Below, piece by piece: positions 1 through 37,135 of a DNA stretch of 37,135 bases. This DNA is from an uncultured bacterium (GTDB taxonomy: Bacteria > Desulfobacterota > BSN033 > UBA1163): positions 1 through 37,135 of the forward strand of contig CALLAL010000042.1 in the NCBI GenBank assembly GCA_938002255.1, given 5' to 3'. The notes beneath the pieces were generated by a model. The model did no database searches and was not told where the DNA came from. It saw only the letters and a list, made by a program, of their open reading frames with translations. The position numbers and the translations under genes were made by a program. How positions within the stretch are numbered: position 1 is the first letter of the stretch; each line of letters starts with the position of its first letter.

Positions 1-495
1 AAGTTTACGGTTCCCTCCCTGGGGTGGGTCTATCTGATCATCGTTTTGGATTGGTTTAACAAGAAGATTGTGGGTTGGGAGCTTTCCTTAAGGGGCCGCT
101 CTAAGGAGTGGAGGCAGGCCTTGGAGATGGCAATTCTTAGAGAGTTTCCTGATGGGGTTAGGGGCAGTGATCTGAAACTGATCAGCGACAATGGTTCTCA
201 GCCCACCTCAGTCTCCTTTATGAGAGATATGGCAACCTTAGGGATTGAGCAGATCTTTACCTCCTATGACAATCCCAAGGGCAATGCGGAGACGGAGAGG
301 ATGATGAGGACCATTAAGGAGGAGGTGATCTGGCTCAATGAGTTTTCTTCTCTCGAGGAGGCGAGAGAGAAGATTGGCCACTGGATTGATCTCGATTACA
401 ACAAGCTCTACGTTCATTCGGAGCTGGGCTATAGGAGTCCGGAGGAGTTTGAGGAGCAGTATGAGAGAGAGAATTCCTTCAAAGAAGCGGCTTAA
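1..495 (+). CDS. IS3-family transposase (OrfB-like), C-terminal part
   Basis: This is the integrase catalytic core of an IS3-family transposase, which cuts and joins IS ends. The reading frame is open from base 1, so the gene is cut by the window edge. Visible family blocks are YLIIVLDWFNKKIVGW, SDNGSQPTS with the second catalytic Asp, and NAETERMMRTIKEE with the catalytic Glu. The first catalytic Asp of the family normally lies a few residues before the first visible codon. The C-terminal NKLYVHSELGYRSPEEF segment matches the usual end of these proteins. No frameshift or internal stop is seen. The TTG at 46 only mimics a start and lies inside a conserved block. Confidence 0.88.
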   Translation, partial: KFTVPSLGWVYLIIVLDWFNKKIVGWELSLRGRSKEWRQALEMAILREFPDGVRGSDLKLISDNGSQPTSVSFMRDMATLGIEQIFTSYDNPKGNAETERMMRTIKEEVIWLNEFSSLEEAREKIGHWIDLDYNKLYVHSELGYRSPEEFEEQYERENSFKEAA

Positions 496-600
496 GGGGG
501 GATGCTGAGATATGGATCGGTCTGAGAAAATTGATTGTAGGGCAAATGGTGAGGTCGTTTTTTGATGGATCATAACTCTACACCTTTAAGGCCTCAAAAA

Positions 601-626
601 TGTCTTGACTAAAGGGTCGCACTACA
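601..626 (+). repeat. probable IS right inverted repeat (IRR)
   Basis: A 26-bp stretch ends in CTACA and contains TGTCTTGACTAAAGGG. Its reverse complement starts TGTAGTGCGACCC and ends AGTCAAGACA, which resembles IS3-family termini. It is assigned by pattern only, because the left end is outside the window. Confidence 0.5.
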
Positions 627-801
627 CGATGTTGAGGTTTCGCTACGGCAAAAAGGCTGAGCCATTGGGTTAAGATTGAGTCGGATAGTTCTGTGGGTGG
701 AGGGTCAGAATAGGATGCTAAGAAACGGTCGAAACGATAAAGGAGGTGTTTTTATTTTTTTCAAGAGATTTTATTACGAATTAAGGTCTCAGTATGTTAT
801 C

Positions 802-831
802 TTGACAGTGAGGGAATGAATAGGATAGAAA
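802..831 (+). promoter_or_regulatory. possible sigma-70 promoter
   Basis: TTGACA at 802-807 and TAGAAA at 826-831 are separated by 18 bp. It could drive the small frame at 849 and read on into surE, which has no other obvious promoter. The -10 match is weak. Confidence 0.35.
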
Positions 832-848
832 ATAAAGGGTTGGAGGAA

Positions 849-947
849 ATGATGTTTGGAGTTAAAATTTTAAATTTAAACGATGGTGGCAAAGGGGTGG
901 CTTTTGCACACCATTTGCACACCGAAAAAAGCAATCTAACTTATTGA
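849..947 (+). CDS. possible 32-residue small protein
   Basis: A frame of 32 codons starts at ATG 849, directly behind GGAGGAA (842-848) and downstream of a possible promoter at 802-831. The predicted peptide starts MMFGVKILNLNDGGKG and shows no recognisable domain. The two TTTGCACACC direct repeats lie inside it, so the frame may be accidental and the DNA may serve as integrase arm sites. Short length and lack of a known family keep confidence low. Confidence 0.2.
   Translation: MMFGVKILNLNDGGKGVAFAHHLHTEKSNLTY
903..923 (+). repeat. direct repeat TTTGCACACC x2, possible integrase arm site
   Basis: TTTGCACACC occurs at 903-912 and again at 914-923, separated by one base, giving an 11-bp period close to one helical turn. 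The pair lies about 40 bp inside the tRNA 3' remnant. That is where tyrosine recombinases commonly have arm-type or accessory sites. The role is inferred from position and spacing. Confidence 0.45.
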
Positions 948-964
948 AATTATTAAGTTTGCAT

Positions 965-992
965 AGAGGTTAAAATCCTCTCGCCCCGACCA
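965..992 (+). other. tRNA-Pro 3'-end remnant, probable attachment site
   Basis: This segment reads as the 3' end of a tRNA: a T arm (AGAGG, loop TTAAAAT, CCTCT), a 7-nt acceptor strand CGCCCCG, discriminator A, and encoded CCA at 990-992. The acceptor and T-stem sequence fit bacterial tRNA-Pro. The T loop has A where the invariant C56 belongs. No 5' half exists upstream, since no matching CGGGGCG is found where it should be. A lone tRNA 3' end is the classical footprint of a tyrosine-integrase element that duplicates the tRNA end. By that model the intact tRNA-Pro and the integrase gene would lie to the left of the window. Confidence 0.65.
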
Positions 993-1009
993 TCGTTTTT
1001 TCAAGACCT

Positions 1010-1765
1010 ATGAATTCAAAGCCGATTCTCCTGGTGACCAATGATGATGGTATCCATTCGAAAGGCATCCTTGTACTGGCCAAAGCTCTCCAAGAGGTGG
1101 GTGAAGTGTTTGTTGTTGCCCCGGATCGGGAGGAGAGTGCAATCGCCCATTCCTTGACTCTCCATCGTCCCCTTCGTGTTGAAAAGATCAAAAAAAATTT
1201 TTACGCTGTCGATGGAACTCCTGCAGACTGTGTCCATTTAGGAGTCAATGTCCTCCTTCCCAAACGTCCTGACCTGATTATATCAGGAATTAACAAAGGG
1301 GGGAATTTAGGGGATGATGTCACTTACTCAGGAACAGTCTCGGCAGCCTTTGAAGGTACGCTCTTAGGGATTCCATCCATCGCCATTTCATTAGTCTCAA
1401 GAAGTCACTTCCGGTTTGAACCGGCGGCTCGGTTTGCCATTCGCATCGCCAGATATGTGATCCACCACGGACTTCCCAAAGATACCCTGCTCAATATCAA
1501 TGTTCCTCATCTCAGGGAAGATAAGCTCAAATCGTATAAGATTACGCGGCAGGGGAGATGGGTCCATAATGGGAGCGGCGTTATAGAGAAGACCGATCCG
1601 AGAGGGAAAAAGTATTATTGGATAGGAAGCGGGCAGTTTATTTTTGATCGGGAGAAAGACAGCGATTTTGAAGCGGTGTCAAAAGGGTATATCTCCGTCA
1701 CACCACTGCATCTCGATCTTACCCATTATGGATCAATTCGCCTGTTGAAGAAATGGAAGCTTTAA
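1010..1765 (+). CDS. surE: 5'/3'-nucleotidase SurE
   Basis: SurE is a metal-dependent nucleoside monophosphate phosphatase of the cytoplasm, active on 5'- and 3'-nucleotides and linked to stress survival. The 251-residue protein has the full family signature: NDDG at residues 11-14 and Ser43 as metal ligands, the VDGTPADCV block at 67-75, and SGINKGGNLGDDVTYSGTVSAA around residues 92-113, with Asn95 as a metal ligand. Length matches the family. The ATG at 1010 fits the homologous N terminus, but no Shine-Dalgarno sequence is visible. The tRNA-Pro remnant ends 17 bp upstream, so the native leader may have been tRNA sequence. The next gene follows after 32 bp. Confidence 0.93.
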   Translation: MNSKPILLVTNDDGIHSKGILVLAKALQEVGEVFVVAPDREESAIAHSLTLHRPLRVEKIKKNFYAVDGTPADCVHLGVNVLLPKRPDLIISGINKGGNLGDDVTYSGTVSAAFEGTLLGIPSIAISLVSRSHFRFEPAARFAIRIARYVIHHGLPKDTLLNINVPHLREDKLKSYKITRQGRWVHNGSGVIEKTDPRGKKYYWIGSGQFIFDREKDSDFEAVSKGYISVTPLHLDLTHYGSIRLLKKWKL

Positions 1766-1797
1766 GATCGTCAAATCTAAAAGAAAGGGGGGTGTCC

Positions 1798-2898
1798 ATG
1801 AAGACCACACTCAGCATTATTAAGGCGGACATCGGAAGTATCGGAGGCCACATTCGACCCAGTGAACGACTGGTTCAAGCGATCAGGAATTATGTGGCGG
1901 AAAAAGGTAAAGGCGTGATCATCGATTTCTATGTTAGCCATACGGGTGACGACATTGCCATTCTCTTTTCGCATAGTCTCGGGAAGGGGAACGAGAAAGT
2001 CCATGGATTGGCTTGGGATGCCTTTGTCGCTGGAACAAAAGTAGCCAAAGAACAGGGACTCTATGGAGCAGGGCAAGATCTCCTCAAAGACTCCTTTTCA
2101 GGGAATGTCAAAGGGATGGGACCTGCCGTCGCTGAAATGGAGTTCGAAGAAAGGCCCAATGAACCCTTTCTCTTCTTTGCGGCGGACAAAACCGATCCCG
2201 GAGCCTATAACCTTCCACTCTACCTGGCCTTTGCTGACCCGATGTATAATGCAGGCCTTATCCTCAGCCCCGCCATGAACAAGGGGTTTAAATTTGTGAT
2301 CATGGATGTCAACTATACCGAAGGCGATCGGGTGATTGAACTAAATGCACCTGAAGAACTTTATGACATTGCGGCTCTTTTAAGGGATAATCAACGCTTT
2401 GTCGTGGAGGCCATCTATTCAAGGAATAACGGAGACATCGCAGCAGTGGTCAGCACCACCCGACTTCACAACATCGCTGGAAAATATACAGGAAAAGACG
2501 ATCCAGTGATGCTCGTCAGGGTTCAGGGAGCATTTCCTGCCACCGGTGAAGTGCTGGCCCCCTTCAATATTGGCCATTATGTGGCCGGCTTTATGAGAGG
2601 AAGTCATACCGGACCTCTGATGCCTGTGAAAATCAATTCTCCGATCTCTTTCTTTGATGGCCCACCTGTGGTGGCCTGTCATGCCTTCTGTGTTCACAAC
2701 GGGCTGCTGACTGAACCCGCCGATGCGTTTGATCATCCCTACTGGGACTGGGTGAGAGATAGGGTATCCCGGAAAGCAACGGAAATCCGACAGCAAGGGT
2801 TTTCTGGAGCGGCCATGCTTCCCTATAATGAACTCGAATACGGTGGGATTGTTGAAAAAATGAAAATTCTCGACAGCCAATTCAAGGTTAGAAAGTGA
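1798..2898 (+). CDS. bifunctional fructose-1,6-bisphosphate aldolase/phosphatase (archaeal type)
   Basis: This enzyme both condenses triose phosphates and dephosphorylates fructose 1,6-bisphosphate, pulling gluconeogenesis one way. The 366-residue protein carries Asp11 and His18 (metal ligands in the archaeal enzymes), GDD at 50-52, a DKTDPGAYN block from about residue 130, and YTGKDDP, in which Lys233 aligns with the Schiff-base lysine (Lys232 in archaeal enzymes). ATG 1798 follows AAAGGGGGGTG and gives the exact family N terminus, MKTTLSIIKADIG. A longer frame opening at 1753 would overlap surE and is unlikely. The family is typical of archaea and some deep-branching or thermophilic bacteria. 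A class I FBPase gene starts 6 bp downstream and a class II aldolase follows it. Confidence 0.93.
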   Translation: MKTTLSIIKADIGSIGGHIRPSERLVQAIRNYVAEKGKGVIIDFYVSHTGDDIAILFSHSLGKGNEKVHGLAWDAFVAGTKVAKEQGLYGAGQDLLKDSFSGNVKGMGPAVAEMEFEERPNEPFLFFAADKTDPGAYNLPLYLAFADPMYNAGLILSPAMNKGFKFVIMDVNYTEGDRVIELNAPEELYDIAALLRDNQRFVVEAIYSRNNGDIAAVVSTTRLHNIAGKYTGKDDPVMLVRVQGAFPATGEVLAPFNIGHYVAGFMRGSHTGPLMPVKINSPISFFDGPPVVACHAFCVHNGLLTEPADAFDHPYWDWVRDRVSRKATEIRQQGFSGAAMLPYNELEYGGIVEKMKILDSQFKVRK

Positions 2899-2904
2899 GA
2901 GCCT

Positions 2905-3891
2905 ATGATCCAATTTGAACAGACTTTCATGAATTTTCTTTTACACCATCAAGAAAAATATGGGCGGACCTATCACTTTCTCATTCTCATGGACGCCCTT
3001 GTTAGCGCTGGGAAATATATTCAGCATTATTACTTGACGGGGGCCTTAAAAGGACATCTCGGACGGGCAGGGGATATCAATGTGCAGGGCGAAGAGGTGA
3101 TGCAAATGGATCAGATCGCCCATGAGATCACACTCCATTACCTCAGAAACTCAGGAAGAGTGATTCATGCCGTGAGCGAGGAATCTGAAGAGATTATTCA
3201 GATCAACCCCGATGGACGCTATTTTGTCTATTTTGACCCAATGGACGGGTCCTCCAATATTCCTCATGGCTTACCCATCGGTTTTCTCTTTGGCATTGCC
3301 AAGCGAAACCTCGAAGGCCCTGAGGATGGCCATTTGAGAGCAGGGAAAGATTATATTGCAGCAGGCATGTTTGTCATTCCCACGGGAACCTTTACCCTTG
3401 GGTTGAAGGAGGCCGGGACCTATCAATTTCACATCGATGAGACCATGAACTTTGTAAGACCCCGGCAGGTCATGCTTCCTCAAGACCCCAAAACCTGGGA
3501 GTTATCTTTTAATGCTGCCAATCGCTATACCTATGATGAACGCATCCAGAGATGGATCACTGAAAACGAGAGGAAATATGCCTTCCGCTATTTAGGGGCA
3601 TTAGCAGGCGATTTTCACAGGCTTCTCAATAATGGTGGGATGTTCATGTACCCAGCCATTGTGAATCACCCTAATCCCAAAAAGAATCGTCCAGAAGGTA
3701 AGTTGCGTCTCATGTATGAGGCTTCTGTGGTGGCCTTTATCTGTCGTGAAGCAGGTGGGATGGCTGTGGATGAGACAGGCACTCCGATCCTTGAGATTCA
3801 ACCCCGTAAACATCACCAGCGTTCTGCCCTCTATGTCGGCTCAAAGACATTGGTGGAAGAGATTGCAACGATCCTAAAAAAGTCGGGGTAA
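2905..3891 (+). CDS. fbp: class I fructose-1,6-bisphosphatase
   Basis: The enzyme hydrolyses fructose 1,6-bisphosphate to fructose 6-phosphate in gluconeogenesis and carbon fixation. The 328-residue protein has the class I signature: NVQGEEVMQMD at 59-69, the acidic SEESEE at 91-96, FDPMDGSSN at 110-118 for metal and substrate binding, and the C-terminal KLRLMYEASVVAFICREAGG block. Length matches the family. It begins 6 bp after the bifunctional aldolase/phosphatase stop and is probably co-transcribed with it. Two unrelated FBP phosphatases are thus encoded back to back. FDPMDG instead of the usual FDPLDG is a minor change. Confidence 0.95.
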   Translation: MIQFEQTFMNFLLHHQEKYGRTYHFLILMDALVSAGKYIQHYYLTGALKGHLGRAGDINVQGEEVMQMDQIAHEITLHYLRNSGRVIHAVSEESEEIIQINPDGRYFVYFDPMDGSSNIPHGLPIGFLFGIAKRNLEGPEDGHLRAGKDYIAAGMFVIPTGTFTLGLKEAGTYQFHIDETMNFVRPRQVMLPQDPKTWELSFNAANRYTYDERIQRWITENERKYAFRYLGALAGDFHRLLNNGGMFMYPAIVNHPNPKKNRPEGKLRLMYEASVVAFICREAGGMAVDETGTPILEIQPRKHHQRSALYVGSKTLVEEIATILKKSG

Positions 3892-3997
3892 GGTTTCGGT
3901 GGGGTTAGCCGATCAGGAGAATATGATAGGTCCATAGGGAAAGAAATACCTTTTCAACGGCATGTATTCTATTTTAGAAGATAAGGAGAAATGACAC

Positions 3998-5290
3998 ATG
4001 GTCATCAAAGGGATTTCAGAAACCGATTGGGAGAAAGCCATAGAGATTGGAAGGCCCCCTAATATTAAAAGATTGTTTCCAAATTCAAAGGCTCTCCTTG
4101 TAAGCGGTAAAGTGGTGGATCGAGCGATGAGGGCCAAGGGAAAAGCCATTGCCATGGCGGCAAACGCTCGTAATCAATTGATCATCAGAGGTGTCCTTCA
4201 GGCTGCTCAAAAGGCCAATGCGCCTGTCATCATTGAGATTGCCAAATCAGAGGGAGGGACCAAGGCTTATTGTGCTGTCAATTATTGGAATATGGCGACC
4301 CTGGTGGATCAGATCTGCAATGAATGCCATATCACCATTCCAGTGGCCATCCACGCCGACCATTATGGGATCAGAAATGAAAAAGATTTGGCGATGGCTA
4401 AAGTAGAAATTCCTTCTTTCTTCGATGCAGGGATGACTTCCATTGCCATTGATGCCTCTCACCTTCCAGATGATCAGAACCTACTTGCCAATATTGAGAT
4501 TAACCCTTATATCCCCCAATGGGCAGGGCTTGAGACAGAGGTAGGAGAAATTAAAGGGGAGACAGGGCTCTCCACAGTGGAGGAGGCTCTTTTTCTCATC
4601 CAGGGACTGAATGCCCATGACATCTTCCCGGACTGGATTGCCTTAAACAATGGAACGACTCACGGCATCGAGGAGAAAGATTCCGGGATTCAGGTTCAAT
4701 TGACGGCTGACATCCATGCCGCCCTTGAAAAATATAAGATTTCAGGGGCTCAACACGGTACTTCTGGGAACAGTTCTGAAAGGCTTCGTCAGATTGCCCA
4801 ACAGACCCATACGACCAAAGCGAATGTGGCAACGGCTCTCCAGATGATCTCCTGGGGCGTTCAAGTGAACGATTATGGGAATGCCATTCTTGACCCAAAC
4901 GGAAATTTCAGCAAAATCGAGGGCGAGGGGGTCACTGAAGAGTTATGGCAAGAAATGGTTGCCTATGCTCAATCAAAGAACTGGAAAAAAGGGGATTATA
5001 AGAACCTCAATCTTCCTTTCGAAAATAAACTGCTTGCCCAGCCCAAAGAGGTTCGAGAACGGATCGTCAGACAGATCGAAGCCTTCTCATTCAAAATGAT
5101 GACAGAGGTTTTTAATGCAGAGGACACAGCACCATTGGCCATTGAAGCAATCTTGAAAGCGGGTTCTTATGACCTGGGCCCCAAGGTTGGACGAATTGAA
5201 AATCCTTCTGAATGGACCAGAGAGAAGATTCTCGAAAAGGGTGCCCGTCTGAAGGGAAATAAGGGACCTGCAGGAAAGTTTGACGATTAA
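3998..5290 (+). CDS. class II fructose-bisphosphate aldolase
   Basis: This is a zinc-dependent aldolase interconverting fructose 1,6-bisphosphate and two triose phosphates. Visible signatures are the zinc-binding HADH at 119-122, IDASHLPDDQN from about 151, ETEVGEIKGETG, a LNNGTTHG segment, and GAQHGTSGNS near the phosphate site. At 430 residues it is longer than typical class II aldolases (about 300-360). The extra length lies in a roughly 45-residue N-terminal lead-in and a C-terminal tail. AAGGAG lies 9 bp before ATG 3998. It is the third fructose-bisphosphate enzyme in a row, 106 bp after fbp, with miaB 20 bp downstream. Another sugar-bisphosphate substrate is possible. Confidence 0.85.
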   Translation: MVIKGISETDWEKAIEIGRPPNIKRLFPNSKALLVSGKVVDRAMRAKGKAIAMAANARNQLIIRGVLQAAQKANAPVIIEIAKSEGGTKAYCAVNYWNMATLVDQICNECHITIPVAIHADHYGIRNEKDLAMAKVEIPSFFDAGMTSIAIDASHLPDDQNLLANIEINPYIPQWAGLETEVGEIKGETGLSTVEEALFLIQGLNAHDIFPDWIALNNGTTHGIEEKDSGIQVQLTADIHAALEKYKISGAQHGTSGNSSERLRQIAQQTHTTKANVATALQMISWGVQVNDYGNAILDPNGNFSKIEGEGVTEELWQEMVAYAQSKNWKKGDYKNLNLPFENKLLAQPKEVRERIVRQIEAFSFKMMTEVFNAEDTAPLAIEAILKAGSYDLGPKVGRIENPSEWTREKILEKGARLKGNKGPAGKFDD

Positions 5291-5310
5291 AGAGCAGGGG
5301 TAAAAGAGAG

Positions 5311-6705
5311 ATGGCCAAACGTATCTATATCGAAACTTATGGCTGTCAGATGAATGAGCACGACTCGGAACAGATCCTGAGGCTTCTGGAGCGGTCGGAT
5401 TATCTCGAGACAAAAGATGCTCAACAGGCTGATCTGATCCTCATCAATACCTGCAGCGTCAGAGAAAAACCGGAGCAGAAGGTATATAGTGCACTGGGTC
5501 GATTTAAGAAGTTAAAGGAGAAAAAGGGCACGATTATCGGGGTAGCTGGATGTGTGGCCCAGCAGGAGGGGTGGAGACTTTTAGAGCGGGTGCCTTACCT
5601 CGATTTGGTGGTTGGCACTCATGCCATTCCCTCTCTTCCACAACTGTTGGAAAAGGTGTTGACCCTCGGAGAGAAGGTGTGCGAAACAGATTTTGATCCG
5701 GAGGGAAGGTATCTCGATCCTTTTCTTCCTGAGCGGCCACTCTCCTCAGTAAAATCCTATGTCACAATCATGCAAGGATGCAACCATTTCTGTTCCTACT
5801 GCATTGTTCCCTATGTGAGAGGGAAAGAAAAGAGCAGACCCAGTCAGGAGATTGTTGAGGAGGTTAAGTGTCTGGCACAAAAGGGCGCGAAAGAGATCTG
5901 CCTGCTCGGTCAGAACGTCAATGCTTACGGAAAGGGGATGAAAGAGGGAATCGATTTTCCGGAACTTCTCTCAAAGCTCAATGAGATTGAGGGAATTGAA
6001 CGGATTCGGTTTACTACCTCTCACCCCAAAGACCTCTCTGAAAAATTGATTCAAGCATACGGAAGCTTGAAAAAACTCTGTGAGCATATCCATCTTCCAT
6101 TCCAATCTGGCTCCAATCGAATCCTTGAGAGGATGAACAGGGGATATCACCGAGAAACTTACCTCGAAAAAGTGCATCGGTTGCGCGAGGTCTGCCCCTC
6201 AATTGCCATTACAGCAGATGTGATGGTCGGATTTCCAGGTGAGGAAGAGAAAGACTTTGAAGAAACCCTGGACCTGATGATCAAGATTCGCTTTGATGAC
6301 CTTTTTTCTTTCAAATACTCTCCGAGGAAAGGAACAACGGCCGCCGGATGGAGCGATCAGGTCGAAGAGCAGGTGAAGCAACAGAGGCTTTCGATTCTCC
6401 AGAACATACAGAAGGAGATCACCCTCCAGAAGAACCAGGCTCTTGTAGGTTATCTTGAGGAAGTTTTGGTAGAGGGCCACAGCAAACAGAACAGGGAGGA
6501 TGTTACCGGGAGAACTCGCACCAATAAAGCAGTGAATTTCAAAGGAGACGATCATCTGATCGGGTGTTTAGTTTTAACGAAGATCACCCGGGCTTATGCC
6601 CATTCCCTCTACGGCGAATGTATTACAACTTGGAAGAAGAAAGACCCCCTCAGAGGCAAGCCCGATCCTGATGAATTGGGGCTGTTGGAAGGGATTCCTT
6701 CATGA
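5311..6705 (+). CDS. miaB: tRNA-2-methylthio-N6-dimethylallyladenosine synthase MiaB
   Basis: MiaB is a radical SAM methylthiotransferase that adds the 2-methylthio group to i6A37 of tRNAs reading U-starting codons. The 464-residue protein has the N-terminal UPF0004 domain with Cys12, Cys48 and Cys81 binding one [4Fe-4S] cluster, the radical SAM CxxxCxxC at Cys157, Cys161 and Cys164 (GCNHFCSYCIVPYVRG), and a C-terminal TRAM domain from about residue 380. The RGKEKSRP segment after the radical SAM motif favours MiaB over RimO or MtaB. It is 20 bp downstream of the aldolase and probably ends that operon; a 287-bp promoter-bearing gap follows. Confidence 0.94.
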   Translation: MAKRIYIETYGCQMNEHDSEQILRLLERSDYLETKDAQQADLILINTCSVREKPEQKVYSALGRFKKLKEKKGTIIGVAGCVAQQEGWRLLERVPYLDLVVGTHAIPSLPQLLEKVLTLGEKVCETDFDPEGRYLDPFLPERPLSSVKSYVTIMQGCNHFCSYCIVPYVRGKEKSRPSQEIVEEVKCLAQKGAKEICLLGQNVNAYGKGMKEGIDFPELLSKLNEIEGIERIRFTTSHPKDLSEKLIQAYGSLKKLCEHIHLPFQSGSNRILERMNRGYHRETYLEKVHRLREVCPSIAITADVMVGFPGEEEKDFEETLDLMIKIRFDDLFSFKYSPRKGTTAAGWSDQVEEQVKQQRLSILQNIQKEITLQKNQALVGYLEEVLVEGHSKQNREDVTGRTRTNKAVNFKGDDHLIGCLVLTKITRAYAHSLYGECITTWKKKDPLRGKPDPDELGLLEGIPS

Positions 6706-6895
6706 GGTTTCTATCACATGAGAAATTCGTGACATTCCATCCCACCTTATTCGATAACGACATAAATTTGTTCAGAGATGAGGTATAACTGAATAAAATA
6801 TGTTCACTTCGGCAAAAATTTTGAGACTGTTGCGAAAATCCCTTTTTCTTATATTTTAAAATAAAATTAGAGAGTTATAAGCCATTTAAAATATC

Positions 6896-6911
6896 TGGTA
6901 TAAATATTGCT
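6896..6911 (+). promoter_or_regulatory. possible sigma-54 (-24/-12) promoter
   Basis: TGGTAT, 5 bp, TTGCT matches the TGGCAC-N5-TTGC spacing, with GG and GC elements correctly placed (6896-6898 and 6907-6910). The C of the -24 box is replaced by T. It lies just upstream of a better sigma-70 match, and no enhancer-binding regulator is seen nearby. Confidence 0.3.
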
Positions 6912-6922
6912 TAAAGTTTCTC

Positions 6923-6951
6923 TTGACAAATCATAGATAAGGGGCTAATTT
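6923..6951 (+). promoter_or_regulatory. sigma-70-type promoter for the LysM gene
   Basis: A perfect TTGACA at 6923-6928 and TAATTT at 6946-6951 are separated by 17 bp. It sits 42 bp before the ATG at 6993, with AGGAGG in front of that start. The rest of the 287-bp gap from 6706 is A+T-rich and contains no gene. Confidence 0.6.
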
Positions 6952-6992
6952 CAAACATTCTTTTTAACGCCATAAAATTTCAGGAGGTTATT

Positions 6993-7793
6993 ATGAAAAG
7001 GGTGATGGGAATCCATCTGTGGATGATTTTGATTATGTTATCGCTCTGTTTTCCTATAACCATCATGGCTGAAGAAAGGAAAGAAGCGGAAGGAGTTTAT
7101 ACGATTAAAAAAGGGGATACGCTATGGGATATTTCGGCTAAGTTTCTAAAAGACCCTTTCCTCTGGCCCAAATTGTGGCAGAGAAATCCTTATATTACCA
7201 ATCCACATTGGATCTATCCAGGAAACCCTGTTAGGCTTTCGTCCCTGGAAGAGTTGAAGAAAGAGGAACCCCCTAAAATGGTTGAAGAAAAACCAAAGGA
7301 CATTAAGGAAGTTAAAGAGGTAAAACCCGAGGTGATGGAGGTTAAAAAAGTAGAAACCCCACCTGTGGCGGTGGTAAAACCTGAGGTCATCGTCGAGAAA
7401 AGACCGGTGGAGGAAAAGAGGGTGATTCATGAAATTAGATCTGCAGGATTTATTGCAGGGTTTAACTATCAGGGCATCGGGTTTGTCCTCGACAATAAGG
7501 AAGGAAAAAACTTGATGGCTGAAGGAGATGTCCTCTACCTTTCCTTCAAAACGTCAGAACCTGTTGCAATCGGGAATAAGTATACAATCTTCCGGGCGTC
7601 GGACATCGTTCGAGATCCTGTGACAGCGAAAAAAATTGGCAGAAAATATAGCATTTCAGGAAATATTGAAATTATCGATCAATTCGGAAATTATTATACG
7701 GCAAGGGTGCTCGAAGCTTTTGATGCCATTTATCGTGGAGATATGATCCAACCTTATTTAAAGGAGAAGATGGAGGTAGAGTCCAAAAGGTAA
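6993..7793 (+). CDS. secreted LysM domain protein
   Basis: The 266-residue envelope protein has an N-terminal signal peptide (about residues 1-26, cleaved near IMA/EE). One LysM domain at about 36-82 starts YTIKKGDTLWDISAKFL and ends HWIYPGNPVRL. A Lys/Glu/Pro/Val-rich linker spans about 85-140, followed by a C-terminal domain of about 115 residues without a recognised family. LysM binds peptidoglycan, so the protein is probably held on the periplasmic side of the wall. A strong AGGAGG precedes the ATG. It has its own promoter and terminator and therefore looks monocistronic. A role in envelope maintenance is inferred; no catalytic domain is seen. Confidence 0.8.
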   Translation: MKRVMGIHLWMILIMLSLCFPITIMAEERKEAEGVYTIKKGDTLWDISAKFLKDPFLWPKLWQRNPYITNPHWIYPGNPVRLSSLEELKKEEPPKMVEEKPKDIKEVKEVKPEVMEVKKVETPPVAVVKPEVIVEKRPVEEKRVIHEIRSAGFIAGFNYQGIGFVLDNKEGKNLMAEGDVLYLSFKTSEPVAIGNKYTIFRASDIVRDPVTAKKIGRKYSISGNIEIIDQFGNYYTARVLEAFDAIYRGDMIQPYLKEKMEVESKR

Positions 7794-7823
7794 ATTGAAA
7801 CGTTGATCTTTTTGTGGCAGATT

Positions 7824-7863
7824 AAAAGCTTTGGAAGTCGTTTTGGCTTCTAAGGCTTTTTTT
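7824..7863 (+). terminator. rho-independent terminator after the LysM gene
   Basis: The stem AAAAGCTTTGGAAG (7824-7837) pairs with CTTCTAAGGCTTTT (7847-7860) with two wobble pairs, over a 9-nt loop, followed by a T run. It lies 30 bp after the LysM stop. Confidence 0.75.
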
Positions 7864-7913
7864 GTCATTAGAGTTCTCCCGGAAAGGGAAAGCAGGTTTA
7901 CATCTGGTGGATC

Positions 7914-9005
7914 ATGGCGGAAGATCTTTTTTACTGGGTTGCTCTTAACTCCATTTCGGGAGTAGGGAGTATCTTAATGAAAAGACTTCTTGAGCGGTTT
8001 CAAACTCCTGAGGCAGTCTTCCGTGCTTCTGTAAAAGAGTTATTAGACATTGAGGGACTAGGGGAGAAGGTTGCCCATGAAATTCGAAAAGGACCTTCTT
8101 CATTATCCGTTAAAAGAGAACTCTCAAACCTTGAAAAGGTCGGAGGTAGAATGATTACAATTAAAGACGAGGCTTATCCCTCTCGTCTTCGAAATATTTA
8201 TGATCCTCCGGCCCTTCTTTATCTTAAGGGTGAATTAAAAAAGGAGGATGAATTTGCCGTTTCAATTGTGGGAAGCCGTAAAACCAACCCCTATGGAAGG
8301 TGGATCACCGAGCGAATCAGTAAAGATCTTGCCCGCCATGGGGTCACCGTGGTGAGCGGAATGGCACGAGGGATTGATTCTGTGGCTCACTGGGGAGCCA
8401 TTTCAGAAGGAGGCCGAACGATAGCGGTCTTAGGGTGTGGCATTGATGTCATCTATCCTCGAGAGAATAGAAATCTTTACGCCAAAATTGTTGAACACGG
8501 AGCGATCCTTTCAGAATTCCCTATGGGTTCTCCTCCGGAAGGAAGTCACTTCCCGAAAAGGAACCGAATTATCAGTGGCCTTTCCATTGGCGTGGTGGTC
8601 GTTCAAGCCAGTGCGGATAGTGGGTCTCTGATCACCGCCAACTATGCCTTAGAACAGGGTCGGGAGGTATTTGCCATTCCGGGGAATGTCGGAGCGGATG
8701 GAAGTCGAGGCACGAATCGGTTGATTAAAGACGGAGCAAAGCTGATAGAGTCCAGTGAGGATATTCTTGAAGAGATCCTTCCTCAATGGCAACGAGAAAA
8801 GGAAGACATCAAACCCAAGGGCCCGGAATTGGACGGGGAAGAGAAAGTCCTTTACGCCATGTTGTCAGAGACTCCTCTTCATATTGACTCAATTATTCGG
8901 GAGAGCGGTTTTGATCCGGGGAAAGTATCCAGCCTTCTACTCCATTTAGAGTTAAAAGGGCTGATCACCCAATGGCCCGGCAAATGCTTTACTAGAAAGA
9001 TGTGA
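7914..9005 (+). CDS. dprA: DNA-processing protein DprA
   Basis: DprA binds incoming single-stranded DNA during natural transformation and loads RecA. The 363-residue protein has an N-terminal helix-hairpin-helix region (GVGSILMKRLLERF), the Rossmann-like core with SIVGSRKTNPYG, SGMARGIDSVAH, AVLGCGIDVIYPRENR and the FPKRNRIISGLS block, and a C-terminal winged helix (about 300-360). Length matches the family. It lies directly upstream of topA, a pairing common in bacteria. No other competence gene is present in the window, so a transformation role is not shown here. Confidence 0.95.
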   Translation: MAEDLFYWVALNSISGVGSILMKRLLERFQTPEAVFRASVKELLDIEGLGEKVAHEIRKGPSSLSVKRELSNLEKVGGRMITIKDEAYPSRLRNIYDPPALLYLKGELKKEDEFAVSIVGSRKTNPYGRWITERISKDLARHGVTVVSGMARGIDSVAHWGAISEGGRTIAVLGCGIDVIYPRENRNLYAKIVEHGAILSEFPMGSPPEGSHFPKRNRIISGLSIGVVVVQASADSGSLITANYALEQGREVFAIPGNVGADGSRGTNRLIKDGAKLIESSEDILEEILPQWQREKEDIKPKGPELDGEEKVLYAMLSETPLHIDSIIRESGFDPGKVSSLLLHLELKGLITQWPGKCFTRKM

Positions 9006-9030
9006 AAAATCAAACATTATAAGTTATGAA

Positions 9031-9070
9031 TGGGGTTGATTCATTGAAAATGGGGTTGATTCATTGAAAA
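9031..9070 (+). repeat. perfect 20-bp tandem duplication before topA
   Basis: The unit TGGGGTTGATTCATTGAAAA occurs twice head to tail (9031-9050 and 9051-9070) in the 93-bp gap between dprA and topA. There is no mismatch between copies, which suggests a recent duplication or a variable repeat. Confidence 0.9.
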
Positions 9071-9098
9071 TGAAATCAAAGAGAGGAATGGACGGTCG

Positions 9099-11339
9099 AT
9101 GACAAAAGGAATGATTGTGGTAGAGTCTCCGACGAAGGTGAAGACCCTTCAGAAATTTTTAGGAGACGATTATATCATCAAAGCGTCGGTAGGGCATGTG
9201 AAGGACCTTCCGGAGGATGAATTAGGGGTGGATATCGAAAAGGATTTCCAACCCAAATATGTGACTATCCCGGGAAAGAAGAAGATCCTTGGAGAACTGA
9301 AGAAGGCAAGCCAGAAAGTAAAACAAATCTATCTCGCTCCTGATCCGGACCGGGAGGGGGAAGCCATTGCATGGCATATCGCTGAAGAGATTGGCAATCA
9401 CGATAAAAAAATCTACAGGGTTCTTTTTAATGAGATCACCCAAAAGGCTGTTCTTGAGGCTCTGAAGAAACCCGGAACGTTACAGCAATCGCTTTACGAA
9501 GCTCAGCAGGCCCGGAGGATTCTGGACCGGTTGGTAGGGTATCAGGTTAGTCCCATTCTCTGGGAGAAGGTTCGACGAGGATTGAGTGCCGGCCGCGTAC
9601 AATCCGTTGCTGTTCGAATCATTTGTGAACGGGAAAGGGAGATCCAGAGTTTTGTTCCTCAAGAATATTGGAGTTTGACAGCCACCCTCAAGGGGAAAGA
9701 CTCTCCTATCTCTTTCAATGCCAAACTGATCAAATGGAAAGGGAAGAAGGTCAACCTGACCAATGAGGCTGACGCCCTGACCATGAAAAAACGGCTCGAA
9801 TCAATTCCTTTCGTTGTTTCAAAGATTATTGAGCAAGAGAGGCAAAGACACCCTCTTCCCCCCTTCATTACCAGTCGGCTTCAGCAAGAGGCTTCCCGAA
9901 AACTCTCCTTAAGCGCCTATAAGACGATGCGGGTTGCACAAAAATTATATGAGGGAGTAGATCTCGGAGGAGCGGGAACGGTTGGTTTAATCACCTACAT
10001 GAGGACCGATTCCCCTCGGGTTTCTACAGAGGCCATTCACCAGGTAAGGGAATGGATCAAGGATCGCTTTGGGGAGACCTATCTTCCGAGCAAACCCAAT
10101 CACTATAAAAGTCGAAAAGGGGCTCAGGAGGCACACGAAGCCATCCGACCCACTTCCATGGATTTAGACCCCGAAACGATAAAAGCTTATCTCAGTAAGG
10201 ATGAATACGCCCTTTATAAATTAATCTGGGATAGATTTGTAGCCTCCCAGATGGCTTCAGCCACTTTTCTCCAGACCACCGTCGAAATCAAAGCGAGCGA
10301 AGCGATCTTCACAGCCACGGGAAGTGTCCCGATTTTCCCAGGGTTTATGGCCCTCTATGTCGAATCTGAAGATAATCATCTGTCTTCAAATGGAAAGGCT
10401 GAAGAGGAAGAAGGAAAGTTGCCACGCTTATCAGAAGGAGAGAGTCTTGAATTGTTAGGCCTTACCCCCAAGCAGCATTTTACCCAGCCCCCTCCCAGAT
10501 TTTCTGAAGCCACCTTGATTAAAGAGCTTGAAGAGAAAGGGATCGGAAGGCCTTCCACCTATGCCACCATATTGAGCACCATTAAAGAGAAGGGCTATGT
10601 CAGACTGGAGAAAGGAAGATTCTACCCGACAGAATTGGGTTATATCGTCAACGACCTTCTGGTCGTTAACTTCCCTGATATCGTCAATGTTGAATTTACC
10701 GCCCTCATGGAGGAAAATCTGGATAAAATTGAGGAAGGGGAGAAAGGTTGGGTGGAAACGCTAAGAGAATTCTATGCCCCTTTTGAAAAAGACCTGGCCA
10801 TGGCAAAGGTCTCCATGAGGGATGTGAAACGGGAACAGATCCCTACAGATGCTGTATGCGAAAAGTGTGGTTCGAAAATGGTAAAACGATGGGGAAAGAG
10901 AGGTTATTTCTTGGCATGCTCAAGTTACCCTAAGTGTCGTTTTACCAGAGAGATAGAGGAGAACGATGAGAATCAAAAGATTGAAACAGATGTGACCTGT
11001 GAGAAATGCGGAAGTCCGATGGTCGTCAAACATGGTAAGTTCGGAAGATTCCTTGCCTGCTCAAACTACCCAACCTGTAAGTCCACCCAGTCTCTTCGTA
11101 CGGGGGTTCGCTGTCCGCAGGAAGGGTGCGAAGGTATGCTGGTGGAGCGAAGAACCCGTAAAGGAAGAACCTTCTATGGATGCACCCAATACCCCGACTG
11201 TACCTTTGCCCTGTGGGACAAACCCATCCCAGAACCCTGCCCGCACTGTCAGGCTCCTTTTTTGATTGAGAAAACAGGAAAAGAAGGGACTATCAAACGA
11301 TGCTATCGAAAAGAATGCGGCTACCGCGCTTCAGAATAG
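9099..11339 (+). CDS. topA: DNA topoisomerase I (type IA)
   Basis: TopA relaxes negative supercoils by passing strands through a transient single-strand break. The 746-residue protein has the TOPRIM domain at the start (VVESPTKVKTLQKFLG, then APDPDREGEAIAWHIAEEI near residue 85) and the catalytic Tyr300 in GLITYMRTDSPRVS. It also has the EAHEAIRPT block and the IGRPSTYATI block. The C terminus carries four Cys4 zinc-ribbon modules from about residue 586, each with CxxC-type pairs; the third has CPQEGC. A GAGAGGA lies 11 bp upstream of the ATG. The gene ends inside the last codons of the convergent radical SAM gene, a 9-bp tail-to-tail overlap. Confidence 0.97.
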   Translation: MTKGMIVVESPTKVKTLQKFLGDDYIIKASVGHVKDLPEDELGVDIEKDFQPKYVTIPGKKKILGELKKASQKVKQIYLAPDPDREGEAIAWHIAEEIGNHDKKIYRVLFNEITQKAVLEALKKPGTLQQSLYEAQQARRILDRLVGYQVSPILWEKVRRGLSAGRVQSVAVRIICEREREIQSFVPQEYWSLTATLKGKDSPISFNAKLIKWKGKKVNLTNEADALTMKKRLESIPFVVSKIIEQERQRHPLPPFITSRLQQEASRKLSLSAYKTMRVAQKLYEGVDLGGAGTVGLITYMRTDSPRVSTEAIHQVREWIKDRFGETYLPSKPNHYKSRKGAQEAHEAIRPTSMDLDPETIKAYLSKDEYALYKLIWDRFVASQMASATFLQTTVEIKASEAIFTATGSVPIFPGFMALYVESEDNHLSSNGKAEEEEGKLPRLSEGESLELLGLTPKQHFTQPPPRFSEATLIKELEEKGIGRPSTYATILSTIKEKGYVRLEKGRFYPTELGYIVNDLLVVNFPDIVNVEFTALMEENLDKIEEGEKGWVETLREFYAPFEKDLAMAKVSMRDVKREQIPTDAVCEKCGSKMVKRWGKRGYFLACSSYPKCRFTREIEENDENQKIETDVTCEKCGSPMVVKHGKFGRFLACSNYPTCKSTQSLRTGVRCPQEGCEGMLVERRTRKGRTFYGCTQYPDCTFALWDKPIPEPCPHCQAPFLIEKTGKEGTIKRCYRKECGYRASE

Positions 11340-12647
11340 TCTTTTTCGATACCTGCGTCTTCCCTCAAGGATCTTCTTGCGGACAAATCGACTGTGCATC
11401 CACTGAAAGGGAAAGTAGACAAACCGATTGATCAGAGTCGGAGGATAGTTCCAGTGAAATCGTTTTAAGATGGAGCGGTAAGCATAGAAGGTTTTCCATG
11501 CCTCTCTCCAGCGTCTCTTGAGTTCAGCTCCGCTCATTGTTTTCGGCACGAAATAAGGTGCTGATTCATCCGGATTTTCTAAAAGCCACCATCGATCGTG
11601 AATGAGACGGCCTTCCTCTTTCAGGCGGTGATAAAGGGCTGTTTCCGGATATGGTGTCAAAAGGGCGAAGGTGACAGCAAAGAGTTTGGTCCGGATAGCA
11701 AACGATACGGTTTCCTCAAAGATATCCGGCCGATCTTCATCAAAACCAAACATGAAGGAACCCCAGACGGTGATCCCGTGCCGGTGAAGGGCATCGATAA
11801 TCTTCTCGTATTCGGCCGGGTCATTTTGATATTTCATCGAGAGATTAAGATTCACTTTGGAGAGCGATTCAAACCCGATCAGCAGGCCGATACAGCCACT
11901 TTGTGCGAGCATTTGAATATTGTCGATTTCCTTTAACCCTGTCAGCGATGTTTCTCCAACCCATTTCTTCTTAAGAGGGATCAACGCCTGTAACAATTCT
12001 TTTGAATAAGCGAGATGACCAAGGATATTATCATCATTAAACACGATGAGTCGGTGGGAGAGCGATTTGATCTCCTCGATGACATCTGCGATGGGCCTGA
12101 AGCGATAACGATCGCCAAAGAAGTTCCTGACCGAACAGAATTCACAGCGGTAAGGGCATCCCCGGCTAAACTGGACCACATCAACTGGAAAGTAGCCTCT
12201 CTTTGGGAGAATCTCCCTTCTGGGCCATGGAATCTTCGAGGGATCGACCGGGATTTCCTGTTGATAAAAAGGCTTGAGATTACCTCGTCTGAAATCTTCG
12301 ATGAGCCGGGGCCAGATCTCCTCAGCCTCTCCAATCACTACCGAATCCGCATGTGCCTTTGCCTCCTCGGGTAAGGCGGTTGGATGAATGCCTCCTAAAA
12401 CCACAGGGATTCCTCTCCGGCGATAGGCCTCTGCAATCTGATAAGCCCTGAGAGCCGTTTTCGTTAGGACAGTGATTCCAACCAAATCGACCTCTTCCAA
12501 GCCTTTTTTGAGATCTATGGGCGTGAGAAGATCATCGGTGAAAGAGATCTCAATATCAGCTGGGGTCAGGCTGGCGAGAATGGGGAGAGCAAGATTGGGA
12601 ACAGGCGCATTCTCTTCAGTTGCCGGTGAGATCAGTTTGATCTTCAT
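11331..12647 (-). CDS. B12-binding-domain-type radical SAM protein, substrate unknown
   Basis: The 438-residue protein combines an N-terminal cobalamin-binding-like fold (about 1-135) with a radical SAM core whose cluster motif is Cys164, Cys168 and Cys171 in [19 protein letters not shown]. The B12 domain lacks the DxHxxG motif that supplies the lower cobalt ligand, although a [12 protein letters not shown] segment and a [10 protein letters not shown] segment are typical of this BchE-like superfamily. The C-terminal part (about 330-438) is basic and aromatic-rich. The substrate cannot be named from sequence. It runs opposite to its neighbours, overlaps the topA end by 9 bp, and shares a 54-bp divergent gap with trmFO. 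Confidence 0.85.
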
Positions 12648-12701
12648 CTCAGGGATCCACTGGGAGCTATCTATTTCATTTTAAGAGGAAGGAACCTTCT
12701 T

Positions 12702-14045
12702 TTGCAAATGGCCATGAAAAGGCATACAATAAAGTTGATGGAACCTATTTGGATTATTGGTGGAGGACTGGCGGGGTGTGAAGCTGCATGGCAGATTGCC
12801 AAACGGGGAGGAAAAGTCATCCTCTTTGAGATGAAACCCAAGGTCTTTTCCCCTGCCCATCGTTCTCCTTATCTTGCGGAATTGGTTTGCAGCAATTCAC
12901 TCAAATCAGAGTCTCCGGAAAATGCTTCTGGCATATTAAAGGAAGAGCTGGCAAGGCTTGATTCACTGATTCTCAAGGTGGCCCGGGAAACACGAGTTCC
13001 TGCTGGAGAGGCTCTTGCTGTGGACCGGGAACGTTTCTCGAAAAAAGTTACCGAAACCCTGGAGGGTTTGGAGGGGATAGAGATCCTCCGGGAAGAGGTG
13101 AGAACCCTTCCAGACGATAGACTGACCATCCTGGCTACAGGACCTCTCACCTCGGAAGCCTTGAGTAAAGAGATTCAGAAAAGAACAGGGGGGCAACATC
13201 TTTTCTTCTACGATGCCATCTCACCGATTGTCACCGCCGAATCGATCGATTTCAAAAAAACCTTTAGGGCTTCGCGATATGGGAAAGGAAAAGACGATTA
13301 TCTCAACTGCCCGATGGATCAGGAGGAGTATCACCGGTTTGTTGAGGCACTCTGTCAAGCCGAAAAAGTCCCTTTAAGAGACTTTGAAAAGCCATATCTT
13401 TTTGAGGGATGTTTACCCGTAGAAGAGCTGGCAGGACGGGGAAAAGAGACGCTGGCTTTTGGTCCCCTTCGGCCTGTGGGTTTGACCGATCCGAGGACAA
13501 AGAACCCCCCTTTTGCCGTGGTTCAGTTAAGACAGGAAAATGAGTTTGGGACTCTCTATAATTTGGTCGGATTTCAAACCCGGCTAAAACAAGGAGAACA
13601 GGCCAGGGTCTTCCGGATGATCCCGGGATTGGAGAAAGCGGAGTTTGTTCGTTGGGGATCGGTTCATCGGAACACCTTTATTGATTCCCCGCGCCTCCTA
13701 TTGCCCTCACTCCAAATGAGAGATCACCCTCTCCTTTTTTTTGCAGGTCAAATCACCGGTGTGGAAGGGTATGTGGAATCGACCGCCATGGGACTTCTGG
13801 CAGGCATGAATGCCCTTCGCCAGGCTGCAGGAAAAGAGCCAACTCTCCCTCCTCTTGAAACCGCCATTGGTGCTTTGATCCATCATGTGAGTGATTCTCC
13901 TCTTCGACCTTTTCAACCTATGAATATCCATTATGGTCTCTTTCCTCCTCTTCAGAGTCGAGCGAAGGGGTCGCAGAAAAAAGATCTTATCCGGAAACGA
14001 GCACTCATGGCCCTTGAATCATGGGTGAAGCGAGAGTTCCTTTAA
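12702..14045 (+). CDS. trmFO: folate-dependent tRNA (uracil-54-C5)-methyltransferase TrmFO
   Basis: TrmFO makes ribothymidine 54 in the tRNA T loop using methylenetetrahydrofolate and FAD. The protein has the dinucleotide-binding start [15 protein letters not shown] and the family block [28 protein letters not shown] and [20 protein letters not shown], both FAD/NAD-binding regions of the GidA-like fold, are also present. The start is uncertain: TTG 12702 is well spaced behind AGAGGAAGG (12684-12692), while ATG 12708, 12714 or 12738 are also in frame, and 12738 best matches homologous N termini. The neighbourhood topA-trmFO is common in related bacteria, here interrupted by the convergent radical SAM gene. 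Confidence 0.95.
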
Positions 14046-14057
14046 GGAGTTGAACGA

Positions 14058-14372
14058 ATGAAGTCGCAGGAAGTCCATAGAGAAAGAGATCACCGCTGCT
14101 TTCGATGTGGAAAGGAGCTCCCGGCAGGGAGTCTGAGCTATATCACCCAGATCCGAATCTTTGCGGGGTTTGACGGTGTTCTCCTGGAGCCAGAGGAGGG
14201 GGTGGATCAACAATTCAATCAGCTTTTAAAACAGGTGGAAGAGGCGAATCCAGAAGACCTCGAAAAAGAGGTCTATCAGGAGTTTCATCTGATTCTCTGC
14301 AAGAGTTGTCGGGACCGATTGGTCGAGGAGATCGAACATCCTTGGGGAAATCCTGGCCGCTTTGTCCACTAA
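14058..14372 (+). CDS. small four-Cys (zinc-ribbon-like) protein, function unknown
   Basis: This is a 104-residue acidic protein with CFRCG near the N terminus (Cys14, Cys17) and CKSC near the C terminus (Cys81, Cys84), a spacing that could bind one zinc ion. Between them lies a helical, Glu-rich stretch. No known family was recognised. It starts 13 bp after trmFO behind AAGGAG and is very likely co-transcribed with it, ending just before a new promoter. A role in tRNA or translation quality is only a guess from its neighbour. Confidence 0.65.
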   Translation: MKSQEVHRERDHRCFRCGKELPAGSLSYITQIRIFAGFDGVLLEPEEGVDQQFNQLLKQVEEANPEDLEKEVYQEFHLILCKSCRDRLVEEIEHPWGNPGRFVH

Positions 14373-14390
14373 ACCTGATCAAAAAAAACC

Positions 14391-14419
14391 TTGACAACCT
14401 CTCTCCCTTTTGCTTAAAT
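14391..14419 (+). promoter_or_regulatory. strong sigma-70-type promoter
   Basis: A perfect TTGACA at 14391-14396 and TTAAAT at 14414-14419 are separated by 17 bp (TAAATT with 18 bp is the alternative). Transcription would start inside the 23-bp palindrome that follows at 14421-14443. Confidence 0.7.
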
Positions 14420-14420
14420 T

Positions 14421-14443
14421 ATTTCAACTGAATCAATTGAAAT
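14421..14443. promoter_or_regulatory. 23-bp near-perfect palindrome, probable operator
   Basis: The left arm ATTTCAACTGA (14421-14431) and right arm TCAATTGAAAT (14433-14443) flank a central A. Ten of eleven arm positions are complementary; the single mismatch is the eighth base of the left arm. It lies directly after the -10 box and 6 bp before the ATG at 14450, the classical place for a repressor site. The gene lacks a clear Shine-Dalgarno sequence, so an RNA hairpin effect on translation is an alternative. Confidence 0.7.
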
Positions 14444-14449
14444 GAAACC

Positions 14450-15037
14450 ATGTTTCGAAAAATCCTTTCCTTAAAAAAACTAACTCAGGACCTTTTCAAG
14501 AACGGCACAAAAGAGATGACGGGGCGTACTCGGGGGGCTCGCCTCCGAGAGACGATCGAAAAGATTCTACGGGAAGGAGAAGAACCCTGCCTGGTCATCG
14601 ATTTTTCGGGAATGGGGTCTATCGATTTCTCCTGGGCGGATGAGGTGGTCGCTAAAATCGTTTCTCGGCTCTGGAGCAATGAATATGGAGAAAAGTTTCT
14701 GGTCTTGAAAGGACTCAATCCCTCCCAAGAAGAGAATATCGGCGTTGCCCTTGAACGGAAGAGATTGGCGATCCTGACCATTGGTCCTGGAGGCTGGCGG
14801 GTCATCGGCTCCCTTAATAACTACCTCATCCAGACCCTCAAAGAGGTGATGAAACAGAAGAGGTTAACTCTGCGCCAGTTATCCGAGAAAGAGAAGATCG
14901 GAATGAATACCAGTGGAACACGCTTGCTGAATCTTTACAAAAAGAGGTTAGTCTTGCGGATCGAAAGGGGAGATGACTTGAAACGAGAGACCCTCCATCG
15001 GGGGAGACCGTATATCTATCAATCGCTGCTTTCTTGA
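14450..15037 (+). CDS. STAS-like (DUF4325-type) domain protein with C-terminal helix-turn-helix-like part
   Basis: The 195-residue protein has a central STAS-like region (about 20-115) recognised by CLVIDFSGMGSIDFSWADEVVAKIV. This resembles the DUF4325 family, related to anti-sigma factor antagonists. The C-terminal part (about 130-190) reads as a winged helix: LTLRQLSEKEKIGMNTSGTR is a plausible helix-turn-helix, followed by a basic strand region. DNA binding and autoregulation through the palindrome 6 bp upstream are inferred. The protein probably senses or relays a signal, but no partner kinase or sigma factor is adjacent. The GalT-like gene follows after 9 bp, so both may share this control. 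Confidence 0.65.
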   Translation: MFRKILSLKKLTQDLFKNGTKEMTGRTRGARLRETIEKILREGEEPCLVIDFSGMGSIDFSWADEVVAKIVSRLWSNEYGEKFLVLKGLNPSQEENIGVALERKRLAILTIGPGGWRVIGSLNNYLIQTLKEVMKQKRLTLRQLSEKEKIGMNTSGTRLLNLYKKRLVLRIERGDDLKRETLHRGRPYIYQSLLS

Positions 15038-15046
15038 GGAGTCTGT

Positions 15047-16039
15047 ATGGCGCAATTGAGAAGAGATCCCATTACCCGGATGTGGGTGGTCATCACCAAT
15101 GACCATCCGAAAGGCCCTTCGGATTACCTCCCTTTCAAACCGCCCTATCAACTTCCAGAGCCAGAAGGTCCCTGCCCCTTCTGTCCAGGCAATGAGGCTC
15201 TCACGCCACCCGAAATCTATTCGATCATGAAGGAAGGTGAGAAAGGATGGGGAGTGCGAGTCATCCCTAACAAATATCCTTTCTTTCGCATTGAAGGGGA
15301 GTTCGATCGAAGGCCCGAAGGAATGTATGATGTCATGGAAGCCATCGGTGCCCATGAGATTGTGGTTGAGGCTCCCGAACACCAACAGACGCTTGCGTTG
15401 ATGGAGAGTTCCAAGATTCGTAAAATCCTTCAGGCCTATCAGGAAAGGCTGCTTGACCTTGAAAAAGACCAGAGGTTTAAACAATTCCTGATTCTTAAGA
15501 ATTATCCGGGGATCTTTAATCGGCACCCTCATTCTCACATCCTCGCCATGCCCGTAGTTCCTCGAAGGATCGATGAGGAGATCTGGGGAATTCTGGATTA
15601 TTACCAACGAAAAGAACGATGCATTTTTTGCGACATTCTTAAAGAAGAGATCTTGATGAAGAAACGGATTATCCTCGAGACCGTTTCATTCTTGGTCTTT
15701 GCTCCTTTTGCCTCTCGCTATCCCTTTGAAACCTGGATTGTTCCCAAACGGCATCGGTCTGATTTTCATCGCCTTCAGGAAGAAGAGGCAGAAGATCTTG
15801 CGCTGGCGATTCACTCTCTTTTTCTTCGTTTCTATCGATTACTTTCTGACCCACCTTACAGTCTAACGTTTCATACCTCGCCAGTTCAAGAACCTTTCCA
15901 TCGATCCGAATTCCACTGGCATATTGAAATCCGATTGAGGATTGGGCTGAGAGAAGGCTTTGAATGGGGGACAGGGTTCTTTGTCAATCAGACTCCTCCT
16001 GAAGATGCGGCGGCCTTTTTAAGGGAAGTCGAACGTTGA
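15047..16039 (+). CDS. GalT-family nucleotidyltransferase (galactose-1-phosphate uridylyltransferase-like)
   Basis: The 330-residue protein has the two-lobed HIT fold of the GalT family. Zinc-type cysteine pairs are seen at Cys43/Cys46 (CPFCPGNE) and Cys192/Cys195 (CIFCDI), with HWHIEI at 290-295. The active-site motif is HPHSH at residues 160-164. True GalT enzymes read HPHGQ or HPHSQ, with Gln in the last position and the middle His as nucleophile. The third His here matches the HxHxH of HIT hydrolases, and the usual Gly/Ala-rich lead-in is replaced by KNYPGIFNR. It may be a phosphorylase or hydrolase of sugar nucleotides. No galK, galE or galactose transport gene is nearby. Confidence 0.8.
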   Translation: MAQLRRDPITRMWVVITNDHPKGPSDYLPFKPPYQLPEPEGPCPFCPGNEALTPPEIYSIMKEGEKGWGVRVIPNKYPFFRIEGEFDRRPEGMYDVMEAIGAHEIVVEAPEHQQTLALMESSKIRKILQAYQERLLDLEKDQRFKQFLILKNYPGIFNRHPHSHILAMPVVPRRIDEEIWGILDYYQRKERCIFCDILKEEILMKKRIILETVSFLVFAPFASRYPFETWIVPKRHRSDFHRLQEEEAEDLALAIHSLFLRFYRLLSDPPYSLTFHTSPVQEPFHRSEFHWHIEIRLRIGLREGFEWGTGFFVNQTPPEDAAAFLREVER

Positions 16040-16118
16040 GGGGCTGGAGGTAGGGTCAAAAGGTTCGGGGACTCCCATGGAAGGCAATTGAGAATTTCAA
16101 GAAAGACTGGAGGTAACG

Positions 16119-17438
16119 GTGACAGCGATGAATCTCAAAAAGATAGATCGCCTGGGCAAAGAGAGGATGAGGCATCCGCGAAAAACATTGAGATGGGTTT
16201 TTCTCCCGTTTTGTCTGATGATCCTTTTCGGATTATTCGCTTACTTCTACATCCTCCCCAACCAACCGATTCCCCCAAGAGAAGGTCCTGCCGAAATCGT
16301 TTCACCTGCCCAGGAATCCCAACCTGCTGAGCCTCTCTATCAAGTGATTCAAGGGGAAGTGAAAGAGAACAGCACATTTACGAAAGCCCTCGCTGAAAAG
16401 AATATTTCGCGGACATGGATCGAAACCCTTGTGGCTGCCCTGAACCCTCTTCTCAATTTCAAGAAATTGAGAGGGGGAAAGTTTCAATTGGTGTTGGATG
16501 AAAAAGGGGACATGGTCAGGTTTCTCTTCGAAACAGGACCGATCGACGTGTATGAAGTGGAAAGGGGGACTCAGGGATATGTTGCCAGAAGAAAAGAAAT
16601 TCCCCTGGAAACTTATTTAGTCAAAGTGGAGGGAGTGATTCGATCTTCCCTCTTCGAGGCGATGGATGCTGCAGGAGAGAAAGATCAACTGGTTCTCGCC
16701 TTTGCTGAACTACTGGCTGCCGAGATCGATTTCTATAAGGATGTGAAGGAAGGCGACCGTTTTCAGATTCTGGTGGAGAAAGTTTATAAAGATCAGGAGT
16801 TCATCCGATACGGTCCTATCCATACGGTTGAGTATCAGCAGGGAGAAAAATCAATTATAGGCATTTCCTTTGAGGGCGATTTTTATAATGAGAAGGGAAT
16901 GGCTTTGAAAAAAGCTTTTTTGAAATCACCTCTTCGGTTTACGAGGATCAGTTCAAAATTCAGCAGAGGAAGAAAACACCCCATTCTTGGGGGCATCCTT
17001 CCTCATTATGGTGTGGACTATGCTGCGCCCCCAGGAACTCCAGTCTGGGCTGTTGCGGATGGGATAGTTGTGTCCTCTGGGTGGGGAGGAGGGTTTGGAA
17101 AACAGGTTGTCCTTCGGCATCCAAACGGCTATATGACCTATTACGGTCATCTGTCCGGTTATGGACCGGGGATCAGGAAAGGGGTCAGAGTCAAACAGAA
17201 ACAGGTCATCGGTTATGTGGGATCCACAGGGCTTTCCACCGGTCCTCATCTGGATTATCGGTTGGCGAAAGATGGACGGTTCAGAAATCCTCTGAAAGAG
17301 AGTTTCCCGAGCGGGGTTCCAATCGCTCCCCCCAAGATGGAGTCTTTTCAGAAAAAAAGAAATGAGATGGTTGGCTTGCTTCAGGATTCTGCTTTCAAAC
17401 GAAAACGGCTCGATGACGCAAAAGAAACGATGGAATGA
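16119..17438 (+). CDS. M23 (LytM-type) family peptidase, membrane-anchored
   Basis: A 439-residue inner-membrane-anchored, periplasmic protein. A basic cytoplasmic head precedes one transmembrane segment (about residues 25-47). A Pro-rich linker and an OapA/LysM-like region (about 65-200) are followed by the M23 domain at about 275-400. Metal-site residues are His296 and Asp300 in HYGVDYAAP, with a GHLSGY catalytic His segment. The final motif is GPHLDYRL (377-379 HLD), where Asp379 replaces the usual second zinc His. That change occurs in some M23 proteins and may or may not preserve cleavage. GTG 16119 lies 5 bp behind GGAGG; ATG 16128 is the alternative. It starts a five-gene operon. Confidence 0.88.
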   Translation: MTAMNLKKIDRLGKERMRHPRKTLRWVFLPFCLMILFGLFAYFYILPNQPIPPREGPAEIVSPAQESQPAEPLYQVIQGEVKENSTFTKALAEKNISRTWIETLVAALNPLLNFKKLRGGKFQLVLDEKGDMVRFLFETGPIDVYEVERGTQGYVARRKEIPLETYLVKVEGVIRSSLFEAMDAAGEKDQLVLAFAELLAAEIDFYKDVKEGDRFQILVEKVYKDQEFIRYGPIHTVEYQQGEKSIIGISFEGDFYNEKGMALKKAFLKSPLRFTRISSKFSRGRKHPILGGILPHYGVDYAAPPGTPVWAVADGIVVSSGWGGGFGKQVVLRHPNGYMTYYGHLSGYGPGIRKGVRVKQKQVIGYVGSTGLSTGPHLDYRLAKDGRFRNPLKESFPSGVPIAPPKMESFQKKRNEMVGLLQDSAFKRKRLDDAKETME

Positions 17439-17836
17439 GATTTGGAATGGCGCAAAAAAAGAAGATCCTCATTGTAGATGATGAGCGGGATATCGTCAAG
17501 GCATTAACCCTTCGCCTCCAGGCAAATGGCTACCATACCGTGGCAGCGTTTGATGGGGTTCAGGGTGTTTTTATGGCTCATAAAGAACGACCCCAGTTGA
17601 TCATTCTCGATATCCGTATGCCAGCGGGTGACGGCTTCAGCGTGGCAGAAAAATTAAAAGAATCCAAGCGAACCAGTCGTATTCCCATTCTCTTTGTCAC
17701 AGGGAGTCCGGATCGAGACGCAGAAGAAAGAGCAAGAGCTTTAGGCGCGCGATACTTTATCAAAAAGCCCTACGATCCAGAGGAATTACTGGATGCGATC
17801 CGAAGAGCGTTAGCATTCCAATCCGTCGATCATTAG
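17435..17836 (+). CDS. single-domain response regulator
   Basis: The 133-residue protein is a lone CheY-type receiver domain. It shows the acidic pair in VDDERD, the phospho-acceptor Asp59 (LIILDIRMPAGDGFS), Thr in FVTGSPD, and Lys in FIKKPYDP. There is no output domain. ATG 17435 overlaps the M23 stop in an ATGA junction; ATG 17447 (MAQKKK) is an alternative start. No histidine kinase is present in the window, so the signal source is unknown. Its place inside an envelope operon suggests it acts on a partner there, perhaps the following BON-like or TPR protein. Confidence 0.9.
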   Translation: MRFGMAQKKKILIVDDERDIVKALTLRLQANGYHTVAAFDGVQGVFMAHKERPQLIILDIRMPAGDGFSVAEKLKESKRTSRIPILFVTGSPDRDAEERARALGARYFIKKPYDPEELLDAIRRALAFQSVDH

Positions 17837-17839
17837 GGG

Positions 17840-18259
17840 ATGAAAAAAGAAGATTTTATCATCCAATCTGAAGTCCGGCGTATGCTCATTCGCTCCAATA
17901 TCGATTATTCTAAAATTGATTTTGGAACGGTGAAAGGTGTGGTGTATTTCCGCGGAGTCTTCCGACTGCCCATGGTTTTGGATGGTCAGGAAGAGGTCAA
18001 AAAAATGATTACCGTAAAAACCCTTTTATCCTTTGAGAAGAAGGTGAGGAGTATTCCTGGGGTGGTGGATGTGCTCTTTCAGTTTAGCAATTGGCGCAAG
18101 GAGAAAGGACAGTGGATCCCAATTCGATCTTTGAAATCTGATGAGAAAAGGAAAGGGGATGAGGAGGGGAAAGAGGATTACCGAGGAGAAGAAAAAAGTG
18201 AGGGAGAAGATGAACGTAAGACCACTCAAGGTCTACAAAAGAATCAAAAAGGAGATTGA
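17840..18259 (+). CDS. BON-like domain protein, function unknown
   Basis: The 139-residue protein begins 3 bp after the response regulator. Residues 1-90 resemble a BON-type fold: an N-terminal helix, a strand pair (GTVKGVVYFRGVF), then a long helix and the closing SIPGVVDVLFQF. BON domains often bind phospholipid or peptidoglycan, but this one has no signal peptide and would be cytoplasmic unless exported otherwise. The last roughly 50 residues are a charged Lys/Glu/Gly/Asp tail with low complexity, and they overlap the start of the TPR gene. The assignment is by pattern only. Confidence 0.6.
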   Translation: MKKEDFIIQSEVRRMLIRSNIDYSKIDFGTVKGVVYFRGVFRLPMVLDGQEEVKKMITVKTLLSFEKKVRSIPGVVDVLFQFSNWRKEKGQWIPIRSLKSDEKRKGDEEGKEDYRGEEKSEGEDERKTTQGLQKNQKGD

Positions 18260-19262
18260 AGAAAAGATTTACGCCTATCCCCATTATGCTGACCTTCACC
18301 ATCAAATGGGTTTGATTTTGGCGGTGGAAGGAGATTTTGAAAAAGCTCAGAAGGAATTTCGCAACGCCCTCCAGCTTAACCCTCAATATGCCGAGGCCAG
18401 ACTCAACCTGGGATTCCTTTCCGTTTTGATGAAGCGATGGGAAGAGGCCGAAAAGATATTTCTCTCTGAACTGATGAAAGACCGAAAGTCAGGGGTTCTT
18501 CAACACGTTTTAGGCATGATCTATTTTAAGATGGGGAGAGAGAAAAAGGCCATTCGATGCCTACGCCAGGCTCTACAAACAGATGATCATTTTCAAAAGT
18601 ACTATCAAACAAGGGGGATCTGGAGGGGTGGCCAGATCTTCATTGAAGCAATGAGGAGAGAGGACGTGGGAACAGTCCCTCTACGATACCTTTATCATAA
18701 GTTTTATAACGTCATCGGTCTCTATCTCGCCAGGGAAGGCCATTTGGCCCAGGCCCTTCGTGAATTAAAGAAGGCAGAGAAGTTCCGTCCGGATTCTTTC
18801 CTGTCGCATTATCATTTAGGATTGATCTATTATTACACCGGAGACGATCAACAAGCGATCATGGAATTTAAGAAAGCCATCCAGATCCATCCCAAACATG
18901 GATTAGCCTATGCCTATCTCAGTTATGTCTATGGGGTGAAAAAACAGACTCGGCAGGCGCTTGCGTGTATGGAGAAGGCTGTGGCGCTGAATCCGCGATA
19001 TGCGGATCTCCATTATAACCTTGCTCTTCTTTACAGCGATCAGGGCCGCTATCGAGAAGCCATTTCTGAGTTAAAAAAAGCTATTCAGATCAATCCTAAC
19101 TACCTCTTCGCAAGGGTTAATCTGGGCGTTCTTTATGAAGAACAAAAACAGTGGAAAGCGGCAAGAAGCGAATACGAATGGGTTCTCAAGGTAACCCCTG
19201 AGGATGAATATGTTCGAAATAGACTCGAGGCAATCCTAAATCGACAGGAGAGTAAAAAGTGA
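18210..19262 (+). CDS. TPR repeat protein
   Basis: The protein (350 residues from ATG 18210) is made almost wholly of tetratricopeptide repeats, about eight to nine units. Examples are YADLHHQMGLILAVEGDFEKAQKEF near the start and HYNLALLYSDQGRYREAISELKKAI near the end. TPRs are protein-protein scaffolds. There is no signal peptide or enzyme domain. The start is inferred: AGGGAG lies just before ATG 18210, while the frame stays open to ATG 18141 inside the charged tail of the BON-like gene. Even the shorter form overlaps that gene by 50 bp. The stop overlaps the GTG of the glycosyltransferase gene (GTGA), so translation is coupled. Confidence 0.85.
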   Translation: MNVRPLKVYKRIKKEIEEKIYAYPHYADLHHQMGLILAVEGDFEKAQKEFRNALQLNPQYAEARLNLGFLSVLMKRWEEAEKIFLSELMKDRKSGVLQHVLGMIYFKMGREKKAIRCLRQALQTDDHFQKYYQTRGIWRGGQIFIEAMRREDVGTVPLRYLYHKFYNVIGLYLAREGHLAQALRELKKAEKFRPDSFLSHYHLGLIYYYTGDDQQAIMEFKKAIQIHPKHGLAYAYLSYVYGVKKQTRQALACMEKAVALNPRYADLHYNLALLYSDQGRYREAISELKKAIQINPNYLFARVNLGVLYEEQKQWKAARSEYEWVLKVTPEDEYVRNRLEAILNRQESKK

Positions 19263-20302
19263 CGACCCTTTCTCAGAACAAAGCCTTACCCGAGGTCGAA
19301 TCGATGCTGGTGATCCACCAGGGAGCCTTGGGAGATTTCATCTTAGCCCTTCCTGTTCTCAAAGCTCTTCGAATGGCTTTTCCTCATGCCAAACCTTTCC
19401 TGATGGGATATCCAAGAATCCTCCAACTAGCTGAAGGGCGATACTATGGGGAACAGGTTTTTTCGATTGACCAAAAGGGAATGGCCACCTTCTTTGTGGT
19501 GGATGGTCCTCTGGACAGAACCCTCTCCCAATTTTTTAGCGCCTTTGAACTCATCGTCATCTTTGGAAAAGATGCGGAAGGGCCCCTCATTAAGAATTTG
19601 AGGAAAGTCTTTCAGGGACGGCTTCTTCATGTCAACTCTCTTCCTCATTGGGACAGGAGGGTCCATCTTACCGACTATCTTTTAACTCAACTTCGTCGAT
19701 TTGACATTCCTCCTTCGGAGCCCTATCCGAAACTCTATCTAAACGAATCAGATCGAGAGTGGGGGAACCACTTCTGGAGGGAGAGAGGGATTTCCCCTGA
19801 AGAACGATCAAACGTTATCGTCCTGCATCCAGGGAGTGGGAGCCGAAAGAAGCTATGGCCTCTGGAAAATTTTTTAGCCCTTTTTCTTCATCTCCGTAAA
19901 CAGCATAGGGGAAAGTTTCTTGTTGTTCTGGGTCCTGCTGAAGGAATGGAGATTCAGCAAGCTTTTAAAGAGCTGGGGACTTCCGACCTGATATTATCCA
20001 GAGGACTTTCTTTGGTTCAGCTTGCCTCAATCTTGGAAGGATGTCGCCTCTTCATTGGAAACGATTCAGGGATCTCCCATATGGCCGCTGCTCTTGGATT
20101 GCCAACCCTTGCCATCTTCGGCCCTACCGATCACAGGGTATGGTCTCCCCGGGGAGAAAAGGTTGAGGTGGTTCGTATTGGGCTTCCCTGTTCTCCCTGT
20201 CCCGAAGAGCGGTTCTTTCTGTGCAAGGATATTCAATGCCTGAATCGGATTGAAATGGCTGATGTTTTAAAAGGGTTGCAAAGGATAGGAGTGGAGGTGT
20301 AA
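19259..20302 (+). CDS. family 9 glycosyltransferase (heptosyltransferase-like)
   Basis: The 347-residue GT9 enzyme is of the type that adds heptose or another sugar to the LPS core at the inner membrane. Visible blocks are HQGALGDFILALPVLKALR at the N terminus, VLHPGSGSRKKLWPLENF at mid-protein, and NDSGISHMAAALGLPTLAIFGPTDHRVWSP. A Cys-rich tail (CSPCPEE, then CKDIQCLNRI) is common in this family. It starts at GTG 19259, sharing 4 bp with the TPR gene. It closes the operon that begins with the M23 peptidase, tying wall cleavage, signalling and LPS building into one transcript. The sugar acceptor cannot be read from sequence. Confidence 0.9.
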   Translation: MTTLSQNKALPEVESMLVIHQGALGDFILALPVLKALRMAFPHAKPFLMGYPRILQLAEGRYYGEQVFSIDQKGMATFFVVDGPLDRTLSQFFSAFELIVIFGKDAEGPLIKNLRKVFQGRLLHVNSLPHWDRRVHLTDYLLTQLRRFDIPPSEPYPKLYLNESDREWGNHFWRERGISPEERSNVIVLHPGSGSRKKLWPLENFLALFLHLRKQHRGKFLVVLGPAEGMEIQQAFKELGTSDLILSRGLSLVQLASILEGCRLFIGNDSGISHMAAALGLPTLAIFGPTDHRVWSPRGEKVEVVRIGLPCSPCPEERFFLCKDIQCLNRIEMADVLKGLQRIGVEV

Positions 20303-20369
20303 CTTTGGCCATTTCTATTGCTGAAGCATTGGACGCAAAATCATGAACCTAACGGAAAGGAGGAAGGCC

Positions 20370-20627
20370 ATGGAAGAGAAGAAAGTGGGATGGGTACTTA
20401 AGTATTTTGGAAAGATTGGGGTGGCCGCGATTCGACTCTCTGAAGGTTCCCTCAAAGTGGGAGATCAGATCCATATCGTTGGCCATACGACAGACCTCAC
20501 CCAGACGGTAGACTCCATGCAAATCGAGAATCAGAATGTCCAGGAGGCAGGGCCGGGTGCAGATATCGGGATCAAAGTAAAAGATAAAGTCAGGGAACAC
20601 GATACCGTCTATAAGGTCATGGGATAA
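20370..20627 (+). CDS. orphan EF-Tu domain-2-like small protein
   Basis: The 85-residue protein resembles only domain 2 (beta-barrel) of translation GTPases: VGWVLKYFGKIGVAAIRL, GSLKVGDQIHIVGHTTD, then VREHDTVYKV. No GTPase domain is present. Similar stand-alone barrels are known as elongation factor-like proteins and sometimes accompany U32 peptidases, but none is seen here. ATG 20370 has GGAAAGGAGG (20354-20363) at good distance; a frame from 20343 would lack such a site. It lies between the GT9 gene and endonuclease Q in the same direction. The function is unknown. Confidence 0.8.
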   Translation: MEEKKVGWVLKYFGKIGVAAIRLSEGSLKVGDQIHIVGHTTDLTQTVDSMQIENQNVQEAGPGADIGIKVKDKVREHDTVYKVMG

Positions 20628-20734
20628 TCCATTCAGGGGACTGGTTTGGGTGTGGGTGAAGATAAAACCTTTTTTTACCTGTTCTTCAATCTTGACCTTC
20701 ACTTGAACCTCAATCTTTTGTAAGGTGGCCTCCC

Positions 20735-21985
20735 ATGAGGTTCATTGCCGATTTTCATCTTCACTCAAAGTATAGTCGTGCTACCAGCAAAGATATGGAG
20801 GTAGAAACCCTTGCCCGATGGGCGAAAAAGAAAGGGATTGCCCTTCTTGGAACGGGAGATTTTACTCATCCTACCTATTTTGCAGAACTGCAATCAAAAC
20901 TGGTTTCCTCAGGGGATGGTCTCTTTCAGTTGAAAAAGGGAGATGAGGGTGTTCGTTTCATTTTAACCACAGAGGTAAGCAATATTTACTCTCAAGGAGG
21001 GAAGGTCAGAAGAATCCACAACCTCCTCTTTGCTCCCTCCTTTGAGGTGGCAGAAGCGATTCGTTCGAAACTGGGACATTTCGGTAAACTCTCCTCCGAT
21101 GGGAGGCCCATCTTTAGATTCTCCGCAAAAGAGCTCCTTAAGATGATTCTCGATATTTCAGAAGATTGCCTCCTCGTTCCTGCCCATGCCTGGACCCCCT
21201 GGTTCTCGATCTTTGGAGCCCATTCCGGGTTTGACTCTATTGAAGAATGTTTTGGTGAAATGTCCTCCCATATTTTCGCCATTGAAACCGGACTTTCTTC
21301 AGACCCGGAGATGAACTGGAGGCTTTCGGCGCTCGATCCCATCACGCTCATCTCCAATTCTGATGCCCACTCTCCCAATCGATTGGGCAGAGAGGCGAAT
21401 GGATTTGACTGTGAATTAAGTTATCAGGAGGTGATCGATACCCTCCGTAAGAAGGACCGGAAAAGGTTGCTCTTCACCATCGAATTTTTCCCAGAGGAAG
21501 GGAAATATCATTATGATGGGCATCGACAATGCGGGGTCATTTTCTCCCCTTCAGAAACCAAGTTCCACCAGTATCTCTGCCCTCGGTGTCAGAAAAAGTT
21601 GACCGTAGGCGTGATGCACCGCGTCGAAGAGCTTTCTGACCGTCCTCCAGGATTTGTGCCTAAAAACGCCATTCCCTCGATCCACCTCATCCCCTTAGAA
21701 GAGATCATTGCAGAGGGTTTAGGAGTTCGGATAGGGACAAAGGCTGTGGATTCCGAGTACGAGAGGCTCATCCAGAGAGGAGGTTCTGAATTCTACATTC
21801 TATTGGAAGCCAACTTAGAGGAATTGACTTCCTTTGTTCCGAAAAACATCCTGGAAGGGATTATCCGGATGAGGCAGGGAAAGGTCTCGATTGTTCCAGG
21901 TCATGATGGTGTCTATGGAAGGATCAATCTCTTTCCGGAAAAGCAAGCTGCAAGCCCTCCAGAGGGACAGTTGAAGTTGTTTTGA
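20735..21985 (+). CDS. endonuclease Q family protein (PHP-type nuclease for deaminated DNA)
   Basis: EndoQ cuts DNA 5' to deaminated bases such as uracil and hypoxanthine. The 416-residue protein has the PHP metal motif DFHLHS (6-11), TGDFTHP, the TEVSNIY segment, PAHAWTPWFSIFGAHSGFDSIEECF and NSDAHSPNRLGRE, all typical of EndoQ. A zinc-binding part follows with Cys266, Cys282 and Cys285 in a CPRCQKKL context. Length matches archaeal EndoQ. The family was described in Thermococcales and occurs in a minority of bacteria. It is followed after 24 bp by a PhoU-like gene. PHP polymerase or histidinol phosphatase roles are less likely given the EndoQ-specific blocks. Confidence 0.9.
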   Translation: MRFIADFHLHSKYSRATSKDMEVETLARWAKKKGIALLGTGDFTHPTYFAELQSKLVSSGDGLFQLKKGDEGVRFILTTEVSNIYSQGGKVRRIHNLLFAPSFEVAEAIRSKLGHFGKLSSDGRPIFRFSAKELLKMILDISEDCLLVPAHAWTPWFSIFGAHSGFDSIEECFGEMSSHIFAIETGLSSDPEMNWRLSALDPITLISNSDAHSPNRLGREANGFDCELSYQEVIDTLRKKDRKRLLFTIEFFPEEGKYHYDGHRQCGVIFSPSETKFHQYLCPRCQKKLTVGVMHRVEELSDRPPGFVPKNAIPSIHLIPLEEIIAEGLGVRIGTKAVDSEYERLIQRGGSEFYILLEANLEELTSFVPKNILEGIIRMRQGKVSIVPGHDGVYGRINLFPEKQAASPPEGQLKLF

Positions 21986-22009
21986 TTTTTTACACTTAGG
22001 GAGGACAAG

Positions 22010-22624
22010 ATGGATAAAGAGGTAGAGGAGAAGTTCCTTCAGGTCTGTCGGAGCGAGATCAAAATGCTGGAATTGATTTTTGAGGGGTTCAAGACACTTA
22101 AGGAGAAATCGATTCAGGAGGCTGAACAGGTTAGAGAGGAAGTTCAAAAATACTCCTCTGAGCTGGCCAACTTTTTAATTCAAAAATCCTTGCCTCATGA
22201 AAAAGGGAAAGAATGGGCAAAACCTTATCTCTCCATGGCTACCAGTTTTGATCGAATGACCCATCATATGGAAGGGATGCTGGATCGACTGAAGACCATG
22301 TTAAAAGATCACATTCTATTCAGTGATCGTGCCGTGAAAGAGGTCAATGACATCTTCCAAGGAGCGATGGACCTTCTCGAAAGTCTTCCTGATTTGATTC
22401 GAACAAGAAATAAGCTCCTCGCACAGCATATTGGGGAGCAGGTGAGATCCCTTCTGAAAATTGGGAATGGATTTTCAGAAGAGCATGAAGAGAGGTTGAT
22501 TCAGGGAGTCTGTATGCCAAAATCGTCCCCTCTCTATTTGGGTCTGCTTGAGTCTTTGAAAGGGATCATATCGAATATCTTGGAGGTCAGTGGGAAAATT
22601 GTCTCCCTTTCGCCCAAATCATAA
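22010..22624 (+). CDS. PhoU-like helical protein
   Basis: The 204-residue protein appears all-helical, with heptad-like runs, no transmembrane segment and no signal peptide. The pattern, for example SMATSFDRMTHHMEGMLDRL and KEVNDIFQGAMDLLESLPDLI, resembles PhoU/DUF47 bundle proteins found with phosphate transporters. No transporter is adjacent, so a phosphate role is not established. GGGAGG precedes ATG 22010. Its 3' end overlaps the DUF488 gene by 35 bp. Confidence 0.6.
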   Translation: MDKEVEEKFLQVCRSEIKMLELIFEGFKTLKEKSIQEAEQVREEVQKYSSELANFLIQKSLPHEKGKEWAKPYLSMATSFDRMTHHMEGMLDRLKTMLKDHILFSDRAVKEVNDIFQGAMDLLESLPDLIRTRNKLLAQHIGEQVRSLLKIGNGFSEEHEERLIQGVCMPKSSPLYLGLLESLKGIISNILEVSGKIVSLSPKS

Positions 22625-23072
22625 TTCAGGAAAGGTTCTTTATTCCTTAGGAACCAGCCAAAGAACCTTACATCAATTTTTAGACCTCTTTCATGAGTAC
22701 CATCTTGAAACGGGAGTGGACATCCGGAGTTTTCCCACCAGTTATTTCCCTCACTTTTCCAGAGAGCCTCTTTCACGGTCCCTTGAGGCTGAAGGGATAG
22801 AATATGTCTATTTGGGAATAGAATTAGGGGGATTTAGGAAGGGTGGCTACCCAACCCATATGAAAAGTTGGGCTTTTAGAATGGGCCTGGAAAGACTCGA
22901 AGAGATCGGAAAAAGGAATAGAACGGGTTTCTTTTGTTCAGAGAGATACCCATGGAGATGCCATCGACGCTGGGTTGCAAGGGCATTAGTTCAGAAAGGA
23001 TGGTCGGTCATTCATATCATAGAGCCTGGAAAAGTGTGGATCCCTAAGGGTAATGATTTAAACTCTAATTAA
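22590..23072 (+). CDS. DUF488 family protein
   Basis: The 160-residue protein has the DUF488 pattern: LYSLGTSQRTLHQFLDLFH at the start, VDIRSFPTS, YVYLGIELGG, and the cysteine block FFCSERYPWRCHR (CxE then CHR). The biochemical function of the family is not settled. No ATG lies upstream of the conserved start, so GTG 22590 is used, which overlaps the PhoU-like gene by 35 bp and implies coupled translation. A dyad with T-rich tail at 23103-23121 may mark the transcript end. Confidence 0.85.
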   Translation: MGKLSPFRPNHNSGKVLYSLGTSQRTLHQFLDLFHEYHLETGVDIRSFPTSYFPHFSREPLSRSLEAEGIEYVYLGIELGGFRKGGYPTHMKSWAFRMGLERLEEIGKRNRTGFFCSERYPWRCHRRWVARALVQKGWSVIHIIEPGKVWIPKGNDLNSN

Positions 23073-23102
23073 TTGGAATTTAAAGAATAAAAGGAAAAAA
23101 AT

Positions 23103-23121
23103 GAGAGTTATTGACACTCTC
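23103..23121. promoter_or_regulatory. dyad overlapping the TetR promoter -35 box
   Basis: GAGAGT (23103-23108) and ACTCTC (23116-23121) form an inverted repeat over a 7-bp centre that contains TTGACA (23111-23116). It could be a regulator site. With the following CTTTATTTT it might also act as a weak terminator for the DUF488 gene. Confidence 0.4.
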
Positions 23122-23138
23122 TTTATTTTGCGTTAAAA
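23111..23138 (+). promoter_or_regulatory. promoter of the TetR/RND efflux operon
   Basis: TTGACA at 23111-23116 and TTAAAA at 23133-23138 are 16 bp apart. The predicted transcript start lies after the ATG at 23139, so translation must begin further down (23190 or 23199). Confidence 0.55.
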
Positions 23139-23149
23139 ATGAATTATGC

Positions 23150-23162
23150 TTCATATTATGAA
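23150..23162. promoter_or_regulatory. 13-bp palindrome, candidate TetR operator
   Basis: TTCATA and TATGAA flank a single T in a perfect inverted repeat. It sits just after the probable transcript start and 28 bp before the proposed TetR start codon, a usual place for autorepression. Confidence 0.45.
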
Positions 23163-23189
23163 CCACCATTCTTAAAATGGATAGATGTT

Positions 23190-23819
23190 ATGGATGTAAT
23201 GAGCAGGAAAGAAAGGGAACGGTTGGCTCACCGGTCAGAAATTTTGAGGGCGGCGGAAAAGGTTTTTGCTCTTAAGGGTTTCTTTCAGACAACAATGAAC
23301 GAAATCGCACGGACCGCTGAGTTTGGGACTGGGACCCTTTACAAATTCTTTAAGTCGAAAGAGGACCTCTACTTTACGCTTATTGATGAAAAGACCGATG
23401 AAATTTACACCAAGGTTCAAGCTGAACTCACCAGAGAAGCTCCTGCTATTGAGAGGATTACGAATGTTCTCTTTTTTGAGCTCGAGTTCATGGAACGTAA
23501 TCGGGATTTTTTTAAGATCTATACTTCAGAGGGAGGACGTTTTGAGTGGTCCATCCAGAATGAATGCGGCAAGAAGGTCCACGAAAAAATGGTTCGTTAT
23601 ATTCATCTCTTGGCTCAGGTTTTCCAGCAGGGTATTGATACAGGAGAGTTAAAATCCTTTAATCCCCTTGATCTGGCCCATGCCTTTGAAGGAATCGTTC
23701 ATTCCTTTATTTTTGAATGGCTGATTCACCCAGAACCCTATTCACTTGTTTCGAAGGCTGAAACGATTCTGGGGATCTTCTTAACGGGTGCGAAGGAAGG
23801 AAAGGAGGAGATAGGTTGA
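23190..23819 (+). CDS. TetR/AcrR-family regulator of the efflux operon
   Basis: The 209-residue regulator has an N-terminal TetR helix-turn-helix: RSEILRAAEKVFALKGFFQTTMNEIARTAEFGTGTLYKFF, followed by the linking SKEDLYFTL. The C-terminal ligand domain is helical and variable. A frame is open from ATG 23139, but the promoter -10 box ends at 23138, so the start is placed at 23190, behind GGATAG; ATG 23199 is the alternative. It ends in TGATG with the TolC-like gene and is first in a four-gene efflux operon, which it probably represses until an inducer binds. Confidence 0.9.
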   Translation: MDVMSRKERERLAHRSEILRAAEKVFALKGFFQTTMNEIARTAEFGTGTLYKFFKSKEDLYFTLIDEKTDEIYTKVQAELTREAPAIERITNVLFFELEFMERNRDFFKIYTSEGGRFEWSIQNECGKKVHEKMVRYIHLLAQVFQQGIDTGELKSFNPLDLAHAFEGIVHSFIFEWLIHPEPYSLVSKAETILGIFLTGAKEGKEEIG

Positions 23820-25126
23820 TGAAATGGAAATGGTTGATTGGGTTAATTTTCGGAATCATTCTCTCTGGAGGCTCATCCTGGAGTCAGGAGTCCCCCAAAC
23901 CCTTAACGCTTGAAGAGAGCATTCAAATCGCTTTAGAGCGCAATTTGAGCCTCCATATATCCATGCAAGGCGTGGAGGGTTCTGAATTCAGAAGAAAGGC
24001 GGCCATGACCGATTTTTTTGCAAAATGGACAGGGCAATACAGTCAAACCCGATACAATGAGCCCACGGTGGTAGGTGTTTTTGGTGGAGGGATTGCAGGG
24101 ACCAGTCGAAATGTCTCCGCCTTCAGTACCACCGTTCAGCAACCTCTTTTTGCAGGAGGGTCTATCCTGTCCAATTATCGTCTTGAAAAATTAGGGGTGG
24201 ATATCTCCAAAACAGATGTAGAGACGATCAAAAGGGAGATTGTCCTTCAGGTAAGGGAAGCCTACTTCAATATTCTGAGGGCAGAGAAATTTTTAGAGGT
24301 TGCCCAACAAACCGTGAAACAATTTTCAGCGCAATTAGAAGTTACACAGGCTTTCTTTGAGGTGGGCATGGTCGCTAAAAATGATGTCCTGCAGGCGGAG
24401 GTGAGGCTTGCCAATGCTAAGCAGGGACTTGTGAGGGCAGAGAGTGATCTTGTTCTGGCTAAGTCAGCGTTCAATATCCTCCTCCGAAATGAGATTGAAG
24501 CCCCATTACAAATCATCGATATTCTCCATTATCAACCCTTTCCGCTTCGTTTTGAAGAATCTTTAAAGGAAGCCATTGAGAAAAGGCCGGAAATTAAAAC
24601 AGCCGCCTTAAAAGTTGATCAAGCCAAAGAAGGCGTGAAAATCGCCAAAAGTGGGTTTTTCCCCACGGTTAGCCTTCTGGGGAATTATCAACGATTTTCC
24701 GAGGAGCCTTCTCTCTTGGGGGATTTTCGAAGTGAACGTTGGACAATTCAGGGGTTGGTCACCTTTACTCTGGGAGACTGGGGAAAAACGGCCTACCGCG
24801 TAGGCGAAAGTAAGGTCAAAGTCACACAAGCCGAAGATGTGAAAAACCAGGTCGTTGAGAGGATCGTGCTCGAAGTTAAAAACAATTATCAAACGCTGCG
24901 GGTTGCTGAAACGAATATCCGGGTTGCAGAAAAAGCCATCGAACAGGCTGAAGAAAACTTAAGGATGAACGAGGAACGTTACAAGTATCAGGTAGCTACG
25001 GCCACTGATGTACTGGATGCGGTTACCCTGTTGGCACAAGCAAGGGTAAATTATTATAGCGCCTTGAGCGATTTTAATATTGCCAAAGCAAGGCTCGAAC
25101 GAGCGATGGGAAGAATGTACCCCTAA
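23819..25126 (+). CDS. TolC-family outer membrane efflux channel
   Basis: This is the outer membrane exit duct of a tripartite pump. The 435-residue protein has a signal peptide (about 1-22, ending SWS/QE) and two OEP repeats: LTLEESIQIALERNLSL near the start, and the second half from EESLKEAIEKRPEI. Long helical stretches such as VLQAEVRLANAKQGLVRAES and the end motif ATDVLDAVTLLAQARVNYY are typical. ATG 23819 shares bases with the TetR stop (TGATG) and follows AAAGGAGG. The adaptor gene follows after 47 bp. Confidence 0.93.
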   Translation: MKWKWLIGLIFGIILSGGSSWSQESPKPLTLEESIQIALERNLSLHISMQGVEGSEFRRKAAMTDFFAKWTGQYSQTRYNEPTVVGVFGGGIAGTSRNVSAFSTTVQQPLFAGGSILSNYRLEKLGVDISKTDVETIKREIVLQVREAYFNILRAEKFLEVAQQTVKQFSAQLEVTQAFFEVGMVAKNDVLQAEVRLANAKQGLVRAESDLVLAKSAFNILLRNEIEAPLQIIDILHYQPFPLRFEESLKEAIEKRPEIKTAALKVDQAKEGVKIAKSGFFPTVSLLGNYQRFSEEPSLLGDFRSERWTIQGLVTFTLGDWGKTAYRVGESKVKVTQAEDVKNQVVERIVLEVKNNYQTLRVAETNIRVAEKAIEQAEENLRMNEERYKYQVATATDVLDAVTLLAQARVNYYSALSDFNIAKARLERAMGRMYP

Positions 25127-25173
25127 ATGAACGTTAAGCGAAAGAGGTTGAGTGAAAGGCAAAAGGGAAAGAG

Positions 25174-26334
25174 ATGAGGAGAAAATTATTCATCCTATTG
25201 GGTTTGATGCTGTTCTGTGGTGTTGGATCGGGATGTGGATCAAAAGAGACGGCAAGTCTCCAGAACCCATCCCTTGCACCTGTCCAACTTTCAGAGGATA
25301 GAGAGGTAGAGGTTTTTGAGGTTGTTTCACGCCCTCTCTCCTATACTCTTTCGGCTGTTGGAAGCTTACGGACCCCGGAACATGTGACCATCAGCCCTAA
25401 AAAGGCTGGGATCATCAGTAAAATTTTAGTCAAAGAAGGCGATCGAGTCAAAAAGGGACAGCTTCTCGTTCAGCTCGACGACGTTGACGCCAGACTCCAA
25501 GTGGAGAGGGCAGCAGCCCGGGTTCGGGAAGCAGAAGCCTCGCTGGAAACCAATCGAAACACCCTTGCCCGATATCAAAAACTTCTTGAATCAAAAGTGG
25601 TTCCACAACAGACCTATGATGATCTGAGCCTAAAGGTGAAACTGGATGAGGCACGTTTGGCATTAGCTAAGACTGAATTGGATTTAGCCAGACAGAATTT
25701 AAACGACCATCAAATCTATTCTCCTCTTGAAGGGGTGGTCAATCTCAAGATCGCCTCTTTGGGAGAACATGTCAACGTGGCACCCAAGGATGAAATTTTA
25801 ACCCTTGTTCAGTTGGATCCTCTGGAGCTGGAATTTCATATTCCCGAAAACTGGGCCGGGAGAATTCATCAGGGGAATGAAATTCAGTTTTCCGTGAAAG
25901 CTTATTCCCAAGAGACCTTTAAAGCCCGTCTTCAATTGATCAGTCCGACTGCTGATCCAGCCACTCGGAATGTGAAACTGAAGGCGATCGTCCCCAATCC
26001 CCATCATCGTTTGAAACCAGGATTTTTTGCTGAAGTGATTCTTCCCGCTGGTGGAAATCCAAATGGGATGGCCATTCCAGAATCAGCCCTTTTTAGCCAA
26101 GAGGGGAAGCTCTATGCCTTTGTGGTGAAAGATGGAGTAGCTTTCAGACGGGAAGTTGAAACGGGGATCCGATTCGATGGGAAGGTGGAGATCCTTAAAG
26201 GAATCCAGAAGGGAGACAAAGTTGTGACCCTCGGACACGAACAACTTAGCGAAGGGATGAAAGTGAGGATCAACAATAAATCCTATCACATGTCAAAACC
26301 CGAAGTTCAAAAAAGCCAAAAAACAACATTTTAA
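25174..26334 (+). CDS. RND efflux periplasmic adaptor (membrane fusion protein), lipoprotein
   Basis: The adaptor links the inner membrane pump to the TolC-like channel. The 386-residue protein has a lipoprotein signal with Cys21 (GVGSGC). A lipoyl/barrel-sandwich region follows (ISPKKAGIISKILVKEGDRVKKGQLLVQLDD), with a helical hairpin (about 95-170), then IYSPLEGVVNLKIASLGEHVN and a beta-barrel with PTADPATRNVKLKAIV. Length fits the HlyD/AcrA-like family. It is 100 bp upstream of the pump gene. AGAGATG gives a weak ribosome site. The substrate of the pump cannot be read from the adaptor. Confidence 0.93.
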   Translation: MRRKLFILLGLMLFCGVGSGCGSKETASLQNPSLAPVQLSEDREVEVFEVVSRPLSYTLSAVGSLRTPEHVTISPKKAGIISKILVKEGDRVKKGQLLVQLDDVDARLQVERAAARVREAEASLETNRNTLARYQKLLESKVVPQQTYDDLSLKVKLDEARLALAKTELDLARQNLNDHQIYSPLEGVVNLKIASLGEHVNVAPKDEILTLVQLDPLELEFHIPENWAGRIHQGNEIQFSVKAYSQETFKARLQLISPTADPATRNVKLKAIVPNPHHRLKPGFFAEVILPAGGNPNGMAIPESALFSQEGKLYAFVVKDGVAFRREVETGIRFDGKVEILKGIQKGDKVVTLGHEQLSEGMKVRINNKSYHMSKPEVQKSQKTTF

Positions 26335-26372
26335 TTGAATGCGTCACCCCAAAAGATTTTGACCATTAAGTG

Positions 26373-26390
26373 TTGCATTTGCATTTGCAT
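26373..26390 (+). repeat. TTGCAT x3 tandem repeat
   Basis: Three perfect TTGCAT units lie in the gap between the adaptor and pump genes, 45 bp before the pump ATG. They are not in a coding region if the start is at 26435. The array could be length-variable or simply chance. Confidence 0.85.
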
Positions 26391-26434
26391 TGGCTTTTGA
26401 GTTTTGGAGAATTGCATTCTCATCTGGAGCAATC

Positions 26435-29400
26435 ATGTTTCTCTCTGACACTTCTGTTCGACGGCCTGTGGTTGCGACGATCGTTACCTTCGCTCTCGTT
26501 TTTTTTGGGATTCTTGGTTACCAACGTCTTGGTATCGACCTCTTTCCACAGGTCGATTTTCCTTACGTCACCATCACGACCACGCTTTTCGGTGCTGCTC
26601 CGGAGGTGATGGATACCGATGTTACCGATCCCATTGAAGAACAGGTCAATACGATTGAGGGGGTCAAACACATAACGTCCACCAGTGGATATGGGTTTTC
26701 TCAGGTCGTGGTGGAATTTGAGCTGTACCGGGACATCGATTCAGCTGTTCAGGATGTAAGGGCCAAGGTTGATCTGGCAAGACGAAGGCTTCCCACGGAC
26801 ATCGATCCACCTGTCATTGATAAGCTTGATATCAACGCCATTCCTATCCTGTGGCTTTCGATGAGAGGAAACCTTCCCCTTCAGAAATTAGGGATGATTG
26901 CGGATGAAATTTTAAGGCCCCAAATTGAATCGATCGAAGGGGTGGGGACGATTACTCTGGAAGGGTATGCGAAAAGGGAGATTCGTGTCTGGCTTGATGG
27001 CAAGCGGTTGGAAGCCCATCGCTTGACCTCCAATGATGTCGCTCGGGCCCTTCAGGTTAAAAATATAGAACTTCCTGGTGGCATCATCGAAAGCGTTGAT
27101 CGGGAATTCACCGTTAGAAATTTAGGAGAGCTTCGAAATATTGAGGAGTTCAATCAATTGATCATCGCCTATCAGAATGGAGCCCCCATCCGTTTAAAAG
27201 AGATAGGCTGGGCAGAGGATGGCACAGAACCCGTTCGTTCCATCGCCCGGTATAACCGAACTCCAGCAGTTGGGTTGAGCATCATTCCACGGTCCGGAGC
27301 CAATGTCGTTCAAGTGGCGCGGACCGTTAAATCGAGGCTTCCCGAAATGAACAAAGCCCTACCACCCGGGGTTGAAGTCTTTGTCTCTTTTGACAGCTCC
27401 AATTTTATTGAAGAAGCCATCGCAGATGTGGGGTATGATGTTTTTCTGGGTGGGATTCTTGCAGCGGGCGTTATGTTTTTCTTTCTCCTGAGCCTGCGGA
27501 GTACGCTGATCACGGCTTTAGCCATTCCTGCTTCGCTCATCACCAGCTTCGGTATCATGCATTTCATGGGATTCACACGAAATTATATGACCATGCTCGC
27601 CCTTTCGATGATGGTAGGGGTAGTCATTGATGATGCCATCATCGTTCTTGAAAATATTTATCGTCATATGGAAGAGGGGAAAGATCCGATGCGTGCGGCT
27701 AAGGATGGAGCCTCGGAAATTGCCTTTGCCGCCACTGCCGCCACCTTCTCCATCGCCGCCGTATTCATTCCTGTTGCCTTCATGGGTGGCATTATTGGAA
27801 GGTTTTTTTATCAGTTTGGAGTCACAGTTGCGACCTCTGTCATTGCTTCGCTGGTGATTGCGCTTATCCTCATTCCCATGCTCTGCTCCAGGTTTCTCAA
27901 ATTAGAAGAGAAGAGGAGCCCATTCTCTCTTCTCTTGGAGCGAGGGTACACACGCCTTGAACAACGATATCAGAAGACCCTCAAGTTCTGCTTACAACAT
28001 CGTTGGTTCATTGTCCTCTTGGCGACGGTCATCTTTTTGGGGAGCGTTACGATCCTGATCCAATTAAAGCGAGAATTCGTTCCTAAATCGGATGAAAGTC
28101 GTTTCCTGATTCACCTGGAAACCCAAACTGGATCGACCCTTTCGTACACTGATGATAAGATGAGGAAAATCGAGGAGCTGGTTCTTCGCCTCCCTGAGGT
28201 GAAAAATATCTTTTCCACGATTGGGGTAGGAGCCCGGAAAGAGGTCAATAAGGGGGTGTTATTAGTTGCTCTCAAAGATCGGAAGGAGAGAAAGCGGACC
28301 CAGCATGAGATTATGGCAGACCTTCGAGAAGAAGCCCAAAGAGTCCCAGGATGTAAAGTTTACATCGAAGATTTTGAGCCCATTGCTGTTGGAGGTAGAA
28401 GAAGTGCTCCTCTGCAGTTTGACATCAAAGGTCCGGACATCAAGGAGTTAGAGACCCTCACAGGTCAGATGATGGAAGAACTGATGAAAAGGCCGGGTTA
28501 TGTGGATATCAGCACAGATCTTGAGCTTACCAAACCCGAAGTGAGGGTCTATGTGGACCGAAATAAAGCTTCCGATGCAGGTATCGACATTCGAGAAATA
28601 TCTTCTGCTGTTCGACAGATGATCGGGGGGCAGGAAGTATCCAAATTTAAGGATGTGGATAGGGCGAAGCGTTATGATGTCAGAATCAGGTTAGTGAAAG
28701 ATCAAAGAATGACTCCCGAGGACATTGAGCAGATTACGATTCGAACCCCTCGGGGGGGATTGATTAAACTGACACAGGTGGTCCGTGTGGAGGAGGGAAT
28801 CGGTCCTAATTTGATTAACCGCAAAGATCGTCAGAGAAGTGCCACTATCTACGCCGATACAACCAGAAATAAGTCTCTTGGAGAGGCCATCCAAGAGATC
28901 GAAGCGCTGGCCAAACAGATGATTCCTTCTGGATATTCACACAGTTTTTTTGGCCAGGCAGAGGCTTTTAAAGAGTCCTTCCGATACCTGATCAATGCGC
29001 TCATCCAGGCGATCATTATCATTTATATGATTCTAGCCATGCAGTTTAATAGCTTCCTTCACCCCCTGACAGTGATGCTCGCTCTTCCCTTAAGCACAGC
29101 AGGGGCTTTTGGGGCGCTTTATTTAACCGGGGATAGCCTCTCCATTATTAGTATGATTGGAATGATCACACTCACGGCTCTGGTTGTTAAAAATTCGATT
29201 CTTCTCGTTGATTATACAAATACCTTAAGAGAAAAAGGAGTTGAACGAAATGCCGCAGTGCTTCAAGCGGCTCCTGTCAGGTTAAGACCCATCCTGATGA
29301 CCGCTGTGACAACCATGCTTGGAGTTCTTCCCGTCGCCTTGGGCTATAGTGCAGGTGGAGAATTGAGAGCCGGGATGGGACGGGCAACTTTCGGAGGGAT

Positions 29401-29506
29401 GTTTGCCTCGACCCTCCTCACTCTCTTTGTTGTACCCGTGGCTTATACCCTGATTGATGATATCCGATTGAGAATGATTAGGTTTTTAAAAAAGGGTAAG
29501 GCATAA
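26435..29506 (+). CDS. RND (HAE1-type) efflux pump
   Basis: This is the proton-driven inner membrane pump of the tripartite system. The 1023-residue protein begins MFLSDTSVRRPVVATIVTFAL, the standard start, with TGGAG 7-10 bp before ATG 26435; an upstream in-frame start at 26390 is unlikely. Twelve transmembrane segments fall in two halves. The proton-relay residues are present: Asp399-Asp400 in TM4 (VGVVIDDAIIVLENI) and Lys in TM10 (LVVKNSILLVDYTN). Two large periplasmic loops hold the porter and docking parts. Length and sequence fit multidrug-type HAE1 pumps rather than CusA-type metal pumps, but the substrate is unproven. Confidence 0.95.
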   Translation: MFLSDTSVRRPVVATIVTFALVFFGILGYQRLGIDLFPQVDFPYVTITTTLFGAAPEVMDTDVTDPIEEQVNTIEGVKHITSTSGYGFSQVVVEFELYRDIDSAVQDVRAKVDLARRRLPTDIDPPVIDKLDINAIPILWLSMRGNLPLQKLGMIADEILRPQIESIEGVGTITLEGYAKREIRVWLDGKRLEAHRLTSNDVARALQVKNIELPGGIIESVDREFTVRNLGELRNIEEFNQLIIAYQNGAPIRLKEIGWAEDGTEPVRSIARYNRTPAVGLSIIPRSGANVVQVARTVKSRLPEMNKALPPGVEVFVSFDSSNFIEEAIADVGYDVFLGGILAAGVMFFFLLSLRSTLITALAIPASLITSFGIMHFMGFTRNYMTMLALSMMVGVVIDDAIIVLENIYRHMEEGKDPMRAAKDGASEIAFAATAATFSIAAVFIPVAFMGGIIGRFFYQFGVTVATSVIASLVIALILIPMLCSRFLKLEEKRSPFSLLLERGYTRLEQRYQKTLKFCLQHRWFIVLLATVIFLGSVTILIQLKREFVPKSDESRFLIHLETQTGSTLSYTDDKMRKIEELVLRLPEVKNIFSTIGVGARKEVNKGVLLVALKDRKERKRTQHEIMADLREEAQRVPGCKVYIEDFEPIAVGGRRSAPLQFDIKGPDIKELETLTGQMMEELMKRPGYVDISTDLELTKPEVRVYVDRNKASDAGIDIREISSAVRQMIGGQEVSKFKDVDRAKRYDVRIRLVKDQRMTPEDIEQITIRTPRGGLIKLTQVVRVEEGIGPNLINRKDRQRSATIYADTTRNKSLGEAIQEIEALAKQMIPSGYSHSFFGQAEAFKESFRYLINALIQAIIIIYMILAMQFNSFLHPLTVMLALPLSTAGAFGALYLTGDSLSIISMIGMITLTALVVKNSILLVDYTNTLREKGVERNAAVLQAAPVRLRPILMTAVTTMLGVLPVALGYSAGGELRAGMGRATFGGMFASTLLTLFVVPVAYTLIDDIRLRMIRFLKKGKA

Positions 29507-29592
29507 AGCTTGCATAAATTATTGGATATCCTAAAAAATACTCTTGTCTAATTTTTTAAGTTATAACTTATTGAAAATAAAATGAATTCATT

Positions 29593-29637
29593 GATGAGAA
29601 GACCTGGTGAAAATGCCTTTTCATCATCGTTTTTTAT
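29593..29637 (+). terminator. probable terminator after the efflux operon
   Basis: GATGAGAAG (29593-29601) pairs with CTTTTCATC (29617-29625) with one wobble, over a 15-nt loop, followed by ATCG and TTTTTTATT. The loop is long, so strength is uncertain. Confidence 0.5.
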
Positions 29638-29665
29638 TGACAGAAATGGTCCGTTCTGTTAAGTT
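29637..29665 (+). promoter_or_regulatory. sigma-70-type promoter for the lytic transglycosylase gene
   Basis: TTGACA at 29637-29642 and TAAGTT at 29660-29665 are separated by 17 bp. It lies 35 bp before the ATG at 29700, right after the efflux operon terminator. Confidence 0.6.
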
Positions 29666-29699
29666 TTTTATCAGTTTTTTAATCAGGGATTGACTTTCT

Positions 29700-30299
29700 A
29701 TGGCTAGGATTTTTTCGGTATTTTTGATCCTTTGTTCGCTTGTCTATTCTGAAATCTCCTGTGCAGGAATCTATCGTTGGGTCGATGAAAATGGAACGAT
29801 CCATTTTACCAACTGCCCGAGGGATGCCAAGTATCAACTCTATCTCCGTGAGAGCAAGGACGATGTAGGTGGAAATGAGAATGAAAAACCTTTGATTATC
29901 CCATCCAGGAATGCAACGGTCTTTGACCCTTTGATTCATGAATTTTCAAGAAAATATGATGTCGATTTCGCCCTGGTGAAGGCGATGATTCGGGCAGAAT
30001 CAGGATTTAATCCCAACGCTGTTTCAAAAAAAGGAGCCAAGGGGTTAATGCAACTCATGCCGGAGACAGCCCTTCGATTAAATGTCGTGAATGTCTTTGA
30101 CCCCAGAGAGAATATTGATGGAGGGGTACGCTATTTTAAATATCTTCTCTCTCTCTTTAACAACGACTTACGCCTTTCTTTGGCTGCATACAACGCTGGT
30201 GAGAATATCGTGTCGGAACTTCGAACGATCCCGCCTTATCGAGAGACCATAGATTATGTGCGGAAAGTATTGACCTATTACCAATCCTATAAACCCTGA
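29700..30299 (+). CDS. lytic transglycosylase (SLT) with DUF4124 domain
   Basis: The 199-residue periplasmic enzyme cleaves peptidoglycan glycan strands, forming anhydro-muropeptides. The signal peptide spans about residues 1-22 (ISCA/GIY). A short DUF4124 segment follows (GIYRWVDENGTIHFTNCP). The SLT domain, from about 80, has the catalytic Glu100 in KAMIRAESGFNPNAVS, then GLMQLMPETA and LAAYNAGE. Length suits small MltC/Slt-type proteins. The stop shares bases with the pgsA start (TGATG), so the two genes are coupled. No strong ribosome-binding site is seen. Confidence 0.9.
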   Translation: MARIFSVFLILCSLVYSEISCAGIYRWVDENGTIHFTNCPRDAKYQLYLRESKDDVGGNENEKPLIIPSRNATVFDPLIHEFSRKYDVDFALVKAMIRAESGFNPNAVSKKGAKGLMQLMPETALRLNVVNVFDPRENIDGGVRYFKYLLSLFNNDLRLSLAAYNAGENIVSELRTIPPYRETIDYVRKVLTYYQSYKP

Positions 30300-30880
30300 T
30301 GCTTCGACCGAATGGAATGGGAACCCTCAGTTACCACCCGATTATGAACCTCCCGAATGGGGTAACGATTATCCGGATTTTGGCTATCCCGGTGATCTTG
30401 TTTCTTCTCTTTGCCACTGGACGCATGTTCCAAGTCATTACCGCGGTGATCTTTCTTCTGGTTGCTTTGACCGATATGCTGGATGGCTATTTTGCGAGGA
30501 GCCGGAAGATGGTGACCACGTTGGGGAAATTTTTGGATCCGTTAGCAGATAAACTCCTCATCGTAACCTCTTTGATTGCCTTGATTTCTGCGAGAGGAAT
30601 CCCTCTCTGGATGGTCATTGTGATCGTGGGAAGAGAGATTGCGATCACCGGACTGAGAGGTATTGCAATGTCCGAAGGGATGGTCATCCCTTCAAGCCTT
30701 CTCGGAAAGTATAAAACGGCCTTCGAGATGACCTCCATTTTCTGTCTCATCTTGAAGGGACCTTTCCTATCGATTGACTTTCATTTGATCGGTATGGTTC
30801 TCCTCTGGGTGGCACTCTTGTTAGCCGTCATTTCAGGAGTAGATTATTTTAGAGGATTTTTGAAAACCATCCTTCCTTAG
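30299..30880 (+). CDS. pgsA: CDP-diacylglycerol-glycerol-3-phosphate 3-phosphatidyltransferase
   Basis: PgsA makes phosphatidylglycerol phosphate, the precursor of phosphatidylglycerol and cardiolipin, at the inner membrane. The protein has several hydrophobic segments and the CDP-alcohol phosphotransferase motif: DMLDGYFARSRKMVTTLGKFLDPLADK (Dx2DGx2AR, then G and the last Asp). The ATG at 30299 overlaps the transglycosylase stop and gives 193 residues. Homologues usually begin like MNLPNGVTIIRI, which here is ATG 30344, so the true protein may be 178 residues. Confidence 0.92.
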   Translation: MLRPNGMGTLSYHPIMNLPNGVTIIRILAIPVILFLLFATGRMFQVITAVIFLLVALTDMLDGYFARSRKMVTTLGKFLDPLADKLLIVTSLIALISARGIPLWMVIVIVGREIAITGLRGIAMSEGMVIPSSLLGKYKTAFEMTSIFCLILKGPFLSIDFHLIGMVLLWVALLLAVISGVDYFRGFLKTILP

Positions 30881-30926
30881 AATCAAGATTTTCACTTGGT
30901 ACCCCCTCAGTTAAAGAAATGAAAAA

Positions 30927-31087
30927 GGGTTGGGAGGTTCTTTCGGAAAAACCTTGAAGCGAAACCTCTGTTCGTCAAACGACCCAATCTGATTTAAAAA
31001 AATCCGATTCAAAGGGCATGAGGGCTTCGATGAGGATAACCTTTTATAACCGCTCTTCAAGGTTTTGGAGGGGGAACGTTCCAACCC
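30927..31087. repeat. long imperfect inverted repeat (MITE-like or structured RNA)
   Basis: The 305-bp gap 30881-31185 has no gene but holds a strong nested dyad. The outer arms GGGTTGG (30927-30933) and CCAACCC (31081-31087) pair perfectly. Pairing continues through GGTTC with GAACG. After a 3x3 internal loop, AAAACCTTGAAG (30948-30959) pairs with CTTCAAGGTTTT (31055-31066). Inside, AATCTGATTT (30986-30995) pairs with AAATCCGATT (31000-31009) with one mismatch and an A-rich loop. No target duplication is obvious. It could be a miniature transposable element, a repeat-type palindrome, or a folded RNA after pgsA. Confidence 0.7.
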
Positions 31088-31142
31088 TATTAAAACGAAA
31101 ACACTCCATCACTGAGGGGTTAATTCACTTAACTTTTTCCTA

Positions 31143-31171
31143 TTGACTTTGAATTCCAAATCTATTAATTT
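31143..31171 (+). promoter_or_regulatory. promoter for the tRNA-Gly/tRNA-Cys pair
   Basis: TTGACT at 31143-31148 and TAATTT at 31166-31171 are 17 bp apart, ending 14 bp before the tRNA-Gly gene. Confidence 0.5.
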
Positions 31172-31185
31172 TTTACCTTAGAAAA

Positions 31186-31257
<72 letters not shown>

Positions 31258-31262
31258 CCCGG

Positions 31263-31337
31263 GGCGGCATAGCCAAGTGGTAAGGCGACGGTCTGCAAAA
31301 CCGTTATTCACCGGTTCAAATCCGGTTGCCGCCTCCA
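31263..31337 (+). tRNA. tRNA-Cys (GCA)
   Basis: Acceptor GGCGGCA pairs with TGCCGCC. The D arm holds AGCCAAGTGGTAAGG, the anticodon stem ACGGT/ACCGT closes loop CTGCAAA with anticodon GCA (31295-31297), and the T arm is CCGGTTCAAATCCGG. CCA is encoded at 31335-31337. It is co-transcribed with tRNA-Gly just upstream. Confidence 0.97.
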
Positions 31338-31350
31338 GAAGAAGTGTTCA

Positions 31351-31382
31351 GGGATAAGGCGATCAACCTTATCCCTTTTTTG
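31351..31382 (+). terminator. rho-independent terminator after the tRNA pair
   Basis: A perfect 9-bp stem, GGGATAAGG (31351-31359) with CCTTATCCC (31367-31375), has a 7-nt loop and six Ts after it. It lies 14 bp after tRNA-Cys. Confidence 0.9.
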
Positions 31383-31479
31383 TGTGTTTCTCTTCAAGGT
31401 ATATCCACCGTACCTATGAAAAACGTATAATAGAAGGCAAAAGAGAGCAGAGAAAACCTTGACCGTAAGGCGGTTAGAG

Positions 31480-32424
31480 ATGCGAAAAGAGCCCCGAACA
31501 TGGACCCTTCATAGGAATCCAGGCACCGTGGCCATCTATCTGCGTTCCCTTCGACAGATGCTGGGTCGGTCTCAAGGCGATATCCCGAAGGAAAAAAAGG
31601 GAATGCTCTCACCTATTCAGGTGATTCAGCCTGGAGTTCGAATCGATCCTGTTCGGCTTGAATTGTTTCGAAAGGTTTGCGAAATTCCAACCCATGGGCT
31701 TGCAGTGCCACCAGCCTATCCGGAGTGCCTCTTTTTCGGGCCCATGGCAGAAGCTGTCCTTTCGGGGACCTTCCCGCTAAGTCCTTTTGGCCTCATTCAT
31801 ATACGACAGCGAATTGCCATGCAACGTCCAATCGATCCGAATGCAAGGCTTGATCTAAACTGCATGCTTGACGAAATTAGAGAGACGGATCGGGGTTTTG
31901 AAATTGATTTAGAATTGTCTGTTTTTGATGGAGGGCAAAAAATATGGGAGGGGAGGACAACCGTCTTATCCCGTAACAAGAAGACAAGATCAAGGGATCA
32001 GCCCCGTCAAGAGAAGCCAATTTCCTGGATACAGGAAGATAAAGAAATATGGTCGTTCGTCATTCATGTTCCAGAAGATACAGGCAGGCGTTACGCACAG
32101 GCCTCGGGCGATTGGAATCCCCATCATTTATATCCGATCACCGCACGTCTCCTCGGATACCGTCGCGCCATCGCCCACGGGATGTGGGCCCTTTCCCGAA
32201 CCCTTGGAATGATCGAAAGGGAATGGCCTTTTGAGTTTCCGTTGAATGTAGAAGCGACTTTCAAACGACCTATTTTTCTTCCCTCAGACATCGAACTCCG
32301 ATATCAGAAAAAAGGAGTGCAAGCCGATCATCACCGACAGTCCCTGCGATTCGAACTCCGAAATCCCTATCAGGGTGTGCCTTATATGGTCGGATCGATT
32401 CAAATAGACTCAATGATTCAGTAA
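31480..32424 (+). CDS. MaoC-like double-hotdog acyl dehydratase
   Basis: The 314-residue protein has two hotdog halves. The C-terminal half carries the hydratase-2 motif, with Asp218, Asn220 and His223 (numbered from an upstream TTG at 31459) in SGDWNPHHLYPITARLLGYRRAIAHGM. The N-terminal half (PPAYPECLFFGPMAEAVLSG onward) looks degenerate, as in two-domain enoyl hydratases. It would hydrate or dehydrate an enoyl- or 3-hydroxyacyl thioester. ATG 31480 is preferred; TTG 31459 would add seven residues. No thiolase, dehydrogenase or acyl carrier gene is adjacent, so the pathway is open. It stands alone after the tRNA terminator and runs toward the LpxR gene. Confidence 0.8.
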   Translation: MRKEPRTWTLHRNPGTVAIYLRSLRQMLGRSQGDIPKEKKGMLSPIQVIQPGVRIDPVRLELFRKVCEIPTHGLAVPPAYPECLFFGPMAEAVLSGTFPLSPFGLIHIRQRIAMQRPIDPNARLDLNCMLDEIRETDRGFEIDLELSVFDGGQKIWEGRTTVLSRNKKTRSRDQPRQEKPISWIQEDKEIWSFVIHVPEDTGRRYAQASGDWNPHHLYPITARLLGYRRAIAHGMWALSRTLGMIEREWPFEFPLNVEATFKRPIFLPSDIELRYQKKGVQADHHRQSLRFELRNPYQGVPYMVGSIQIDSMIQ

Positions 32425-32467
32425 GGAAAAAATCAACTCGGGGGATGAGAAGTTCCCTATGGGTGAA

Positions 32468-33511
32468 TTAGAAGGTAATTGCCAACGTGACGGATCCGAA
32501 GGATTGGGCTTTGTCCTGACCATCAAATTCTTTTGTACGATAGACATGGGCATAGGTAAGTTTAACATGTTTGTATAAGATAGATAATCCTGCGGCCATG
32601 TCCGCGACAAATCGTTTTCGATCAACCCGGTGACTTTCCTTCCAGGTATTTCCATCTAAAAAGATATCCCGGGCTACGGCCCGACCGTCCACATCCATAA
32701 AAAGATGGGCTCCAAAGTTATGGCGACGGCGAAGCCTTGGGTCAGATTCGGTGACAGGGGCTTCAATACCGCTACCCAATCGTATAAAAGAAGTACCAAA
32801 GTCCAGTGGGATGTTGTATCCGAAACGAATCTCTCCACCCAGATTGACATAGGTGTATACATTACCGACGACACCACCCAGGTGAGGGATAAAATCAAAT
32901 CCGAATCCGTCTCCCTTGCCGATATTCATAAGTCGCCAGTTCCGTTGCCACCCGATATTTAAGCCTGGTTCGTTTCTGAGCTGATGCTCCCATCCTTTGG
33001 GTTCTTTAGAGTCAATCCAGCGATGAACGGTCCGCTGGGTCTGTTTGGCTAAGGAGGAAGGACCCACCATCCCAAGGGTCACTTCAAAAACATCCATTTG
33101 AGTTATGTTCTTGACATGAAACGTTAGGGAGAAATAGGTCCATCCTGCGTAAGGGCGGTCATCTTTAATAAGATCCTTTCGGGAAATATCTTCCGGAGTA
33201 TACATGTTCTGGCCCAGCGATAGCCCAACGTTTCGCTGGAAACCAGGCCGATTAATTAAAGGAAGTTTTCGAAGCAAGGGAAGACCCCAGCGAGGGAGTC
33301 TTGTGTCTTCATCATATTCCGTAAGATCCGATGAAAGCCAGGTAAGCCGGAGGGCATTCGTGTAATGTCGATCCGTCCCGCTGAACACGTCGTTTTCGAG
33401 ATAGAAAAAGAAGGTCTGAAATTTTTCATTGGCGCCAGTTTGGGCGGAGGAAAAGGAGAGGCCAAAAACAAAATAAAAGAATGGGACGAAGAGCAGAACC
33501 TTTCTGGTCAT
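32468..33511 (-). CDS. LpxR-family outer membrane lipid A 3'-O-deacylase (DUF2219)
   Basis: LpxR-type enzymes are beta-barrel outer membrane proteins that remove the 3' acyloxyacyl chain of lipid A. The 347-residue protein has a signal peptide (about 1-23, SSA/QTG). The family block LENDVFSGTDRHYTNALRLTW (about 38-58) contains the Asn-Asp pair. KDDRPYAGWTYFSL follows, and many alternating strands end in the terminal Phe (VTLAITF) expected of outer membrane barrels. ATG 33511 follows AGGAGG on this strand; a start 13 codons earlier is unlikely. It is convergent with the acyl dehydratase and divergent from the LarA-like gene. Confidence 0.85.
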   Translation of the reverse strand: MTRKVLLFVPFFYFVFGLSFSSAQTGANEKFQTFFFYLENDVFSGTDRHYTNALRLTWLSSDLTEYDEDTRLPRWGLPLLRKLPLINRPGFQRNVGLSLGQNMYTPEDISRKDLIKDDRPYAGWTYFSLTFHVKNITQMDVFEVTLGMVGPSSLAKQTQRTVHRWIDSKEPKGWEHQLRNEPGLNIGWQRNWRLMNIGKGDGFGFDFIPHLGGVVGNVYTYVNLGGEIRFGYNIPLDFGTSFIRLGSGIEAPVTESDPRLRRRHNFGAHLFMDVDGRAVARDIFLDGNTWKESHRVDRKRFVADMAAGLSILYKHVKLTYAHVYRTKEFDGQDKAQSFGSVTLAITF

Positions 33512-33612
33512 CTTTTCACCTCCTGGAGTAGCCAGCCCATGATCAGTCATGCCTTCGGAGAATTGGAGGTAATATATTCTAATGAAAAAGAAAAATCAAC
33601 AATCAGAAATAT

Positions 33613-33645
33613 CCCTTTGACAAGGGTATGACAGTATATTAAACA
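33613..33645 (+). promoter_or_regulatory. possible promoter of the LarA-like gene with small dyad
   Basis: TTGACA (33617-33622) with TAAACA (33640-33645) at 17 bp. The arms CCCTT (33613-33617) and AAGGG (33622-33626) flank the -35 box. The -10 match is weak. Confidence 0.35.
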
Positions 33646-33709
33646 TAGAGACATAAGTCAATTTAAGATCTCAAGAAATCAAATCCAACACTGCCTCAAC
33701 GGAGGGACC

Positions 33710-35140
33710 ATGAGAACTTCTTTCAACGCCTTGATTAAAAAGATAGAGACCAAGGATTGGAAGCCGATCAGCGTTGAATTTGGTCGAGATTCATTGGAGG
33801 TTCTGGTTCCTCCAGGGTGCATGGAATTGACGATGAAGGATGTGCCTTATTTGTCCAATCCACAAGAGGCCATAGAGTCGGCCCTTTCTTATCCCATCAG
33901 CAGCCCTCCCCTGGAGGAGATCATCCGAAAAAAAGGAAAGCGTCCAGAGGAAATGACCGTAGCGATTGCCGTTTCAGATATTACCCGGCCGGTCCCTTAC
34001 AAGGGAGAAAACGGCATTCTGCTTCCTTTGCTCAGGCGATTGGAATCCTCTGGGATCCGAAAAGATAAGATTAAGATCATTGTTGCTACGGGGATGCATC
34101 GGGCAAGCACCGAGGAAGAAAAGATCGAGATGTACGGAAAAGAGGTGGTTGAGCAATACACCATTCTCGACCATGATTGCGAACGGAAGGATCTCCTTGA
34201 AAGCATCGGAACAACCCGAAGAGGGACACATGTCTATGTCAATCGGGATTTCTTCTTTGCGGACTTAAAGATTGCGACTGGATTGGTCGAGAGCCATTTC
34301 TTTACGGGAATCTCTGGGGGTAGGAAATCGATCTGTCCAGGGTTGGTCGATGTGAAGACCATCCAAAAATTTCACGGTCCAGTGTATCTTGAAGACCCGA
34401 GGACAACCAACCTCGTCCTCGAAGGGAATCCCTGTCATGAAGAAGCGCTCGAAGTGGCCCAAACTGTTGGAGTTGATTTTATTGTTAACGTCAATCTGGA
34501 TAAAGACTTGCGCCTCGTTCGGGTCTTTGCTGGGGATATGATGGAGGCAAACCTAAAGGCGTTTGAGTTGATCAAAGGCTATGCTGAAATTCCGATCGAA
34601 GAGGAATTTGATATCGTACTCACCCATAGCGGGTATGTCGGGCGAGACCATTACCAAACAGCGAAAGCTGGCGTGGGTGCTCTCCCTGCGGTCAAACAGG
34701 GAGGTACGATCATCATTGCGGCTAACAATAGAGACCTCATCGAACCCATTGGGTCACCCGAATACCGAAGTTTGATCCATCTTCTGAAATTACAAGGACC
34801 AGATGGATACCTGAATATCCTTCAAACTCCCACCTGGAAATTTACGAAAGACCAATGGGAACCAGAGGTTTGGGGAAAGGTTCTGAGAAAAGTGGGAGAA
34901 GAAGGTTTGATCTATTGTTCTCTCGAAATTGAGAGAAAAAATTATTGCCTTCTCCCCGGGGTTTGTGGCCTCGACTTTTTAAAGGGAAAAAGGGTTAAAC
35001 CCTCCCTGGAAAAGGCTCAAGAGATGATTCAGAATGCCATTCTTTTTGCCATTGCTCGATACCGTGAGAAAGAAATCGAACCCACTTTTGCTTTCATCAG
35101 GGAGGGTCCCTATGCAGTTCCAATTCTAAAAAATCGTTAA
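33710..35140 (+). CDS. LarA-family nickel-pincer racemase-like protein
   Basis: LarA racemases interconvert 2-hydroxy acids using a nickel pincer nucleotide tethered to a lysine. The 476-residue protein keeps key residues at the same spacing as Lactobacillus LarA (His108, His174, Lys184, His200): His130 in GMHRAS, His196 in ESHFFTGISGGRKS, Lys206, and His222 in IQKFHGP. Asp90 and Arg93 in SDITRP fit the Asp72/Arg75 pair. It is longer than typical LarA (about 425). GGAGG precedes ATG 33710. The cofactor genes larB, larC and larE are not in the window. The substrate may be a hydroxy acid other than lactate. Confidence 0.88.
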   Translation: MRTSFNALIKKIETKDWKPISVEFGRDSLEVLVPPGCMELTMKDVPYLSNPQEAIESALSYPISSPPLEEIIRKKGKRPEEMTVAIAVSDITRPVPYKGENGILLPLLRRLESSGIRKDKIKIIVATGMHRASTEEEKIEMYGKEVVEQYTILDHDCERKDLLESIGTTRRGTHVYVNRDFFFADLKIATGLVESHFFTGISGGRKSICPGLVDVKTIQKFHGPVYLEDPRTTNLVLEGNPCHEEALEVAQTVGVDFIVNVNLDKDLRLVRVFAGDMMEANLKAFELIKGYAEIPIEEEFDIVLTHSGYVGRDHYQTAKAGVGALPAVKQGGTIIIAANNRDLIEPIGSPEYRSLIHLLKLQGPDGYLNILQTPTWKFTKDQWEPEVWGKVLRKVGEEGLIYCSLEIERKNYCLLPGVCGLDFLKGKRVKPSLEKAQEMIQNAILFAIARYREKEIEPTFAFIREGPYAVPILKNR

Positions 35141-35162
35141 CCCCCCCACCTGTCATTGTTCG

Positions 35163-36821
35163 CTACCACTTAAAAACGGCTCCGGTGTTAGCCGATGTTA
35201 CTAAATTTGCATACCTTGCCAGGTATCCTTTCAAGACCTTTTTCCGGGGTTTCCAGTGGGCAAGCCGTTTCTTCATCTCTTCGTCGGAAATGAGGAGGTT
35301 CAATTGTTTGTTGGGAATATCGATTTCGATCATATCGCCATTTCGAATGATGGCAATGGGGCCCCCTTCTGCTGCTTCTGGGGAGATGTGACCGATAGCC
35401 GCCCCTCGGCTTGCGCCTGAGAACCGGCCATCGGTAAGAAGAGCCACCTCCTTATCCATTCCCACCCCTGCAATGGCTGAAGTGGGTGCCAGCATTTCTC
35501 TGAACCCAGGACCTCCTTTTGGTCCTTCATTGCGAATCACAATGACTTCCCCTTTTTGGATTTTTTTAGCAAGGATAGCTCTTAGGGCTTCCTCTTCCGA
35601 TTCAAAGACCCTTGCTGGACCTCGGTGCTGGAGCATTGAGACATCCACAGCAGAGCGTTTTACCACCGAACCTTCTGGAGCCAGGTTACCAAAGAGTGCC
35701 ACCAGCCCTCCATTGATATGATAAGGTTTTTCAATGGGGCGAATCACTTCGGAATCCAGGCGTCTTTTTCCTTTAATATTTTCTCCAACCGTTTTTCCCG
35801 TGACAGTCAAGACGTCCTGATGGATCAATTTTTTTCGGGTTAATTCTGCCATGAGGGCTGGAATCCCTCCTGCTCGATGAAGATCTTGGAGATGGAAGGG
35901 GCCCCCTGGAGACATATTGCAGAGGTGCGGAGTTCGATCGCTGATCTGGTTAAATGTGTTTAGGGGCAGGGAAATTCCTGCTTCGTGGGCAATCGCGGGG
36001 AGATGAAGGGAAGTATTGGTGGAGCCTCCAAAAGCCATATCGACAGTGATGGCATTTTCAAACGCTTTTCGAGTAAGGATCTTAGATGGCTTTAGATCTT
36101 TTTTGACAAGGTTCATGATCTGAATCCCTGATTCCTTTGCCAGTCGGATACGATCTGCAAAAACGGCAGGGATGGTGCCATTATAGGGAAGGGCGAGTCC
36201 TAAAACCTCTGATAAGCAGTTCATCGAATTAGCTGTAAACATTCCGGCACAAGACCCAATGCCCGGGCAGGCACACCCTTCGATCTGCCTCAATTCTTCC
36301 TCACTCACTTCCCCAGTTTTGACCTTCCCAACCGACTCGAAGACGGTGGCGAGATCGATCTCTTTCCCATGAAATTGACCTGCGAGCATTGGACCCCCAC
36401 TGATCAGAATCGCAGGAATATCCAACCGAGCGGCTGCCATCATCATTCCAGGAATGATTTTGTCACAGTTTGGAATCAAGACCAGACCATCAAAAGGATA
36501 AGCCATAGCCATTGATTCGATGGAGTCGGCGATCAACTCTCTTGAACTGAGAGAGTATTTCATCCCTTCGTGGCCCATGATGATGCCGTCACAGATCCCG
36601 ATGGTATTGAACTCAAGAGGCGTTCCCCCGGCCATGCGAATCCCGGCTTTTACTGCCTCGCCGAGTTGGTGTAAATGGAGGTGGCCCGGAATTACCTCGT
36701 TGGCTGAATTGGCGATCCCAATCATCGGCCTTTTCATCTCTTCATCGGTAAGTCCCAGTGCTTTAAAAAGAGAGCGATGAGGCGCCCTTTCCAATCCCTT
36801 CTTCATCCGGTCTGATCTCAT
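35163..36821 (-). CDS. ilvD: dihydroxy-acid dehydratase
   Basis: IlvD removes water from 2,3-dihydroxy acids in valine, leucine and isoleucine synthesis. The 552-residue protein has NCDKIIPGM and [20 protein letters not shown] with the iron-sulphur cysteines, then [17 protein letters not shown] and [18 protein letters not shown]. At the first cluster-Cys position of the [2Fe-2S] subtype there is Gly (VIPGHLHL), as in the oxygen-sensitive E. coli enzyme. ATG 36821 follows GAGGAG on this strand; the frame continues 30 codons upstream without family similarity. It runs convergent to the LarA-like gene, 22 bp from its stop. No other ilv gene is in the window. Confidence 0.96.
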
Positions 36822-36904
36822 GAGTCTCTCCTCGTTGAATGGTTTTAGAATCGTTGTAATCCAATTTTTTAAATCTCGTTTCTCAAAATTATGAATAACA
36901 TATC

Positions 36905-36931
36905 TTGACAAAAATCGTCAAAGAGTATAAA
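36905..36931 (+). promoter_or_regulatory. promoter for tRNA-Leu
   Basis: TTGACA at 36905-36910 and TATAAA at 36926-36931 have a short 15-bp spacer, 31 bp before tRNA-Leu. TTGAC and GTCAA (36905-36921) also form a small dyad across a 7-bp centre. Confidence 0.45.
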
Positions 36932-36962
36932 TGAAGAAAGAATGAAGGGTCTGATCTAAACT

Positions 36963-37050
36963 GCCTGGGTGGCGGAATTGGTAGACGCAAGGGACTTAAA
37001 ATCCCTCGGTACTTAGTACCGTGCCGGTTCAACTCCGGCCCTAGGCACCA
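36963..37050 (+). tRNA. tRNA-Leu (TAA)
   Basis: A class II tRNA with long variable arm. Acceptor GCCTGGG pairs with CCTAGGC with one wobble, the D arm holds GGAATTGGTAGACGC, and the anticodon stem AGGGA/TCCCT closes loop CTTAAAA with anticodon TAA (36997-36999). The variable arm is CGGTACTTAGTACCG, the T arm is GCCGGTTCAACTCCGGC, and CCA is encoded at 37048-37050. Confidence 0.97.
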
Positions 37051-37055
37051 CACCT

Positions 37056-37097
37056 ATAAAAGGGGGGAGTCTATTAAGACTCACCCCTTTTATTTTT
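37056..37097 (+). terminator. rho-independent terminator after tRNA-Leu
   Basis: ATAAAAGGGG pairs with CCCCTTTTAT, and GAGTCT (37067-37072) pairs with AGACTC (37077-37082) over loop ATTA, then TTTTT follows. The stem is long with one mismatch. Confidence 0.85.
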
Positions 37098-37135
37098 CGG
37101 TTCGAATCGTTTCGTTGAAATTTGGGTGATTAACG

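Follow-up and report, generated by a model that had tools for sequence, protein, structure and literature searches.

A probable CapS-like autorepressor with a conserved operator, probably orphaned by kinase loss in a family of Desulfobacterota

The capS-like locus and its product

The stretch of DNA analysed here (the window) comprises 37,135 nucleotides from an uncultured bacterium of the Desulfobacterota, and the locus under study occupies positions 14058-17438. At its centre is a gene of the forward strand (14450-15037) that codes for a protein of 195 amino acids, with a STAS-like domain at residues about 3-112 and a predicted winged helix at about 121-195. We refer to it as the capS-like gene. 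Its neighbours are trmFO, galT and genes for an M23 peptidase and a response regulator. Between trmFO and the capS-like gene there is a Cys-rich ORF of 104 amino acids (14058-14372, forward strand) that serves as a synteny marker. This ORF is conserved, carries paired CxxC motifs and matched no Pfam family above the cut-off; a homologue is found between trmFO and the kinase gene in two of the relatives (G021 and G017). At the junction that follows (14373-14390), the kinase-bearing g5 relatives have genes for an M54 peptidase, a radical SAM protein and a STAS-GHKL kinase, and the window has none. On the other side, a galT-type nucleotidyltransferase gene (15047-16039, forward strand) starts after a gap of only 9 bp. 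The order of these two genes and a gap of about 9 bp are kept in the family loci, and both genes are very probably co-transcribed as one operon, a link that the initial annotation had overlooked. The gene for a Csd3-like M23 peptidase (16119-17438, forward strand), a possible distal member of this operon, keeps its place in family f1 and is also located downstream of the capS-like gene in a locus of another family (L020).

The promoter of the capS-like gene was placed at 14391-14419 on the forward strand, with TTGACA (14391-14396) as -35 and TTAAAT (14414-14419) as -10 at a spacing of 17 nucleotides, the register common to most family orthologues. An equally good one has TAAATT (14415-14420) as -10 at a spacing of 18 and matches 10 of the 12 consensus positions. 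The dyad ATTTCAACTGAATCAATTGAAAT comes directly afterwards (23 bp, 14421-14443), with 10 of its 11 arm pairs matched and one C:A mismatch, and ends 6 bp before the ATG at 14450. The initial annotation had described a promoter followed by a 23-bp dyad with a single arm mismatch, 6 bp before the start codon, and we found the coordinates to be as claimed. The operator that we assign to this dyad has a conserved 19-bp core (TTCAACTGAATCAATTGAA, 14423-14441) built of TTCA/TGAA quarter-sites, and it overlaps the expected transcription start. No other 23-bp dyad with at least 10 of 11 pairs was found in the window. Since shuffled windows of equal length are expected to contain a mean of 0.6 such dyads, the single dyad is not significant by itself. 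The genome scan for the dyad arms proposed in the same annotation returned the pattern once in the 3.27-Mb genome.

The N-terminal half of the protein matched DUF4325 (PF14213, residues 29-92) with 26.8 bits, over the curated cut-off of 23, and the 195 residues had no match in NCBIfam. An AlphaFold model built with the 22 orthologues (pLDDT 89.8, pTM 0.85) gives a STAS fold to the N-terminal part, with 1vc1 (Z 10.4, 2.5 A over 96 residues), RsbS (6jhk, Z 9.6) and SpoIIAA (1til, Z 9.0) as structural matches. The C terminus is modelled as a winged helix, with helices at 124-136, 141-148 and 152-164 and strands at 168-172 and 188-192, and residues 121-195 had structural matches of the MarR/ArsR type. 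The proposed fusion of a STAS-like domain to a winged helix is thus borne out by the DUF4325 match and by the predicted C terminus, where the expected helix-turn-helix is present in the form of a winged helix (pLDDT 90 when rounded). S61 is invariant in all 22 orthologue rows, and D59 and S61 are both invariant in the family.

CapS is a STAS-winged-helix protein that represses immune operons as well as its own gene (EMBO J 2026, PMC13373217). Its partner CapK, which single-stranded DNA activates, is an HTH-STAS-GHKL kinase; it phosphorylates CapS at S54, which breaks the dimer and takes CapS off its own promoter (PMC13373217). We compared a profile of the 22 orthologues with the CapS structures and obtained matches to 9z71 (E 2.2e-7), 9z72 (E 7.3e-7) and 9z73 (E 7e-7), nearly full length and across both domains (profile positions 27-188 and 23-191). 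The identity between the window protein and CapS is 20%. In the alignment CapS S54 corresponds to S61, in a register checked through N145, K151 and G169-170; once the offset of two in the CapS chain numbering is allowed for, S54 is found to be the second serine of T-D-S-S. At the position of N145, the contact residue of CapS, the window protein has T154. Foldseek and VIA-align searches against the PDB did not list CapS, probably because the library ends in April 2026, and we did not count this absence as evidence. By the profile comparison, the window protein and CapS are distant homologues over their full length.

Conservation of the operator

Orthologues of the capS-like gene were found in 22 of 99 relatives, and further ones in named Deltaproteobacteria, Thermodesulfobacteriota and MAGs of Syntrophaceae. 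In the family of the window genome, the 19-bp core lies upstream of all 13 full-length copies (12 genomes) with at most one mismatch, directly after a TTGACA promoter; similar hexamers and spacing precede the operator in most orthologues. By comparison, no core match better than 15 of 19 positions was obtained from 960 shuffled upstream regions. The presence of the palindrome upstream of orthologues had been set as a check beforehand, and the 13 family copies answer it in favour of the proposal. Outside the family, most loci have the related site TTCAAYTGAANNANNTGAA at the same place, and three of them (L016, L018 and L020) match the family consensus weakly. TTCA at core positions 1-4 and TGAA at 16-19 were found in 22 of 22 loci. 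In four family genomes that lack the full gene (G002, G005, G008 and G010) no core with two mismatches or fewer was found, and a fifth (G009) has only matches with two mismatches.

Two loci (L005 and L024) have about 120 bp of extra DNA between the operator and the start codon. Here the operator is still beside the promoter, which indicates that it is an element of the promoter rather than of the ribosome-binding region. The extra DNA of L024 (1368-1495) is bounded by inverted repeats of 16 nt (TTCACCCCGTTAGAAG and CTTCTAACGGGGTAAA), and neither of the two inserts had a match in Rfam. Weak as the dyad is alone, we take the conservation of the operator, a pattern read from sequence, as the decisive evidence for the feature.

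Distribution of the kinase and candidate regulon

Using the CapK of E. roggenkampii (locus L077) as query, we detected STAS-GHKL proteins in five relatives, several of them encoded directly upstream of the capS-like gene. A profile built from five of these kinases was searched in 28 genomes and had matches in eight carriers outside the family and in no family genome; in the 12 family carrier genomes, neither this profile nor the CapK query found a STAS-GHKL kinase. An adjacent kinase is present in f2 and f7 relatives. In a sample of 247 genomes of the phylum, the seven strong kinase carriers all have a capS-like gene, and seven of the eight carriers of a full or near-full capS-like gene outside the family have the kinase. 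Over all genomes examined, it accompanies 10 of the 11 full or near-full carriers outside the family versus 0 of 12 inside, counts that are not independent, as the absence in the family is probably one event. These genomes are draft MAGs, and the kinase could sit in a gap of any one of them, but hardly of all 12 carriers. The GHKL half of the relatives' kinase resembles SpoIIAB (Z 13.4) and RsbW (Z 12.3) in a predicted model of low to modest confidence (pLDDT 65), so we rely only on the fold of this half, together with the Pfam HATPase_c match.

In g5 the genes run trmFO, Cys-rich ORF, M54 peptidase, radical SAM, kinase, capS-like gene and galT, and in the window family they run trmFO, Cys-rich ORF, capS-like gene and galT. 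In g5 the kinase gene overlaps or closely follows the radical SAM gene, and the gene for the M54 peptidase (archaemetzincin) adjoins (L074:7766-9804, L080:236-2256). In a tree that does not resolve the deeper branching, the family is a single clade whose long stem lies among kinase-bearing lineages (89/100), a pattern that fits a single loss of the kinase. From these data we infer that the kinase was probably lost in the window family, with a gain elsewhere as the less likely course.

The capS-like gene is not decaying, since the dN/dS values of family pairs were between 0.04 and 0.12 over the full length and low in both domains. The sequence comparison indicates purifying selection in the family despite the missing kinase. 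Thirteen positions differ consistently between the family and the kinase-bearing group. Among them is residue 62, next to S61, which is Trp in 13 of 13 family copies and Cys in most kinase-bearing proteins; the clade-specific residues fixed in the STAS part are G25, R28 and W62.

Altered or isolated copies were also seen. L113 (G060) and L114 (G181), of another family, hold capS-like remnants with stop codons and no detected kinase. In L021 (G005) the end of a PIN-domain-like ORF stands in place of the missing 5' half of the gene. In L112 (G189) a DNA methylase ORF and a possible restriction ORF lie immediately upstream of a capS-like gene without kinase.

The operator pattern was matched at other genes as well, which makes the regulon targets candidates from pattern matching. 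Promoter-linked operators precede gltX in G020, G021, G022 and, in another family, G044 (L127, L129, L142 and L121), and the gene of an HRQ1-type DEAD helicase in the g5 genomes G017, G020 and G022 (L132, L133 and L134). In kinase-bearing genomes they were also found at a PAS/GGDEF gene and at an AddB-like gene (G026). The pattern suggests a chromosomal CapKS-like regulon in the kinase-bearing relatives. Besides, G017 and G020 conserve a second copy of the operator 5 bp before a small single-span membrane ORF (L053 and L056, around 1501-1519). No clear promoter directly precedes this copy, and downstream of the small ORF there is another with an exported-protein-like start and no Pfam match.

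In the family carriers, essentially the only full copy of the operator lies at the capS-like gene, and in the window genome this is the only clear promoter-linked copy. We also looked for a larger regulon in the window genome and rejected it. Two patterns returned the zero-mismatch C3 site and nine one-mismatch sites, all but two inside long ORFs; the exceptions were a site in the intergenic gap before an rtcA-like ORF, with a weak promoter (L172), and another in a doubtful ORF of 114 amino acids (L170).

Interpretation and comparison with known systems

The reading that we consider probable is that of a CapS-like autorepressor of the capS-galT operon, orphaned by the loss of its kinase. Within it, the predicted autorepression by the capS-like protein is well supported at the level of sequence, and the operator just after the -10 has a position that suits repression of the own gene. 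A dimer held together by the STAS domain would place its winged helices on the TTCA/TGAA quarter-sites of 14421-14443, cover the expected start site and so repress its own gene and galT, and perhaps the M23 peptidase gene. In relatives outside the family, the STAS-GHKL kinase would phosphorylate the serine equivalent to S61 and release the repressor. In the window family, the kinase would have been lost and repressor and operator kept, leaving either a kinase-less self-limiting repressor or one that responds to some other signal. We count against this reading T154 at the position of CapS N145, the TTCA/TGAA sites in place of TTAA, the low identity with CapS and the retention of S61 in the absence of the kinase.

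A more specific version, which we put forward tentatively, is that the regulator has turned one-component: the kinase gene deleted, the regulon shrunk to the own operon and the STAS domain, under purifying selection and with clade-specific changes near the former phospho-site, sensing a signal directly. If so, the kinase-bearing relatives would have a chromosomal CapKS-like circuit that controls housekeeping and DNA-repair genes (gltX, the HRQ1-type helicase and the AddB-like nuclease) in place of an immune operon. The initial annotation had proposed a one-component switch distinct from the known anti-sigma antagonist partners. By origin this distinction fails, as the protein is a CapS homologue, CapS works with a serine kinase of SpoIIAB type, and relatives outside the family have a kinase of this kind; for this lineage it may hold, and "one-component" may be literally true in the family, since the searches of its genomes detected no kinase of this type.

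It seems unlikely that the kinase input is intact, through an unrecognised or unlinked kinase, and that the system is still a two-protein switch of the CapKS type. The invariance of S61 and D59 in the family and the richness of the window genome in GHKL proteins speak for it, and another kinase may act on the S61 kept in the family. However, the kinase profile and the CapK query found nothing in the 12 family carriers, the seven HATPase_c_2 matches of the window genome are all HisKA histidine kinases, none of which reaches the family cut-off, and residue 62 has changed next to the serine itself.

We hold it equally doubtful that the STAS domain responds directly to a small molecule, such as a sugar phosphate or a nucleotide sugar linked to galT, and acts as a ligand-gated one-component regulator. 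The absent kinase, the short gap to galT and the fixed G25, R28 and W62 would suit such a sensor. However, no ligand is known for CapS, and galT also follows the capS-like gene in g5, where the kinase is present. That another regulator binds the dyad and the capS-like protein acts elsewhere is very improbable, since the site is missing from family genomes without the full gene, has essentially a single full copy, at this gene, and the homologue CapS binds its own promoter (PMC13373217). A chance palindrome, for which the expectation of 0.6 per window would speak, or an mRNA hairpin without protein ligand, was rejected on the conservation of the operator, with a core that is nearly the same in the 13 family loci and recognisably related in other families, and that keeps its spacing to the -10 but not to the start codon.

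The autorepressor favoured here can be compared with several known systems. It shares the fold of residues 121-195 with MarR/ArsR-type repressors and has an N-terminal STAS domain instead of their dimerisation or ligand parts. It resembles SpoIIAA and RsbV in the STAS fold of the substrate, and the relatives' kinase resembles SpoIIAB and RsbW in fold. In contrast to SpoIIAA and RsbV, the window protein has a predicted DNA-binding domain of its own, which argues for direct binding of DNA; no candidate for an anti-sigma factor or sigma partner was identified in the window genome. DUF4325 is a STAS-like family without assigned function, to which the literature examined makes passing mentions only, and the data suggest a likely function for its members of STAS-winged-helix architecture.

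The closest system is CapKS, a pair of regulators of immune operons whose description in 2026 places the kinase beside the repressor in every case (PMC13373217). There, capK is directly upstream of capS in 443 of 443 cases, an immune operon follows in 348 of 443, a usual but not universal setting, and CapS recognises TTAA half-sites in narrow or wide palindromes (PMC13373217). The likeness extends to an N-terminal STAS domain and a C-terminal winged helix in 182-195 amino acids, the aligned phospho-serine, a palindromic site at the own promoter and the STAS-GHKL kinase that adjoins relatives of the window gene. Unlike capS, the window gene lies between trmFO and galT and not before an immune operon, and the half-sites of its family are TTCA/TGAA. 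The relatives' kinases consist of a STAS-GHKL region in which we detected no N-terminal HTH as in CapK, and a kinase was neither beside the window gene nor detected in its genome. In view of the absent kinase and of the different half-sites and genomic setting, the window protein is a CapS homologue but does not make up a CapKS system. It points to CapKS relatives that are part of chromosomes of the Desulfobacterota type and stand apart from recognised immune operons; these relatives have a recognisable operator and a candidate regulon. The concrete operator sequence makes autoregulation directly testable, and a family where the repressor seems to have outlived its kinase would be a natural experiment on a kinase-less STAS-winged-helix repressor.
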